DNA of 64,000 nucleotides from Histidinibacterium aquaticum (lineage in GTDB: Bacteria; Pseudomonadota; Alphaproteobacteria; Rhodobacterales; Rhodobacteraceae): assembly GCF_008710275.1 (NCBI RefSeq), contig NZ_VYQE01000002.1, positions 607,522 through 671,521 of the forward strand, read 5' to 3'. A program made the translations under genes and the position numbers. Position 1 is the stretch's first letter. The number at the start of each line of letters is the position of its first letter. This document shows positions 1 to 64,000 of this stretch, one piece after another. The notes under the pieces were generated by a model that saw only the letters and a program-made list of their open reading frames with translations, searched no databases and was not told the origin of the DNA.

Positions 1-1
1 G

Positions 2-256
<255 letters not shown>

Positions 257-299
257 TCCGCCCGAGGACACACAAATCTCTAGAAGGGGACTACCTGAA

Positions 300-1706
300 A
301 TGAGCAAGAGCGACGTTCTTAAACTGATCAAGGACGAGGAGTGCGAATACGTCGACATCCGCTTCACCGACCCGCGCGGCAAGCTGCAGCACGTGACGGT
401 CATGGCGGACCAGGTCGACGAGGACTTCCTCGACGAGGGCTTCATGTTCGACGGCTCGTCGATCGCCGGCTGGAAGTCGATCGACCAGTCCGACATGAAA
501 CTGATGCCCGACACCGAGAGCGTCTACATCGACCCGTTCTACGCCGAGAAGACCGCCTGCCTTCACTGCACCGTCGTCGAGCCCGACACCGGCGAACCCT
601 ATAACCGCGATCCGCGCGGCACCGCGCAGCTGGCCGAGGCCTACCTCAAGTCCTCCGGCGTGGGCGACACCGCCTTCTTCGGCCCCGAGGCCGAGTTCTT
701 TCTGTTCGACGACGTCCGCTACTCCATCTCGATGAACAAGGTGGCCTACGAGGTCGACGCGATCGACGCCTCGTGGAATACCGACACCGAGTACGAGGTC
801 GGCAACACCGGCCATCGTCCCGGCATCAAGGGCGGCTACTTCCCCGTCCCGCCGGTCGATGACGGCCAGGACATCCGCTCCGAGATGCTCTCGACCATGA
901 AGCGGATCGGGATGAAGGTCGACAAGCACCACCACGAGGTGGCCTCGTGCCAGCACGAACTCGGCCTGATCTTCTCCAGCCTCACCGACCAGGCCGACCA
1001 GCTGCAGAAGTTCAAGTACGTCATCCACAACGTGGCCCATGCCTACGGCAAGTCGGCGACCTTCATGCCGAAGCCCGTCGCGGGCGACAACGGCACCGGC
1101 ATGCACGTGAACATGTCGATCTGGAAGGAGGGCAAGCCGCTCTTCGCCGGCGACAAGTACGCCGACCTCTCGGACGAGGCCCTGTGGTTCATCGGCGGCA
1201 TCCTGAAGCACGCCAAGACGCTGAACGCCTTCACCAACCCCTCGACCAACTCCTACAAGCGCCTGATCCCGGGCTTCGAGGCGCCCGTCCTGCGCGCCTA
1301 CTCGGCCCGCAACCGTTCGGGCTGCGTGCGGATCCCGTGGTCCGAGAGCCCGAAGGGCAAGCGCGTCGAGGCCCGCTTCCCCGATCCGTCGGCGAACCCC
1401 TACCTCTGCTTCGCGGCGCTCCTGATGGCCGGCATCGACGGCATCAAGAACAAGATCGATCCGGGCCCGTCCATGGACAAGGACCTCTACGATCTGCCGC
1501 CCGAAGAGCTCGCCGGCATTCCGACGGTCTGCTCCAGCCTCCGCGAGGCGATGGACAGCCTGGCGAACGACCACGAGTTCCTGCTGGCCGGTGACGTCTT
1601 CACCAAGGACCAGATCGAGGGCTACATGGATCTCAAGTGGGAAGAGATCTACGCCTACGAGCACTGCCCGCACCCGATGGAATTCAAGCTCTACTACAGC
1701 TGCTGA
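300..1706 (+). CDS. glnA: Type I glutamine synthetase
   Basis: This 468-residue protein makes glutamine from glutamate, ammonia and ATP in the cytoplasm and is the main ammonium-assimilating enzyme. Visible are the beta-grasp N-terminus (FMFDGSSIAGW), the catalytic region FFGPEAEFFLFD, the ATP-binding NGTGMHVNMS and the glutamate-flap region NPSTNSYKRLIPGFEAPV. KDLYDLPPEE holds Tyr397, the site adenylylated by GlnE in GS-I beta enzymes, so control by reversible adenylylation is expected. Length is typical. An AGAAGGGGA ribosome site precedes the ATG. It follows glnB in the same operon and is closed by a strong hairpin. Confidence 0.98.
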   Translation: MSKSDVLKLIKDEECEYVDIRFTDPRGKLQHVTVMADQVDEDFLDEGFMFDGSSIAGWKSIDQSDMKLMPDTESVYIDPFYAEKTACLHCTVVEPDTGEPYNRDPRGTAQLAEAYLKSSGVGDTAFFGPEAEFFLFDDVRYSISMNKVAYEVDAIDASWNTDTEYEVGNTGHRPGIKGGYFPVPPVDDGQDIRSEMLSTMKRIGMKVDKHHHEVASCQHELGLIFSSLTDQADQLQKFKYVIHNVAHAYGKSATFMPKPVAGDNGTGMHVNMSIWKEGKPLFAGDKYADLSDEALWFIGGILKHAKTLNAFTNPSTNSYKRLIPGFEAPVLRAYSARNRSGCVRIPWSESPKGKRVEARFPDPSANPYLCFAALLMAGIDGIKNKIDPGPSMDKDLYDLPPEELAGIPTVCSSLREAMDSLANDHEFLLAGDVFTKDQIEGYMDLKWEEIYAYEHCPHPMEFKLYYSC

Positions 1707-1733
1707 TCCGGACTGCATTCCCGGTGACAGACA

Positions 1734-1762
1734 GGCGGGCGCCCCTCGGGGCGCCCGTTCGC
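1734..1762 (+). terminator. Rho-independent-like terminator of glnBA
   Basis: A GC-only stem CGGGCGCCC / GGGCGCCCG (1736-1757) with a minimal loop lies 27 bases after the glnA stop and is followed by a short T-containing tail. Position and strength fit termination of the glnBA transcript. The tail is not a strong U-run. Confidence 0.7.
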
Positions 1763-1919
1763 GTTTCGGGGGACCGGCCAGCGGAGGGGCGGCATCGGGA
1801 CCGTCCCGCAATATTCTCGCCTCCGCCACAGTCCTGCCCAAATCGGGCTTAATCTTGTTATGCGTGCACGAGTGCTTCTTGGCACAACTCGAAGTTGCCA
1901 AACCTGCCCGAGGTAGCGG

Positions 1920-2231
1920 ATGACCCGGATCGTTCAGCCCTCCTCCCCTGCCCCGACCGACTGGATCGGCCGGGTTTCCGCGAAGCGTGCCGGGGTCTCC
2001 TCCCCCCGGCGCGCCCCCGTCGCCACCTCCCCCGACCTCAAGGTCACCGGCTTCGCCCGCAAGATCGAGGAACGCCGCCTCGCCCTTCGCCAGGTGGCGG
2101 GTCACTGGCCCGAGGCGCTCATCATCTTCGCCATCTTCGCGCTGGAGTTCGCCGGTGCCGTCGACCAGGCGGAGACGGCCAACGCCACGGCAATGGCGCC
2201 GCCGCTGCTGAGCTTGGCCGCGCGCCAATGA
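1920..2231 (+). CDS. Hypothetical small protein with one membrane segment
   Basis: No known family was recognised. The 103-residue product has a proline/serine-rich N-terminus, a basic amphipathic stretch (KIEERRLALRQVAG, about residues 44-57) and one hydrophobic segment, ALIIFAIFALEFAGAV, about residues 63-78. Codon third positions are strongly G/C, as in real genes here, and a GAGG motif lies just upstream of the ATG. Its stop overlaps the next start as ATGA, which implies translational coupling. It lies after the glnA terminator and so probably has its own promoter. Confidence 0.55.
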   Translation: MTRIVQPSSPAPTDWIGRVSAKRAGVSSPRRAPVATSPDLKVTGFARKIEERRLALRQVAGHWPEALIIFAIFALEFAGAVDQAETANATAMAPPLLSLAARQ

Positions 2232-2455
2232 GACGCGGGGCGCCCCGAGAGGTGCCCGGCACCGCTCCGGCCGAACGGCCCATCAGACGTATGCGCCGCC
2301 CCGTGCCCGGCCGGGTCCTGATCTGGGCCGTCCGCCTGACCGTCGCCCTCTGGCTGCTCCTGCTGATGACGGCCGGCGTGAGCACCGCGATGGCCTCCGG
2401 CGGCGGCCAGCCCTTTTCCCACGCGATGATTCTGCTTCAGGGCGCCGGCGGCTGA
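2228..2455 (+). CDS. Hypothetical small membrane protein, coupled to the preceding gene
   Basis: A 75-residue product with an arginine/proline-rich cytoplasmic-type N-terminus (about 29 residues), one strong membrane segment VLIWAVRLTVALWLLLLM (about residues 30-47) and a short glycine-rich tail. The start overlaps the previous stop by four bases (ATGA) and has no separate ribosome site, which is the main support for its being real. The family is unknown. Its 3' end overlaps the convergent DUF3445 gene by 19 bases. The positive-inside rule places the arginine-rich end in the cytoplasm. Confidence 0.5.
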   Translation: MRRGAPREVPGTAPAERPIRRMRRPVPGRVLIWAVRLTVALWLLLLMTAGVSTAMASGGGQPFSHAMILLQGAGG

Positions 2456-3177
2456 TCCGACCGGACGACGGTGGTGTGAATCGCGAAGAGCACCGCCTCG
2501 CTCTCCGGGAGCCGCAGAACCGTCTGCCGCTCGGACCTCAGGTAGCGCGGCTCCGCCTGCACCTTCGTCTTGGGCTCGTCCTCCCGCTGCGGCAGGAAGA
2601 GGTCCGGGACGGAGTAGCCATGCAGGTTTGCACGCCAGAGAGGTCGTCCCGGGCGCGCCGCGTCAAAAAAGCGTTGGACGCGGCGGGCGATCTCGTCGTC
2701 GTAGGGCGGCACCGGCCGGTGGATGCGGGACAGAGGCCGGCCGATCTTCTCCGCCAGGGTCCAGCCTGCCGGAAAGCAGAGGGCGGCGGCGATCAGGACA
2801 TGCTCCTCGCCCCGCTTCTCGAGCAGGCAGAGGTCTTCGGCCAGGATCGCGCCGAGCTCGGGAAGGCCCGCCCCGGGGCCGAGCCTCACCGCGCGCCCGT
2901 CCGGGCACCGCACGATCTCGCCATCGACCGAGAAGCGGGGATCCTCCACGAGCGCGGCCCGGACAGTCGCCACGAGCTCGGCCACCGCCGGCTCGGCCCC
3001 TTCGGTCACGCAGAGCACCTCACCCGGCCGTTCAGCCATAAGGCGGGCGCGCTCCGCGATCTGGGCGGCGTAAGCCCCGTCGACCGTGATCCAGGACCCC
3101 TCGACCGGTGACATCTTGGGAAGCAGCCGGGCCGCGGCCTCGCGCAGCGCCTCGGGCATGTGGTCCTGCAGGATCAC
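2437..3177 (-). CDS. DUF3445 family protein (heme-dependent oxidative N-demethylase-like)
   Basis: The 246-residue product matches the DUF3445 family by its run of conserved segments: LCFPAGWTLAEKIGRPLSRIH, YDDEIARRVQRFFD, PLWRANLHGYS and RYLRSERQTVLRLPESEAVLFAIHTTV. Some family members are described as heme-dependent oxidative N-demethylases. I infer a similar fold here, with unknown substrate. The GTG at 3177 was chosen because AAGGGGG sits at good spacing; an ATG at 3159 is the alternative. It is convergent with the small membrane pair. A hairpin terminator for bioY separates it from bioY upstream, so it is probably transcribed alone. Confidence 0.8.
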   Translation of the reverse strand: MILQDHMPEALREAAARLLPKMSPVEGSWITVDGAYAAQIAERARLMAERPGEVLCVTEGAEPAVAELVATVRAALVEDPRFSVDGEIVRCPDGRAVRLGPGAGLPELGAILAEDLCLLEKRGEEHVLIAAALCFPAGWTLAEKIGRPLSRIHRPVPPYDDEIARRVQRFFDAARPGRPLWRANLHGYSVPDLFLPQREDEPKTKVQAEPRYLRSERQTVLRLPESEAVLFAIHTTVVRSDQPPAP

Positions 3178-3197
3178 CTCTGGCCCCCTTCGGAACG

Positions 3198-3228
3198 AAA
3201 AAGGCCCGGCGCGGGGCCGGGCCTTTCC
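3198..3228 (-). terminator. Terminator of bioY
   Basis: Read on the minus strand, a perfect AAAGGCCCGG / CCGGGCCTTT hairpin is followed by TTTTTCG. It sits about 30 bases after the bioY stop and just before the DUF3445 start, so it should end the bioY transcript. Confidence 0.75.
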
Positions 3229-3257
3229 TGGTCGTGCATCGTCACGGGCGGTCCGCG

Positions 3258-3863
3258 TCAGGTGCGGGCATCGCCCACGAGCTTCCACACCGCGGGCAGG
3301 ATCAGCGCCGCGAGAGCGAGCTTCATGAGATCGCCGACGATGAAGGGCGTGAGGCCCCAGGCGAGGATCGGCTCTTGCCAGCTGTAGAGCTGGCCGAGCC
3401 ACAGCAGGCCGGGGACGTAGATCACGACGTTGCCCAGCAGCATCGCGCCGGCCATCCAGACGGCGGAGCGGTCCCAGCCGCGGCGGGCAAGTGCGCCGAG
3501 CAGAACGGTCGCGAGGACGTAGCCCACGAGGTAGCCCCCGGTGGAGCCCATCATGTACTCGATCCCGCTCAGTTCGGCGGTCGAGGACTGGAAGACGTCG
3601 AAGCCGAGCGCGCCGATCAGCATGTAGGCCAGGATCGTCGTCAGGCCGAGGCGGGGCCCGTAGGCCGCGCCAATGGTCAGGACGGCGAAGGTGCCGAGAT
3701 TGACGGCCACCGGCGAGGGCGGCACGGGCAGCTTGATCTGGGCCGAGACGGTCAGCAGCGCGATGCCCGCCACGACGAGCGCGGCCTGCTTCGCGAGCCG
3801 GGCCGCGCCCTCCCGCGGCGCGATCGCCTCGACAAGAACCTGTTGCGATAGTGCCGTAGCCAT
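3258..3863 (-). CDS. bioY: Biotin transporter substrate-binding subunit BioY
   Basis: This 201-residue integral membrane protein is the S component of an energy-coupling-factor biotin transporter. It has about six hydrophobic helices and the BioY signature LPVPPSPVAVNLGTFAVLTI near residues 45-64, followed by GAAYGPRLG and GSTGGYLVGYV. No BioM/BioN ATPase or permease gene adjoins it, so it either acts alone, as described for some rhodobacterial BioY, or uses components encoded elsewhere. It is followed by its own terminator. I looked for a BioR-type box (TTATMKATAA) upstream and saw none. Confidence 0.93.
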   Translation of the reverse strand: MATALSQQVLVEAIAPREGAARLAKQAALVVAGIALLTVSAQIKLPVPPSPVAVNLGTFAVLTIGAAYGPRLGLTTILAYMLIGALGFDVFQSSTAELSGIEYMMGSTGGYLVGYVLATVLLGALARRGWDRSAVWMAGAMLLGNVVIYVPGLLWLGQLYSWQEPILAWGLTPFIVGDLMKLALAALILPAVWKLVGDART

Positions 3864-3941
3864 GGGGCGCCCCTCTCCTGTTGAGCTTCGCGGTTCCCCC
3901 GTTTCTGGCCCATGCCGCAGAGCGGCACAAGCCCGCTCGGG

Positions 3942-4358
3942 TCACGCGCGCCGGTAGAGCGTGGTTGCCGTGTAGTCCTTCGCAGGTCCTGCGACGGTCC
4001 AGACGCTCTTCCAAAGGTGCGGGAGCTCGAAGCGGTAGAGAACGTCGTAGCGGTCGGGCGCGCAGTCGTGCCCGGCCTGCGCCTGCCCCGCTTCTCCGGG
4101 CCGGAAGTCGTGGAACGGACGGCCGTCGGAGAAGAACACGGCGATCTCCTCCCCCGTCGCGCGCCAGAGGTAGACCCGGCTGGCCTTCAGGCCCGTGTAG
4201 GGCCCCTCGGTCCAGAGCCCGGATTCCTCATAGCGCAGCCCCTCGCCGTCGCGTGTCAGCAGCGCCTCGCCCTCGAGCGCGAGCAGGGCTCCGGCCCGAC
4301 GGTCCTCGACCCTGCGCGAGAGGCTCCAGCGGTCCTCGAAAGCTGACAGCACGTCCAT
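3942..4358 (-). CDS. DUF6314 family protein
   Basis: A 138-residue soluble protein resembling the DUF6314 family: an N-terminal FEDRWSLSRRVEDRRAG, then LWRATGEEIAVFFSDGRPFHDF and a C-terminal HDCAPDRYDVLYRF...WTVAGPAKDYTATTLYRR. The pattern suggests a small beta-barrel; no function is established that I can name. It lies 9 bases after the CaCA gene on the same strand, which suggests cotranscription, and upstream of bioY. The DUF name comes from recalled motif similarity only. Confidence 0.72.
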   Translation of the reverse strand: MDVLSAFEDRWSLSRRVEDRRAGALLALEGEALLTRDGEGLRYEESGLWTEGPYTGLKASRVYLWRATGEEIAVFFSDGRPFHDFRPGEAGQAQAGHDCAPDRYDVLYRFELPHLWKSVWTVAGPAKDYTATTLYRRA

Positions 4359-4367
4359 GCGGACGGG

Positions 4368-5396
4368 CTAGCCGACGACGATCTGCACCGCAATCGCCCC
4401 GCCGTAAATGAGCAGGATGAGCAGGCTCTCGGTGCCGATCCGGAACGGTCCCTGCCTCTCTCTCAGGATCAGCCCCATCAGCAGGACACCGGTCATCAGC
4501 ATCCCGACCGTAAGCCAGAGAAAGTCCGGTTTGCCGATCGCGTGGAAGATCGAGCCGTCGCGGTAGGCCACGTCCGAGACCGACAGGAACAGCGTGTCGA
4601 AGGTATTGCCGCCGATGATCCCGCCCATGGCGAGCTGCATCGCCCCGCGCCGCACCGCGGCCAGCGTCGTGACGAGCTCTGGCAGCGAGGTCACGACCGC
4701 GGTCATCAGCGCGCCCACGATGGTTTCCGACAGACCGAGACGCGTGACGATCTCGACCGCGGTGCGCGCCACCACCCAGCCAGCGACGCCGAGTATGAGG
4801 GCCAGCACGAGGAAGGTGCCGAAGACGCGGACCGCGTTGCGGCGCTCGGGCTGCTCGTCCGGCTCGTCTTCCCGCGTCTGCCTTGTCCTGACAGGGCGCC
4901 ACATGGGCGACTCACTGGCGCGCCGCGTGGCCATGACCCCCGCGACGTAGGCGATCACCATGAGCAGCGAGACCGGGTGAACCGCCCAGAACGTGACTTC
5001 CGGAGCGGACCAGGCGGTCAGTGGCAGGGCCAGCAGCACCATCAGCAGCGCCGCCTGGAAGAGGTTTGTCACATCCGCCGCGGCGTGCTCGATATTGGCA
5101 CGCCGGTAGACGATGTCGGCGATCGCGAGGAAGGCGGTCTGCGCCGCGATCCCGCCGATGCCGTTGGAGAACGCGAGCGAAGCCCGCCCGTCGAGCGCGC
5201 CCGTCACCGAAACCACCGTTCCCGAAAGCGAGGTCGCCGCGCCGAGAAGGACGCCGCCGATCACCGCCTCCCCCAGTCCGGTCAGATCCGCGATCCGATC
5301 GGCGATGCCGGTCATTCGGACGCCCAGGACACCGATCACGACGGCGGCCACGGCGAAGATGGCGAAGATCGCCGTCAGGGGAAGTGCACTGAACAT
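4368..5396 (-). CDS. CaCA-superfamily cation exchanger (sodium/calcium exchanger-like)
   Basis: A 342-residue membrane protein with about ten hydrophobic helices in two inverted halves around a charged cytoplasmic loop (about 158-188, rich in R/E/D). The second half has a normal alpha-repeat, VTSLPELVTTLAAVRRGAMQ with Glu240, followed by GGIIGGNTFDTLF. In the first half the equivalent motif is ATSLSGTVVSVTGAL (about 54-68): the Pro-Glu is replaced by Ser-Gly. The first-repeat glutamate is a main ion ligand in CaCA exchangers, so ion choice or stoichiometry may differ. The CaCA family is clear; the substrate is not. Confidence 0.8.
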   Translation of the reverse strand: MFSALPLTAIFAIFAVAAVVIGVLGVRMTGIADRIADLTGLGEAVIGGVLLGAATSLSGTVVSVTGALDGRASLAFSNGIGGIAAQTAFLAIADIVYRRANIEHAAADVTNLFQAALLMVLLALPLTAWSAPEVTFWAVHPVSLLMVIAYVAGVMATRRASESPMWRPVRTRQTREDEPDEQPERRNAVRVFGTFLVLALILGVAGWVVARTAVEIVTRLGLSETIVGALMTAVVTSLPELVTTLAAVRRGAMQLAMGGIIGGNTFDTLFLSVSDVAYRDGSIFHAIGKPDFLWLTVGMLMTGVLLMGLILRERQGPFRIGTESLLILLIYGGAIAVQIVVG

Positions 5397-5522
5397 CTCC
5401 GCCTAACGTGCCCCGAGGCCCGCGGGGTCCGCAACGACTGTCGGTTTGCAGGACCTGACACCATCTTGCCGCCCCCTGCCCCGGCGCTTAGGAGGGGCGC
5501 GAACGACGAGGAGAGGCCGCCT

Positions 5523-6830
5523 ATGATCCCCCGCTATGCCCGCCCCGAGATGACCGCGATCTGGGAGCCCGCCACCAAGTTCCGCATCTGGTTCGAGATC
5601 GAGGCCCATGCCTGCGACGCCATGGCGGACCTGGGCGTGATCCCGCGCGAGAACGCCGAGGCGGTCTGGAAGGCCAAGGACGTCGAGTTCGACGTGGCGC
5701 GGATCGACGAGATCGAGGCCGTCACCCGCCACGACGTCATCGCCTTTCTCACGCACCTCTCCGAGATCGTGGGCTCCGACGCCGCGCGCTTCGTGCACCA
5801 GGGAATGACCTCGTCCGACGTGCTCGACACCACGCTCAACATCCAGCTCTGCCGGGCCGCCGACATCCTGCTGGCGGACATGGATCGCCTGCTCGCGGCG
5901 CTGAAGGCGCGCGCGCTGGAGCACAAGGATACCGTCCGCATCGGCCGCTCCCACGGCATCCACGCCGAGCCCACAACCATGGGCCTGACCTTCGCGCGCT
6001 TCTACGCCGAGATGGACCGCAACCGGAACCGGCTGGAGAAGGCTCGCTGGGAGATCGCCACCGGCGCCATCTCCGGCGCGGTCGGCACCTTCGCCAACAT
6101 CGACCCGGCGGTCGAGGAGCACGTCTGCGAGAAGCTGGGCCTCCGGCCCGAGCCGATCAGCACGCAGGTCATCCCGCGCGACCGGCATGCGATGTTCTTC
6201 GCCACGCTCGGCGTGGTCGCCTCCTCGATCGAGAACGTCGCCACCGAGATCCGGCACATGCAGCGGACCGAGGTCCTGGAGGCCGAGGAGTTCTTCTCCG
6301 CCGGGCAGAAGGGTTCCAGCGCCATGCCGCACAAGCGCAACCCGGTGCTGACCGAGAACCTCACGGGCCTAGCCCGGCTCGTCCGCTCGGCCGTGACTCC
6401 AGCGCTGGAAAACGTGGCGCTCTGGCACGAGCGGGACATCTCGCACAGCTCTGTCGAGCGCGGCATCGGGCCCGACGCGACGATCCACCTCGATTTCGCG
6501 CTGAACCGCCTGGCGGGAGTGATCGAGAAGCTCGTCGTCTACCCGCAGCACATGCTCGACAACATGCACAAGTTCCGCGGGCTGGTGATGTCGCAGCGGG
6601 TTCTGCTCGCCCTCACACAGAAGGGAGTGAGCCGGGAGGATGCCTATTCCCTCGTCCAGCGGAACGCGATGAAGGTCTGGGAAGAAGGGCGCGACTTCAA
6701 GGAGGAGCTGCTCGCGGACGAGGACGTGCGCAAGGCTCTCTCCGTCGAGGAGATCGAGGAGAAGTTCGACCTCGGCTACCACACCAAGCACGTCGACACG
6801 ATCTTCGCCCGTGTCTTCGGCGAAAGCTGA
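5523..6830 (+). CDS. purB: Adenylosuccinate lyase
   Basis: PurB catalyses two steps: SAICAR to AICAR plus fumarate, and adenylosuccinate to AMP plus fumarate. The 435-residue protein carries the fumarase/ASL signature GSSAMPHKRNP (about 262-272), the HDVIAFLTHLSE and GMTSSDVLDT regions that line the active site, and GRSHGIHAEPTTMG with the catalytic histidine. Length is normal. The start MIPRYARPEM is the usual N-terminus, and AGGAGA lies 10 bases upstream. The gene is convergent with luxI and divergent from the CaCA gene, so it is probably monocistronic. Confidence 0.97.
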   Translation: MIPRYARPEMTAIWEPATKFRIWFEIEAHACDAMADLGVIPRENAEAVWKAKDVEFDVARIDEIEAVTRHDVIAFLTHLSEIVGSDAARFVHQGMTSSDVLDTTLNIQLCRAADILLADMDRLLAALKARALEHKDTVRIGRSHGIHAEPTTMGLTFARFYAEMDRNRNRLEKARWEIATGAISGAVGTFANIDPAVEEHVCEKLGLRPEPISTQVIPRDRHAMFFATLGVVASSIENVATEIRHMQRTEVLEAEEFFSAGQKGSSAMPHKRNPVLTENLTGLARLVRSAVTPALENVALWHERDISHSSVERGIGPDATIHLDFALNRLAGVIEKLVVYPQHMLDNMHKFRGLVMSQRVLLALTQKGVSREDAYSLVQRNAMKVWEEGRDFKEELLADEDVRKALSVEEIEEKFDLGYHTKHVDTIFARVFGES

Positions 6831-6833
6831 GGG

Positions 6834-6854
6834 CAGCCGGCTCCGGGCCGGCCG
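6834..6854. terminator. Possible bidirectional terminator between purB and luxI
   Basis: GCCGGC / GCCGGC arms (6836-6841 and 6847-6852) with a 5-base loop form a hairpin in the 35-base gap between the convergent purB and luxI stops. There is no U-run on either strand, so the call rests on position. Confidence 0.35.
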
Positions 6855-6865
6855 CCCCTAAAGGG

Positions 6866-7561
6866 TCACTTCGACGGGCCGTGAAGGAGCGCGGGCTCCA
6901 TCCGGCGGGTCGGGCCGGCCCCGAACTTCTGAGCGGCCACGTCAGCCTTGGTTGCCGCTCTGGTCATTTCCCAGACCGGCTCGGCGGTCATCTTCATGAC
7001 GGCGTATTTGTGGCCGTCCTCGGAGTTCACGTAGGGCTGCGACATCAGTTCCGCGTCGTACCCGAGGGTCTTGAGGGCGCGGAGCAGCCAGAGGTTGGAC
7101 AGCGACATCAGTTCGGTCGCCCCCTCCTCCATCGCCATCTCCACGAGGCCCTGGCAGATCAGGCCCAGGCAATCGATCCGCGACTTCATGCCCTTGAGCT
7201 CCGGCGAGATCACCAGGCGGGTGCATTCCCACATGCCGCCTGTGACGATCTGCTGGTCGATCAGGTCCGACGGGATACCGCCGATCCGTCCGGACTGCGC
7301 GTCCCGCAGCATGTAGGTGGTCGCACCCCATTCGGCGTTCGTCGGAAGCGCGCGCGCACCGGCGAGAACCTGGCCCTCGTCCCCGATGACCAGTGAGTAC
7401 CTCGCCCTAGGGTTGTCGTACTGGTCCATCTCGACGGTGTCGTCGTGCGGGATGGTCCATCCCAGCATGTCGACGAAGAAACGCTTCCTGAGTGCGAGGT
7501 AGTCGTAGAAAGCCGTTCCGTGGACGTGGAGCTGGCTCAGTCCGAATGTAACATGGTGCAT
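6866..7561 (-). CDS. luxI: LuxI-family acyl-homoserine lactone synthase
   Basis: The 231-residue product has the residues that define LuxI enzymes: Arg25, Phe29 and Trp35 in LRKRFFVDMLGW, Asp46 and Asp49 in EMDQYD, Arg70 in AGARALPT, and Glu112/Arg115 in MWECTRLVI. These enzymes make acyl-homoserine lactone from S-adenosylmethionine and acyl-ACP or acyl-CoA. A C-terminal extension of about 20 residues (from about 211) goes beyond the usual length. The ATG at 7561 follows GGGGGA at good spacing. luxR lies upstream on the same strand, with a 196-base repeat-containing spacer. The acyl chain made cannot be read from sequence. Confidence 0.95.
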   Translation of the reverse strand: MHHVTFGLSQLHVHGTAFYDYLALRKRFFVDMLGWTIPHDDTVEMDQYDNPRARYSLVIGDEGQVLAGARALPTNAEWGATTYMLRDAQSGRIGGIPSDLIDQQIVTGGMWECTRLVISPELKGMKSRIDCLGLICQGLVEMAMEEGATELMSLSNLWLLRALKTLGYDAELMSQPYVNSEDGHKYAVMKMTAEPVWEMTRAATKADVAAQKFGAGPTRRMEPALLHGPSK

Positions 7562-7601
7562 CGTATTCCCCCAAAGGTGGCTCTGCGGCAGCATCCCGCG
7601 C

Positions 7602-7722
7602 ATTGTCGAACTAAAGCCCACAATGACACTCTCAACCGAAGATTGTCGAATCGGAAAAGACTTCAACTATGTCAGAAAAGTTTAATCTTTCGGGCAGGGT
7701 CGCAAAGACGGCGTCGAATCGG
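7602..7722. repeat. GTCGAA direct repeats in the luxR-luxI spacer (candidate regulator-binding DNA)
   Basis: ATTGTCGAA occurs at 7602-7610 and 7642-7650, 40 bases apart. GTCGAATCGG occurs exactly at 7645-7654 and again at 7713-7722. The middle copy sits in a GATT-GTCG-AATC palindrome (7641-7652). The spacer is AT-richer than its surroundings and must hold the luxI promoter. Binding by LuxR is inference; the sites do not look like the classical 20-bp lux box. Confidence 0.4.
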
Positions 7723-7757
7723 GCAAAATCGTTGCCGGACGGTGTCTTAACTATGGC

Positions 7758-8366
7758 CTAAATGAGGCCGAACTCCTGCGCGCGGGTCACCGCCTGGGCG
7801 CTCGTCTGGGCCCCCAATTTGCGCTTGGCGTTCTTCAGCCGCTGCTTCACGGCACCCTCGCTGACCCCTAGATCGTGGGCAATCTGCTTCAGCCGCAACC
7901 CGTCCTTGACCATGGAGAGGGCTTCGAGCTCTGCCTGGGTGATGTTGGTGGGGGGCGCTTTTTCGTTATGCAGTCGGGTGACATAGGCCTTCAGCACCCG
8001 GATCTCCGCATCGTCGAACTCGCGGTCGGACCGGGCGAAGGTCCCGAAGGATCTCTGACCCTCGGGATTGTTGTCAAAAACACTCACTGCAAGCCCATAA
8101 CGCAGGCCGAAGCTCTTGGCCTGCAGCAGGATCCGCTGCGGATCCTCGATCTGGATCTCCGACCAGCGAATCGCTCCGGTCTGCGAGTACACCCATCGGA
8201 TGACCGGATCACTCAGCATGAACCTGTTCTGGGTGTAGTGATCGACCCACTCGCGCGGAAGGTTGTTGATTTCTTCCATCGGAAAAGCAAAACCAAGCCG
8301 TAGAGCGAGATAGTGCCCGACGGGTGCTACGACCTCGACATCTTCGGTGAGGATTCGCCTCTCCAC
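7758..8366 (-). CDS. luxR: LuxR-family quorum-sensing transcriptional regulator
   Basis: A 202-residue regulator with an N-terminal autoinducer-binding domain (about 12-130), including WVDHYTQNRFMLSDPVIRWV and TGAIRWSEI with the conserved Trp and Asp positions, and a C-terminal GerE-type helix-turn-helix (about 140-200: LTQAELEALSMV-type start, LKQIAHDLGVSEGAVKQRL). It should bind the LuxI product and control luxI just downstream. I chose the GTG at 8366 because TAAAGGG precedes it; a TTG at 8417 in frame would add 17 residues. It is divergent from the HTH-less paralogue at 8501. Confidence 0.92.
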   Translation of the reverse strand: MERRILTEDVEVVAPVGHYLALRLGFAFPMEEINNLPREWVDHYTQNRFMLSDPVIRWVYSQTGAIRWSEIQIEDPQRILLQAKSFGLRYGLAVSVFDNNPEGQRSFGTFARSDREFDDAEIRVLKAYVTRLHNEKAPPTNITQAELEALSMVKDGLRLKQIAHDLGVSEGAVKQRLKNAKRKLGAQTSAQAVTRAQEFGLI

Positions 8367-8500
8367 GTACAACCCTTTAGTGCAGGCCTGGTCCGGATTC
8401 GCTCGACCCCGCCTCAAACCACGCTAGTAACCGTTCGAGTGCCTTGTTTATTTTATATGGATGCGGGCGCAAGTTCCGATAGGCTTAAGCAGGAGGACAA

Positions 8501-9001
8501 ATGTCACTGGCAGCGGACATCGAACGGGATCTCGACAGACTCAGCGAGCTGAGCCCGTCCGGTTTTGCCATGGCATTTCACGTTCGGTTCACGACCCCCG
8601 CGTTCCTCTTTCAGACCTATTCCCGCAAGTGGCTCGACATCTACAGCCAGGAAGGCCTGGTGATGCGCGACCCGATCGTGAACTTCGGATTCGCGAAGAC
8701 AGGGGCGAAGCGCTGGTCCGAACTGACGGAGCCGGATCCCGATAACGTCATGGGACGGGCCAAGGATTTCGACATGAACTACGGCGTGGCCGTGGGCATC
8801 GACGAGGACGGCAGCCGGTCCCTCGCCGGTCTCGCCCGCCCTGACCGGGAGTTCACGGACGCCGAGATCGAGGAGATCGAGGAGCTCGTCCGGTCGCTAC
8901 ATCATGCGACACTCGACAACGGCAGCCTCGCCCCGGAAGCGGCCAAGCAGCTCAAGCTGATGTCGGTGCGCTTCACGCATCCCTCGCGGGAGAAGGATTG
9001 A
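8501..9001 (+). CDS. Autoinducer-binding-domain protein without DNA-binding domain (LuxR paralogue)
   Basis: The 166-residue product aligns with the ligand domain of the neighbouring LuxR: RDPIVNFGFAKTGAKRWSEL against SDPVIRWVYSQTGAIRWSEI, and GLARPDREFTDAEIEEIEELV against TFARSDREFDDAEIRVLKAYV. It ends about 30 residues after that domain (LAPEAAKQLKLMSVRF) with no GerE helix-turn-helix, and none is encoded in the short gap before the next gene, so this is not a simple frameshift. AGGAGGAC precedes the ATG. It is divergent from luxR. Plausible roles are ligand sequestration or formation of inactive LuxR heterodimers, as for truncated TraR-like proteins; this is inference. Confidence 0.85.
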   Translation: MSLAADIERDLDRLSELSPSGFAMAFHVRFTTPAFLFQTYSRKWLDIYSQEGLVMRDPIVNFGFAKTGAKRWSELTEPDPDNVMGRAKDFDMNYGVAVGIDEDGSRSLAGLARPDREFTDAEIEEIEELVRSLHHATLDNGSLAPEAAKQLKLMSVRFTHPSREKD

Positions 9002-9053
9002 CGCAACGTCATATCCTCCTATCCTCGTTGCCGTGAGCAAGGAGGAGTCCGCC

Positions 9054-9206
9054 ATGAAGACCGCCTTCACCGTTTTCGTCCTCGCCCTTTTGCCCGGCCT
9101 GGCTGCCGCCCAGTGCGGCGGTCATGACAGGCAGGCCATGAGCTGTGCCGAGGGCTCGATCTACGACGCCGAAACCGGAACCTGCGAGCCCGTCACCACG
9201 AGCTGA
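9054..9206 (+). CDS. Small exported cysteine-containing peptide
   Basis: A 50-residue ORF with a strong AAGGAGGA ribosome site. Residues 1-19 (MKTAFTVFVLALLPGLAAA) form a clear signal peptide with an Ala-X-Ala-type end, leaving a mature peptide of about 31 residues with cysteines at positions 21, 31 and 44, in CGGHDRQAMSC and AEGSIYDAETGTCEPV. The last segment recalls short chitin-binding-like cysteine motifs, but three cysteines is too few to claim that. It should act in the periplasm or outside the cell. I recall similar small proteins in other rhodobacteria; function is unknown. Confidence 0.7.
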   Translation: MKTAFTVFVLALLPGLAAAQCGGHDRQAMSCAEGSIYDAETGTCEPVTTS

Positions 9207-9280
9207 CCCGGGCTCCCGCGGCTAACGCTTTCTTCACCACCGCTCGGATAGACCGGGCGAGCGGTAAAGGTGCGGATGGA

Positions 9281-10336
9281 ATGCGATCGCGGGAGCTGCA
9301 GCAGACTGGCGGCGCCGGGCCCGACCCGGCTGGAGTGCGTCGCCGAAAGGCGGCCCTGATCGTTCAGATCGCCTCGGCCGAGGGGCACAAGCTGCCGCTC
9401 GACCGACTCTCCGACGAAGCGCAGATGTCGCTCGCCCGTGAAATCGCCCAGATGCCCGCCGTGGACCGCGAGACGCTCGAACAGGTCGCGGGCGAATTCA
9501 GTGCGGAGCTCGAGCGGATCGGTCTCACCGCCCCCTCCTCCATGGAAGAGGCGCTGACACTCCTCGACGGCCAGATCAGCCCCCGCGCCGCCGCGGCGCT
9601 CCGCGAAGAGCATGAGCGCATGACCGGCGCGGATCCCTGGCCCCGCGTCCTCGCCCTGCCGCCCGAGGATCTCAAGCCGATAATGGAAAGCGAGAGCACC
9701 GAGGTCTCCGCGGTCGTCCTCTCCAAGCTCCCTGTCGCCAAGGCGGCGGAGCTTCTCGGTCGCCTGCCCGGTGAGCTGGCCCGCCGCATCACCTACGCCG
9801 TCTCCCGGACGAAGGACGTCTCGCCCGGCGCCGTCTACCGCATCGGCCTCGCCCTGGCGGAGACCTATGGCCGGCCACCCTCGACGGCCTTCACCGAGAA
9901 GCCGGGTCGTCGTCTCGGGGCCATCCTGAACTCGAGCGGTGCACAGACCCGGGACGAGGTTCTCGACTCCCTAAGGTCCGAGGACCCCGAGTTTGCCGAG
10001 GAGGTGCGCAAGGCGATCTTCACCTTTCACGACCTGCCCCGGCGCCTGCGGAAAGAGGATCTGGCCAAGGTCATCCGGCTGGTCGACGGTGTCGATCTCA
10101 CCACCGCCCTCGCCGCCGGACTCGCGGAGGGAGGCGACGGCCAGATCGCCGCAGATTTCGTCCTCGACAGCATTTCGCAGCGCATGGCCGCGCAACTCCG
10201 GGACGAGATCGCCGAACGCGGTCGCGTGAAGAAATCCGAGGCGGAGACGGCCCAGACGAACATGATCACATCGATCCGGGAGGCGGCTGACATGGGAGAA
10301 ATCACGCTGGTTTCCGAGGACGAGGAGGAGGACTGA
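9281..10336 (+). CDS. fliG: Divergent FliG-like flagellar motor switch protein
   Basis: A 351-residue protein of FliG length. The C-terminal part is FliG-like: TFHDLPRRLRKEDLAKVIRLVDGVDLTTAL, then FVLDSISQRMAAQLRDEIAERG and a terminal SEAETAQTNMITSIREAADMGEITLV, close to the usual end of FliG. FliG couples the MS ring to the rotor and contacts stator MotA. The middle-domain EHPQ motif is replaced by ESTE, and the usual LDDR segment in the torque helix is not visible, so it is a diverged member. No other flagellar gene is in the window. Confidence 0.8.
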   Translation: MRSRELQQTGGAGPDPAGVRRRKAALIVQIASAEGHKLPLDRLSDEAQMSLAREIAQMPAVDRETLEQVAGEFSAELERIGLTAPSSMEEALTLLDGQISPRAAAALREEHERMTGADPWPRVLALPPEDLKPIMESESTEVSAVVLSKLPVAKAAELLGRLPGELARRITYAVSRTKDVSPGAVYRIGLALAETYGRPPSTAFTEKPGRRLGAILNSSGAQTRDEVLDSLRSEDPEFAEEVRKAIFTFHDLPRRLRKEDLAKVIRLVDGVDLTTALAAGLAEGGDGQIAADFVLDSISQRMAAQLRDEIAERGRVKKSEAETAQTNMITSIREAADMGEITLVSEDEEED

Positions 10337-10370
10337 GGCGCGTCTCTGGCCAAGCCATGGGCCCTCGTCT

Positions 10371-11303
10371 ATGGCTCCGGCGATGGACGACACCCCCCTT
10401 ACAAGACGGATCGCGCACAGGACCGGATTCTTGGCCTTCAAGACGATCCTCGCGGTGCTCAACCGCCTTCCCTACGCCTGGAGGGTTCATGGTATGGGAT
10501 GGCTCGCCACGAGGGTCATCGGGCCACTGGCCGGCTACAGGCGCCGGGCGCTCACCAACCTCGAGATGGTCTGGCCCGGGATGCCCGGGCCGGAGCGGCG
10601 GCGGTTGGCGGACGAGACGCTGGACAACTTCGGCCGGACCGTCATCGAGAATTTCTGCCACGCCGATTTCGCCGCTCACCTCGCCCGGACGGGAACGCGG
10701 GTCGAGGGGCCGGGATTGCCTGCCCTCGACGCGGCCCGCGCCGAGGGGCGGCCGGTCCTCTTCGCCGCGGCGCACTTCGGCAACCACGAGGCCCCGCGCC
10801 ACGCCTTCGCCGCCCAGGGCACGGCGGTCGGCGGCATCTACCGGCCCCTGTCGAACCCCTACATCGACCGGGACTATCGCGAGACGCTGAACGCCATCGG
10901 GGCGGAGACCTTCCCACAGGGTCGCGAGGGCACGGCGCGCTTCGCCCGCTACCTGCGCAACGGCGGCTGGGGCATCCTCTACTATGACATCCACCAGCCG
11001 CGCGGCGACAAGCTGGAGTTCATGGGCCTGCCCGCCCGAACCTCCACTTCCGCCGCGAAGCTTGCGCTCAAGCACGGCGCGGCGCTGGTGCCAGTCTTCG
11101 CGGTTCGCCAGCCGGACGGGCTAAGCTTCCGTGTGATCGTGGAAGAGCCGATCGCCCCCGGCGATCCGATGGAAATGACCGAGGCCCTTCACGCGCGCCT
11201 CGAGGCCCGCATCGCCGAAACGCCGGCGCAGTGGATGTGGATTCACCGCCGCTGGAAGAGCCACCAGAAAGCCCAGGCGCGCAGCCGCACGCTCTCGAGT
11301 TGA
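10371..11303 (+). CDS. Lysophospholipid/lipid A acyltransferase (LpxL/HtrB family)
   Basis: The 310-residue product belongs to the LpxL/HtrB acyltransferases that add secondary acyl chains to lipid A at the inner membrane. The catalytic HX4E is visible as HFGNHE (about 137-142), followed by GGIYRPLSNPYID and, later, GWGILYYDIHQPRGDKLEFMG. The C-terminus has the family motif WMWIHRRWK. A hydrophobic N-terminal region (about 15-35) anchors it. It starts 34 bases after fliG on the same strand and may be cotranscribed. Ornithine lipid or other acceptors cannot be excluded. Confidence 0.88.
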   Translation: MAPAMDDTPLTRRIAHRTGFLAFKTILAVLNRLPYAWRVHGMGWLATRVIGPLAGYRRRALTNLEMVWPGMPGPERRRLADETLDNFGRTVIENFCHADFAAHLARTGTRVEGPGLPALDAARAEGRPVLFAAAHFGNHEAPRHAFAAQGTAVGGIYRPLSNPYIDRDYRETLNAIGAETFPQGREGTARFARYLRNGGWGILYYDIHQPRGDKLEFMGLPARTSTSAAKLALKHGAALVPVFAVRQPDGLSFRVIVEEPIAPGDPMEMTEALHARLEARIAETPAQWMWIHRRWKSHQKAQARSRTLSS

Positions 11304-11305
11304 GC

Positions 11306-11992
11306 CTACTCGACGTCGGCGGCGGCCAGGATCGCCCCGTGGCCGGGCCGCTGGAGGATCACCGCCATGGGCGACTCGCCCCGCGGAACCTCGGCCTCGA
11401 AGGGCTCGGCGCCGTCCCACTGACCGATCGCCTCCCAGGAGGTGACAATATTGGCATAGTCGATGGTCCGCCCGGCGTTCTCGCCGCGGTGAATCTCGAC
11501 CGTCTCGATGGGGTCGAACCGCGCGACCTGGACGACAAGCGGTCCGGCGTCGCCCTCGGCGCGGACGTGCACGGTGTCGCCCTCGACCCGCAGGTCCAGC
11601 TCGACCCCGGTCTCGACCTCGGAATGCGTGTCGATCAGCGTCGCGATCTCCATCGGACGGGTGCCGACCACGTGGTCCGTGCCGCCGACGATCATCTGCG
11701 GGGTATAGACGATCCGCTCGCCCGCCGCCCGGGCGTAGCCTTTCTGGCGCTGGGTGAAGGCCGGCTCGGCAAAGCTGTCCTCCCAGCCGATGTAGTCCCA
11801 GTAGTCCACGTGCAGCGCCAGAGCGATCACGTCGTCCCGGCCGGCCAGCTCGCGCAGCATAGCGTCCGCGGGCGGGCAGGACGAGCAGCCCTGCGAGGTG
11901 AAGAGCTCGATGACGACCTTCTCCTGCTCGGCGCCTGCACCGGTGGCGGAGAGCGAAAGACCGAGGATCGCGGAGATGAGGGCGGAGCGCAT
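11306..11992 (-). CDS. Exported thioredoxin-fold protein, DUF1223 family
   Basis: A 228-residue protein with a signal peptide (MRSALISAILGLSLSATGAGA) and the DUF1223 core: VVIELFTSQGCSSCPPADAML with a CSSC pair about residues 34-37, then LALHVDYWDYIGWEDSFAEP and YTPQMIVGG. The fold is thioredoxin-like and the protein should be periplasmic. Partners and substrate are unknown. The ATG at 11992 follows AAGGAAG. It is convergent with the acyltransferase gene (2 bases apart) and divergent from acnA. Confidence 0.88.
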   Translation of the reverse strand: MRSALISAILGLSLSATGAGAEQEKVVIELFTSQGCSSCPPADAMLRELAGRDDVIALALHVDYWDYIGWEDSFAEPAFTQRQKGYARAAGERIVYTPQMIVGGTDHVVGTRPMEIATLIDTHSEVETGVELDLRVEGDTVHVRAEGDAGPLVVQVARFDPIETVEIHRGENAGRTIDYANIVTSWEAIGQWDGAEPFEAEVPRGESPMAVILQRPGHGAILAAADVE

Positions 11993-12163
11993 GTTTCTTC
12001 CTTGCTGCCTGCGGCCGAGACCTAACCCGCTGCCGCACCGCCCGCCAATCAACCCTGTGGGAGAAGTTGTGACAGCGGCGGATTGGCCACGTTCCAGGAC
12101 ATATGCGCCGGGCGCCCTGCCCCGCCACCCCGGAAGCGGGGTGGAGTGCGGTAGATCGTCACT

Positions 12164-12184
12164 TTGTGTGCAATAGTATACAAT
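12164..12184. promoter_or_regulatory. Candidate GntR-type operator upstream of acnA
   Basis: ATAGTATACAAT (12173-12184) matches the palindrome ATTGTATACAAT, typical of several FadR-subfamily GntR regulators, at 11 of 12 positions. It lies within a larger imperfect TTGT...ACAA arrangement starting at 12164, in the only AT-rich part of the 267-base gap between the DUF1223 gene and acnA, about 75 bases before the acnA start. The regulator is not identified. Confidence 0.4.
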
Positions 12185-12259
12185 GGGCTCTTGATTGGAA
12201 GCCTTGCCTTTGGCAGGAGGAGGCCAACGTCTCTCCTACATCCTCACGGAGGTCTTCTC

Positions 12260-15046
<2,787 letters not shown>

Positions 15047-15066
15047 TCTCCCTGTCCTGAACGAGG

Positions 15067-15098
15067 AAAGGCGCGTCCCCACGGGGCGCGCCTTTTCG
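15067..15098 (+). terminator. Terminator of acnA
   Basis: The hairpin has AAAGGCGCG and CCCC arms pairing with GGGG and CGCGCCTTT, with one bulged T, and is followed by a short TTTT-CGTTT tail. It starts 20 bases after the acnA stop. Confidence 0.8.
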
Positions 15099-15106
15099 TT
15101 TGCGCC

Positions 15107-15190
15107 GCCTCCGGCGTCGCCCAAGCGGGGGCTTTGCCCCCGTCGCCCTGCGGGCGACTCCCCCAAGGGTATTTCCGGCTAGATGAAGGG
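15107..15190 (+). repeat. Interspersed two-hairpin intergenic repeat, copy 1
   Basis: Order of elements: CCTCCGGCGTCGCC, a CGGGGGC-TTT-GCCCCCG hairpin (15126-15142), a TCGCCC-TGC-GGGCGA hairpin (15143-15157), then CTCCCCCAAGGGTATTTCC and AGATGAAG. The same elements occur in opposite orientation at 57756-57852. It fills the convergent gap between acnA and the GFA gene. I recall similar hairpin-plus-GATATTT elements scattered in rhodobacterial genomes. It could also serve as a backup terminator. Confidence 0.65.
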
Positions 15191-15691
15191 TCAGGTCTCG
15201 CCTTCCCAGAGGCCGTGTTCGCGGTGCCAGGCTTCGAGGGACTTGTCTGGGTATCGGGGATACGTCTCGTCCCCGGGTCCCTCTTCCACGGTCACCCAGT
15301 CCGGCTTGAAGTCGAGCATGAGGCGGACGCGGGCGGGTGGCCGCGGGAGGGCGCTGTCGATGGCCGAGGCGAAGGGATGGACCAGCTCGGGCCAGGAGGG
15401 CGCGTAGACCCAGAGCGCGGTGCCGCAGCCGGTGCAGAAGCTTCGCTCCCCCTCGCTCACCTCGCAGCGGCCCTCGTCGTCCATGATCTCCGCGCTGAAG
15501 GCGCCGATGCTCTCGCGGCCCTCGACCTCGAGCGTCTCCGCCAGGCCCTCGATGTTGATCGCGTAGCCGCCGCCCCCGCCGGTCTTGCGGCAGATAGAGC
15601 AGTAGCAGCGCTGGTAGGGCACCGGCGCGCGGCTCTGGACGGTGAAGCGGACGGCGCCGCAGCGGCAGCTTCCATGAAGGGTGCGGGGCAT
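15191..15691 (-). CDS. GFA/CENP-V domain zinc protein
   Basis: A 166-residue protein of the GFA family (named from glutathione-dependent formaldehyde-activating enzyme). Zinc-site cysteines are seen in GSCRCGAVRF, QRCYCSICRKTGG and SFCTGCGTALWV. A C-terminal segment, DFKPDWVTVEEGPGDETY..YPDKSLEAWHREHGLW, is shared with many proteobacterial members. Most members have no proven substrate, and an enzymatic role with glutathione or methylglyoxal-type adducts is only a family-level guess. The ATG at 15691 is preceded by AAAGGAG. Confidence 0.87.
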   Translation of the reverse strand: MPRTLHGSCRCGAVRFTVQSRAPVPYQRCYCSICRKTGGGGGYAINIEGLAETLEVEGRESIGAFSAEIMDDEGRCEVSEGERSFCTGCGTALWVYAPSWPELVHPFASAIDSALPRPPARVRLMLDFKPDWVTVEEGPGDETYPRYPDKSLEAWHREHGLWEGET

Positions 15692-15739
15692 GTCGGGGCT
15701 CCTTTCGAGCCCCAACGCGCCCCGCCGCCCGCGCGGTTC

Positions 15740-16591
15740 CTAGCCCTCGGGATCGGGCAGCGGAGGCAGGGTCCGCAGGTAGGCCACGACCGCCTGCACG
15801 TCCTCGTCGGTCATGTTGGCGAAGTGGCCGTAGGGCATGGGCGGCATCATCGGCGTGCCGTCGGGACGGACCCCCTGCGTGATCATCTGCGCGAGGTCCT
15901 CGTCCGACCAGTCGGCAAGGCCGTCCTCGGGGTGGGTGGTCAGGTTCGAGGCCACGGAGACGCCCCAGGGGCCGTGGAACTCGTAGCCGCCCGCGCCCCA
16001 GTGGGTGTCGAACATCGGGCCCATCTCTCCGAAGGTGGTGTGGCACTCCATGCAGTGCGCCACCGGGCCGGCCAGGTATTCGCCATACTCGGCCGTCGGT
16101 CCCTCCTGCGGATGCGCCACCGTCTCGATCGGCGGACCGTAGGCCGGCGGCAGCGGCATGTTGTAGGTGCTGTCCCCCGCATCGTTCTCGACCGCCGGGA
16201 CGGTGCGCAGGTACATCACCATGCTCATCACGTCGTCGTCCGAGAGCCCCCGGTAGAGCACGATGGGCATGGGCGGCCCGATCACCGAGCCGTCCGGGCG
16301 GATGCCCTCGCGGATGGCCCGGGCGAGCTCGGCGTCGGACCAGTCGGCGACCGCGCCGCCCGGCGTGATGTTGTCGGCGATGGCGGTGAAGGCGGGCGTC
16401 TCCTCCACGAGCCGGCCGGCGAGCGCCTGGTCCATGAGCGGCCCCTCCGGGCCGAGCGGCGTGTGGCAGTTGCCGCAGCCCGCGGGGCCCTCGACCAGGT
16501 AGCGGCCGCGCTCCAGCGTCGGTTCGGCCCGGGCGCCCCAGGCCGCGAGCCCGGCAGCGGTGAATGCCGCCGCGAATACGATACGTGACAT
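15740..16591 (-). CDS. Exported diheme cytochrome c
   Basis: The 283-residue product has a signal peptide (cleavage after about AARAE at 22) and two class I cytochrome c domains. Heme sites are CGNCH (39-43) and CMECH (180-184). Probable axial methionines are in GPPMPIVLYRGLSDDDV (about Met108) and PPMPYGHFANMTDEDV, each followed by the helix MYLRTVP / AYLRTLP. It resembles the cytochrome subunits of periplasmic dehydrogenases, but no dehydrogenase gene adjoins it. It follows the ccm genes on the same strand after 72 bases, so the maturation machinery is encoded just upstream. Confidence 0.9.
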   Translation of the reverse strand: MSRIVFAAAFTAAGLAAWGARAEPTLERGRYLVEGPAGCGNCHTPLGPEGPLMDQALAGRLVEETPAFTAIADNITPGGAVADWSDAELARAIREGIRPDGSVIGPPMPIVLYRGLSDDDVMSMVMYLRTVPAVENDAGDSTYNMPLPPAYGPPIETVAHPQEGPTAEYGEYLAGPVAHCMECHTTFGEMGPMFDTHWGAGGYEFHGPWGVSVASNLTTHPEDGLADWSDEDLAQMITQGVRPDGTPMMPPMPYGHFANMTDEDVQAVVAYLRTLPPLPDPEG

Positions 16592-16663
16592 GTGAGTCTC
16601 TCCTCCCTTACCCTGCGTCAGAATGACACAGCTCCGGGAGGGCTCAAACGGAAATCGCGCGGC

Positions 16664-17224
16664 TCAGCTGCCGCCGGCGGCAGGGTCCTCGCCCAGGGCG
16701 GCCTCGAGTTCGGGCGCGAACCTCTGCTCGTAGTCGGAGCCCACGAGGGGGCCGGCGAAGCGGAAGAGCACGGTGCCGTCGCCGTCGACGATGAAGGTCT
16801 CGGGCGGTGCGGTCACGCCCCAGTCGATGGCCGTGCGCCCGCGCGGATCGAAGGGGACGGCGGCGAAGGGATTGCCCTCGTTCCCGAGGTAGTCGAGCGC
16901 GTTGTCTTCCTGGTCGCGGAAGTTCACGCCGACGATGTCGATCCCCTCGTCGGCCAGCGCCTGCAACTGCGGATGCTCGGCCCGGCAGGGCGGGCACCAG
17001 GAGGCCCAGAAGTTCACCAGCGTGACCTCGCCAGAGCGCAGCATCTCCGGCTCGAAGGCGGCGTAGCCCGGCAGGGCCTCTTCCGTGATGGCGGGTGCCT
17101 CCTGCCCGACACGGGTCGAGGGAAGGTCATCGGACCGGTCACGGAACATGCCGCCGAGAAAGAGACCGGCGATGCCCGCGAAGATCGCGGGCGGGAGGAG
17201 AACGAGCGGAGAGATCCTAGCCAT
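16664..17224 (-). CDS. ccmG: Thiol:disulfide interchange protein CcmG/DsbE
   Basis: A 186-residue membrane-anchored thioredoxin with an uncleaved N-terminal helix (about 6-26) and the active site NFWASWCPPC (Cys77/Cys80). WGVTAPPETFIVDGDG contains the cis-proline region and the acidic-motif surroundings typical of CcmG. It reduces the apocytochrome CXXCH cysteines in the periplasm before heme ligation. It overlaps ccmD by 8 bases, so it is translated from the same message. This is the last ccm gene in the cluster; ccmE, ccmF and ccmH are not in the window. Confidence 0.95.
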   Translation of the reverse strand: MARISPLVLLPPAIFAGIAGLFLGGMFRDRSDDLPSTRVGQEAPAITEEALPGYAAFEPEMLRSGEVTLVNFWASWCPPCRAEHPQLQALADEGIDIVGVNFRDQEDNALDYLGNEGNPFAAVPFDPRGRTAIDWGVTAPPETFIVDGDGTVLFRFAGPLVGSDYEQRFAPELEAALGEDPAAGGS

Positions 17225-17363
17225 GGTCGCGTTCCACCTCCTGGAGTTCGCGCTTCACCCGGCGGCCGCGGCGGAGGGACAGCGCCACGATGCCGGCGAG
17301 CAGCAGCAGCGAGATCGCATAGGCCGAGAGCACCTCGGCGGCATAGTTGCCCAGTTCCGGCAT
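17217..17363 (-). CDS. ccmD: Heme exporter protein CcmD
   Basis: A 48-residue protein with one membrane helix (YAAEVLSAYAISLLLLAGIV, about 7-26) followed by a basic cytoplasmic tail RRGRRVKRELQEVE, which is the CcmD pattern. CcmD helps release holo-CcmE from the CcmABC complex. The ATG overlaps the ccmC stop as TGATG, and the end overlaps ccmG by 8 bases. It is recognisable mainly from position, size and topology. Confidence 0.9.
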   Translation of the reverse strand: MPELGNYAAEVLSAYAISLLLLAGIVALSLRRGRRVKRELQEVERDHG

Positions 17364-18112
17364 CAGGCCCGCGCCTCCCGTGTCCCGGCGCGGCGCGACC
17401 GTGCCAGCAGCGCCCGCATACGGCGGACCCGGATCTCGGTCTGGGTCCGGTAGAGGACCAGCGCGATGAAGAGCAAGACGAACCCCGCGATCGAGAGCAA
17501 CAGCGGGAAGTAGAAGACGTCGGCCACGTTCTCTTCCGCGTCGAGCGAGAGCGAGGCCCCCTGGTGCAGGCCCTGGTTCCAGAAGAGCACGGCATACCGC
17601 GAGAGCACCGCGAAGACCGAGCCCACGATGCAGAGCACCGAGGTGAGGTCCGCCGCGGTATCGGGGTCCTCGATGGCCTCCCAGAGAGCGACGTAGCCCA
17701 GGTAGAACAGGAAGAGGATCAGGAACGACGTGAGCCGCGGGTCCCAGGCCCAGAAGGTCCCCCACATGGGCTGGCCCCAGATCGCCCCGGTCACCAGCGC
17801 CATGAGCGTCATGGTGATGCCCACGGGCGCCGCCGCGCGCGCCGCGAGGGCCGAGACGTGGTGCCGCCGGATCAGCCAGATCAGCGAGGCCACCAGCATC
17901 ATCACCCAGGCGTTGATCGCCATCATCGCCGAGGGGACGTGCAGGTAGATGATCTTGACGGTCGATCCCTGCCGGTAGTCGTCCGGCGTGAAGAAGAAGC
18001 CCCAGATCAACGCGCCCACGATCGCCGCGCCCGCGAGGCCGAAGGCCCACGGGATCAGCGGCGTCGTCGTCGCGATGAACTTCTTGGGGTTGGCGTATTC
18101 CCAGATCGACAT
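17363..18112 (-). CDS. ccmC: Heme export/ligation protein CcmC
   Basis: A 249-residue integral membrane protein with about six helices and the tryptophan-rich heme-handling motif WGTFWAWDPRLTS on a periplasmic loop. Conserved histidines lie in YLHVPSAMMAINAWV and RYAVLFWNQGLHQGASL. CcmC attaches heme to CcmE. A 40-base gap separates it from ccmB upstream; it is joined to ccmD by TGATG. Length and order are standard. Confidence 0.96.
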   Translation of the reverse strand: MSIWEYANPKKFIATTTPLIPWAFGLAGAAIVGALIWGFFFTPDDYRQGSTVKIIYLHVPSAMMAINAWVMMLVASLIWLIRRHHVSALAARAAAPVGITMTLMALVTGAIWGQPMWGTFWAWDPRLTSFLILFLFYLGYVALWEAIEDPDTAADLTSVLCIVGSVFAVLSRYAVLFWNQGLHQGASLSLDAEENVADVFYFPLLLSIAGFVLLFIALVLYRTQTEIRVRRMRALLARSRRAGTREARA

Positions 18113-18152
18113 ATGCCGTATCTAGCCGTCGCCGGGGGCCCGCTCAATGGCC

Positions 18153-18809
18153 TCACCGCAGATTGACGCGCAATGCCGCAGCCGTGGCGAAGGGCAGCAG
18201 CGCCAGCGCGCCGAAGGTGATCCCGCCCATGAGCATGAGCGGCGTGCCCGCCCCCTGCCCCTCCGCCCCGCGGCGCACCGCCTCGGCCCCGTAGATCAGG
18301 GTGGGCACGTAGAGCGGCAGCACCAGCAGCGACATCAGAAGCCCGCCCCTCCGCAGGCCCACCGTGAGCGCCGCGCCGAAGGTGCCGATCATCGAGAGCG
18401 CGGGCGTCCCGAGAGCCAGTGTCGCCAGCAGCCAGGGATAGGCCGGCGGCGCGAGGTTCAGCAGAAAGCCCAGCACCGGGGCCGCGAGCGTCAGCGGCAG
18501 GCCGGTCGTGATCCAGTGGGCGACGGCCTTGACCAGCGCCACGCCCTCCAGCGGCAGCGGCGAGGTGGCGATCAGCGCCAGCGCCCCGTCCTCCCAGTCG
18601 AGCGCGAAGATGCGGTCGAGCGAGAGCAGCGCGGCCAGCAGCGCCGCGACCCAGAGGATGCCCGGCGCGATGAGGGTCAGGGTCTGCGCCCCTGGGCCTA
18701 CGCCGAAGGGCACCAGGACGATGACGATCAGGAAGAAGGCGAGGCCGAGGCCGAAGCCGCCCCCGGCCCGGACCGCCAGCCGCAGGTCTCGCAGAAGAAG
18801 TGCCGTCAC
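18153..18809 (-). CDS. ccmB: Heme exporter protein CcmB
   Basis: The 218-residue membrane subunit of the CcmAB ABC transporter has about six helices. Family segments are ILWVAALLAALLSLDRIFALDWEDGALALI, ALVKAVAHWITTGLPLTLAAP and LVLPLYVPTLIYGAEAV. With CcmA it powers release of holo-CcmE; direct heme export is doubted. The start overlaps the ccmA stop by four bases (ATGA), so the two are coupled. Confidence 0.96.
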   Translation of the reverse strand: MTALLLRDLRLAVRAGGGFGLGLAFFLIVIVLVPFGVGPGAQTLTLIAPGILWVAALLAALLSLDRIFALDWEDGALALIATSPLPLEGVALVKAVAHWITTGLPLTLAAPVLGFLLNLAPPAYPWLLATLALGTPALSMIGTFGAALTVGLRRGGLLMSLLVLPLYVPTLIYGAEAVRRGAEGQGAGTPLMLMGGITFGALALLPFATAAALRVNLR

Positions 18810-19420
18810 AGAAAGGCCTCGTCGGCTCCGCCGGAAGCTTCGGGCGACGCTGCGAACGGGGTCAGATCCATCTCCGGCGCCTCGAGCCCGAGGTCGATAT
18901 GCGTGGCGATGACGGCCGCGCCGCCTTTTGCGAGGTGCCGGTCGCGGAGGAAGTCCGCGAAAAGCGTCACGGAGAAGCGGTCGAGCGACACCGTCGGCTC
19001 GTCGAGAAAGAGCACCGGCTTGCCGGTCACGCCGAGCCGCGCGAGCCCCGTCCGCCGCTTCTGCCCGGCCGAGAGCGTGCCCGCGTGGCGCGTGCGGAGG
19101 GCGGTGAGATCGAAGGCCTCGTAGAGGTCTTCGGGGACCTCCTGCCCGTGGACGCGGGCCCAGAACGCCAGGTTTTCCTCAACCGTGAGCTGCGCCTTGA
19201 TCCCGTCGGCGTGCGAGGCATAGGCGCCGGCCCCCTCCTCCATGAGGGTCTCGCCCGAGATCGGCGGCTGCAGCCCGGCGAGCGCCCGCAGCAGGGTCGT
19301 CTTGCCGATGCCGTTGGGCCCGCGCAGCACCAGCGCCTCCCCCGGGCCGAGCGAGAAGCTCACCCCCTGGAGGATCGGAACGCCGCCCCGGGCGACGGAG
19401 AGATCGCGGACTTCGAGCAT
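18806..19420 (-). CDS. ccmA: Heme ABC exporter ATP-binding protein CcmA
   Basis: A 204-residue ABC ATPase. Walker A is GPNGIGKTTLLRALAG (about 35-50), the signature is TLSAGQKRRTGLARL, and Walker B is VLFLDEPTVSLD with the switch histidine in IATHIDLGL. GNGIGK in place of GNGAGK is usual for CcmA. The start MLEVRDLSV was chosen because upstream in-frame codons do not match the family. It is coupled to ccmB, and lies 71 bases after the Mth938-like gene on the same strand. Confidence 0.95.
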   Translation of the reverse strand: MLEVRDLSVARGGVPILQGVSFSLGPGEALVLRGPNGIGKTTLLRALAGLQPPISGETLMEEGAGAYASHADGIKAQLTVEENLAFWARVHGQEVPEDLYEAFDLTALRTRHAGTLSAGQKRRTGLARLGVTGKPVLFLDEPTVSLDRFSVTLFADFLRDRHLAKGGAAVIATHIDLGLEAPEMDLTPFAASPEASGGADEAFL

Positions 19421-19491
19421 GGGCCGGGAGTAGACCAAGGCAGGGCCGGAGGGAAGCGGCCGTAGGGTGGGCTTCCAGCCCACCCCGCGCC

Positions 19492-19845
19492 TCACACCGG
19501 CAGCAACGCCACCGCGACCCGGCGCCCCTCGGCGAGAAGCACGTTGTAGCTGCGCGCGGCGGGGCCGGAGGCCATGACCTCGACCCCGATGCCGGCGTCT
19601 TCCAACTCTTCGCGGAGCCTCCGCGGCAGGTGCGCGATCTCTTGCCCGGTGCCCACGAGGATCACGTCGACCTCCGGCTTGAGATCCAGCAGGGCCGCAC
19701 CGTCCTCGTAGCCGCCCCAGCCGGTCACCCCGCGGGGCGAGACCAGGACGGCGCCCTCGATGGCCTCTCCGCCGATCCGGAAAAAGCCCGAACCGTAGCC
19801 GTCGATCGGCTTGGCGTCGGTATAGACGACCTCGTTCATGCGCAT
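19492..19845 (-). CDS. Mth938-like domain protein (NDUFAF3-like)
   Basis: A 117-residue protein of the Mth938-like (DUF498) family. Visible motifs are YGSGFFRIGGEAIEGAVLVSP, DVILVGTGQEI and the C-terminal GIGVEVMASGPAARSYNVLLAEGRRVAVALLP. The mitochondrial relative NDUFAF3 is a complex I assembly factor; a bacterial role is not established. GGAGGT lies 6 bases before the ATG at 19845. It sits between secF and ccmA, a position I recall in other alphaproteobacteria, and links the Sec and Ccm genes in one run. Confidence 0.88.
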   Translation of the reverse strand: MRMNEVVYTDAKPIDGYGSGFFRIGGEAIEGAVLVSPRGVTGWGGYEDGAALLDLKPEVDVILVGTGQEIAHLPRRLREELEDAGIGVEVMASGPAARSYNVLLAEGRRVAVALLPV

Positions 19846-19924
19846 GGCTCTACCTCCGGCAAGGGACCTCGGCCCGCGCCCGATAGCCTAGGGCGCGGGG
19901 CAGCCCCGGTCAAAAACCGGGCCC

Positions 19925-20896
19925 TCAGGCCTCGCTGTCGATCTGTGTCCCGGCCTTCGGCGTCTGGCTTTCCTTCGACCAATCGCGCTTCACGCCAAGC
20001 ACCACGAGCACGGTCGAGGCCACGAAGATCGAGGAATAGGTGCCGACGATCACGCCCCAGATCATCGCGAAGACGAAGCCGCGGATCACGTCGCCGCCCA
20101 GCACGAAGAGCGAGATGAGCGCCAGCAGCGTGGTCAGCGAGGTCATGAAGGTCCGGCTCAGCGTCTCGTTGATCGAGAGGTTCATCACCTCCCGAAGCGA
20201 CTTCGACTTGTAGCGGCGCAGGTTCTCCCGGACCCGGTCGAAGACGACCACGGTGTCGTTCAGCGAGTAGCCGACGATGGTCAGCAGCGCCGCGATGATC
20301 GCGAGGTCGAAGCGGATCTGCAGCTCCGAGAAGATGCCCAGCGTCAGCACCACGTCGTGCACCAGCGCCAGCACCGCGCCGAGGGCGAACTGCCATTCGA
20401 ACCGCAGCCAGATGTAGATCAGCACCGCCCCGATCGCGAGCAGCACCGCGAGGATCGCCGTCTGGATCAGCTCGCCGGAGACCGTGGGCCCGACCGACTC
20501 GACCGCGGTGAACTCGATGTCCGGCGCGACCTCCTGCAGGACGGTGCGGACCTCCTCGATGGTTTCGGCCGTCACCGATTCCATCCCCTCCTGCGCCTGG
20601 ATGGCGATGGAGACGACGTTCTCGTCGGGCCCGAAGGTCGGGTCGAAGACCTCGGTGATCGTGATGTCGCCCAGTTCCAGCGGCTGCAGCGCCGAGCGGT
20701 AGGCGCCGACGTCGATGGGCTCGGAGGACTCGGCGCGGATGGTCGTGCCGCCGGCGAAGTCGATGCCGTAGTTCAGCCCCTGCACCACGAAGGAGATGAA
20801 CGCCACCACCACAAGCACGCCCGAAATGCCGAGCCAGAGCCGCGCCCGAGAGAAGAAGTCCCAGGAGGTGTCTTGGGGCAGGAGTCTCAGTCGCAT
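19925..20896 (-). CDS. secF: Protein translocase subunit SecF
   Basis: A 323-residue membrane protein with six helices and a periplasmic loop. Family motifs are GIDFAGGTTIRAESSEPID near the N-terminus, VGYSLNDTVVVFDRVRENLRR (the D-x-x-V-V-F-D-R signature, about 210-230) and TLSRTFMTSLTTLLALISLFVLGG. SecF works with SecD and YajC to use proton motive force for late steps of Sec export. Only 1 base separates it from secD. Length is normal. Confidence 0.97.
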   Translation of the reverse strand: MRLRLLPQDTSWDFFSRARLWLGISGVLVVVAFISFVVQGLNYGIDFAGGTTIRAESSEPIDVGAYRSALQPLELGDITITEVFDPTFGPDENVVSIAIQAQEGMESVTAETIEEVRTVLQEVAPDIEFTAVESVGPTVSGELIQTAILAVLLAIGAVLIYIWLRFEWQFALGAVLALVHDVVLTLGIFSELQIRFDLAIIAALLTIVGYSLNDTVVVFDRVRENLRRYKSKSLREVMNLSINETLSRTFMTSLTTLLALISLFVLGGDVIRGFVFAMIWGVIVGTYSSIFVASTVLVVLGVKRDWSKESQTPKAGTQIDSEA

Positions 20897-20897
20897 C

Positions 20898-22562
20898 TCA
20901 GACCTCGATCGTTTTCGGACGGCGCCGGTCGTACCAGATCACGATCATCACCCGCGTCACGAAGAGCGCGGTGAAGACCGAGGTCAGGATCCCGAGACCC
21001 AGGGTGATCGCGAAGCCGCGCACCGGGCCCGAACCCATGGCGAAGAGGATGACCGCCGTCATGAAGGTGGTGATGTTGGCGTCGACGATCGCCGAGAGCG
21101 CCTTCTCGTAGCCCTGCGCGATGGCGCGCGAGGGCCCCTTGGCCGATTTCAGCTCTTCTCGGATTCGCTCGAAGACCAGCACGTTGGCGTCGACCGCCAT
21201 ACCGATGGTCAGCACGATCCCCGCGATACCCGGCAGCGTCAGCGTGGCGCCGATGAGCGAGAGCAGTCCGAAGATGAGCCCCACGTTGATGAGCAGCGCG
21301 ATGTCGGCGAAGACACCGAAGAGACCGTAGCTCAGCACCATGAAGATCATGACCGCCGCGAAGGCGACGATACAGGCCACCGTGCCCGCGTCGATGCTGT
21401 CCTGCCCGAGTTCCGGGCCGATGGTCCGCTCCTCGAGGAAGGTCAGCTCGGCCGGCAGTGCGCCCGCCCGCAGCAGCACGGCGAGATCGGTCGATTCCTC
21501 GACCGTGAAGTCGCCGGTGATGATGCCGTTGCCGCCCCGGATCGCCTCGTTGATGCGCGGGGCCGAGATCACCTCGTCGTCGAGGACGATCGCGAAGGGC
21601 GCGCCCACGTTGGCAGCGGTGTAGTCGCCGAAGGCGCGCGCGCCCTGCGGGTTGAAACGGAAGTTCACCGCCGGGCGGTTGTTCTGGTCGAAGGTCGGCT
21701 GCGCATCCACCAGGTCCTCGCCCGAAACGACGGGCGCCTGCTCCACCAGCGCATAGGCCTCGTCCCCCTGGCTGGGGAAGGGCAGCAGCTCTTCGCCCGA
21801 CCCCACGTCCGTATCGGCCTCGGCAAAGGCCTGCACGACGGGCCGGAAGGTCAGCTGGGCCGTCGTGCCGATGATGTCCTTGAGCTCCTGCGCCGAGCCG
21901 ACGCCGGGCACCTGGATCAGGATCCGGTCCTCCCCTTGCCGCTGGATCGAGGGCTCGCGCGTGCCGACCTCGTCGATCCGGCGGCGGATGATCTCCAGCG
22001 CCTGCCGCACTGTGCGGTCATCGAGCGCGACCTGCTCGGCCTCAGAGAGGCGCACCGTCAGCACCTGCCCGTCCGCGCTGACGGCGAGGTCCATGGCCCC
22101 TGCCCCGGTCAGGCTCACGACCGGGCGGGCAAGGCCGCGAACAATCTCCAGCGCCCGGTCGACGCCGTCGGCCTCGGAGATGCGGACTCGGAGCACGTCG
22201 GGCTCCGACTGTTCCCGCGTCACGAAACCGACCGTGTCGCGCTCCGCCGCAAGGGCGTCACGCACCTCGGGCCAGAGCGAATCCATCCGCCGCTCGTAGA
22301 CGTCCTCGACCTGGACCTCGGCGAGCAGATGCGCGCCGCCGCGCAGGTCGAGGCCGAGGTTCACGAGCCCGTCCGGCAGGAACGAGGGCCAGCGGCCTTC
22401 CTGGGCCTGCAGTTCCTCGTTGGTCAGGCCAGACTCGATCGCCTGCGCGGCATCGTTGGAGACCTCGACCCGCGAATAGAAAAGGTTTGGGAGCGCCAGC
22501 AGCAGTCCGACGGCGACCACCGCCCAGATCAGGATCCGCCGCCAGAGGGGGATGTAGAGCAT
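20898..22562 (-). CDS. secD: Protein translocase subunit SecD
   Basis: A 554-residue RND-type translocase subunit. It has an N-terminal helix, the GLDLRGGAHLLAEV motif (about 70), a large periplasmic P1 domain, then a C-terminal six-helix block with ALPAELTFLEERTIGPELGQDSIDAG and GMAVDANVLVFERIREEL, the SecD equivalent of the SecF signature with the conserved Asp. It drives export together with SecF. Upstream yajC is 51 bases away on the same strand. Confidence 0.97.
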   Translation of the reverse strand: MLYIPLWRRILIWAVVAVGLLLALPNLFYSRVEVSNDAAQAIESGLTNEELQAQEGRWPSFLPDGLVNLGLDLRGGAHLLAEVQVEDVYERRMDSLWPEVRDALAAERDTVGFVTREQSEPDVLRVRISEADGVDRALEIVRGLARPVVSLTGAGAMDLAVSADGQVLTVRLSEAEQVALDDRTVRQALEIIRRRIDEVGTREPSIQRQGEDRILIQVPGVGSAQELKDIIGTTAQLTFRPVVQAFAEADTDVGSGEELLPFPSQGDEAYALVEQAPVVSGEDLVDAQPTFDQNNRPAVNFRFNPQGARAFGDYTAANVGAPFAIVLDDEVISAPRINEAIRGGNGIITGDFTVEESTDLAVLLRAGALPAELTFLEERTIGPELGQDSIDAGTVACIVAFAAVMIFMVLSYGLFGVFADIALLINVGLIFGLLSLIGATLTLPGIAGIVLTIGMAVDANVLVFERIREELKSAKGPSRAIAQGYEKALSAIVDANITTFMTAVILFAMGSGPVRGFAITLGLGILTSVFTALFVTRVMIVIWYDRRRPKTIEV

Positions 22563-22613
22563 CGGGAGAACTCCAGACGGGGCCGCGGCCGCGCCGCGCG
22601 CCCCAGCGTCACG

Positions 22614-22901
22614 TCACTTCGCGGGTTCGGTCTTGTTGACCACCTGCGCGATGGTCGAGCGCACCACGCGGACGGTGACGCCCTGCGCGAGCTCAACCTC
22701 GATCTCGTTGTCTTCCTTGACCTTGGAGACCTTCCCGATGAGGCCGCCCTGGGTCACCACCTGGTCGCCCCGGCGAAGCGCCTTCACCATCTCCTGGTGC
22801 TGCTTCACCTTCTTCTGCTGCGGGCGGATCAGCAGGAAGTACATGATCGCGAAGATCAGAATAAGCGGGACGAACTGCGCGAGCGCGCTGCCACCTTCCA
22901 T
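22614..22901 (-). CDS. yajC: Preprotein translocase subunit YajC
   Basis: A 95-residue single-helix protein. The helix (about 8-25, QFVPLILIFAIMYFLLI) ends in the YajC signature RPQQKKVKQHQEM, followed by LRRGDQVVTQGGLIGKV. YajC associates with SecDF. The ATG at 22901 follows AGGAGG. It is the first gene of the yajC-secD-secF-Mth938-ccmABCDG run, so its promoter in the following intergenic region probably drives the whole unit. Confidence 0.96.
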   Translation of the reverse strand: MEGGSALAQFVPLILIFAIMYFLLIRPQQKKVKQHQEMVKALRRGDQVVTQGGLIGKVSKVKEDNEIEVELAQGVTVRVVRSTIAQVVNKTEPAK

Positions 22902-23258
22902 GAGGCCTCCTGGTCTCTTGTCTCGTCTGTTTAGGCCCCTGGGCCCCTGTCTGGCCGCCATATGGACATAAGCGCGCCCGGGTGCAACTCGCCAGCCGTC
23001 TCCGCGCGCGAACGCCGCGGTCGCACGAGTGGCTTCAGGTCGACCTCGCCGGACGCGTCGCAGGTCGAGGGTTGCGGGGCGCCGGCCCGTTGCGTCGTGT
23101 TGCGCCGATCAGGCGCGTTCCGGTTTTTCCCGTATTTTCAATGTCATGGCCCGGCGTCCAAATTTGGACGCCGGGACGGGCCCTCTCGGACGACCCCCTT
23201 TCCCCCGGCGAGCCGATGGGGCATATCCGCTCCGAACGCGAGGGAATGGGAGAGACCC
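22902..23258. other. Divergent intergenic region between yajC and serS
   Basis: These 357 bases separate divergent yajC and serS and must hold both promoters. No convincing ORF is present. The main structure is a 26-bp perfect palindrome at 23150-23175. A small GCGCC-N5-GGCGC hairpin lies just before it (about 23102-23116), followed by a T-rich stretch. I could not assign -35/-10 elements with confidence. Confidence 0.6.
23150..23175. repeat. 26-bp perfect palindrome with core CGTCCAAATTTGGACG, copy 1
   Basis: The arms are 13 bases each, meeting at AAATTT (23160-23165) and reaching out to CCCGGCG / CGCCGGG. The 16-bp core CGTCCAAATTTGGACG recurs exactly at 36738-36753. Both copies are intergenic. 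It could be a protein-binding site or a cruciform/transcript hairpin; nothing else in the region explains it. Confidence 0.75.
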
Positions 23259-24551
23259 ATGCACGATATCAGAGCCATCCGAGAGAACCCGGCCGCCTTC
23301 GACGCCGCCCTCTCCCGCCGCGGGCTCGATCCGGTCTCTCCCGAGATCCTCGCCCTCGACGAGGCCCGCCGCGCCAAGATTACCGCCGCCGAGGAAGCCC
23401 AGGCCGAGGCCAACCGCGCCGCCAAGGAGATCGGCAGGGCCAAGGCATCGGGTGACGAGGAGGCCTTCGAACGGCTGCGGACCGAGGTCGCCTCGAAGAA
23501 GGCCGAGATCGCCCGCCTCCAGGACGAGGCCAAGGAAGAGGACCGCAAGCTCACCGACCTGCTGATGGGCCTGCCCAACCTTCCGCAGGACAGCGTGCCC
23601 GACGGCGAGGACGAGGACGACAACCTCGAGATCCGCCGCTGGGGCAGCCCCCGCAACTTCGCCTTCGATCCGAAGGAGCACTACGAGATCGCCGCGGTTC
23701 AGGACCGCATGGACTTCGAGACCGCCGCCAAGCTCTCCGGCTCGCGCTTCGTGCTGCTCTCCGGCGCCGTGGCCCGCCTGCACCGGGCGCTCGCGCAGTT
23801 CATGCTCGACACCCACGTCGAGGAGCACGGCCTGACCGAGACCATCACCCCCGTGCTGGTGCGCGAGGAGATGATGTACGGCACGGGTCAGCTGCCGAAG
23901 TTCGGCGAGGACAGCTACAAGACCACCAACGGCTGGTGGCTGATCCCGACGGCAGAGGTGACGCTGACAAACATCGTCAACGGCCTGACCGTCGAAGAAG
24001 GCTACCTCCCCCGCCGCTACGTGGCCCACACCCAGTGCTTCCGTTCCGAGGCCGGCAGCGCCGGCCGCGATACGTCCGGAATGCTTCGCCAGCACCAGTT
24101 CGAGAAGGTGGAGATGGTCTCGGTCACCCGGCCCGAGGACAGCGACGCCGAGCACGAGCGGATGACCGGCTGCGCTGAAGCGATCCTGCAGAAGCTCGAC
24201 CTGCCCTACCGCACGGTCGTACTCTGCACCGGCGACATGGGTGCGGGCGCGCGCAAGACCCATGATATCGAGGTCTGGCTGCCCGGGCAGAACACCTACC
24301 GCGAGATCAGCTCGGTCTCGACCACCGGCGACTACCAGGCGCGCCGGATGAACGCGCGCTACAAGCCCGCCTCCGGCGGCAAGCCGCAGTTCCTCCACAC
24401 GCTGAACGGCTCCGGCCTCGCCGTGGGCCGGGCGCTGATCGCCGTGCTGGAGAACGGCCAGGAAGAGGATGGCTCGGTCACCCTGCCCGAGGTCCTGCAT
24501 CCCTATCTTGGCGGGCGCACGCGCCTGACGGCGGATGGCCAGCTCGCCTGA
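23259..24551 (+). CDS. serS: Seryl-tRNA synthetase
   Basis: A 430-residue class II aminoacyl-tRNA synthetase. It has an N-terminal coiled-coil arm (about 30-105, rich in A/E/K/R), motif 1 around [20 protein letters not shown], motif 2 [21 protein letters not shown] and motif 3 [19 protein letters not shown]. It charges tRNA-Ser and supplies Ser-tRNA for selenocysteine where used. The start [11 protein letters not shown] is the family N-terminus, with GGGAGAG upstream. The end overlaps the next gene by 17 bases. Confidence 0.98.
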
Positions 24552-25389
24552 ACCGGGCACGCCCGAGGCCTGGGCCGCGGCACGCCCGCCGCGCCCCTCC
24601 TCGGGCGATCCCGAGGTCGTCTTCGCGATCCCGCTGATCAGCAAGGCACGCGCCTACGACTGGGCCACCGTCTGCCACCGGCTGGCCGAGACACTCGGGA
24701 GCCTGCGGGCGCAGAGTTCCCACCGCTGGCGCGCCTTCATCTGCTGCCAGGACCGGCCGGAAGGGATTTCCTGGGACGAACAGGTCACCTTCCTGCCCTT
24801 CGAGATCGTGGACGAGGTGAGCGCGGAGACCGTCACCCGCTTCGACAACCACGCCAAGAAGGAACGGATCTTCGCCCACCTGGCGGAGACGCATGGCGGG
24901 GACGGCTACCTCTTCCAGCTCGACGCCGACGATCTACTCCACCCGGGCCTCGTCGAGCACATCGTCACCGACGACAATGGCGCGGGCTACTGGATCGAGG
25001 AAGGCTACATGCTCGACCTCCGGACCGGGGCGCTGGCCTACATGGGGCCCAAGAGCCTACGGCACCCCTTCGCCCATACCTTCATCCGGGAGTGCGGCTC
25101 TTCCTCCGCCCTGCGGTTCGACTTCCGGGACGGCGAGGAGACGCTCACGCCGATCCGCGACCGGGGCAAACACGCCGAGGTGCCCGAGCGCATGGCGCGC
25201 TACGGCTACCGGATGACCCCTGTGCCCTTCCCCGCGGCGCTCTATCTCGTCGGCCACGGCGAAAACATGCGCCAGCGCCGGGGCAAGCTCGGCGCGAAGG
25301 AAAGCTACCTTCGCCGCAACCGCCTCCGCGCCGCGCGGGCGCGCGAGGTGCGCAACGAATTCGGGCTGACGGAGTTGCCCCTGTCATGA
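24535..25389 (+). CDS. Putative glycosyltransferase
   Basis: A 284-residue protein with a GT-A-like N-terminal half: [13 protein letters not shown], then [23 protein letters not shown] with a DxD motif (about residue 131) expected to bind metal and sugar nucleotide. The C-terminal part holds [22 protein letters not shown] and a basic tail. I recall relatives annotated as putative rhamnosyltransferases in rhodobacteria, but sugar and acceptor cannot be read. It overlaps serS by 17 bases and is joined to the next gene by ATGA, so it is translated from the serS message. Confidence 0.65.
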
Positions 25390-26102
25390 GATCCACCCTC
25401 CTCGCCTGGGCGACGCTGATCCTGTCGGTGACCTTCGCCGCGGCGCCACTCTTTTCGTCCTTCGCCGGCTTCGACGGCGCGCAACTGCCCGAGCCGCAGG
25501 ACAGCCCGCCCATCGAGCCCGCGGGCTATGCCTTCTCGATCTGGATCCTGATCTACATCTGGCTCGTGCTGTCTGCCGCCTTCGGCCTGCGCACACGCCG
25601 CGACGATCCGGCCTGGACCGCGCCGCGGGCCTGGCTCTCGCTCTCGCTTCTGATCGGCACGCCCTGGCTCTGGGTCGCCAACCAATCGGCGATCTGGGCC
25701 ACCGTCATGATCGTCGCCATGGCGGTCACGGCCGTGATGGCGCTGAAAGCGGCGCCCTGGTTCGACCGCTGGATGCTGCGGGTGCCGGTGGGCATCTACG
25801 CCGGTTGGCTGACCGCCGCGTCCTTCGTGTCGCTGGGCTCCACCCTGGCGGGCTACGGAATCCTCGGGCCGGTCCCCGTGGCCTTCATCGGTCTCGCCTC
25901 GGCCGTGGGCGTGGCCGCCTTCGTGCAGGACTGGCTCGGGACGGCGCCGGAATACGGCCTGACCGTCGTCTGGGCCCTGGTCGCGATCATGGTGCAGAAC
26001 GGAGAGGCGCAGCTGGCCCTCACCATCCTCGCCGCGGTGGGTATCCTGATCGTCGGCTTCCTCGCCTGGCGCAACCGGCACAGGCCCCCGATCGAGGCGT
26101 GA
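25386..26102 (+). CDS. TspO/MBR-related membrane protein
   Basis: A 238-residue integral membrane protein with about seven hydrophobic segments. PIEPAGYAFSIWILIYIWLVLSAAFGLR recalls the tryptophan-rich TspO/MBR family that includes the Rhodobacter sensory protein TspO. It is longer than classical TspO (about 160 residues) and belongs to the larger tryptophan-rich group. It may bind tetrapyrrole- or sterol-like ligands, which is inference from the family. The ATG overlaps the glycosyltransferase stop (ATGA). It ends 3 bases before the convergent der stop. Confidence 0.72.
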   Translation: MRSTLLAWATLILSVTFAAAPLFSSFAGFDGAQLPEPQDSPPIEPAGYAFSIWILIYIWLVLSAAFGLRTRRDDPAWTAPRAWLSLSLLIGTPWLWVANQSAIWATVMIVAMAVTAVMALKAAPWFDRWMLRVPVGIYAGWLTAASFVSLGSTLAGYGILGPVPVAFIGLASAVGVAAFVQDWLGTAPEYGLTVVWALVAIMVQNGEAQLALTILAAVGILIVGFLAWRNRHRPPIEA

Positions 26103-26105
26103 CGC

Positions 26106-27569
26106 TCAGGACCCCTTCGGCGAGGGTTTCCCGAGGTGCTTGCGCAGGCGCGAGGGCGTCGATTTCTTCCTGTTCTTGAAGGGGTTCTGCTCCCCCTGCC
26201 CGCGCATCCAGAGACGGATCGGCGTGCCCGGCATGTCGAAATCCTCGCGCAGCCCGTTCACGAGGTATCGCGAGTAGCTTTCCGGGATCTTGTCCGGCGA
26301 GGAGCACATGACCACGAAGCCCGGCGGCCGGGTCTTGGCCTGGGTCGCGTAGCGCAGCTTGATCCGGCGCCCGCCCGGGGCCGGCGGCGGATGCGCCTCG
26401 ACCATCTCGCCCAGCCAGCGGTTGAGCTGGGCCGTGGTGACGCGCCGGTTCCAGACCTCATGGGCCTTGACGATCGCGGCGTGAAGGCGGTCGAGCCCCC
26501 GCCCGGTCATGGCCGAGACAGTGACCAGCGGCGCGCCCTTGAGCTGCGGCAGCAGTCGCTCGAACTCGGCCTTGAGGTCGCGCAGCTTCTCCTGCTTCTC
26601 GGTCTCGAGGTCCCACTTGTTCACGGCCACGACCACCGCACGCCCCTCGCGCTCGGCAAGGTCGGCGATGCGGAGGTCCTGCTGCTCGAAGGGGATCCCG
26701 GCGTCGAGCAGGACGACGACCACTTCGGCGAACTTCACCGCGCGGAGGCCATCGGCGACGGAGAGCTTCTCGAGCTTGTCCTGCACCTTGGCCTTCTTGC
26801 GCATACCCGCCGTGTCGAAGAGCCGGACCGGCGTGCCCTCCCAGTCGAGGGTGAGCGAGATCGAGTCGCGGGTGATCCCGGCCTCGGGGCCCGTCAGAAG
26901 GCGCTCCTCACCGAGGATGCGGTTGATGAGCGTCGACTTGCCCGCGTTTGGACGGCCGACGACGGCCACCTGCAGGGGCCGCGCCCGTGTCGGCGTCCAG
27001 TCCGGGAGCTCGACCTCGTCGTCCTCGATGTCCACGTCGGTGCGCGGCGCGTCCTCGACGGCCTGCTCCTGGTGGGCATCGGCCAGCGGAATCAGCGCCT
27101 GCAGCAGGTCCGCCATCCCCTCGCCGTGCTCGGCAGAGAGCGCCAGCGGCTCGCCCAGGCCCAGCGAGTAGGCTTCGAGCAGCCCGCTCTCGCCTGCCCG
27201 GCCCTCGGCCTTGTTGGCGGCGAGGAGGACGTGCGCGGATTTCTTGCGCAGGATCTCGGCGAAGACCTCGTCGGTCGGCGTGACGCCGGTCCGCGCGTCG
27301 ATCACGAAAAGACAGACATCGGCCATCTCGACCGCGCGCTCGGTCAGGCGGCGCATGCGCCCCTGCAGGCTCTCGTCCGTGGCCTCTTCCAGGCCGGCGG
27401 TATCGATGACCGTGAATCGCAGGTCGCCGAGGCGGGCCTCGCCCTCTCGCAGGTCGCGGGTCACGCCCGGCTGATCGTCGACGAGCGCGAGCCGCTTGCC
27501 GACAAGCCGGTTGAAGAGGGTGGACTTGCCCACGTTGGGGCGGCCGACGATGGCCAGTGTGAAGCTCAT
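26106..27569 (-). CDS. der: Ribosome biogenesis GTPase Der (EngA)
   Basis: A 487-residue protein with the two tandem GTPase domains unique to Der. Domain 1 has [14 protein letters not shown] (about 8-21), DTAGLE and NKAEG. Domain 2 has [14 protein letters not shown] (about 209-222), FDTAGMRKK and NKWDLE. A C-terminal KH-like domain follows ([10 protein letters not shown]-type region, [20 protein letters not shown]). Der acts in 50S subunit assembly. It follows bamB by 39 bases on the same strand, the same yfgM-bamB-der order as in enterobacteria. Confidence 0.97.
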
Positions 27570-27608
27570 GGGGACCTCCGAAGACGCGCCCGATACACCG
27601 GGTACGCC

Positions 27609-28916
27609 TTAACGGAAAGCCAGAAGTTGTCCCTCGGCGGAGACGACGTAGAGCGTGCCGCCCGCGACGACGGGATTCGTCGTGGCTCCGCCGGGCAAGG
27701 CGCTCTCGGCCATCAACTCGCCCGAGCGGGGATCGTACTGGCGCAGAGCGCCGTCTGAGGAGGCGACGATCAACCGGCCGCCGGCAAGCACGGGCCCATA
27801 GTGAGCCGTCACCGAGGTGTCCCGGCCCGCGCCAAAGAGGCCCCTGCGCTGCGGCTGCTGGGGCAGCTGGCGGCGCCACACGACCCGGCCGGTCGCGGCG
27901 TCGAGCCGGACGAGCTGACCGATGTCGTTGACCAGGTAGACCGCATTGCCGACCGGCCGCATCGGGCCGACCGCGCCCTCGTCCGCGCTCCAGATCCGCT
28001 CGCCGTCAGCCAGGGAGAAGGCCGCGACCTGTCCCGAGAAGTTGCCTGCGTAGACCCGTCCACCCGCGATCACGGGGTCGGCCGCGATATCGGAGACGTT
28101 GGACTGTGCCGTGCCGGCCCGTTCGCCCACGACGAAGCTGCGCCACCGCTCCCGCCCGCCGAGGGCGAAGAGCGCCACGACCTCTCCGGCGGAGGTGGGG
28201 AAGACGGCGGTATTGTCGCCCACCGCGGGGCCGGAACCGCCGCCGAAGCCGGAGGGGGACGAGATGCCGGAGCGGGTCCAGCGGATGCGGCCCGTCTGCC
28301 GGTCGAGCGCCCAGGCCCGCCCGTCGCGCGCGGCGACGTAGAGCAGACCGCCCTCCACCGTCGGCGCGGCACTGCCGGAGGCGCCGAGATCCTGCGTCCA
28401 GAGAATGCCGCCCGAGCTGGCGTCGACCGCGTGGACCTGGCCGAAGCCGGTCGAGGCGTAGAGAACGCCGTCGCCGTAGGCGAGACCGCCGCCCGACGCC
28501 TCGTTCGACGCTTCCAGCGAGCGGCGCAGGTCGGACTGCCAAAGTAGGTCGCCCGCGTTGCTGACCGCGCTGACCGTCGCACGGGCATCCATTGCGAAGA
28601 TCGTCGACCCTGCGACGACGGGATCGGCGGTGATCCGGGCACGGCGGCTGTCTCCCGCGCCGATGGGTGTCGCGAAGGCGAGGTTCAGCGCGCCCGGCAG
28701 CGCCGGGTGGGCCAGGAAGTGGCGCGCGTTGCCGCCCCTGTGGGTCCAGCTCGCGTTGGCCTGGACCGCCGGCAGGGTGACCGGAAGGGCCTGGCCGATG
28801 TCCGGCTGTACGCCGCCGACCGCCTCGCGCTGGCCCGGAAGCCGCACGTCGGGCTGGCTGCAGGCCGCCACCAGGGCGAGCGCGCCCAGCATGATCCAGA
28901 TCGGTCTTGCGGCCAT
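27609..28916 (-). CDS. bamB: Outer membrane assembly lipoprotein BamB (PQQ-type beta-propeller)
   Basis: A 435-residue lipoprotein with signal and lipobox ALALVAAC (acylated Cys19). The rest is a beta-propeller of repeated blades: VHAVDASSGGILWTQDLGASGSAAPTV, AWALDRQTGRIRWTRSGI, AAFSLADGERIWSAD, LVRLDAATGRVVWRRQL. BamB is the non-essential scaffold lipoprotein of the BAM complex that inserts outer membrane proteins. It lies between yfgM and der on the same strand, supporting the assignment. Confidence 0.92.
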   Translation of the reverse strand: MAARPIWIMLGALALVAACSQPDVRLPGQREAVGGVQPDIGQALPVTLPAVQANASWTHRGGNARHFLAHPALPGALNLAFATPIGAGDSRRARITADPVVAGSTIFAMDARATVSAVSNAGDLLWQSDLRRSLEASNEASGGGLAYGDGVLYASTGFGQVHAVDASSGGILWTQDLGASGSAAPTVEGGLLYVAARDGRAWALDRQTGRIRWTRSGISSPSGFGGGSGPAVGDNTAVFPTSAGEVVALFALGGRERWRSFVVGERAGTAQSNVSDIAADPVIAGGRVYAGNFSGQVAAFSLADGERIWSADEGAVGPMRPVGNAVYLVNDIGQLVRLDAATGRVVWRRQLPQQPQRRGLFGAGRDTSVTAHYGPVLAGGRLIVASSDGALRQYDPRSGELMAESALPGGATTNPVVAGGTLYVVSAEGQLLAFR

Positions 28917-28945
28917 GTCTCGGTGCCCCCTGCGCCCTCGGTCCG

Positions 28946-29623
28946 TCAGTCCTGAACGATGGGCGGAGCCTCCACGGCCTCCCCCAGTTCGCCCCCGAGG
29001 GCCACAATCAGGCTCGTGGCCCGGTCACGCAAGCCCTGGGTCACCTCGGCATCGCCGATGATGGACCGCAGGGCCTCGAGCGCGGTTTCGGTCTCCCCGG
29101 CGGCGATGAGCGCCAGCGCCCGCTGTTCCTGGGCGACCAGCCGGAACGGAGCGCCGGGCGCGGTCAGCGGCTCGAGCGCCGAGGCCCGCTCGGCCGGATC
29201 GAGGCTGTCGTCGATCATCAGCGCCTTGAGACTGGCGAGATCACGGTAGATCGGGGAGACATCGCCGTCGGTGGACAGGGCATTGAGCGTCTCGACGGCG
29301 GCCCGGGTCTCTCCGGCCTCGACCTGGGCGGAGGCCGTCAGGAAGCGCGTCACCGCGGCGGCGGGCCCCTCGGGCTCGACCTGGGCCAGGGCCTCTGCCC
29401 GGGCCTCGGCCTCGTTCGCCTCCAAAGCGGTGAGCAGCGCATCGCCACGCGCCTGCGCCTCGGCCTGCGACCGGGACTGCGACCACTGCTGCCAGGCCGT
29501 GCCGCCGACGATCAGAAGGACGACCAGAAGGGCGATCCAGCCGTACTTGCGGAAATAGCCGTAGAGCCGGTCGCGGCGGACCTCTTCGCTCACCTCGTCG
29601 ATGAAGCTCTCGTTGTTGCTCAC
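28946..29623 (-). CDS. YfgM-like TPR protein, Sec-associated
   Basis: A 225-residue protein with a short cytoplasmic N-terminus (DEVSEEVRRDRLYGYFRKYG), one membrane helix (about 29-43, IALLVVLLIVGGTAW) and a periplasmic alanine-rich helical domain with TPR-like repeats, for example GETRAAVETLNALSTDG and GETETALEALRSIIGD. E. coli YfgM has the same topology, binds SecYEG and is encoded beside bamB and der as here. It heads this three-gene operon; no clear promoter was identified. Confidence 0.85.
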   Translation of the reverse strand: MSNNESFIDEVSEEVRRDRLYGYFRKYGWIALLVVLLIVGGTAWQQWSQSRSQAEAQARGDALLTALEANEAEARAEALAQVEPEGPAAAVTRFLTASAQVEAGETRAAVETLNALSTDGDVSPIYRDLASLKALMIDDSLDPAERASALEPLTAPGAPFRLVAQEQRALALIAAGETETALEALRSIIGDAEVTQGLRDRATSLIVALGGELGEAVEAPPIVQD

Positions 29624-29932
29624 CGCACCTCCCCGGACGCCCTTCGGGGGCCTGTCCTCGTTGTCCGGCGCCTCTTACCCTCAAGCACCGTCGGGGGACA
29701 AGCCCCGCCCCTGTTGCTGCATGTGCACACCGAGGCGCCGCTGCGGCGCGTCATATGCCTTTTCTCAAGGCTCTTTCCCCTCGACAGTGGCTTGCGTCCC
29801 GGCTTCGCGGTATGAATCTGAGCAGCAAAGCTTGCGCTGGGGAATGCAATCTCTATGTCAGCGGCATCTCTACTGAACCGACCGGTTCAGTCCTCCGTAG
29901 TAACCAGGGCTGGCGAATAAGAGGCGCATCAC
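29624..29932. other. Divergent intergenic region between yfgM and the RND pump
   Basis: These 309 bases lie between divergent genes. The half next to yfgM shows no structure I can name. The half next to the pump holds a 20-bp inverted repeat at 29872-29891, listed separately, 41 bases before the pump start. No ORF here looks coding. Confidence 0.6.
29872..29891. promoter_or_regulatory. 20-bp operator-like inverted repeat before the RND efflux genes
   Basis: Two perfect 9-base arms, ACTGAACCG and CGGTTCAGT, flank a central AC. It lies 41 bases upstream of the periplasmic adaptor start, in promoter position. Length, symmetry and the ACCGACCGGT-like centre resemble operators of TetR/AcrR repressors that often control RND pumps. 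No TetR gene is in the window. Confidence 0.65.
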
Positions 29933-31396
29933 ATGCGGATCCTGTCAATTCTGACCGCCGCCCTCGTGACGGGAGCGCTCTACCTGCTCATCATCGAGCG
30001 GGACATCCTGTTTGCCGTCGCCCAGGTCGAGACCACAGAGGACACCGCCGAAGAGGCCGACCCGGCCTCCGGGGAGACGACGGAGGCCGCCGCCCCCGAT
30101 GACGACGAAGAGGGCGTCGCCGTCGTCGCCCTGCGCAGCAGCGCCGAGACGATCGACAGCGCGGTCGTGCTGCGCGGCCGCACCGAGGCCGCCCGTCAGG
30201 TTGAGGTCCGCTCCGAACTCTCCGGTCTCGTGATCTCCGACCCACAGCGCAAGGGCGCCTTCGTCGAAGAGGGTGACGTGCTTTGTGAGCTCGATGCCGG
30301 GACGCGCGAGGCCCAGCTGGAAGAGGCCGAGGGACGGCTGGAAGAGGCCCGCGCCCGTCTGCCCGAGGCGGAAGCCCGGGTGCCCGCCGCGGAGGCTTCT
30401 CTCGCCGAGGCGGAAGCCCGCAAAGCCGAGGCCCAGTCCCGTGTTTCCGAGGCGCGCGCGCGACTGAACGAGGCACAGATCAACGCGAATGCCGCGACCC
30501 AGCTCTCCGAGGGTGGATTCGCCTCCGACACGCGGGTCGCCAACGCCGATGCGGCGCTCGAATCCGCCCGCGCCGCCGTGTCCTCCGCCGAGGCTTCGCT
30601 CAAGGCGTCCGACGCCCAGATCATCTCTGCCGAAGCCGGTGTTGAGGGTGCGATTGCCTCGGTCGAGAGCGCGCGTGCCGGGATCCAGTCTGCCCGCGCG
30701 GCCGTCGCCTCGGCCGAACAGGCCATCGAGCAGCTGACCATGGAGGCGCCTTTCGCCGGCCTGATGGAGACCGACGCCGCCGAGATCGGCACCCTGCTCC
30801 AGCCCGGCGGCCTCTGCGCCACCGTCATCCAGCTCGATCCGATCAAGGTGGTGGGCTTCGTCCCGGAAGCCGAGGTCGGCAAGGTCGAGACCGGCGCGCA
30901 CGCCGGCGCACGGCTCGCCTCGGGGCGCGAGGTGTCTGGCCAGGTGACCTTCCTGTCGCGGTCCGCCGACGAGACGACCCGCACCTTCCGCGTCGAGATC
31001 ACGGTCGATAACGAGGACCTTACCATCAGCGACGGACAGACCGCCGACATCCTGATCCAGGCCTCCGGCCAGTCCGCGCACCTCCTGCCGCAGTCGGCCC
31101 TTACCCTCGACGACGAGGGCACGCTTGGCGTTCGCACGGTCCGCGAGGACGACACGGCGGGCTTCACGCCGGTCACGATCATCCGCGACACGGTGGAGGG
31201 CGTCTGGGTCGCCGGCCTGCCCGAGACGGCGGAGATCATCGTCGTGGGCCAGGAATACGTCACCGAGGGCACGCCCATCCGGCCCAGTTTCCGCGATGAG
31301 CCGCTGGAGAGCACCGCAGGCGCCGATGGCCCGGACGGGGACGTCATCGTCGAGGACCTGGCCCCGGAAACGCCTGACGAGGGAGTGGACGGATGA
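29933..31396 (+). CDS. RND efflux periplasmic adaptor (membrane fusion protein)
   Basis: A 487-residue HlyD/AcrA-type protein. It has an N-terminal membrane anchor (about 2-20), an acidic linker rich in E/D/T (about 32-62), a biotinyl-lipoyl half SAVVLRGRTEAARQVEVRSELSG, a very long A/E/R coiled-coil hairpin (about 120-265, repeats of EAEARLPEAEARVPAAEA type), the second lipoyl half MEAPFAGLMETDAAEIGTLL and a beta-barrel domain. It bridges the inner-membrane pump and an outer-membrane channel. Its stop overlaps the permease ATG by four bases. No outer-membrane factor gene follows. Confidence 0.92.
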   Translation: MRILSILTAALVTGALYLLIIERDILFAVAQVETTEDTAEEADPASGETTEAAAPDDDEEGVAVVALRSSAETIDSAVVLRGRTEAARQVEVRSELSGLVISDPQRKGAFVEEGDVLCELDAGTREAQLEEAEGRLEEARARLPEAEARVPAAEASLAEAEARKAEAQSRVSEARARLNEAQINANAATQLSEGGFASDTRVANADAALESARAAVSSAEASLKASDAQIISAEAGVEGAIASVESARAGIQSARAAVASAEQAIEQLTMEAPFAGLMETDAAEIGTLLQPGGLCATVIQLDPIKVVGFVPEAEVGKVETGAHAGARLASGREVSGQVTFLSRSADETTRTFRVEITVDNEDLTISDGQTADILIQASGQSAHLLPQSALTLDDEGTLGVRTVREDDTAGFTPVTIIRDTVEGVWVAGLPETAEIIVVGQEYVTEGTPIRPSFRDEPLESTAGADGPDGDVIVEDLAPETPDEGVDG

Positions 31397-34300
31397 CCGG
31401 TATCGTCGACTGGGCTGCGTCGCGGGCGCGGATGATCCTCGCCTTCATCGCCGTCTCTCTCCTGGCGGGCGGCTATGCCTACGTCGGCCTGCCCAAGGAG
31501 GGCGAGCCCGACATCGAGATCCCGGCGCTCTTCATCTCTGTTCCTTTCCCCGGCATCTCCGCCGAGGATTCCGAGACGCTGCTGGTGCGCCCGATGGAGA
31601 CCGAGCTGTCGGATCTCGACGGGCTGAAGACCATGAGCAGCACCGCCGCCGAGGGCTATGCCGGTGTCGCGCTGGAGTTCGAGTTCGGCTGGGACAAGAC
31701 CGCGATCATGGCCGATGTCCGCGAGGCCATGTCCAACGCCGAGGCGAGCTTTCCCGCCGGTGCGGACCAGTACTCGATCAACGAGATCAACTTCTCCGAA
31801 TTCCCCATCGTGATCGTCAGCCTCACCGGCGACGTCCCCGAGCGCACCCTGCTGCGCGCCGCGAAGGACCTTCAGGACCGGATCGAAGGGCTGGATGCCG
31901 TGCTCGAGGCAGGCATCGCCGGGCAGCGCGACGAGATGGTCGAGGTGGTCATCGATCCGCTCAAGCTCGAGGCCTACAACGTCACCGCCGGCGAGCTGAT
32001 CAACGTGGTCACCAACAACAACCTGCTGGTGGCGGCGGGCGAGGTGGAGACCGCTTCGGGCGCCTTCTCGGTCAAGATCCCGTCCAGCTTCGACGAGCCT
32101 TCGGACATCTACGACCTGCCGGTGAAGACGAACGGCGACCGCGTGATCACCTTGGGCGATCTCGCGACCATTCATCTGACCTTCGAGGACCGCGCCGGAA
32201 CCGCGCGTTTCAACGGGACGAACACGGTCGCGCTGCAGGTGGTCAAGCGCAAGGGCTTCAACCTGATCGACACCGTCGACCTGGTGAAGGAGACGATCGC
32301 CGCGGAAGAGGCGACCTGGCCCGATCCTCTGCGGACGGCCATCACCGTCAGCACGTCCAACGACCAGTCGCGCTACGTGGCCTCCATGGTGAGCCAACTC
32401 GAGGGTTCGGTCCTGACTGCGGTCGCGCTGGTGATGATCGTCGTACTCGCGGCCCTCGGGCCGAGGCCGGCGCTGCTCGTCGGCTTCGCGATTCCGACCT
32501 CCTTCCTGCTTTGCTTCGTGCTGCTGGGCACGCTCGGCATCACCATTTCGAACATCGTGATGTTCGGCCTGATCCTCGCGGTCGGGATGCTGGTCGACGG
32601 CGCGATCGTCGTGGTCGAATACGCAGACAAGCGCATCTCCGAGGGCTCCGGTCCGATGTCGGCATATACCGAGGCCGCCAAGCGGATGTTCTGGCCCATC
32701 GTCTCCTCGACGGCGACGACGCTCTGCGCCTTCCTGCCCATGCTCTTCTGGCCCGGTGTCGCGGGCGAGTTTATGGGGATGCTGCCCACCACGCTGATCT
32801 TCGTGCTCTCCGCCTCGCTGATCGTGGCCCTGATCTACCTTCCCGTCATGGGCGGCGTGACCGGCCGGCTCACCCGGAACTTCGAGCGCACCGCCGGACT
32901 GCTGAAGCGGACCCTGCCCTGGGTGGTTCGCGCGGCGCTGGTGCCCGTGGCGATGTTCGCCGTGTTCGCCGGCGCGATGCTGATGCTGAACCCCGGCTAC
33001 TTCACCGGCGCCGCCCGGCAGACGACCGGCCTGATGGACAGCCTGCCCGGCATCCTGCTCTTCCTCGCCGGCGCGGCGGCGACCTCGATCACCCTCTCGG
33101 CCGCCAAGATCCAGCGCCGTGAGAAGCCGATCCGGGCCGGTTACCGCCGTTCGCCCTTCGGCTATTTCATCGCCGCGATCGCGAACAACCCGATAATGCC
33201 GCTCGTGACCATCGGGGCGGTGATCGCCTTCGTCGTATTCACGTTCAGCTACTACGGCGCGAACAACAACGGCACCGAGTTCTTCGTCGAGAGCGAACCG
33301 GAACAGGGCACCGTCTACGTCCGCGCGCGCGGCAACCTCAGCCTCGCGGAGAAGGACGAGCTCGTGCGCCAGGCCGAGGAGATCGTGATGGCCCACCCGG
33401 GCGTCACGAACGTCTTCTCCTTCGCGGGCGACGGCGGCCTCAACACGGATGCGAGCGGTTCTTCCGTCCCCGGTGACACCGTCGGCCAGGTGCAGTTCGA
33501 GACGATCCCCTGGGAAGATCGCGCCGACCGTCCCGACCTCGACGGCGACGTCATCATCGACGAGCTGAACAAGGACCTCGAAGAAATCCCCGGCATCCAG
33601 GCGGAAATCCTGGCCCTGGCGCAGGGACCGGGATCCGGCAAACCCGTGCACCTGCGACTCATGGGCGACGACTGGGAAGACCTGCGTGAGGCCACAGCCA
33701 TCGCCCGTGAGCGCTTCGAGGAAACGACCGGCTTGACCCAGATCGAGGACACGCTGCCCCTCCCCGGCATCGACTGGCAGATCAATGTGGACGTCGAGAA
33801 GGCCGGCCGCTTCGGGGCCGACGTGGCAACCGTCGGCGCGATGGTCCAGCTCGTCACCAACGGCGTGATGCTCGACACCATGCGGGTCGACAGCTCCGAC
33901 GAGGAGATCGAGATCCGCGTGCGGCTGCCGGAAGAGGACCGCGTGCTCTCCACGCTAGACACCCTGCGCGTGCGAACCAGCAATGGCCTCGTGCCGCTGT
34001 CGAACTTCGTGACGCGGGAGCCGGTGGCGAAGCTCGCCCAGATCGACCGGGTCGACCAGACCCGCCACTTCGACGTGAAGGCCGACGTTGCCGCGGGCCT
34101 CGTGCGCGTGGTGGTCGACGACGCCGACCTGATCGAGGCGCCGGCTGCCATGGATGCCGGCACCGGCCAGACGCTCGCCTTCGCGCGCCTCCTGTCCTCG
34201 GACGTGCGCGAGCAGCAGGGCGGCGGCGCCGTTCTCGAGAGCCCCTCCGGCGACCGCCTGCAGATCATGTCGCTGGAGAACGGCACGACGACCGAGGAGC

Positions 34301-35163
34301 TCCGCGCCCGGGTCGAGGAGGGCACCGCCCGCACCGTGCCGGTTAATCCGACCGAGCGGATCGCCGATCTGACCAGCTGGCTCGAGACCTCTCCCCTGCC
34401 CGCTTCCGTCGACTGGGAGTGGACCGGCGACCAGGAAGAGCAACAGGAGAGCATGCAGTTCCTCGGCACCGCCTTCGGCGGAGCGCTGGCGCTGATGTTC
34501 ATCATCCTGCTGGCGCAGTTCAACTCGTTCTACAACTCCGTGCTGGTCCTCGTGGCCGTGGTCCTCTCCACGTCCGGCGTCCTGTGGGGGATGCTGCTGA
34601 TGGACCAGACCTTCTCGGTGATCATGACCGGCACCGGGATCGTCGCCCTGGCGGGCATCGTCGTGAACAACAACATCGTACTCATCGACACCTACCAGGA
34701 GTACGAGAGCTACATGCCGCGGACCGAGGCGATCATCCGCACGGCGGAGGACCGTATCCGGCCGGTGCTGCTCACCACGATCACGACCATGGCGGGCCTG
34801 GCGCCGATGATGTTCGGGTTGAGCCTCGACTTCGTTCAGGGCGGCTACACCATCGACAGCCCGACGGCGCTTTGGTGGAAGCAGTTGGCGACCGCCGTGG
34901 TCTTCGGTCTCGGCCTCGCGACGGTGCTGACGCTGGTGGTCACGCCCTCGCTGCTGGCTGTGCGGGTCTGGACCGTGAGCTACGTCCGCTGGCTGGGACG
35001 GGCCTTCGCCCGGATCTCCTTCGGACGGGGCAGCCGCTGGGCCCGGGACTGGGCGCTCGCCACCGAGGCCCGCCGCATCCGCCACCCCGAGATCGTGTGG
35101 GATGACGAGAGCCTCGGCGTGCCGCGCCGAGACCCGGTGCTGCCCCTCCGCGCGGCGGAGTAG
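31393..35163 (+). CDS. RND-family efflux permease
   Basis: A 1256-residue inner-membrane pump, about 200 residues longer than AcrB. RND features are the first helix and MTGIVDWAASRARM start, FPGISAEDSETLLVRPMETEL, and the TM4 block LAVGMLVDGAIVVVEYADK. Here the AcrB Asp-Asp proton relay reads Asp402-Gly403. TM10 has GIVVNNNIVLIDTYQEYES. Between TM6 and the second half are two or more extra hydrophobic segments (about 507-533 and 550-572) and a loop that account for part of the extra length. The substrate is unknown; drug, solvent or lipid export are all possible. Confidence 0.93.
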   Translation: MTGIVDWAASRARMILAFIAVSLLAGGYAYVGLPKEGEPDIEIPALFISVPFPGISAEDSETLLVRPMETELSDLDGLKTMSSTAAEGYAGVALEFEFGWDKTAIMADVREAMSNAEASFPAGADQYSINEINFSEFPIVIVSLTGDVPERTLLRAAKDLQDRIEGLDAVLEAGIAGQRDEMVEVVIDPLKLEAYNVTAGELINVVTNNNLLVAAGEVETASGAFSVKIPSSFDEPSDIYDLPVKTNGDRVITLGDLATIHLTFEDRAGTARFNGTNTVALQVVKRKGFNLIDTVDLVKETIAAEEATWPDPLRTAITVSTSNDQSRYVASMVSQLEGSVLTAVALVMIVVLAALGPRPALLVGFAIPTSFLLCFVLLGTLGITISNIVMFGLILAVGMLVDGAIVVVEYADKRISEGSGPMSAYTEAAKRMFWPIVSSTATTLCAFLPMLFWPGVAGEFMGMLPTTLIFVLSASLIVALIYLPVMGGVTGRLTRNFERTAGLLKRTLPWVVRAALVPVAMFAVFAGAMLMLNPGYFTGAARQTTGLMDSLPGILLFLAGAAATSITLSAAKIQRREKPIRAGYRRSPFGYFIAAIANNPIMPLVTIGAVIAFVVFTFSYYGANNNGTEFFVESEPEQGTVYVRARGNLSLAEKDELVRQAEEIVMAHPGVTNVFSFAGDGGLNTDASGSSVPGDTVGQVQFETIPWEDRADRPDLDGDVIIDELNKDLEEIPGIQAEILALAQGPGSGKPVHLRLMGDDWEDLREATAIARERFEETTGLTQIEDTLPLPGIDWQINVDVEKAGRFGADVATVGAMVQLVTNGVMLDTMRVDSSDEEIEIRVRLPEEDRVLSTLDTLRVRTSNGLVPLSNFVTREPVAKLAQIDRVDQTRHFDVKADVAAGLVRVVVDDADLIEAPAAMDAGTGQTLAFARLLSSDVREQQGGGAVLESPSGDRLQIMSLENGTTTEELRARVEEGTARTVPVNPTERIADLTSWLETSPLPASVDWEWTGDQEEQQESMQFLGTAFGGALALMFIILLAQFNSFYNSVLVLVAVVLSTSGVLWGMLLMDQTFSVIMTGTGIVALAGIVVNNNIVLIDTYQEYESYMPRTEAIIRTAEDRIRPVLLTTITTMAGLAPMMFGLSLDFVQGGYTIDSPTALWWKQLATAVVFGLGLATVLTLVVTPSLLAVRVWTVSYVRWLGRAFARISFGRGSRWARDWALATEARRIRHPEIVWDDESLGVPRRDPVLPLRAAE

Positions 35164-35192
35164 TCGACCCGTTCAGAAATGCTGTTCATGAC

Positions 35193-35216
35193 AAGGGCCG
35201 CCCTCAGGCAGCCCTT
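35193..35216. terminator. Weak hairpin between the RND permease and the convergent MFS gene
   Basis: AAGGGC (35193-35198) and GCCCTT (35211-35216) can pair around a 12-base loop in the 59-base convergent gap. The loop is long and there is no clear U-run, so the terminator call rests mainly on position. Confidence 0.3.
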
Positions 35217-35222
35217 CTCGTG

Positions 35223-36419
35223 TCAGGCGACCGGGTCGCCCTGCGCCCGGATGCGCGGCAGCATCACCGTCGTCAGCGTCAGCGCGATGACCGAGCAGAG
35301 CGCGATGGCGCCCACCATCGGCAGCGCCGTCCCGTCGAAGAAGGGGCTCGCGGCGGTCACCATGAGGCCGCCCGTCACCATCTGCAGTGTGCCGCCGAGC
35401 GAGGAGGCGAGCCCCGCGATGGAGCCGTGCGGATCGAGCGCCGCGACCATGGTCGTGGGCACGACTAGCCCCAGGAAAGCGTTCGCGCAGAACAGCAGCC
35501 CGATGATCAGCGGCAGGCTGGCGTGGCCGGCGGCCACCAGAGCGAAGAGCAGCAGGTTGAAGGCCGCGTAGCAGGTGACCGCGACCCGGATGAGCGGCAG
35601 CGTCCCGAAGCGCTCACCCAGCGGCGCGGCGGCTTGGCTCATCCCGAAGAAGCCGATGGCGTTGACCGCGAAGGCCAGGCTGAACCCTGTGGGCGAGAGA
35701 CCGAACTGGCCGGTATAGACGAAGCTCGCCGAGGACAGGAAGACGAAGAAGCTGGCAAAGCCGAAGGCCGCGATCATGGTGAGGCCCACGAAGGTCGGAT
35801 CGGTCAGCAGGATCCGCGCGCCCGCCAGCAGCGACCGCGCCCGGATCGGCGTGCGCTTCTCCTCCGGCAGGGTCTCCTTCAGCGCGAAGGTCGTGAGCAG
35901 CAGGCTCAGAACGACGGCGCCGCAGAGGACCCAGAACATCAGCCGCCAGCTCCCGATCTGCATGAGACCCGCGCCCGCGAGCGGCGCCAGCATCGGCGAG
36001 ACCGAGATCACCAGCATCACCATCGCCATGAGACGCGTGGCCTTGGGGCCTGTCTCGATGTCGCGGATGATCGCTCGCGGCGTCACCATGACCACCGCCG
36101 CGCCCACGCCCTGCAGCGCGCGGAAACCTGTCAGTGCGCCGATCGTGGGCGCCAGGGCGCAGCCGACCGAGGCCACGGCGAAGATGCCGAGGCCCGCGAA
36201 GATCGGCGCCTTGCGCCCGAAACGGTCACTGAGCGGCCCCCAGGCGAGCTGCGAGAGCCCGAAGCAGGCGAAATAGGCGGTGAGCGTCGTCTGGACGTGG
36301 GTCTCGGTCACCTGCAGGTCCTGTGCGATGAGCGGCAGGGCCGGCAGGTACATGTCGATGGCAAAGGGACCGACGGCGGCGAGAAGGCCCAGGACGAGGG
36401 CCGTGCGAAAAAGGGGCAT
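35223..36419 (-). CDS. Bcr/CflA-family MFS multidrug transporter
   Basis: A 398-residue major facilitator with twelve hydrophobic helices. The Bcr/CflA N-terminus is visible ([21 protein letters not shown]), as are MFS motif [17 protein letters not shown] (about 56-71) and the antiporter motif C region [15 protein letters not shown]. Members export bicyclomycin, chloramphenicol or sulfonamides; the substrate here is unknown. The ATG at 36419 follows GGGAGAC. It is a single gene between the convergent RND permease and tRNA-Arg. Confidence 0.9.
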
Positions 36420-36601
36420 GAACGTCTCCCGGTTCGGCACCGCCGCGCCGCCGGACGACCAGAGCATCCGGCTGCGGAGCGGTGATGAAAAGGTATCGAG
36501 GCTGCGCTACTCCTCTCGGCCGGTCTTGGCCATGACCTTTTCGGCCCTCGGGCCTGCGCACTGGCGCACGGAACCGGGCAGACGGACGTTCAAGGAGAAG
36601 G

Positions 36602-36683
<82 letters not shown>

Positions 36684-36737
36684 CCGCTCCTTAGCAGCGG
36701 GGGGAGGCACTCGCAACGGGTTTCGCGGGAGACCGGA

Positions 36738-36753
36738 CGTCCAAATTTGGACG
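36738..36753. repeat. CGTCCAAATTTGGACG palindrome, copy 2
   Basis: A perfect 16-bp palindrome identical to the core of the 26-bp palindrome at 23150-23175. It lies 60 bases upstream of the 5' end of tRNA-Arg and about 130 bases beyond the sufS stop. Flanking arms are not symmetric here. Confidence 0.7.
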
Positions 36754-36885
36754 GGGGCCCAAGCCAATGAAATCGCTCGCAAATTGTGTTAACGCGGCTT
36801 CAGTGGAGGTGGCAACGACGCGGTCCGAAAATCGCGTCACGCCGCGCACGCGGCCTGGGCAAGGGCCTTGGAAGGTCCTTGTGCC

Positions 36886-38106
<1,221 letters not shown>

Positions 38107-38115
38107 CTTGCCTCC

Positions 38116-38697
38116 TCAGACGCCGGCGCCGATGACCGCGAGGAGCGTGGAGAGTCCCACCCCCACGCCGAGCAGGGCGGCGACGAGCGTCAGAACCGCG
38201 CGGCCGAGGGACTCGAACCGCTGCGCTTCGTTGATGAAATGGACGAGCACCCAGAGCGCGATGCCCACCGAGACGATGGCGGCATAGGCTCCGAGCGCGG
38301 GAAGGGCGATCGCCAGCACGACCTGCGCCGCCTGTAGGACGACCAGCAGGAACTGCAGCCAGACCATGAGGGCCAGCGTATCCTCGAGACGGCCTTCGCC
38401 GCCGAGCATCAGCCCGGTGTAGTGCAACGCGAAGACCGTGATGACGAGCGATCCGCCGAGAATGGTCGCATAGGTGAGCGGCGTGAGCACGATCCGCTCC
38501 GGCGCCTCGGGCGGCGGGGGCGGCAGGAGAACCGAGAAAACGGCGACCAGCAGCACCGAGATCAGCGTGACGAGCACGAGGCCCATCCAGAGCACCTCGC
38601 GGCTGTAGCCCTGCCCGATGATGAACCGCGCCACCTCGCGGGGCTGGCGCACGGTCTCCATCAGGAGCCGCGCGAGGGACCCGGCGGAAGAGGTCAT
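38116..38697 (-). CDS. YIP1-family membrane protein (second of a pair)
   Basis: A 193-residue membrane protein with five hydrophobic segments, for example VLWMGLVLVTLISVLLVAVFSVLL and YATILGGSLVITVFALHYTGLM. The organisation resembles bacterial YIP1-domain proteins, which have no firm function. A proline-rich loop (LPPPPPEAPERI, about 63-74) stands out. It overlaps the preceding YIP1-like gene by four bases and ends 9 bases before sufS, so it is part of the suf transcript. The family call is moderate. Confidence 0.68.
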   Translation of the reverse strand: MTSSAGSLARLLMETVRQPREVARFIIGQGYSREVLWMGLVLVTLISVLLVAVFSVLLPPPPPEAPERIVLTPLTYATILGGSLVITVFALHYTGLMLGGEGRLEDTLALMVWLQFLLVVLQAAQVVLAIALPALGAYAAIVSVGIALWVLVHFINEAQRFESLGRAVLTLVAALLGVGVGLSTLLAVIGAGV

Positions 38698-39194
38698 GGC
38701 CGCTCGGCCTCCGACAGGCTCAGCGTCCAGATGAGCGCGAATCCCGCGAGCCAGAGCGCTCCGGTGAAGGTCGCGGGCGCGCCCGGCCCCAGCATGCCGC
38801 GCGCCAGGCCGTAGAGCAGCGCAAGGGGCGCGGACGCAAGCAGGGACCAGAAGAGCGCGAGCCGGGCGGAGTACCAGCTGCCCTGCCCGCCCGCGGCACG
38901 AGCCACGATATGGCTCACCGCGGCCAGCCCGTAGAGCAGCAGCGGCAGCACCATGAGCGCCCCGAAGAAGGCATAGGCCGCGAGCTGCGTGAACTCGGCC
39001 CCCTGCTGGCCCGGCAGGGTCTCGACGCCCTCGGAAACGCGCACCAGCAGCGGCAGGCGCGCGATGAAGAGCAGCAGGCAGGCGGTGAGGAGGAAGGCCA
39101 CGGCCCGATCCTCTCGCTTGCCCTGCGCGAGCAGGTCGCGCATGACGGCGCGCGGACCTTGCCAGGTCCGCACGATATCCGTCGTCACCGCCAT
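38694..39194 (-). CDS. YIP1-family membrane protein (first of a pair)
   Basis: A 166-residue membrane protein. A cytoplasmic N-terminus (VRTWQGPRAVMRDLLAQGKREDRAVA) is followed by about four helices, including FLLTACLLLFIARLPLLV and LAAYAFFGALMVLPLLLYGLAAVSHIVARA. It resembles its downstream neighbour in layout and may be a diverged paralogue. The ATG overlaps the sufD stop as TGATG, and its stop overlaps the next start, so it is translated with the suf genes. A link to Fe-S assembly is suggested only by position. Confidence 0.65.
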   Translation of the reverse strand: MAVTTDIVRTWQGPRAVMRDLLAQGKREDRAVAFLLTACLLLFIARLPLLVRVSEGVETLPGQQGAEFTQLAAYAFFGALMVLPLLLYGLAAVSHIVARAAGGQGSWYSARLALFWSLLASAPLALLYGLARGMLGPGAPATFTGALWLAGFALIWTLSLSEAERP

Positions 39195-40503
39195 CAGCCG
39201 GCGGCCCTGTCCCGCCGGCGCTCGAGCCACCCGGCGAGCCGTTCGCGCAGCTCCTCGGCATAGGCCTCGTTCTCGATCTCCTCCAGCGCCTCGGCCACGA
39301 AGGCCAGCGTCAGCAGGTTCTCAGCCTCCGCCTTGGCCATGCCGCGGGCCCGCAGGTAGTAGAGCGCGTCGGCGTCGATGGCGCCCGAAGTCGACCCGTG
39401 GGAGCAGGCCACGTCGTCGGCGTAGATCTCCAGCTCGGGCTTGGCCTGGAAGGTGCTGTCGTCGTCGAGCAGGAGCGACTGGCTGATCTGGTAGCCGTCG
39501 GTCTTCTGCGCGCCCTGCTTCACCAGGATCTTGCCCTGGAAAACGCCGGTGGCGCCGTTCCGCAGCACGTTCTTGAAGACCTGCCGGCTCTCGCAGTTCA
39601 CCGCGTCGTGGGTCACGAAGACCGTCGCGTCGTGATGGAAGTCGCGCCCGTCGCCGAGGCAGGCCCCTGCGATGTGGCAGACCGCCTCGTCGCCGGTGAG
39701 CTCGACGTAGGCCTCGTTGCGGGTCATCACGCCGTTGACCGTGAGGGTGAAGGTCTTGAAGGTGCTCTCGCGCCCGAGACGGGCGAAAGTGCCGGTCACG
39801 GCGCGCCGCTCGTGGTCGCGGCCCTGGGCGCGGACCAGGTGGAAAGCGCCGGTGTCGGCGACGTCCACTTCGAGACCCTTGGAAAAGCGCGCGGCGGCCG
39901 GCCCGTTTTCCAGGATCGTCAGCTCCGCGCCCTCTTCCACCTTCACGCAGTGGTGGAGGATCGCATCCGAACGCTCTGATTTATGCAGATAAACCAGGCT
40001 CACGGGCTTCGAGGGCTTGCCGGTGACGCGAATGACCACCCCGTCGGTCGCGAAGGCCGTGTTGAAGGCTGCGAGGGGCCGGTCGACCTTCTCGTGGCTC
40101 GCGCCCTCGATCTTGCCGTAGAGGTCGCGGACCCAGTGGATGTCCTTGGCCATGGCCTCGGAGAGGCGCTCGATCTCGATCCCCTCCAGCGAGAGGTCGT
40201 CGGAGGCCTCCGGGTCGAAGACACCGTCGACGAAGACGACCTTCAGCCGGTCGACACCGTCGAAGAGCGGCGGCTCGCCGGTCTCGAAGACCGAGGCCTG
40301 CGGAGGCTCCTCGGCGGTGAGCGAGGTCGGGTCGGTGAACTTCCAATACTCGTCGCGCCGATGCGGCAGGCCCATGCTGCGCACGCGCTCCAGCGCCGCC
40401 TCGCGGGCCTCCCGGGCCCATGCGCCGCTCTCGGGGAGCGTCAGGCCGGCGAGCCGGGCCTCGGTCGCCTCGGCCTTCTGCTGCTTGATCGCTGCCTTCG
40501 CCA

Positions 40504-40504
<1 letters not shown>
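39194..40504 (-). CDS. sufD: Fe-S cluster assembly protein SufD
   Basis: A 436-residue SufB/SufD-family scaffold subunit. The beta-helix core includes LVYLHKSERSDAILHHCVKVEEGAELTILE, and the C-terminal SufD signature LEIYADDVACSHGSTSGAIDADALYYLRARGM carries the histidine thought to interact with the assembling cluster. It forms SufBC2D with SufB and SufC. The ATG at 40504 overlaps the sufC stop (TGATG). The order sufC-sufD is conserved. Confidence 0.96.
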
Positions 40505-41259
<755 letters not shown>

Positions 41260-41292
41260 GTTTCTCTCCTTGGCCCTTCGCGGCGAGGGGCC

Positions 41293-41916
41293 CTATTCCG
41301 GTTGCTGTATCAGCCCGATCACCTCGAGCAATTCATCGTTGCGGATCTGCCGGGGCGTGACCTCGAAGCGCGCCATGCGGCCCCGCGTCTCGACCCGCTC
41401 CGCGTAGTCCTCGCAGACGTGGTAGTGTTCGCGCTCAACGTAATCATCGAAGAGCACCGTCAAAGGCCGTTTCGCCCGAAAGACGCAGGCCAGCAGGCAG
41501 CCGACCCGGAAGCGGCCGTCGATCAGGACGACGTCCGGCTGGATCGCCTCGGGCCCGTCCCAGACCGCCAGCGGGTAGCGGGCGAACTCGGCGTGCCGGA
41601 CGTAGTTGCGCGGCCTGCCCCAGGCCTTGGTCGGACCGATCCCGACGTGGACGATCTCCGGCCGGCTCCGGCCCGGGTTGCTCTCGAACCAGGCGCGCAT
41701 CATCCGGGCCCAGGCCCAGTCGTTCTCGACCGAGCGGATGGTCTTGCCTGGCATCTCCGAGGCCAGGACCGTCGAGCCGCCCGAGCCGTATTCCAGGATC
41801 ACGGAGGCGGCCTCGTAGGTGTCCCGGAGCCAGTCGGCCTCCGCCTCCGGCATGGTGAGCATCGGACGCTCCGGCATCTCCACGGGACGCGGATCGGTGG
41901 TCGCAGCATCGGTCAT
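41293..41916 (-). CDS. Methyltransferase-like protein in the suf operon
   Basis: A 207-residue soluble protein with a Rossmann-type start, ASVILEYGSGGSTVLASEMPG (about 37-57, resembling the SAM-binding glycine motif), then TIRSVENDWAWARMM, PDVVLIDGRFRVGCLLACVF and LTVLFDDYVEREHYHVCEDY. The pattern resembles class I SAM-dependent methyltransferases acting on carbohydrates or small molecules, but no specific family was recognised. It overlaps the upstream FkbM gene by four bases and lies 33 bases before sufC. Position suggests cotranscription with suf; function is unknown. Confidence 0.65.
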   Translation of the reverse strand: MTDAATTDPRPVEMPERPMLTMPEAEADWLRDTYEAASVILEYGSGGSTVLASEMPGKTIRSVENDWAWARMMRAWFESNPGRSRPEIVHVGIGPTKAWGRPRNYVRHAEFARYPLAVWDGPEAIQPDVVLIDGRFRVGCLLACVFRAKRPLTVLFDDYVEREHYHVCEDYAERVETRGRMARFEVTPRQIRNDELLEVIGLIQQPE

Positions 41917-42806
41917 TGCCGCGCCCTCTGTCGGGGCGTCAGGGTCGAAACGTAGTCATCCGCCGCCTGTCCCGTCACTTCTCCCCGCCGCTCCAGCTCG
42001 GAGAGCGCCAGCAGGGTCACGTCGGGGCTGTCGAAAACCGTATCCGCGCAGAGCGCGAGGTGACACAGCGCGTCTCCGTCCATCTCGGCGGGGGTCCGGT
42101 CCGCCCGGAGGTAGACCGCGTCGCCGTCGAGCAGCTGGCTCGTCATGGCGGGACGGCGGACCTTGTCCTCGTGGGCATGTGGCATCATCACCGACTTGGT
42201 GAAGAGGAACTTGTGCAGCGTGAAGCCCGCGTCGCGCAGGATCACGTCCAGGTCGCCGAAGACCGGCTCGTCCTCGTAGATTCGGTGGAATCGAACCTCG
42301 GTCACGACGGCGACGGTATCGGCCAGCGCGGTGCCGCCGGTCTCGACCACCTCTCCCTCGGCGCCCTGCAGGTCCATCTTCAGAAGATCGATCGACGGCA
42401 GGCTGTCCACGTCGTCGAGCGCCGTGGTCTCGAGCGGGACGATCCGGATCGGCCGCTTCGGCGACATCCACTTGCGCTTGCCGATCCGGTCGAGCGAGGC
42501 CTCGTCGAAGGCATGCAGAGAGGTGAAGCCGGAGTTCGGGTGGATCCTAAGCTCTCGCGCGCCGGGCCGGCCGATGGCGACGGGATAGTAGGTCTCTCCC
42601 GCCCGGTCCTCGGCGGTCAGTGCCTCGTAGGCCTCCGGGTGAGGCTCGAAGCCGTGAACTTCGGCAAGACCGGCCTCCAGGAGCGGCGCGTAGGGCGCCT
42701 CCCCCAGGGGGTTCGCGCCTACGTCGCAGACACGCAGGCGGCGGGACGGCGAAAGATGCCGTGCCAGCGCGGCGAGCCGCGCTCCCGTGTCCGCCTGCGG
42801 CGCCAT
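41913..42806 (-). CDS. FkbM-family methyltransferase
   Basis: A 297-residue protein of the FkbM SAM-methyltransferase family. Motif I is LRVCDVGANPLGEAPYAPLLEAG (about 24-46), then EVHGFEPHPEAYEAL, and the FkbM signature IDLLKMDLQGAEGEVVETGG (about 137-156). Such enzymes usually O-methylate sugars or lipids. It sits 7 bases after sufB and overlaps the next methyltransferase-like gene by four bases. An extra C-terminal helical region (about 230-297) has no recognised motif. The substrate is unknown. Confidence 0.83.
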   Translation of the reverse strand: MAPQADTGARLAALARHLSPSRRLRVCDVGANPLGEAPYAPLLEAGLAEVHGFEPHPEAYEALTAEDRAGETYYPVAIGRPGARELRIHPNSGFTSLHAFDEASLDRIGKRKWMSPKRPIRIVPLETTALDDVDSLPSIDLLKMDLQGAEGEVVETGGTALADTVAVVTEVRFHRIYEDEPVFGDLDVILRDAGFTLHKFLFTKSVMMPHAHEDKVRRPAMTSQLLDGDAVYLRADRTPAEMDGDALCHLALCADTVFDSPDVTLLALSELERRGEVTGQAADDYVSTLTPRQRARQ

Positions 42807-42813
42807 GTGATCC

Positions 42814-44403
42814 TCAGCCCACCGAGCCTTCGAGGGAGATCGCGACGAGCTGTTGAGCTTCCATCGCGAATTCCATCGGCAGCGCCTGAAGCACTTCCTT
42901 GGCGAAGCCGTTGACGATGAGCGCCACGGCTTCTTCCTCGTCCATGCCGCGCTGCTGGCAGTAGAACATCTGGTCCTCGTCGACCTTGGAGGTCGTGGCC
43001 TCGTGCTCCACCCGGCTCGAGTTGTTCTTCACCTCGATGTAGGGGACCGTGTGCGCCCCGCACTTGTCACCGATCAGCAGCGAGTCGCACTGGGTGAAGT
43101 TGCGGCTATCCTTGGCCTTGGGATGCATCGAGACGAGGCCGCGGTAGGTGTTCTGCGCGTGCCCGGCGCTGATCCCCTTGGACACGATGCGCGACTTGGT
43201 GCGCTTGCCCAGGTGGATCATCTTGGTGCCGGTATCGGCCTGCTGCCAGTTGTTGGTGATGGCGATCGAGTAGAACTCGCCCTGGCTGTCGTCGCCCCGC
43301 AGGATGCAGGAGGGATACTTCCAGGTCACCGAGGAGCCAGTCTCGACCTGGGTCCACATGACCTTCGCCCGGTCGCCCCGGCAGTCGGCGCGCTTGGTGA
43401 CGAAGTTGTAGATGCCGCCCTTGCCGTTCTCGTCACCGGGGTACCAGTTCTGGACAGTCGAGTATTTCACCTCGGCGTCTTCCTCGGCGATGATCTCCAC
43501 CACCGCGGCGTGCAGCTGGGCGGTGTCGCGCTGGGGCGCGGTGCAGCCTTCCAGGTAGCTGACGTAGGAACCCTTGTCGGCGATGATCAGCGTCCGCTCG
43601 AACTGGCCGGTGTTCTCGGCATTGATCCGGAAATAGGTCGACAGCTCCATCGGGCAGCGCACCCCCGGCGGGACGTAGACGAAGGACCCGTCGGAGAAGA
43701 CCGCCGAGTTGAGGCCAGCGAAGAAATTGTCGCCCTGCGGCACGACGGAGCCCAGGTACTTCTTCACCAGCTCGGGATGCTCGCGGATCGCCTCTGAGAT
43801 CGAGCAGAAGATGACGCCCGCCTTCTCGAGTTCCTTCTGGAAGGTCGTACCCACGCTGACGCTGTCGAAGACGGCGTCCACGGCGACCTTGCGCGGCTCG
43901 GTGGCGTCGGGCGCCTCGCCCGCGGCACGGGTCGAGTTGTCCTCGGGCGTGGCCACCTCTCCTGCGCCCTCGACGCCGGCGAGAACCTCCTGCTCCTTCA
44001 GCGGGATACCCAGCTTGTTGTAGGTCTCGAGCAGCTTGGGATCGACCTCGTCCAGCGACTTCGGCTTGGTCTCGAAGGACTTGGGGCGCGCGTAGTAATA
44101 CTGGTCCTGAAAGTCGATCTGGGGGTACTCGACCATGGCCCAGTCGGGCTCTTCCATCTTCAGCCAGCGGGCATAGGCCTGCAGACGCCACTCAGTCATC
44201 CATTCGGGCTCGTCGTTCTTGGCCGAGATCAGGCGGACGATGTCCTCGGACAGGCCCTTGGGGGCGTAGTCCATCTCGACGTCCGTCTCCCAGCCGTACT
44301 TGTACTTGCCGGAAAGCGCGCGGACGGCCTCGACCGTTTCCTCGTCGACGCCTTCCTTGACCTCGGGGGTCTGTGCCTTGGGGACATTGTCCAGTGCGGT
44401 CAT
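42814..44403 (-). CDS. sufB: Fe-S cluster assembly protein SufB
   Basis: A 529-residue scaffold subunit of SufBC2D, slightly longer than usual because of a linker rich in A/E/D/T (about 138-160). Typical SufB segments are [28 protein letters not shown] near the N-terminus, [71 protein letters not shown] and the C-terminal [24 protein letters not shown]. The nascent cluster assembles here with sulfur from the desulfurase. It starts 13 bases after the first cysteine desulfurase gene. Confidence 0.97.
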
Positions 44404-44416
44404 GTCTCGTCCTCTC

Positions 44417-45466
44417 TCACGCCGCGCGGGCGCGTTGCTTCTGTCTGGCGCGGGACCAGGCCTCCGCGAAGGCCAGGACCTGATCCTCTGTCGTGTCGGG
44501 CCCGATGGAGACGCGGATCGCGCACCCCGCCTCGGCCCTGTCGTATCCCATCGCGGCGAGCACCCGGTTCTCGCGCACCTTGCCCGAGGAACAGGCGCTG
44601 CCCGCGCTGACGGCGAACCCCGCGAGGTCCATGGCCATCACCTGCGTCTCGCCCTTCCAGCCCGGAGTCAGCATCAGGCTGGTGTTGGGCAGACGACGCG
44701 CCGCGTTCCCGACAAAAATAGTCTCTGGGCTGGCGGCCACAATGGCCTTTTCTAGAATATTTCTAATCTCGGCCACTCTGTCCCATGTCCCGGCGGCCAG
44801 ATCCCGCTGTGCGGCCTCCGCCGCCGCGGCCATGCCGGCGATCCCGATGACGTTCTCGGTCCCCGAGCGGCGTCCCATCTCCTGGCCGCCGCCCCTGCTC
44901 CGAGCGGAGAGGTCGTACCCCTCCGGAATCACCAGGAGACCGGCGCCCTTGGGCCCGCCGAACTTGTGGGCGGAGAGGAAGATCATTCCGACGCCCGCCC
45001 AGCCGTAGGCGAAGGGCAGCCGGCCGAAGCCCTGGGTAATGTCGCTGACGGCCAGGCCCTGCGGCAGGTCCTGCACCACGCCGGTTTCGGAATTGGCGAG
45101 CTGGAGCGTGGCGTCTTCGGGCTCCGCGACCTCAACCCGGCCGTCGGTCGCGACGGGCAGGACCGGATCGCACCAGGCGTGAACCGCGTCGTGCTCGATG
45201 CGGGCGCCCCGCAGCTCGCGACCGCCAAGGGCCAGCGCCGCCGCCTCGGTCGCGCCGGAGACGAAGACGAGATCGGCCCCGGAGGACGCGCCGAGAGCCT
45301 CGGCCAGCTGTCCCCGCGCACGTTCGATCAGGCCCTTGGCAGCACGACCCTCGGCATGGACCGAGGAGGGATTGCCCACCACGTCCATCGCCTCGGCCAT
45401 GGCGGCGCGCGCCTCGGGCCGGAGCGGCGAGGTGGCGTTCCAGTCGAGATACACCCGCCCGGTCAC
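44417..45466 (-). CDS. Cysteine desulfurase, NifS/IscS type
   Basis: A 349-residue group I desulfurase. It has [26 protein letters not shown], the PLP-lysine motif [14 protein letters not shown] (about 165-178), and the mobile-loop cysteine in [17 protein letters not shown]. It can supply sulfur for Fe-S clusters and thiolation. It follows iscR by 36 bases and precedes sufB by 13. Codons in the stretch 44715-44795 are unusually AT-rich for this genome (AGA, AAT, ATT, CTA, ACT, TTT) and overlap an ICE-like box. A second desulfurase, SufS, ends the operon. Confidence 0.94.
44751..44767. promoter_or_regulatory. Internal ICE/Irr-like palindrome within the cysteine desulfurase gene
   Basis: TCTAGAA-TAT-TTCTAAT matches the iron control element TTTAGAA-N3-TTCTAAA at 12 of 14 arm positions. 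It is inside the coding sequence, in a patch of rare AT-rich codons, 348 bases upstream of the sufB start. The same motif occurs at the head of the operon. Confidence 0.5.
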
Positions 45467-45502
45467 GCGTCTCTCCCCGTCAGGAAGACGCCGGAGAAAA
45501 GC

Positions 45503-45967
45503 TCAGGACGCCTCATCGACCACCTCGAAGAGGTTCGGGACCGCCGGACAGGGTGCGAGATCGTTCGCCACGACGTCCGACAGCCGGGTCTGGTGGAGGA
45601 AAACGTAGACATGGGCCGAGAGGCCCTCCCACAGGCGGTTCGTGAGAGACTGCGCCTGGGAGCCCGAGGCCCCGCCGGACGCGCCGGCGCCCTTGTGCAT
45701 GGCCGAGACCGTCTCGTCGACTGCGCCCAGGATGTCCGAGACGCGGATCTCGGAGGAGGGCCGCGCGAGGCGGTAGCCGCCGCCGGGGCCGCGCACGCTC
45801 TCGACCAGCCCGGCGCGGCGAAGCTTCACGAAGAGCTGCTCCAGGTAGGCCAGCGACACCGCCTGGCGGCGCGAGATCGCACTGAGCGAAACCAGATCGC
45901 CCTCGGGCTGGAGCGCGAGATCGGCAAGCGCGACCATGGCGTAGCGCCCCTTGGTGCTGAGTTTCAT
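45503..45967 (-). CDS. iscR: Rrf2-family regulator IscR, single-cysteine type
   Basis: A 154-residue Rrf2 regulator. A winged helix (about 1-70) contains LSTKGRYAMVALADLAL, SLAYLEQLFVKLRRAGLVESVRGPGGGYRLAR, then SDILGAVDETV. Canonical IscR has three cysteines around 92-104; here that stretch is HKGAGASGGASGSQAQSL with none, and the only cysteine is Cys140. A single-cysteine IscR that still binds an Fe-S cluster has been described in Rhodobacter sphaeroides, so this is probably the same type. It heads the suf operon and likely represses it. An ICE-like box lies upstream. Confidence 0.9.
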   Translation of the reverse strand: MKLSTKGRYAMVALADLALQPEGDLVSLSAISRRQAVSLAYLEQLFVKLRRAGLVESVRGPGGGYRLARPSSEIRVSDILGAVDETVSAMHKGAGASGGASGSQAQSLTNRLWEGLSAHVYVFLHQTRLSDVVANDLAPCPAVPNLFEVVDEAS

Positions 45968-46069
45968 CGCTCCACCCCTTCGTCATGCGCGCCTTCGACC
46001 GTCCCGGCATTGACGCAGACGGTTGGCATCGCTACTTGCTCTCCGGCCCCGGATCCGGGGCTGGAATAG

Positions 46070-46086
46070 TTTAGAATTCTTCTAAG
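46070..46086. promoter_or_regulatory. ICE/Irr-like box between iscR and the hydrolase gene
   Basis: TTTAGAA-TTC-TTCTAAG matches the alphaproteobacterial iron control element TTTAGAA-N3-TTCTAAA at 13 of 14 arm positions. It lies about 104 bases upstream of iscR on one side and 51 bases upstream of the divergent hydrolase on the other, in a short AT-rich patch. Irr (Fur family) is the expected binder; IscR binding is the alternative. Confidence 0.62.
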
Positions 46087-46136
46087 GTGTACGGGCGAAA
46101 TCGTCAAGATTGCCCGGCCCTCATGAAAGGCGGAAC

Positions 46137-46790
46137 ATGCCCGAGGTTATCTTCCCCGGCCCCGAGGGCCGGCTCGAAGGCCGCTACCACCCGCAGAAGG
46201 ACCGCGATGCTCCGATCGCGATCATCCTGCATCCCCACCCCCAGTTCGGGGGCACGATGAACAACCGGGTGGTCTACAACCTCCACTACGCCTTCTATAA
46301 CATCGGCTTCACGGTGCTGCGGTTCAATTTCCGCGGCGTGGGCCGCAGCCAGGGCGAGTACGACCAGGGCGTGGGCGAGCTCTCCGATGCGGCTTCGGCG
46401 CTCGACTACCTCCAGTCCATGAACGCCAACGCCAAGCACTGCTGGGTCGCGGGCTTCTCCTTCGGGGCGTGGATCGGGATGCAGCTGCTGATGCGGCGGC
46501 CCGAGATCACCGGCTTCATCTCCGTGAGCCCGCCGGCGAACATGTACGACTTCTCCTTCCTCGCGCCCTGCCCCTCGTCGGGCCTGATCATCAACGGGGG
46601 CGCAGACCGTGTCGCGCCGCCGCAGGACACGACGAACCTGGTGGGCAAGCTGAAGGACCAGAAGGGCATCACCATCACCCACGAGACCATCCCCGGCGCG
46701 GGCCACTTCTTCGAGGACCCGCACATGGAGACGATGATCGACACCGTGGGCGGATACGTCCGCCGCCGCCTCACCGAGACGACGCGCTAG
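46137..46790 (+). CDS. Alpha/beta hydrolase
   Basis: A 217-residue alpha/beta hydrolase with the oxyanion-region sequence LHPHPQFGGTMNNRVV, the fold marker FNFRGVGRSQG, the nucleophile elbow AGFSFGAWIG (Ser in G-x-S-x-G, about 107-111), GGADRVAPPQDT with the acid and GAGHFFED with the histidine. It is close to a conserved proteobacterial group of unknown substrate. The start MPEVIFPGPE follows AAAGGCGGAA. It is divergent from iscR and shares the ICE-box region, so iron control is possible. Confidence 0.85.
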   Translation: MPEVIFPGPEGRLEGRYHPQKDRDAPIAIILHPHPQFGGTMNNRVVYNLHYAFYNIGFTVLRFNFRGVGRSQGEYDQGVGELSDAASALDYLQSMNANAKHCWVAGFSFGAWIGMQLLMRRPEITGFISVSPPANMYDFSFLAPCPSSGLIINGGADRVAPPQDTTNLVGKLKDQKGITITHETIPGAGHFFEDPHMETMIDTVGGYVRRRLTETTR

Positions 46791-46873
46791 GCCCGGCGGC
46801 CCGGACAGGACTTGAACGCCGGCCCGGGCTCGGGAACACTCGCCCTGACGACAGGAAATGCCGAAAGGGCGAC

Positions 46874-47098
46874 ATGAGCATCACCGAGGACCTGGCCGAC
46901 CGGCTGGCGAAGGACACGATCGACGCGATGGACCGGCTCGGGGACGACCGTCTCTTCGAAGAAGTGGCCCGGACCATCGGCGCGACGTCGCCCACCACCG
47001 AAGAGGCCTTCCGCACGGCAATGCGCGTACGCATCGCCGAACGCCGGGCGCGCAGTTTCCTCGAAGAAAAGCTCGCCGGGGCCGGCAAGGGAGGCTGA
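46874..47098 (+). CDS. Small hypothetical helical protein
   Basis: A 74-residue soluble, charged protein with no known family recognised: MSITEDLADRLAKDTIDAMDRLGD, then VARTIGATSPTTEEAFRTAMRVRIAERRARSFLEEKLA. It is predicted largely alpha-helical. Codon third positions are G/C-rich, and AAAGGGCGAC precedes the ATG. It lies 83 bases after the hydrolase and 5 bases before the next gene on the same strand, so the three may be cotranscribed. Confidence 0.65.
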   Translation: MSITEDLADRLAKDTIDAMDRLGDDRLFEEVARTIGATSPTTEEAFRTAMRVRIAERRARSFLEEKLAGAGKGG

Positions 47099-47103
47099 CG
47101 TTC

Positions 47104-47544
47104 ATGGCCGCGCCGCAGGAGGCCGATCTGCTACTGGTGCCGCTCCTCGACGGGAGCCGCGCGCTGGTACAGGTCGCCGGACTGGAGCGCGGCACGATGA
47201 ACCTGGCGCTCACGCTTGCACGAGCGACCGAGCCACGGCCCGTCCGGGCCGAGGAGATCATCGCCCTCCTGCTCTGCTCAGAACGTCCGGTCCGCGAAGG
47301 GCACTGGCCGGTCATCGGCTATGAGCGCATTCCGCGCCTTCCGCCGCTCGCCGCCCATTCCACGCCGCAGGATCCCGGCGTGATCGAGGCCTTCCTCAAC
47401 GCCTGTCACGGGCTCTACCCCTGGGACGGCTTCCCGCAGCCCGATTTCTTCACCGGGCTGCTGGCCCCCGGCATCGGCATTCCCGATACGCGGCGCATGG
47501 CGGCGGAGTTCCCGCAAGGCGGACAGGACAGCCCGACCGTCTAG
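47104..47544 (+). CDS. Hypothetical protein
   Basis: A 146-residue soluble protein. The N-terminus ([36 protein letters not shown]) loosely resembles the opening of Imm26-type beta proteins, and [18 protein letters not shown] and [13 protein letters not shown]-like segments follow ([21 protein letters not shown], about 109-129). No firm family can be assigned. AGGGAGGCTGACGTTC precedes the ATG, so its ribosome site lies in the end of the previous gene, supporting coupling. It is followed after 33 bases by the tandem HD gene. Confidence 0.6.
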
Positions 47545-47577
47545 AAGATCGTCGCGCGCGCCGGTATAGCCGGGCCC

Positions 47578-48735
47578 ATGACCGATCGCCTCGCCGACCA
47601 GATCCGTTTTCTCACAGCCGCCGACAGGCTCAAGGGCGTCACCCGCGCCAACGTGCTGATGGACGGCTCGCGGCACGAGAATACTGCCGAGCATTCCTGG
47701 CACCTCGCGCTCTGGGCCATGGTCTTCGCCGACCTCGCCCCGGGGACGGACCCCGACCGGACCGTCGCGCTGTGCCTCGTGCACGACCTGGTGGAGATCT
47801 ACGCGGGCGACCATCCGGCGCATCTCGAGCACGACCCGCTGGAGGTTTCAGCGCGGGAGTCCGAGGCCGCCGACCGCCTCTTCCCGCTCCTGCCCGAGGA
47901 CCAGGCACGGCGTTTCCGCGAGCTCTGGGAAGAGTTCGAGACGGCCTCCACCCCAGAGGCCCGGGCGGCCCGGCGGCTCGATACCGCCCAGCCGGTCTTG
48001 CAGGAACTCTCGAATCCCACGCAGTCGGCGGGCGACCGGGACGCCACGCGGGCGATCCTGACCACGGGCCGCGCCGCGGTGCTGGCCGACGACTGGCCGG
48101 AGCTGCACCGCCACGCGATGGCGCTCCTCGACCGTACCGGCGCCCTGCCCGAGCCCGTGTTCGCCGCGCGGCTTCGGTTCCTGGCCGAGGCGGATCGGCT
48201 GAAATCCGTGCTGCGGGCCACCACCATCTTCGACGGCAGCCGGCCGGAGAACTCGGCCGAGCACTCCTGGCACCTCGCCCTCTTCGCGCTGCTCTTGGCG
48301 GAGCACGGAACCGGCGCGCCCGACCCGGCGCGGGCGGCCCGGATGCTGGTGCTGCACGATCTCGTCGAGATCGACGCGGGAGACACCCCTCTGCACGGCG
48401 GGCACGATGCGGCCGCCCAGGCCGCCAAGGAACAGGCCGCCGCCGACCGGATCTTCGGCCTTCTGCCCCCCGGCGAGGGTGCCGCCCTGCGGGCGCTCTG
48501 GGAGGAGTTCGAGGCGGCGGAGACGGCCGACGCCGTCTTCGCCAAGGCGGTCGACCGCGTGCAACCGGTGCTCGCCAACCTCGAAACGGGGGGCGGCACC
48601 TGGACCAGCTACAAGGTCGACCGCGACGCGCTGGAGCGGCGGGTGGGCACGCCCGTCCGCCGCGGTGCGCCCGCCCTCTGGGCCGGTCTCACGCCGCGGA
48701 TCGACGACTGGTTCGGACCCGCCACGCCCGCCTGA
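47578..48735 (+). CDS. Tandem HD-domain protein (HDDC2/YfbR-like duplication)
   Basis: A 385-residue protein made of two similar halves, each a complete HD domain of the HDDC2/YfbR type. Half 1 has [35 protein letters not shown] and [12 protein letters not shown]; half 2 has [35 protein letters not shown] and [12 protein letters not shown]. Both keep the metal-binding His, His-Asp and Asp. Relatives are single-domain 5'-deoxynucleotidases of about 190 residues, so this is an internal duplication. Nucleotide monophosphate hydrolysis is a family-based guess. It lies 98 bases upstream of icd. Confidence 0.87.
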
Positions 48736-48742
48736 GCCCGAT

Positions 48743-48769
48743 TTCGTATACGAAGGTATGCAGACCTTC
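48743..48769. promoter_or_regulatory. Two overlapping inverted repeats upstream of icd
   Basis: TTCGTATACGAA (48743-48754) is a perfect 12-bp palindrome. Overlapping it, GAAGGT-ATGCAG-ACCTTC (48752-48769) is a perfect 6-6-6 inverted repeat. They lie 65-91 bases before the icd start in a 98-base gap. The GTATAC centre is shared with the candidate operator of acnA, which suggests a GntR-type regulator. Confidence 0.5.
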
Positions 48770-48833
48770 CGTGCCGCCCCCGAATGAGCTACACGGCCCC
48801 CAATTCCCGATTCACGCCACGCGAGGACCCGAT

Positions 48834-50057
48834 ATGAGCAAGATCAAGGTAGAGAACCCCGTCGTCGAGCTCGACGGCGACGAGATGACCCGGATCATCT
48901 GGGACTTCATCAAGAAGAAGCTGATCCTGCCCTACCTGGACATCGACCTGCTCTACTACGACCTCGGCATCGAGGCCCGGGACGAGACCGACGACCAGAT
49001 CACGGTCGACGCGGCCCACAAGATCCGCGAGGTCGGCGTCGGCGTGAAATGCGCCACGATCACACCCGACGAGGCGCGGGTCGAGGAGTTCGGGCTGAAG
49101 CGCATGTACCGCTCGCCCAACGGCACCATCCGCAACATCCTCGGCGGCGTCATCTTCCGCCAGCCGATCATCTGCCGCAACGTGCCGCGCCTGGTGCCGG
49201 GCTGGACCAAGCCCATCGTCGTCGGCCGCCACGCCTTCGGTGACCAGTACCGCGCCACGGACTTCCGCTTTCCCGGCAAGGGCACCGTCACCATCAAGTT
49301 CGAGGGCGAGGACGGCGAGGTCATCGAGCACGAGGTCTTCCAGGCGCCGGGTCCCGGCGTGACCATGGCGATGTACAACCTCGACGAGTCGATCCGCGAC
49401 TTCGCCCGCGCCTCGATGAACTACGGCCTGATGATGGGCTGGCCGGTCTACCTCTCGACCAAGAACACGATCCTCAAGGCCTATGACGGCCGCTTCAAGG
49501 ACCTCTTCCAGGAGGTCTACGAGCAGGAGTTCGAGGAAGAGTTCAAGAAGAACAAGATCTGGTACGAGCACCGCCTGATCGACGACATGGTCGCGGCCTC
49601 GCTCAAGTGGTCGGGCGGCTACGTCTGGGCCTGCAAGAACTACGACGGCGACGTGCAGTCCGACACCGTGGCCCAGGGCTTCGGCTCGCTGGGTCTGATG
49701 ACCTCGCAACTGATGACGCCCGACGGCAAGATCGTCGAGGCCGAGGCGGCGCACGGCACAGTCACCCGCCACTACCGCCAGCACCAGAAGGGCGAGCAGA
49801 CCTCGACCAATTCCATCGCCTCGATCTACGCCTGGACCGGCGGGCTCAAGCACCGCGCCCAGCTCGACAGCAACGAGGAGCTGCGCATCTTCGCGGAGAC
49901 GCTGGAGAAGGTGATCGTCGATACGGTCGAGTCCGGCTACATGACCAAGGACCTCGCCCTGCTGGTCGGCCCCGACCAGAAGTGGCTCACCACCATGGGC
50001 TTCCTCGAAAAGGTCGACGAGAACCTCGACAAGGCGCTGAACAAGGCGCTCGGCTGA
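48834..50057 (+). CDS. icd: NADP-dependent isocitrate dehydrogenase
   Basis: A 407-residue enzyme of the homodimeric, eukaryote-like NADP-IDH type, oxidising isocitrate to 2-oxoglutarate. Visible are [16 protein letters not shown] at the N-terminus, [17 protein letters not shown] for isocitrate binding (the S-x-N-G-T-x-R motif), [13 protein letters not shown], the metal-binding [22 protein letters not shown] and the NADP-binding [10 protein letters not shown]. Its 2-oxoglutarate feeds glutamate synthesis and P-II sensing. A strong hairpin follows it, and two inverted repeats precede it. Confidence 0.98.
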
Positions 50058-50083
50058 GGCCTTCGACCAGCGCGCGAGATCGG

Positions 50084-50109
50084 CGGGGCCCTTCGGGGCC
50101 CCGTTTTCG
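50084..50109 (+). terminator. Terminator of icd
   Basis: The stem CGGGGCCC / GGGCCCCG closes a TTCG tetraloop (perfect 8 bp, 50084-50103) and is followed by TTTTCG. It begins 27 bases after the icd stop and is the cleanest intrinsic terminator in the window. Confidence 0.88.
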
Positions 50110-50293
50110 TCTGCAGGGGTGACGCGCGTGACCTATTTCGAACGATCACGAGCGACGACGGCCTCTACGTGGTAGGAGCTGACCCTTAACCGCGAAGGCT
50201 GAGCGCCTCTTATCCGGGCAATGGCACCGAGAAGCGCCGGCTGCAGCCGCGTCGCGCGTTGACCCGGGCGACCGGGCGGCACAAGTCTCGGTC

Positions 50294-50920
50294 ATGCCAT
50301 CCTATATCCAGATCCCGGACGAATTCCGGCAGTCCCACACGGTCGCCGAAGACGTCCAGGGGCTCGCCATCGGCCTGCTCTCCGCCGCCGTCGGCCTCAC
50401 TTTCCTCACGCACCTCGGGTTCCTGACCGGGCAGACGGCGGGGCTCGCGCTCATCATCTCCTACCTCTCCGGCTGGTCTTTCGGGGTGGTCTTCTTCCTG
50501 GTGAACCTGCCGTTCTACGCGCTCGCCTGGAAACGGCTGGGGCCGGAGTTCACGCTGAAGTCCCTCGCCTGCGTGGCGATCCTCTCGGTCCTCGTCGACC
50601 TCATGCCGCTGGGGCTGACCTTCGAGACGCTGAACCCGGTGCTCGGCACCGTGATCTTCGGCGTGCTCACCGGCTTCGGCCTCCTCGGCGTCTTCCGCCA
50701 CAAGGCCTCGCTCGGCGGTCTGGGCGTCGTCGCGCTGCTGGCGCAGGATCATCTCGGCATCCGCGCGGGCTACGTCCAGCTGGCGGTCGACGTCGCCCTA
50801 TTTGCCGTGGCGTTCTTCCTGTTCCCCACGGGCGTGGTGCTCTATTCGCTCTTCGGCGCGGTGATCCTGAACGGCGTGATCGCCTTCAACCACCGCCGAG
50901 ACCGTTACATCGCCGAGTGA
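50294..50920 (+). CDS. YitT-family membrane protein, copy 1
   Basis: A 208-residue membrane protein with five or six helices, resembling the YitT group: GLLSAAVGLTFLTHLGFLTGQTAGLALIISYLSGWSFGVVFFLVNLPFYALAWKRLG near the N-terminus and FNHRRDRYIAE at the end. The next gene encodes a close paralogue: both share TGQTAGLA, LVNLPFYxLA and NHRRDRY. Function of YitT proteins is not established. The stop is 15 bases before the paralogue start, so they are an operon and probable partners. Confidence 0.8.
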   Translation: MPSYIQIPDEFRQSHTVAEDVQGLAIGLLSAAVGLTFLTHLGFLTGQTAGLALIISYLSGWSFGVVFFLVNLPFYALAWKRLGPEFTLKSLACVAILSVLVDLMPLGLTFETLNPVLGTVIFGVLTGFGLLGVFRHKASLGGLGVVALLAQDHLGIRAGYVQLAVDVALFAVAFFLFPTGVVLYSLFGAVILNGVIAFNHRRDRYIAE

Positions 50921-50935
50921 GCCTCAGAGTACGCC

Positions 50936-51559
50936 ATGACGACCGAGACCCAAGACACCGCGCCCGCGGCCCAGCATACCGCCCTGGAGGACGCACAGGG
51001 CTTCTTCGCGGGCACCATGCTCTGCGCCTTCGGGCTGCAGATGCTCACCGCCATGGGGCTGGTGACCGGTCAGACGGCGGGCCTCGCGGTGATCCTCTCC
51101 TACGTGACGGGCCTGTCGTTCGGCGTGCTTTTCTTCCTGGTGAATCTGCCCTTCTACGTGCTCGCCCTGCGGCGGATGGGCCTGACCTTCACGCTGAAGA
51201 CCTTCGGTTGCGTGGCAGCGCTATCGGTCTTTTCCGAGATCATGGCCCGGCTGGTGGTCTTCGAGCGCCTCGACCCCTGGCTCGGCGCCGTTGTCTTCGG
51301 CCTGATGACCGGAACGGGCCTGCTCATCCTCTTTCGTCACGGCGGCTCGCTGGGCGGCGTCGGCATCCTCGCGCTCTACGTCCAGGACCGCTTCGGCTGG
51401 CGCGCGGGCTGGGTGCAGCTCGGTTTCGACCTCTGCCTCTTTGCGGCGGCCTTCGCTGTGATCCCGCCGCTCATGGTCGTGCAGTCCCTGGTCGGCGCGG
51501 TGGTCATCAACCTGGTCATCGCGGTCAACCACCGCCGAGACCGCTACGTGGCGACTTGA
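50936..51559 (+). CDS. YitT-family membrane protein, copy 2
   Basis: A 207-residue paralogue of the preceding protein with the same topology: LVTGQTAGLAVILSYVTGLSFGVLFFLVNLPFYVLALRRMGLTFTLKTF and the same NHRRDRY end. It has a more polar N-terminus (TTETQDTAPAAQHTALEDAQG). It is a tandem duplicate that has diverged, which argues against a recent copy. It lies 31 bases before the SMR gene on the same strand. The transported substrate, if any, is unknown. Confidence 0.8.
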   Translation: MTTETQDTAPAAQHTALEDAQGFFAGTMLCAFGLQMLTAMGLVTGQTAGLAVILSYVTGLSFGVLFFLVNLPFYVLALRRMGLTFTLKTFGCVAALSVFSEIMARLVVFERLDPWLGAVVFGLMTGTGLLILFRHGGSLGGVGILALYVQDRFGWRAGWVQLGFDLCLFAAAFAVIPPLMVVQSLVGAVVINLVIAVNHRRDRYVAT

Positions 51560-51590
51560 GCCTTCCGGCACGGAGGGCTAGGCGGACGTC

Positions 51591-51920
51591 ATGGCATACG
51601 TCTACCTCGTCTTCGCGATCCTGACCGAGACCATCGGCACCACTGCCCTGCAGGCGAGCCAGCAGTTCACGCGGCTCTGGCCCTCGGTCATCGTGGCGGT
51701 GGCATACGGCGCGTCCTTCTACCTGATGGCGCTGGCGCTGAAGACCATGCCGGTGGGCATCGTCTACGCGATCTGGTCGGGGCTCGGCATCGTCTTCATC
51801 GCCGCCATCGGCTTCGTGATCTTCGGCCAGAGGCTGGATGCTGCGGCGGTCGCGGGGATCGCGCTCATCATGGCGGGGATCCTCGTGATCCACCTCTTCT
51901 CCGGGTCCGCGCGCCACTAG
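51591..51920 (+). CDS. SMR-family multidrug efflux protein (EmrE-like)
   Basis: A 109-residue four-helix protein closely following EmrE: the membrane glutamate is in [15 protein letters not shown] (Glu13, equivalent to EmrE Glu14), [25 protein letters not shown] matches helix 2, and [14 protein letters not shown] includes the substrate-site Trp. It exports cationic compounds against protons as a dimer; guanidinium or osmolyte transport is possible for other SMR subtypes. It is the last gene before typA. Confidence 0.93.
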
Positions 51921-52018
51921 GACGCAGCGGCGCGAGCGGAGCGCAGGGCGCCGCACCCCCTAGCCTTCGCAGTCGCAGCATAGTATGGGGCGCGCAACTC
52001 TTCCCCAAGGACATCTCC

Positions 52019-53839
52019 ATGGAACTTCGCAACATCGCGATCATCGCGCATGTCGACCACGGCAAGACGACGCTGGTCGACGAACTCCTCAAGCAGTCCG
52101 GCGCCTTCCGCGAGAACCAGCAGGTTTCGGAACGGGCGATGGACAGCAACGACCTCGAACGCGAGCGGGGCATCACCATCCTCGCCAAGGCGACCTCGGT
52201 CGAATGGAACGGCACGCGCATCAACATCGTCGACACTCCGGGCCACGCCGACTTCGGCGGCGAGGTCGAGCGGATCCTGTCGATGGTCGACGGCGTGGTG
52301 CTGCTCGTGGACGCGGCCGAAGGCCCGATGCCGCAGACCAAGTTCGTGACGTCCAAGGCGCTGGCCCTCGGCCTGCGGCCCATCGTCGTGCTGAATAAGG
52401 TCGACAAGCCGGACGCCGAGCCCGACCGCGCGCTCGACGAGGTTTTCGATCTCTTCGCCGCGCTGGAGGCCGACGACGACCAGCTCGACTTCCCACATCT
52501 CTATGCCTCCGGCCGCTCCGGCTGGGCCGACACTGAGCTCGACGGGCCGCGTAAGGATCTCTCGGCGCTCTTCGACCTGGTGGTCGAGCACGTCCCCTCG
52601 CCCAAGCAGGCGGCGCAGGCGGACCAGCCCTTCCGGATGCTGGCCACGACGCTCAGCGCCGATCCCTTCCTGGGCCGCATCCTCACCGGCCGGGTCGAGA
52701 GCGGCACCCTGCCCCACGGAGCCACGATCAAGGCGCTCTCGCGCACCGGCGAGCGGGTGGAGCAGTTCCGCGTCTCCAAGATCCTCGCCTTCCGGGGTCT
52801 CGCGCAGCAGCCCATCGACGAGGCGGTGGCGGGCGACATCGTGAGCCTGGCGGGCATGTCCAAGGCCACCGTCGCAGACACGCTCTGCGATACGGCGGTT
52901 GACCTGCCGATCCCCTCGCAGCCCATCGACCCGCCGACGATCTCGGTCACCTTCGGCATCAACGACAGCCCGCTGGCGGGCCGTGACGGCAAGAAGGTGC
53001 AGTCCCGCGTGATCCGCGAGCGGCTGATGAAGGAAGCCGAATCGAACGTCGCCATCGAGGTCGCCGATACTCCAGGCGGTGAGGCCTTCGACGTCTCGGG
53101 CCGCGGCGAACTGCAGATGGGCGTGCTCATCGAGAACATGCGCCGCGAGGGCTTCGAGCTCGCGATCTCCCGCCCCCGCGTGATCTTTCGCGAGGAGAAC
53201 GGCCAGCGGCTGGAGCCCGTCGAGGAAGTCACCATCGACGTCGACGACGAGTATTCCGGCGCGGTCATCGAGAAGCTCACCGGTCCCCGCAAGGGTGACC
53301 TCGTGGAGATGAAGCCCGGCGGCGCCGGCAAGACCCGCATCGTCGCCCATGTCCCGTCGCGCGGGCTCATCGGCTATCACGGCGAGTTCCTGACCGACAC
53401 GCGCGGCTCTGGCGTGCTGAACCGCATGTTCCACGGCTGGACGCCCCACAAGGGCCCGATCTCCGGCCGCCGCCAGGGCGTGCTGGTCTCCATGGAGAAT
53501 GGCGTTTCCGTGGCCTATGCCCTGTGGAACCTCGAGGAGCGCGGCAAGATGTTCATCGGCGCGCAGGAGCAGGTCTACGAGGGCATGATCATCGGCGAAC
53601 ATGCCCGCGACAACGATCTCGAGGTGAACCCGCTCAAGGGCAAGAAGCTGACCAACGTGCGGGCCTCCGGGACCGACGATGCCGTGCGCCTGACGCCTCC
53701 GGTGCAGCTCTCTCTCGAAGAGGCCATCGCCTACATCGACGACGACGAGCTCGTCGAGGTCACGCCTAACGCTATCCGGCTGCGCAAGCGCTTCCTCGAC
53801 CCGCACGAGCGCAAGCGGCAGGCCAAGGCCGCGAGCTGA
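52019..53839 (+). CDS. typA: Translational GTPase TypA/BipA
   Basis: A 606-residue EF-G-like GTPase. G1 is [18 protein letters not shown] (about 8-25), switch [18 protein letters not shown], and G4 [13 protein letters not shown]. Domains 2 and 3 follow, for example [16 protein letters not shown]-type ([16 protein letters not shown]), and the BipA C-terminal part has [25 protein letters not shown] and [24 protein letters not shown]. It acts in ribosome assembly and stress translation. Length is normal. It is preceded by about 98 bases of spacer and CAAGGACA. Confidence 0.97.
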
Positions 53840-53854
53840 TCCATCAAGCGAACC

Positions 53855-53887
53855 CGGCGGCGAGCCCCGAAAGGAGCATCGCCGCCG
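53855..53887. terminator. Hairpin between convergent typA and the MOSC gene
   Basis: CGGCGGCGA (53855-53863) pairs perfectly with TCGCCGCCG (53879-53887) around a 15-base loop, 16 bases after typA. There is no U-run. It may end transcription on either side. Confidence 0.35.
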
Positions 53888-53957
53888 CGACCGGCGTCCA
53901 GAGCCGGCGCTCGGGCCGCCGGCATAGCGGCGAGACCCGCTTTGATCACCCCGAAGG

Positions 53958-54434
53958 TCACGGATGGAGGTCCGCGGTGACCACATCCCCCACGACGATC
54001 TCACCGGGAGCAACGACCTCTGCGCACCAGCCGCCATGCCCACGCATGGCGTTGTAGCCGCCCCTCCCCAGCGCCACTTCCATCCGCGAACAGGGCGCGC
54101 AGGGCGCGGTGATCCGCAGGACCACCTCGCCGATGCGCAGCCCGTGCTCGCGCAGTGCGGTCAGGTTGATGCCCGAAATGACAAGGTTCCGGCGCAGGGT
54201 CTCCGGCTCAACCGCCTCCAGCCCCGCCAGCGCCGCAATGACCGGCAGATGCTCCGCCTGGATCAGCGTGACCGCCCGCTTGCCGGACCGGGCGTGGTCG
54301 CCCTCGAGCCCCGCCGGACCGACACGACCCGACCGGACAGCCTCCAGCCCCGCCTTCCGCTCGGGCCGCAGGCCAATCCAGTCCAGCCGCCCCGCCCCGG
54401 CGAATGTCTCGCGGAGCCGGGCGAGATCGCTCAC
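53958..54434 (-). CDS. MOSC-domain protein
   Basis: A 158-residue protein formed by a MOSC domain (molybdenum cofactor sulfurase C-terminal type). It has WIGLRPERKAGLEAVRSGRVGPAGLEGDHARSGKRAVTLIQAEHL near the N-terminus and the conserved cysteine region ITAPCAPCSRMEVALGRGGYNAMRGHGGWCAEVV. MOSC domains bind or transfer sulfur to molybdenum cofactor, or handle N-hydroxylated compounds; the substrate here is unknown. The start overlaps the DUF1330 stop by four bases, so it is translated with alaS-DUF1330. Confidence 0.9.
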   Translation of the reverse strand: MSDLARLRETFAGAGRLDWIGLRPERKAGLEAVRSGRVGPAGLEGDHARSGKRAVTLIQAEHLPVIAALAGLEAVEPETLRRNLVISGINLTALREHGLRIGEVVLRITAPCAPCSRMEVALGRGGYNAMRGHGGWCAEVVAPGEIVVGDVVTADLHP

Positions 54435-54720
54435 TCGATCTCTTCGACGATGCAGAGCTCCCGCTCCGCCGCGCCCTTGGCGTAGCTGAGGGCCTCCTGG
54501 TAGGCGTCGGAGTGGTAGCAGTCATGCGCCGCATTCAGGCTCGGAAACCGCGCGACGACATTGCGCGGCCGGTTCGGACCTTCCAGCTGTTCGTGCGTCC
54601 CGCCCCGGGCGAGGAAGACACCGCCGTGCGCGGCGATGGCGTCGGTCGCGCGGGCGGCATACTGGCCATAGGCCTCCTCGTCGGTGACCTTCACATGGGC
54701 GATCCAGAGAGCGGTCGGCA

Positions 54721-54721
<1 letters not shown>
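54431..54721 (-). CDS. DUF1330 family protein
   Basis: A 96-residue ferredoxin-like-fold protein of the DUF1330 family: ALWIAHVKVTDEEAYGQYAARATDAIAAHGGVFLARGG, then RNVVARFPSLNAAHDCYHSDAYQEAL. It has the dimeric alpha/beta-barrel layout of this group. Function is unknown. The ATG overlaps the alaS stop as TGATG and its own stop overlaps the MOSC start, so the three genes form a tightly coupled unit. Confidence 0.9.
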
Positions 54722-57375
<2,654 letters not shown>

Positions 57376-57890
57376 CGGGGCCCTGCAGTTCGGAAGGTGG
57401 GTCGGACCGCGTTTAGCCCCCGGCCCCGCGCCTGTCCACAGCGCGCCGCGCGAGCGCTCCCACGGAGAGGCCGTCCATTCGCCGGGCCGGCTCTTCGAAC
57501 TCGGGCCGAAGTCGCACGCGATCGGACTGAAAGAGACCGGAAGCCGACCTGGAAAGCACTGATCGACCGCTAGCCGGTGGACTGAACGCCTGAACCGGTC
57601 AGCATCCACACGGTACAGGCCACCCCCGGCATCCCGCGGGGGCGAGGCATCATATGAACAACCGGAGGGCTGAGGATCCTTACCGTCCCTGCGCCAGAGA
57701 CCTCTCCCCACGCGACACGCCCCTGCGAACTCGACCGGCTCCGTGAGCCCCTCACCCTCTTCTGGGCTGAAATATCCCGGGGAGTCCGCGGCACCGCCGC
57801 GGACGGGGCAGAGCCCCGAAACCGCCCGGCGTCGCCGGAGGCGATGCCGGGCTCATGCAGCGCGGCCGCAGGCCGCACCACTACCTGGAC
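57376..57890. other. Intergenic region between alaS and recA
   Basis: These 515 bases follow recA and precede alaS (both minus strand). From the recA side it holds a GCGGCC-N3-GGCCGC hairpin (57862-57876) just after the recA stop, a possible terminator, then interspersed repeat copy 2 (57756-57852). The rest, 57376-57755, should hold the alaS promoter; no distinct motif or convincing ORF was seen. Confidence 0.6.
57756..57852 (-). repeat. Interspersed two-hairpin intergenic repeat, copy 2
   Basis: On the minus strand it reads, in order: GCCTCCGGCGACGCC, a CGGGGC-N3-GCCCCG hairpin (57804-57818), a TCCGCGGC-N3-GCCGCGGA hairpin (57785-57803), then CTCCCCGGGATATTTCAG and AGAAGAG. Copy 1 at 15107-15190 has the same elements in the same order. 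Hairpin sequences differ but compensate, so structure is conserved. Confidence 0.65.
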
Positions 57891-58970
57891 CTACATCTCG
57901 ACGAGGTCGTCCCCGTCGTCGCCGCCTTCGCTCATGTGGAAGTCGAGCCCGTGGGCGGCGCGGATCTTGTCCTCGATCTGCAGGGCCACCTCGCGATTCT
58001 CCTTCAGGAAGGACTTCGCGTTCTCACGGCCCTGGCCGATCCGCTCGTCGCCGTAGGAGAACCAGGAGCCGGACTTCTCCACGACACCCGCCTTCACGCC
58101 GAGGTCGAGAAGCTCGCCGGTCTTGGAGATCCCCTCACCGTACATGATGTCGAATTCGACCTGCTTGAACGGCGGCGCGACCTTGTTCTTCACCACCTTC
58201 ACGCGGGTCTGGTTGCCCACGACCTCGTCGCGGTCCTTGATCGCGCCGATGCGGCGGATGTCGAGACGGACGGAGCTGTAGAACTTGAGCGCGTTGCCGC
58301 CCGTGGTCGTCTCCGGCGAGCCGAACATGACGCCGATCTTCATCCGGATCTGGTTGATGAAGACCACCATGCAGTTCGACCGGGAGATCGAGCCGGTGAG
58401 CTTGCGCATCGCCTGGGACATGAGGCGTGCGTGCACGCCGACGGAGGAATCCCCCATGTCGCCTTCGAGCTCGCTCTTCGGCGTCAGCGCCGCGACCGAA
58501 TCGACGACGACCATGGAGACCGCGCCCGAGCGCACGAGCGTATCGGTGATCTCCAGCGCCTGTTCGCCGGTGTCTGGCTGCGAGATCAGCAGCTCGTCGA
58601 GGTTCACGCCGAGCTTGCGGGCGTACTGCGGATCGAGCGCGTGCTCCGCGTCGACGAACGCGCAGACGCCGCCCTTCTTCTGCTCCTCGGCGACGCAATG
58701 CAGCGTCAGCGTGGTCTTGCCCGAGGATTCGGGGCCATAGATCTCCACGATCCGGCCCTTGGGGAGCCCGCCGATCCCGAGCGCGATGTCGAGACCGAGC
58801 GACCCGGTCGAGGTCGCCTCGATGTCGTTGAGCTTGTTGTCGCCGCCGAGCTTCATAATCGAGCCCTTGCCGAACTGCCGTTCGATCTGGGCCAGGGCGC
58901 TGTCCAGCGCCTTCTGCTTGTCGGCCTGTTTCTTGTCGTCTTTCATCGCGAGAAGATCTGCCGTTGCCAT
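57891..58970 (-). CDS. recA: Recombinase RecA
   Basis: A 359-residue recombinase for homologous repair and LexA cleavage. It has Walker [18 protein letters not shown] (about 71-87), the catalytic glutamate in [18 protein letters not shown], Walker [12 protein letters not shown]1 and L2 DNA loops around [19 protein letters not shown] and [25 protein letters not shown], and an acidic C-terminal tail ([13 protein letters not shown]). The ATG at 58970 follows AAGGAG. An SOS box lies 50 bases upstream. Confidence 0.98.
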
Positions 58971-59019
58971 GGTTCGGCTCCTTATTTCATGCGCGCCGGG
59001 GCGCGGCAATGACTGCGTC

Positions 59020-59034
59020 GTTCGCCTCTTGTTC
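59020..59034 (-). promoter_or_regulatory. SOS box (LexA site) of recA
   Basis: GTTC-GCCTCTT-GTTC exactly matches the alphaproteobacterial LexA consensus GTTC-N7-GTTC. It lies 50 bases upstream of the recA ATG, in promoter position. The motif is a direct repeat, unlike the palindromic enterobacterial box. Confidence 0.85.
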
Positions 59035-59155
59035 TCCCCGACGTAATGAGACCAAACCGCGAACATTTCAAGATGAATCTTCGTCGGCTCCCCTTTTGAC
59101 CGAACAGTGTTAAGGAGAGATTGACCGAGCTGGCGGGGTAAACGGAGAGGTGCAG

Positions 59156-59758
59156 ATGCTTGTTTTCTGGAAGGAAAAGCTCGTCTTCCTGGCCGTTCCC
59201 AAGACCGGCACCACGGCTCTCGAAGGCGCGCTCGCGCCGCATGCCTCCATGGTCATCCGCGACCCGCCCGAGCTGAAGCATTCGGCGGTCTACCGCTATC
59301 GCCGCTGGCTGGAGCCCTTCTTCGAAAAGGCCGGCCGGCAGAGCATGGAGACGATGGCCGTGGTCCGCCATCCGGTCGACTGGCTCAAGAGCTGGTACAA
59401 GTACCGGCACCGCCCGGCCCTGGAGGGGCATCGCAACTCCACGCGCGGCATGGACTTCGACACCTTCGTCTCGGACTACTGCCGCGACACCCGGCCCGCC
59501 CATGCCGCGGTGGGCAGCCAGGCGAAGTTCCTGCTCGGCAAGGACGGCGCCCTCGGCGTCGATCACCTCTTCCGCTACGAGGAGCCGGAGCCGCTGATGG
59601 ACTTCCTCGAGGCGCGCCTCGGAGTGCGTCCGGAGACCAAGCGCCTGAACGTCTCCCCCGCCATGGAGCTCGAGCTCGCTCCCGGGGTCGAGGAGCGCCT
59701 GCGACGGAAGTGTCCGGAGGAGTTCCGCGTCTGGGAAATGGGCGCGACGCGCGGCTAG
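59156..59758 (+). CDS. Sulfotransferase-family protein
   Basis: A 200-residue protein with the sulfotransferase signatures: the 5'-phosphosulfate loop [16 protein letters not shown] (about 9-24) and the 3'-phosphate region [16 protein letters not shown] (about 65-80). [15 protein letters not shown]-like and LFRYEE segments follow. It would transfer sulfate from PAPS to a carbohydrate, lipid or protein; the acceptor is unknown. The ATG at 59156 follows GGAGAGG; a GTG two codons upstream is possible. It overlaps the convergent HAD gene by four bases. Confidence 0.82.
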
Positions 59759-60426
59759 TGGACCGTGTTCGACCGTCCGGCAGCGACCAGCTCGCGCGGA
59801 AAGTCGGCCCAGCTGTCAAATACGGGGAACTCGCGCCAGGCCGAGACATCCTCGCCCTGCATGTGCGAGCCACCCGCGTAGAGCGCCACCCGCATCCCCG
59901 CGGCGAGCCCCGCCGCCATGCCGGGACCGCTGTCCTCGACGACGAGGGTCCGGTTGGGCCTCGCGCCCATCCGGCGCGCCGCGTGCAGGAAGAGATCCGG
60001 CGCGGGCTTGCCGCGCTTGACCTCGCTGGTGGTGAAGACCTTGCCCCGGAAGAAGGGCTGGAGACCGGTGAGCATCAGGGTCCGGGCGACCCGGGCCGGG
60101 CTGGCGGTGCTGGTCACGCAGGCCGGCACGTTCAGCCGCGACAGCACTCCCATGAGTCCGGGAGTGACCTTCAGCTCGGTTTCGTAGCGCTCAAGCAGAC
60201 GGGCCCGGTAGAGATCCTCGAACTCCGGCGGCAGAGGCTTGCCGGTCGAGGCCTCCACGGCGCCGATGACACCGGGAATGCTGCGGCCGAAACTGACCTC
60301 GCGTACCCACTGTGGCGTGACCTGGATTCCCAGCTTGGCCAGTTCCTCGGTGAGGACGGCCGCGCCCAGACCCTCGCTATCTACGAGGACACCATCGCAA
60401 TCGAAAATGACAAGCTCAGTACGCAT
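59755..60426 (-). CDS. HAD-superfamily phosphatase, subfamily IA
   Basis: A 223-residue HAD hydrolase. Motif I is IFDCDGVLVDSE with nucleophile Asp9 and Asp11, motif II CVTSTASPARVARTL, motif III lysine in EVKRGKPAPDLFLHAARRMG and motif IV VVEDSGPGMAAGLAAGM. The helical cap is typical of phosphoglycolate phosphatase or beta-phosphoglucomutase-like members. The substrate is not determinable from sequence. It is convergent with the sulfotransferase gene and separated from the aldehyde dehydrogenase gene by a hairpin region. Confidence 0.9.
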   Translation of the reverse strand: MRTELVIFDCDGVLVDSEGLGAAVLTEELAKLGIQVTPQWVREVSFGRSIPGVIGAVEASTGKPLPPEFEDLYRARLLERYETELKVTPGLMGVLSRLNVPACVTSTASPARVARTLMLTGLQPFFRGKVFTTSEVKRGKPAPDLFLHAARRMGARPNRTLVVEDSGPGMAAGLAAGMRVALYAGGSHMQGEDVSAWREFPVFDSWADFPRELVAAGRSNTVH

Positions 60427-60532
60427 TAACAGCCCGTTCGGGGTTTGCCTTCTCTACGGCGTCCCCGTTTTTCTCTTCAACAGGCCTAAATGGTCAGGTC
60501 CGTGGCCCCGATTTGGTCTTTCGGAGCAGAGA

Positions 60533-60555
60533 CGGGGGCCAAAACAAGGCCCCCG
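60533..60555 (-). terminator. Hairpin after the aldehyde dehydrogenase gene
   Basis: GGGGGCC (60534-60540) and GGCCCCC (60548-60554) form a perfect stem with a 7-base AT-rich loop, 24 bases after the aldehyde dehydrogenase stop. The downstream minus-strand tail is GTCTCTGCTCC, so it is not a strong U-run. Confidence 0.55.
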
Positions 60556-60578
60556 ACTCACCCGAATCGCTGATTCGG

Positions 60579-62036
60579 TCAGGCCCAGTCGCGGCAGACG
60601 TACTTGAGCTCCATGAACTCCTGCATCCCGAGTCGCGCGCCCTCGCGTCCGAGGCCGGACTGCTTGGTGCCGCCGAAGGGGATCGGCGCACCGGTGACCT
60701 TGGTGCGGTTCACTGCGACCATGCCGTATTCCAGCGCCCGGCTCAGCCGATAGATCGCCCGCGGGTCGAGGCAGTGGACATAGGCCACGAGTCCGTACTC
60801 GGTGTCGTTGGCGCGTTCGATCACCTCCTCCTCGCTGTCGAAGGGGGTGAGCGCGGCGACGGGGCCGAAGGTCTCTTCCTGCATGATCGCCGCCTCGTCG
60901 GGGACGTCGGTCAGCACGGTCGGCTGGTAGAAGAGCGGGCCCAGCTCGTGGCGCGCGCCGCCGCAGGCCAGAGTCGCACCCTTCTCGAGCGCGTCAGCGA
61001 CATGCTCTTCCTGCTTCTTCACGGCCTTCTCGTTCATCAGCGGACCGATATCCGGGTCCTGCATCCCGAAGCCCACTTTCAGCTTCTGCACCGCCTCGGT
61101 GAAGCGGCGGCTGAACTCGGGATAGATGGAGCGGGCGACGTAGATGCGGTTGGCGCCCAGGCAGTCCTGTCCGGAGGTCGCGAACTTGGCCTTGATCGTC
61201 TCGTCCACCGCCTCGTCGAGATCGGCGTCGGGCATGACGATGACGGGCGCGTGGCCGCCCAGCTCCATGATCAGTTTCTTCACCGTCGGAGCACTGTCGC
61301 GGTAGAGCATCCGACCGACCTCGGTGGAGCCGGTGAAGGACAGCGCGCGGACGTGGCGCGAGGCGGTCCAGGGCGGCACGACGGTCGAGGCCTTGCCGGT
61401 GATGACGTTGAAGACGCCCGCCGGGATCCCCGCGCGGTCCGCGAGCTCGGCCAGCGCGGTCGCGGAGAAAGGCGTCTCGGACGACGGGTGCGCGAGAACG
61501 GTGCAGCCCGCCGCAAGCGCCGCCGCGGCCTTGCGGGTAAGCATGGCGGAGGGGAAGTTCCAGGGCGTGATGAGCGCCACGACCCCCATGGGCTCGAGCC
61601 AGAGCTCGACCTCGGCATCGGGAAGGTGGCTCGTCACCCCTTCCACGTTGGGGCGCTTGGCCTCCTCGGCGTAGTACTCGACGAAGCTCGCGGCATAGTC
61701 GATCTCGCCCCGGGCCTCCGACAGCGGCTTGCCCTGCTCGGCCACCATGAGGCGGGCGAGATCCTCCTTGTGCTGGATCATCAGCTCGTACCAGCGGCGC
61801 AGGCAGTCCGAGCGCTCCTGCGGCAGACGATGCGACCATCCCTTGAAGGCCGTGCGGGCGTGGCCGATGGCCGCCTCGCTCTCCTCGGCAGAGAGGCTGG
61901 CGACGGGGCCGACGGGACTGCCGTCGGAGGGATCGGTCACGTCGAGGGTCTCGCCGCTCTGGGCGGAGACCCATTGGCCGTTCACATGGGCCTCTCCGCG
62001 CATGAGCTTGGGATCGTCGAGGGTCGGCGTCGTCAT
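60579..62036 (-). CDS. NAD(P)-dependent aldehyde dehydrogenase, probably succinate-semialdehyde dehydrogenase
   Basis: A 485-residue aldehyde dehydrogenase. It has the coenzyme region ITPWNFPSAMLTRKAAAALAAGCTV, the glycine loop FTGSTEVGRML, the general base in IMELGGHAPVIV (Glu about 256) and the nucleophile in SGQDCLGANRIYV (Cys about 290). Among ALDH groups it looks most like GabD-type SSADH, which oxidises succinate semialdehyde to succinate; other semialdehydes are possible. GGAGG lies 5 bases before the ATG at 62036. No GABA transaminase gene adjoins it. Confidence 0.85.
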   Translation of the reverse strand: MTTPTLDDPKLMRGEAHVNGQWVSAQSGETLDVTDPSDGSPVGPVASLSAEESEAAIGHARTAFKGWSHRLPQERSDCLRRWYELMIQHKEDLARLMVAEQGKPLSEARGEIDYAASFVEYYAEEAKRPNVEGVTSHLPDAEVELWLEPMGVVALITPWNFPSAMLTRKAAAALAAGCTVLAHPSSETPFSATALAELADRAGIPAGVFNVITGKASTVVPPWTASRHVRALSFTGSTEVGRMLYRDSAPTVKKLIMELGGHAPVIVMPDADLDEAVDETIKAKFATSGQDCLGANRIYVARSIYPEFSRRFTEAVQKLKVGFGMQDPDIGPLMNEKAVKKQEEHVADALEKGATLACGGARHELGPLFYQPTVLTDVPDEAAIMQEETFGPVAALTPFDSEEEVIERANDTEYGLVAYVHCLDPRAIYRLSRALEYGMVAVNRTKVTGAPIPFGGTKQSGLGREGARLGMQEFMELKYVCRDWA

Positions 62037-62116
62037 GGGCACCTCCGGAAGAAATCGGTATGTCGGGTTGAGCGGACCCTACCCGGCCCCGCGCCGGATT
62101 CCGAGCCCCCGCCCGC

Positions 62117-63013
62117 TCAGGCCCGCCGCAGACCCTTGGCATAGCGCCGGTGAAAGCCGGCGTAGCCCGCTTCGGTCTCCGCGAGGTGCGGTCGCGCGAG
62201 CCTGTGCAGGTCCGGCAGACGGTGGAAGGGCACTGACGGATAGGCGTGATGCTCCGCGTGGTAGGGCATGTTCCAGGCCAGGAACCGCACGGCCCGGTTG
62301 GTGAATGTGGTCCGCGAGTTCTCCAGCATGTTCGCCACGAAAGCGCATCGCCCGTGCTCCGCCAGCAGGTAGAGCCGCAGCACCGGCTGACCGAGCATGA
62401 GCGGGAAGAGCCAGCCCCAGATCAGCACCGCACTTCCCGCCACAACGCTCCCCAGGAACAGGACGCCGTATAGCCCGAGCATCCACCGCGCCTCGCGCCT
62501 CACCTCCGCGACCCGGGCCTTCGGCACGAAGTCCCCGGGATCGCCGCCCGTCGCCGTCCGCCACAGCGTCCGCGACTGCCCGGCCCAGACAGGCAGACCG
62601 GAGAGGTGCCGGAGGTACTCCCACGGCGTCTCCGGCTTGGGTTCGGCCAGCTCGGGATCCTTCCCGGGGATCTGCGTGTAGCGGTGATGCGCGAAGTGGA
62701 AGTACCGGAACCATGTCGCTGGCAGGAAGAGCACCGCCCCGCAGATCCGTCCCACCCAGAGGTTCAGCGCCTCGGACCGGAACGGTGTCCTGTGGCTCGT
62801 CTCGTGCAGCAGCGTGAAGAGGAAGACCAGCAAGACCCCCTGCACCGGGACCAGGGCCCACCAAAGCGGGACGGGCAGGAGGATCCCGGCGGTGACAAGC
62901 CCGATGGCGCCCCAGTGCCCGGCGAGATGCCAAAGGCCCGCCGCGTCCGAGGTCCGGGTCAGCTCGGTCCGGGTCTCGGCCGGGAGAGCGGCCACGAAAT
63001 CCTTGTGATCCAT
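62117..63013 (-). CDS. Membrane fatty acid desaturase
   Basis: A 298-residue membrane di-iron protein with the three histidine boxes: HETSH (about 71-75), HFAHHRYT (about 106-113) and HAEHH (about 256-260), plus an extra HLAGH at the N-terminus. Four hydrophobic segments bracket them, such as GAIGLVTAGILLPVPLWWALVPVQGVLLVFLFTLL. It would introduce a double bond or hydroxyl into acyl chains or carotenoid-like substrates. The ATG at 63013 is preceded by GAAGGGGTGGAAG; a GTG at 63022 is possible. It is followed by no clear terminator. Confidence 0.88.
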   Translation of the reverse strand: MDHKDFVAALPAETRTELTRTSDAAGLWHLAGHWGAIGLVTAGILLPVPLWWALVPVQGVLLVFLFTLLHETSHRTPFRSEALNLWVGRICGAVLFLPATWFRYFHFAHHRYTQIPGKDPELAEPKPETPWEYLRHLSGLPVWAGQSRTLWRTATGGDPGDFVPKARVAEVRREARWMLGLYGVLFLGSVVAGSAVLIWGWLFPLMLGQPVLRLYLLAEHGRCAFVANMLENSRTTFTNRAVRFLAWNMPYHAEHHAYPSVPFHRLPDLHRLARPHLAETEAGYAGFHRRYAKGLRRA

Positions 63014-63029
63014 GTCTTCCACCCCTTCC

Positions 63030-63758
63030 TCAGGTCGAGACGAAGTGCACCTCGCCGCGTTCGATCACCGCCGCGGTCAGCCGGTCCGTGGCATAGGCCC
63101 CGGTGTCGACCGCCACGCGCCCGGGGACGGAATGGGCCCCGTCCACGATCACATGCCCGTGCACGACCCAGAGCCCGTCCACCCTGTGCCGCCGCCCGAA
63201 ATCGGGATGCCCCCAGAGCAGATCACTGTCGACCTGTGCCTCCGGCGATGTCTTGGGGTCCAGCCCCGCGTGCGCCACGACGACATTGCCGCTCCGATGC
63301 CAGAGTGGCCTCTCCCGAAGCCAGGCCTCCGTCTCCCCCAGCGCCTCGCGCAGCTCCCGCGCCATCTTCGTCCGACCCTCCGTGCCGCCACCGAGGACGC
63401 CTGCTCCCAGCCCGAAGCTCGCCAGCGTCTCCAGCCCGCCATTGCGCAACCAGAGCCGGGCCGCCTCCGGATCGTCCAGAGCCGCGAGCATCATGTCCTC
63501 GTGATTGCCCGTCAGGCAGGTCACCGTCCCGCGCCGGTCGAGCTCTCGCAGCCGCCGCAGGACGCCGGCGGAGTCCGGCCCCCGGTCGACGTAGTCGCCC
63601 ACGAAAACCAGCGGCGCTTCGAGGTCCAGCCTGGCCAGGAGACTATCGAGAAGGTCCGTCCGCCCGTGGATGTCGCCCACGACCTGCAACCGGCCCTCGG
63701 GCTCCGGGGGCGGAAACACGGGCGCTTCGCGCCCCAGCAGGCGGTTCAAGAGCCTCAT
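63030..63758 (-). CDS. Metallophosphoesterase (PPP-type serine/threonine phosphatase-like)
   Basis: A 242-residue protein with the phosphoesterase motifs VVGDIHGRTDLLDSLL (Asp29, His31), FVGDYVDRGPDSAGVL (about 52-67) and CLTGNHEDMMLAAL (about 81-94), and the C-terminal VVHGHVIVDGAHSV and VDTGAYATDRLTAAVI. These form a di-metal site as in bacterial ApaH/PPP phosphatases. It may dephosphorylate proteins or cleave dinucleotides; the sequence does not decide. It lies just upstream of the desaturase on the same strand, 16 bases away. Confidence 0.9.
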   Translation of the reverse strand: MRLLNRLLGREAPVFPPPEPEGRLQVVGDIHGRTDLLDSLLARLDLEAPLVFVGDYVDRGPDSAGVLRRLRELDRRGTVTCLTGNHEDMMLAALDDPEAARLWLRNGGLETLASFGLGAGVLGGGTEGRTKMARELREALGETEAWLRERPLWHRSGNVVVAHAGLDPKTSPEAQVDSDLLWGHPDFGRRHRVDGLWVVHGHVIVDGAHSVPGRVAVDTGAYATDRLTAAVIERGEVHFVST

Positions 63759-63798
63759 CGGACCGCCGCGCCGCGGACTGCCGCAGGATAATCGCCGG

Positions 63799-64000
63799 TC
63801 ATTCCGCCGTCTCCCGCTCGTCCGCGTCGAGATCCGCCCACCACGCGGCGTAGGAGCTGTTTCGCGGATGCCGACCGCCCTCGTCCGGCGCGCCGTCCGA
63901 CCACCAGACCGGCCCGCGCTCTCCCAGCCGGCGCTTGGCGGCGTCCACGCGCTCGCGCGCCGCGCGGGTCTCCGCCTCGCCCTCAGCCGCGCCGACCGCG
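63799..64000 (-). CDS. C-terminal end of a conserved hypothetical protein (5' part outside window)
   Basis: The last 66 codons of a minus-strand gene run to the window edge without interruption. The product ends with RVDAAKRRLGERGPVWWSD, GAPDEGGRHPRNSSYAAWW and ADLDADERETAE. I recall a similar ending (ALGERGPVWWDDGAPD... NRHMARNTPYADW) in other rhodobacterial hypothetical proteins, but no function is known to me. It ends 40 bases before the metallophosphoesterase start on the same strand, so these genes may be cotranscribed. Confidence 0.7.
   Translation of the reverse strand, partial: AVGAAEGEAETRAARERVDAAKRRLGERGPVWWSDGAPDEGGRHPRNSSYAAWWADLDADERETAE

Follow-up and report, generated by a model that had tools for sequence, protein, structure and literature searches.

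The gene at positions 8501-9001 of the window, the 64,000-nucleotide stretch of Histidinibacterium aquaticum DNA analysed here, encodes an autoinducer-binding protein without a helix-turn-helix (HTH); in related marine bacteria it has long accompanied the quorum-sensing switch next to it and is conserved there. By analogy, we consider it likely that this HTH-less gene is the orthologue of cerN of Cereibacter sphaeroides, and that its product would antagonise the adjacent LuxR via a mixed dimer in a manner dependent on acyl-homoserine lactone (AHL). The arrangement and both hypotheses of the earlier note, poisoning of LuxR by heterodimer formation and capture of the ligand, are largely in print already (PMC4338825; Hernandez-Valle et al. 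2024, PMC11655674; both papers are cited here from excerpts). Added here are the single origin of the gene, its breadth, the remnant of the lost domain and the finding of W57F in one of 45 adjacent LuxRs.

The HTH-less gene and its surroundings

The following features were located in the window.

5523-6830, + strand: purB (adenylosuccinate lyase; Lyase_1, ADSL_C), conserved flank on the luxI side by synteny
6866-7561, - strand: luxI, AHL synthase (PF00765, E 1.1e-14)
7758-8366, - strand, frame open to TTG 8417: adjacent full-length LuxR, the presumed CerM-like partner (Autoind_bind and GerE; alignment)
8367-8500, no strand: divergent promoter region separating luxR from the HTH-less gene; AGGAGG precedes the start of the latter (sequence; intergenic comparison)
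8501-9001, + strand: HTH-less, CerN-like autoinducer-binding protein of 166 aa (ORF, translation, Autoind_bind only, clade with CerN, predicted fold)
8933-8977, + strand: C-terminal helix, residues 145-159, a remnant comprising the linker and the first helix of the lost GerE domain (aligned to adjacent and non-cluster LuxRs; helical in the model)
9054-9206, + strand: secreted-looking peptide of 50 aa in the interval between the HTH-less gene and fliG (translation; CBM_14 just below the cut-off)
9281-10336, + strand: second fliG copy (FliG_N, FliG_M, FliG_C), conserved flank on the HTH-less side by synteny; the other copy lies at G000:C1:292005

The ORF begins with ATG, and the ribosome site AGGAGG lies immediately 5' of the start, in agreement with the earlier note, which had credited the gene with a good ribosome site of its own. 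Searched against Pfam at E up to 1, the product matched Autoind_bind over residues 32-133 (E 2.9e-14; PF03472 at 53.2 bits against a curated cut-off of 23), and the sole other match, SecDF, was insignificant. No GerE or HTH match was obtained in the protein with Pfam at E up to 1, with NCBIfam or with an HTH profile, and the same profile, run over ORFs of at least 60 aa between window positions 2001 and 14000, detected no HTH except that of the adjacent LuxR. Having the Autoind_bind domain without the HTH, the protein falls outside the LuxR solo transcription factors, which combine the two. The first ORF after the stop is 9054-9206, 52 bases on, so that the claim of a next gene at this distance with no HTH encoded in between was borne out.

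BLASTP aligned the HTH-less protein with the adjacent LuxR at 36% identity over 122 residues, which confirms the proposed homology to the ligand-binding half and the shared motifs. The placement divergent from luxR-luxI was found as described, with LuxR (Autoind_bind and GerE) and LuxI both on the - strand. For LuxR itself, GTG 8366 rather than TTG 8417 is probably the start, as judged from the ribosome site by eye and from the length of its relatives.

A confident ligand-domain fold was predicted for the HTH-less protein, with a mean pLDDT of 92.8. The 50 Foldseek matches listed are LuxR-type receptors, e.g. RhlR, QscR, SdiA, TraR and LasR; over these 50 the E values ranged from 7.5e-8 to 2.2e-5 and the TM scores by query, which are modest, from 0.49 to 0.67. 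A profile of the HTH-less family retrieved by sequence the same receptors that Foldseek retrieved by fold. All six AHL-pocket residues listed in the excerpts of PMC11655674 (W, Y, D, P, W, G) are present in the window protein, and over 45 HTH-less rows none of these positions is conserved in fewer than 44, with two single departures overall.

The earlier note had further stated that the product ends before any GerE HTH. This held insofar as no GerE or HTH match was found, but the last helix, residues 145-159, aligns with the linker and the first GerE helix. In ten aligned HTH-less proteins the tail likewise corresponds to the linker plus this first helix and breaks off at the point where a second helix would follow. 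As aligned and modelled, the protein thus terminates inside the DNA-binding domain and not ahead of GerE. The family members are 141-170 aa long (n=27, starts picked by a script rule), and the two shortest (141 and 145 aa) are without the tail.

The window genome comprises 3.9 Mb in 11 contigs and contains five Autoind_bind genes above the cut-off. Two LuxI genes, that of the window included, score above the cut-off and one weaker match falls below it. The second above-cut-off luxI adjoins the LuxR at C1:1029988; this LuxR and its relatives are called GtaR-like here, a label borrowed from the orthogroup of PMC11655674. Ten of the fetched loci, or seven with each repeated genome taken a single time, contain homologues of the 9054-9206 peptide. 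The second fliG lies on the HTH-less side in purB-fliG loci and its divergence resembles that of the HTH-less gene, the median identities over 20 loci being 0.49 for FliG and 0.48 for the HTH-less protein.

Occurrence and descent of the HTH-less family

We searched 195 genomes with the window protein by tblastn: the window's own, 119 others of its genus or family and 75 of other families. Matches were found in 54 genomes, none of them among the 75 of other families. DNA was retrieved for 114 table rows and the ORFs were scanned with ligand-domain, HTH and LuxI profiles, giving 27 ligand-domain ORFs without HTH, namely that of the window and 26 in 24 of the 119 genus-or-family genomes. A full-length LuxR adjoins the HTH-less gene in all 27. 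The divergent arrangement, which the earlier note had proposed to look for in related genomes, recurs in 26; the sole non-divergent case, on a plasmid of Qingshengfaniella alkalisoli (L055), has the gene on the same strand, downstream of luxI. The note's refuting case, a full-length LuxR at the position of the HTH-less gene, was absent from the 26 clusters fetched in relatives and from 24 in named genomes. luxI is present in 23 of the 27 clusters, and in the other four (L042, L043, L058, L059) the HTH-less gene and LuxR were found with no luxI within the fetched 12 kb. Flanks of purB and fliG on both sides, as in the window, were observed in 10 of the 27.

A scan of named GTDB genomes returned 24 loci, and in 24 of 24 the HTH-less gene adjoins a LuxR; three of these loci are the census genomes G001-G003 (Oceanicola granulosus, Roseisalinus antarcticus and Histidinibacterium lentulum), one metagenome copy (L101) is interrupted by a stop, and L103 is cut by a contig end. 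A profile search with 19 HTH-less proteins produced the same strong matches as tblastn (E < 1e-23); the weaker ones, among those listed, began at E 6.7e-13 and were open frames of at least 203 aa, with the HTH mostly unchecked. The ligand domain as such was matched by Pfam in 123 of the 195 genomes, and the rule that no HTH-less gene is an orphan covers the relatives of the window protein, not all domain-only LuxRs.

Conversely, three LuxRs that stand near the adjacent LuxRs in the quick tree described below have no HTH-less gene in the fetched 12 kb: L140 (in G028), L141 (in G088) and L142 (in G110), the last with an unsettled placement in the tree. At L141 (G088:C22) the LuxR stands alone next to fliG, without luxI, and at L058 (G110:C11) the HTH-less gene and LuxR lie between fliG and purB, also without luxI. 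At L049, L054 and L056 (C. sphaeroides and two others) the pair of HTH-less gene and LuxR is followed by a second LuxR, which in C. sphaeroides is CerR, and by a more distant LuxI, as if the cluster synthase had been exchanged. With respect to mobile elements, 50,697 phage records contained no match at E 1e-3, and 41 of 72,556 plasmid records matched, all below 60% identity and one of them the Q. alkalisoli plasmid; spread of the gene by plasmids is possible.

All 45 HTH-less rows of a quick tree, which comprised 150 ligand domains, formed one clade (SH-aLRT 97). A careful tree of 79 rows likewise united its 27 HTH-less rows (83/68, in 86% of 200 bootstrap trees), with moderate support; its bootstrap was incompletely settled. 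In both trees, with moderate support, this clade includes CerN of C. sphaeroides and excludes full-length LuxRs. A branch supported at 99/99 sets the HTH-less rows, 20 of 22 non-cluster LuxRs and three CerR-like rows, which sit on a long branch in the careful tree, against all 27 adjacent LuxRs. The adjacent LuxRs themselves are split and not one clade (7 changes in the quick tree, 3 in the careful one). Because full-length LuxRs entered the trees through their similarity to the window protein, distant ones are missing and sister relations are provisional.

The link of descent to the adjacent LuxR that the earlier note had drawn did not survive: the AU test rejected holding the window protein with its own LuxR (p-AU 1e-79; the pair was chosen after the first tree had been inspected, the note having already proposed the link). 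By the median, 39 of 45 HTH-less rows are nearer to non-cluster LuxRs, which are encoded elsewhere, than to their own neighbour. The window protein itself shows an identity in the tree alignment of 0.36 with the LuxR at C1:1029988 versus 0.31 with the adjacent LuxR. Taken together, the one clade, the 99/99 branch, the AU rejection and the closeness of most rows to non-cluster LuxRs argue that the HTH-less gene probably arose once, from a LuxR on the GtaR-like side and not by truncation of its neighbour. A recent truncation of the adjacent LuxR was discarded because of the AU test and the cut point common to the family. The protein also differs from the TrlR type, a near-copy of its partner LuxR, given 36% identity over 122 residues and the AU result.

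For the HTH-less gene we chose 16 pairs, of which 14 had unsaturated synonymous change and gave dN/dS values of 0.014-0.60; the values are rough, as many dS exceed 1. Since dN/dS was below 1 in all 14 computable pairs, they indicate purifying selection at the sequence level. With 27 such genes in the census forming one clade, these values bear out the earlier view of a maintained gene. That the gene is instead a decaying or recently truncated, functionless LuxR duplicate has, in our judgement, a probability close to nil. Such a reading could point to the faster evolution of the HTH-less gene relative to LuxR (the larger dN/dS of the two in 12 of 13 comparable pairs), to the metagenome copy split by a stop and to the two tailless copies, but the 14 constrained pairs, the old single clade, the rejected origin from the neighbour and the presence in 24 of 119 genomes besides the window's speak against it.

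Distances of the HTH-less protein and LuxR correlated at 0.785 over 37 loci, and none of 2000 permutations was as high. Over the 20 loci with all five genes, r was 0.745 with LuxR and 0.771 with FliG. A specific coevolution of the HTH-less protein with LuxR was therefore dropped: the neighbour FliG agrees as well, and the co-divergence is not specific to LuxR.

Comparison with CerN and CerM and the proposed function

Genome G055 was recognised as C. sphaeroides by a 6001-base plasmid piece that is 99.8-100% identical to seven Cereibacter records. Its locus reads HTH-less gene, divergent from LuxR, LuxR and LuxI, and the pocket letters of the first two products are WYDPWG and FYDPWG. The excerpts of PMC11655674 give for strain WS8N the row cerN, cerM, cerR, cerI with matching pocket letters, and from this row and these letters we identified the HTH-less gene and first LuxR of G055 as cerN and cerM. 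The window gene resembles cerN in encoding Autoind_bind without HTH, in the six pocket residues, in lying divergent from LuxR within a luxI cluster and in belonging to the same clade. Identity is 31% between the window protein and CerN and 41% between the window LuxR and CerM. The two loci differ in that C. sphaeroides has cerR between cerM and cerI while the window is without cerR, and in that purB and fliG, which flank the window cluster, were not found in the 12 kb fetched from C. sphaeroides. The window gene, too, is divergent from a full-length LuxR; as the adjacent LuxRs do not form one clade in either tree, the window LuxR is matched to CerM as a putative orthologue by its position. The same paper places CerM, CerN and GtaR in one orthogroup and, in the portion available, reports synteny in three other species compared as conserved for gtaR only.

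The window LuxR keeps W57, where CerM has F57. The authors of PMC11655674 suggest, in the excerpt, that this W57F change might matter. Phenylalanine at position 57 was found in one of 45 adjacent LuxRs, CerM of C. sphaeroides, so a mechanism dependent on it would not be general, and its rarity bears on the generality of the mechanism described for this CerM.

According to the excerpts of PMC11655674, CerM was pulled down with CerN solely when AHL was present. CerN with AHL weakened CerM-DNA binding both in vitro (EMSA, more free DNA) and in an E. coli reporter, and AHL alone also weakened the complexes in vitro, to a lesser degree. CerN alone had no reporter effect and acted only together with CerM and AHL. 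The reported targets in C. sphaeroides are CtrA and motility. This homologue thus binds and disarms its LuxR partner in an AHL-dependent manner. Heterodimer poisoning and ligand capture are both sensible hypotheses for the window protein. Given the place of the window gene in the CerN clade, AHL-dependent capture of the divergent LuxR would be the best-supported mechanism.

In this mechanism the HTH-less protein would bind the AHL synthesised by the LuxI of its cluster, and the loaded protein would then pair with the adjacent divergent LuxR through the dimer surface of the ligand domains. LuxR binds dyad operators, each occupied by two HTH domains. With one DNA-binding domain instead of two, the mixed dimer would leave the operators, and above a threshold of signal the LuxR regulon would be switched off, or genes repressed by LuxR would be released. 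For the window protein we infer the ligand, the partner, the sign of the effect and the targets.

Three other functions were weighed against this antagonism. The HTH-less protein might be an AHL sponge that buffers the signal and raises the quorum threshold while LuxR is left untouched, which we regard as unlikely. The intact pocket and the complete, predicted fold of the ligand domain would suit such a role, and it is one option suggested in the excerpts of PMC4338825, but a free sponge need not adjoin a LuxR, yet 27 of 27 do; four loci, moreover, are without luxI in the fetched 12 kb, and CerN was inert on the reporter unless CerM and AHL were present (PMC11655674, in part). It seems distinctly improbable that the protein acts on another LuxR, e.g. 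that at C1:1029988 with its own luxI. The greater identity with this LuxR, and of 39 of 45 rows with non-cluster LuxRs, fits that reading; the linkage to the neighbouring LuxR in all 27 clusters does not, and in the excerpts of PMC11655674 a non-motile cerN mutant regained swimming through loss of cerM, the sole luxR mutation to restore it.

A very low probability is given to a helper, i.e. a mixed dimer that stabilises or activates LuxR. The conserved pairing is compatible with either sign, whereas operators built for two HTH domains speak against a productive dimer with one. In PMC11655674, as far as its excerpts go, a cerI cerN double mutant had a smaller swimming halo and a possible stabilising role was raised, but CerN with AHL gave more free DNA in the EMSA.

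Returning to the antagonist, its role as AHL sensor is, by analogy, not exclusive, because AHL alone weakened the CerM-DNA complexes in vitro (PMC11655674, in part). More speculatively, and with considerable doubt, the AHL receptor may be split in a sizeable part of the family into two proteins of unlike descent, an HTH-less sensor that stems from another LuxR branch and a DNA-binding LuxR that needs no signal sensing of its own, so that the signal would be perceived by hetero-pairing. If true, the genes annotated as two "luxR" between purB and fliG would make up one receptor, and selection would keep this pair as the unit, not the LuxR-LuxI couple.

Published loci and upstream motifs

Among the papers listed by searches of the open-access literature, the HTH-less gene was found only in PMC11655674, PMC4338825 and PMC3824088, and no listed paper unites the observations of the three. 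The excerpts of Subramoni et al. 2015 (PMC4338825) describe a group 4 locus, fliG-[hp-abd]-luxR solo-asl, in Rubellimicrobium and Loktanella, with the same order and neighbours as in the window, the small hypothetical protein included; abd corresponds to the HTH-less gene. There the luxR is filed as a solo while the window keeps luxI, and function was unassayed. The authors suggest that ABD-only proteins may sequester ligands or bind LuxRs, citing TrlR. This Agrobacterium protein likewise has a LuxR-type ligand domain and lacks the DNA-binding part, and its dimers with a full LuxR are inactive (PMC11655674, PMC4338825, both in part); it is a near-copy of TraR, 88% identical, whereas the window protein is of old descent and shares about a third of its residues with its neighbour. 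The phrase "truncated LuxR" also occurs in the excerpt of PMC4288048 (Sphingomonadaceae).

Cude and Buchan 2013 (PMC3824088) described in the portion available a Roseobacter D topology with fliG opposite and upstream, luxRI, and purB downstream, and listed two luxR loci for each of six D/D1/D2 roseobacter genomes, including Oceanicola granulosus. In our analysis the cluster of O. granulosus (L036, L085) has one LuxR and one HTH-less gene, both of which are called luxR in that paper; a word search of the paper returned neither "truncated" nor "HTH". Two-luxR annotations at the fliG-purB locus can conceal a protein unable to bind DNA, and it may be necessary to include an antagonist term when quorum sensing is modelled in these bacteria. 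The one laboratory case, CerN/CerM, becomes a lineage-wide module, with the testable rule that the truncated receptor accompanies its LuxR neighbour in clusters with and without luxI alike.

Motifs were counted in the intergenic regions of 41 loci and upstream of luxI in 37. L080, L081, L085, L088, L091 and L097 (repeats or near-copies), as well as L100, L101 and L103, were left out of both counts, the non-divergent L055 also of the first, and loci without luxI of the second. A CerM-type operator in the divergent promoter was unsupported: AGACA occurred within 60 bases upstream of the HTH-less start in 2 of 41 loci versus a shuffle mean of 1.86.

TTAA-N7-TTAA is the CtrA consensus. Nine of the 37 loci (L039, L082, L086, L089, L092, L094, L095, L098 and L102), several of them from related species, have an exact copy in the 200 bases upstream of luxI, against a mean of 0.2 and a maximum of 2 in 100 shuffles. 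The spacing of 7 is specific, as other spacings from 4 to 11 give 0 or 1 locus, and with one mismatch allowed the count is 16 of 37 (shuffle mean 3.4, maximum 8). The window has a one-mismatch match only, at 7747-7761, overlapping the end of luxR. CtrA may thus drive luxI in several relatives, and because CerM and CerN act on ctrA in C. sphaeroides a loop between CtrA and a pair of the CerM/CerN type is possible. Predicted CtrA sites are mentioned for luxI2/R2 of Dinoroseobacter in the excerpt of PMC6473078.

Some loci also carry a leader motif, GCAACC-NN-AAAGCGAG, which precedes the HTH-less start by about 28 bases, for instance at L048:6078-6093 and L095:5969-5984; it is absent from the window. 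A genome-wide search for the strict form gave a single occurrence in G053, at the HTH-less gene, and none in 11 other genomes, their own copies of the locus included where present. A looser form, GCAACC-AAAGCGA near -28, was found in 10 of 41 loci versus 0 in 200 shuffles.
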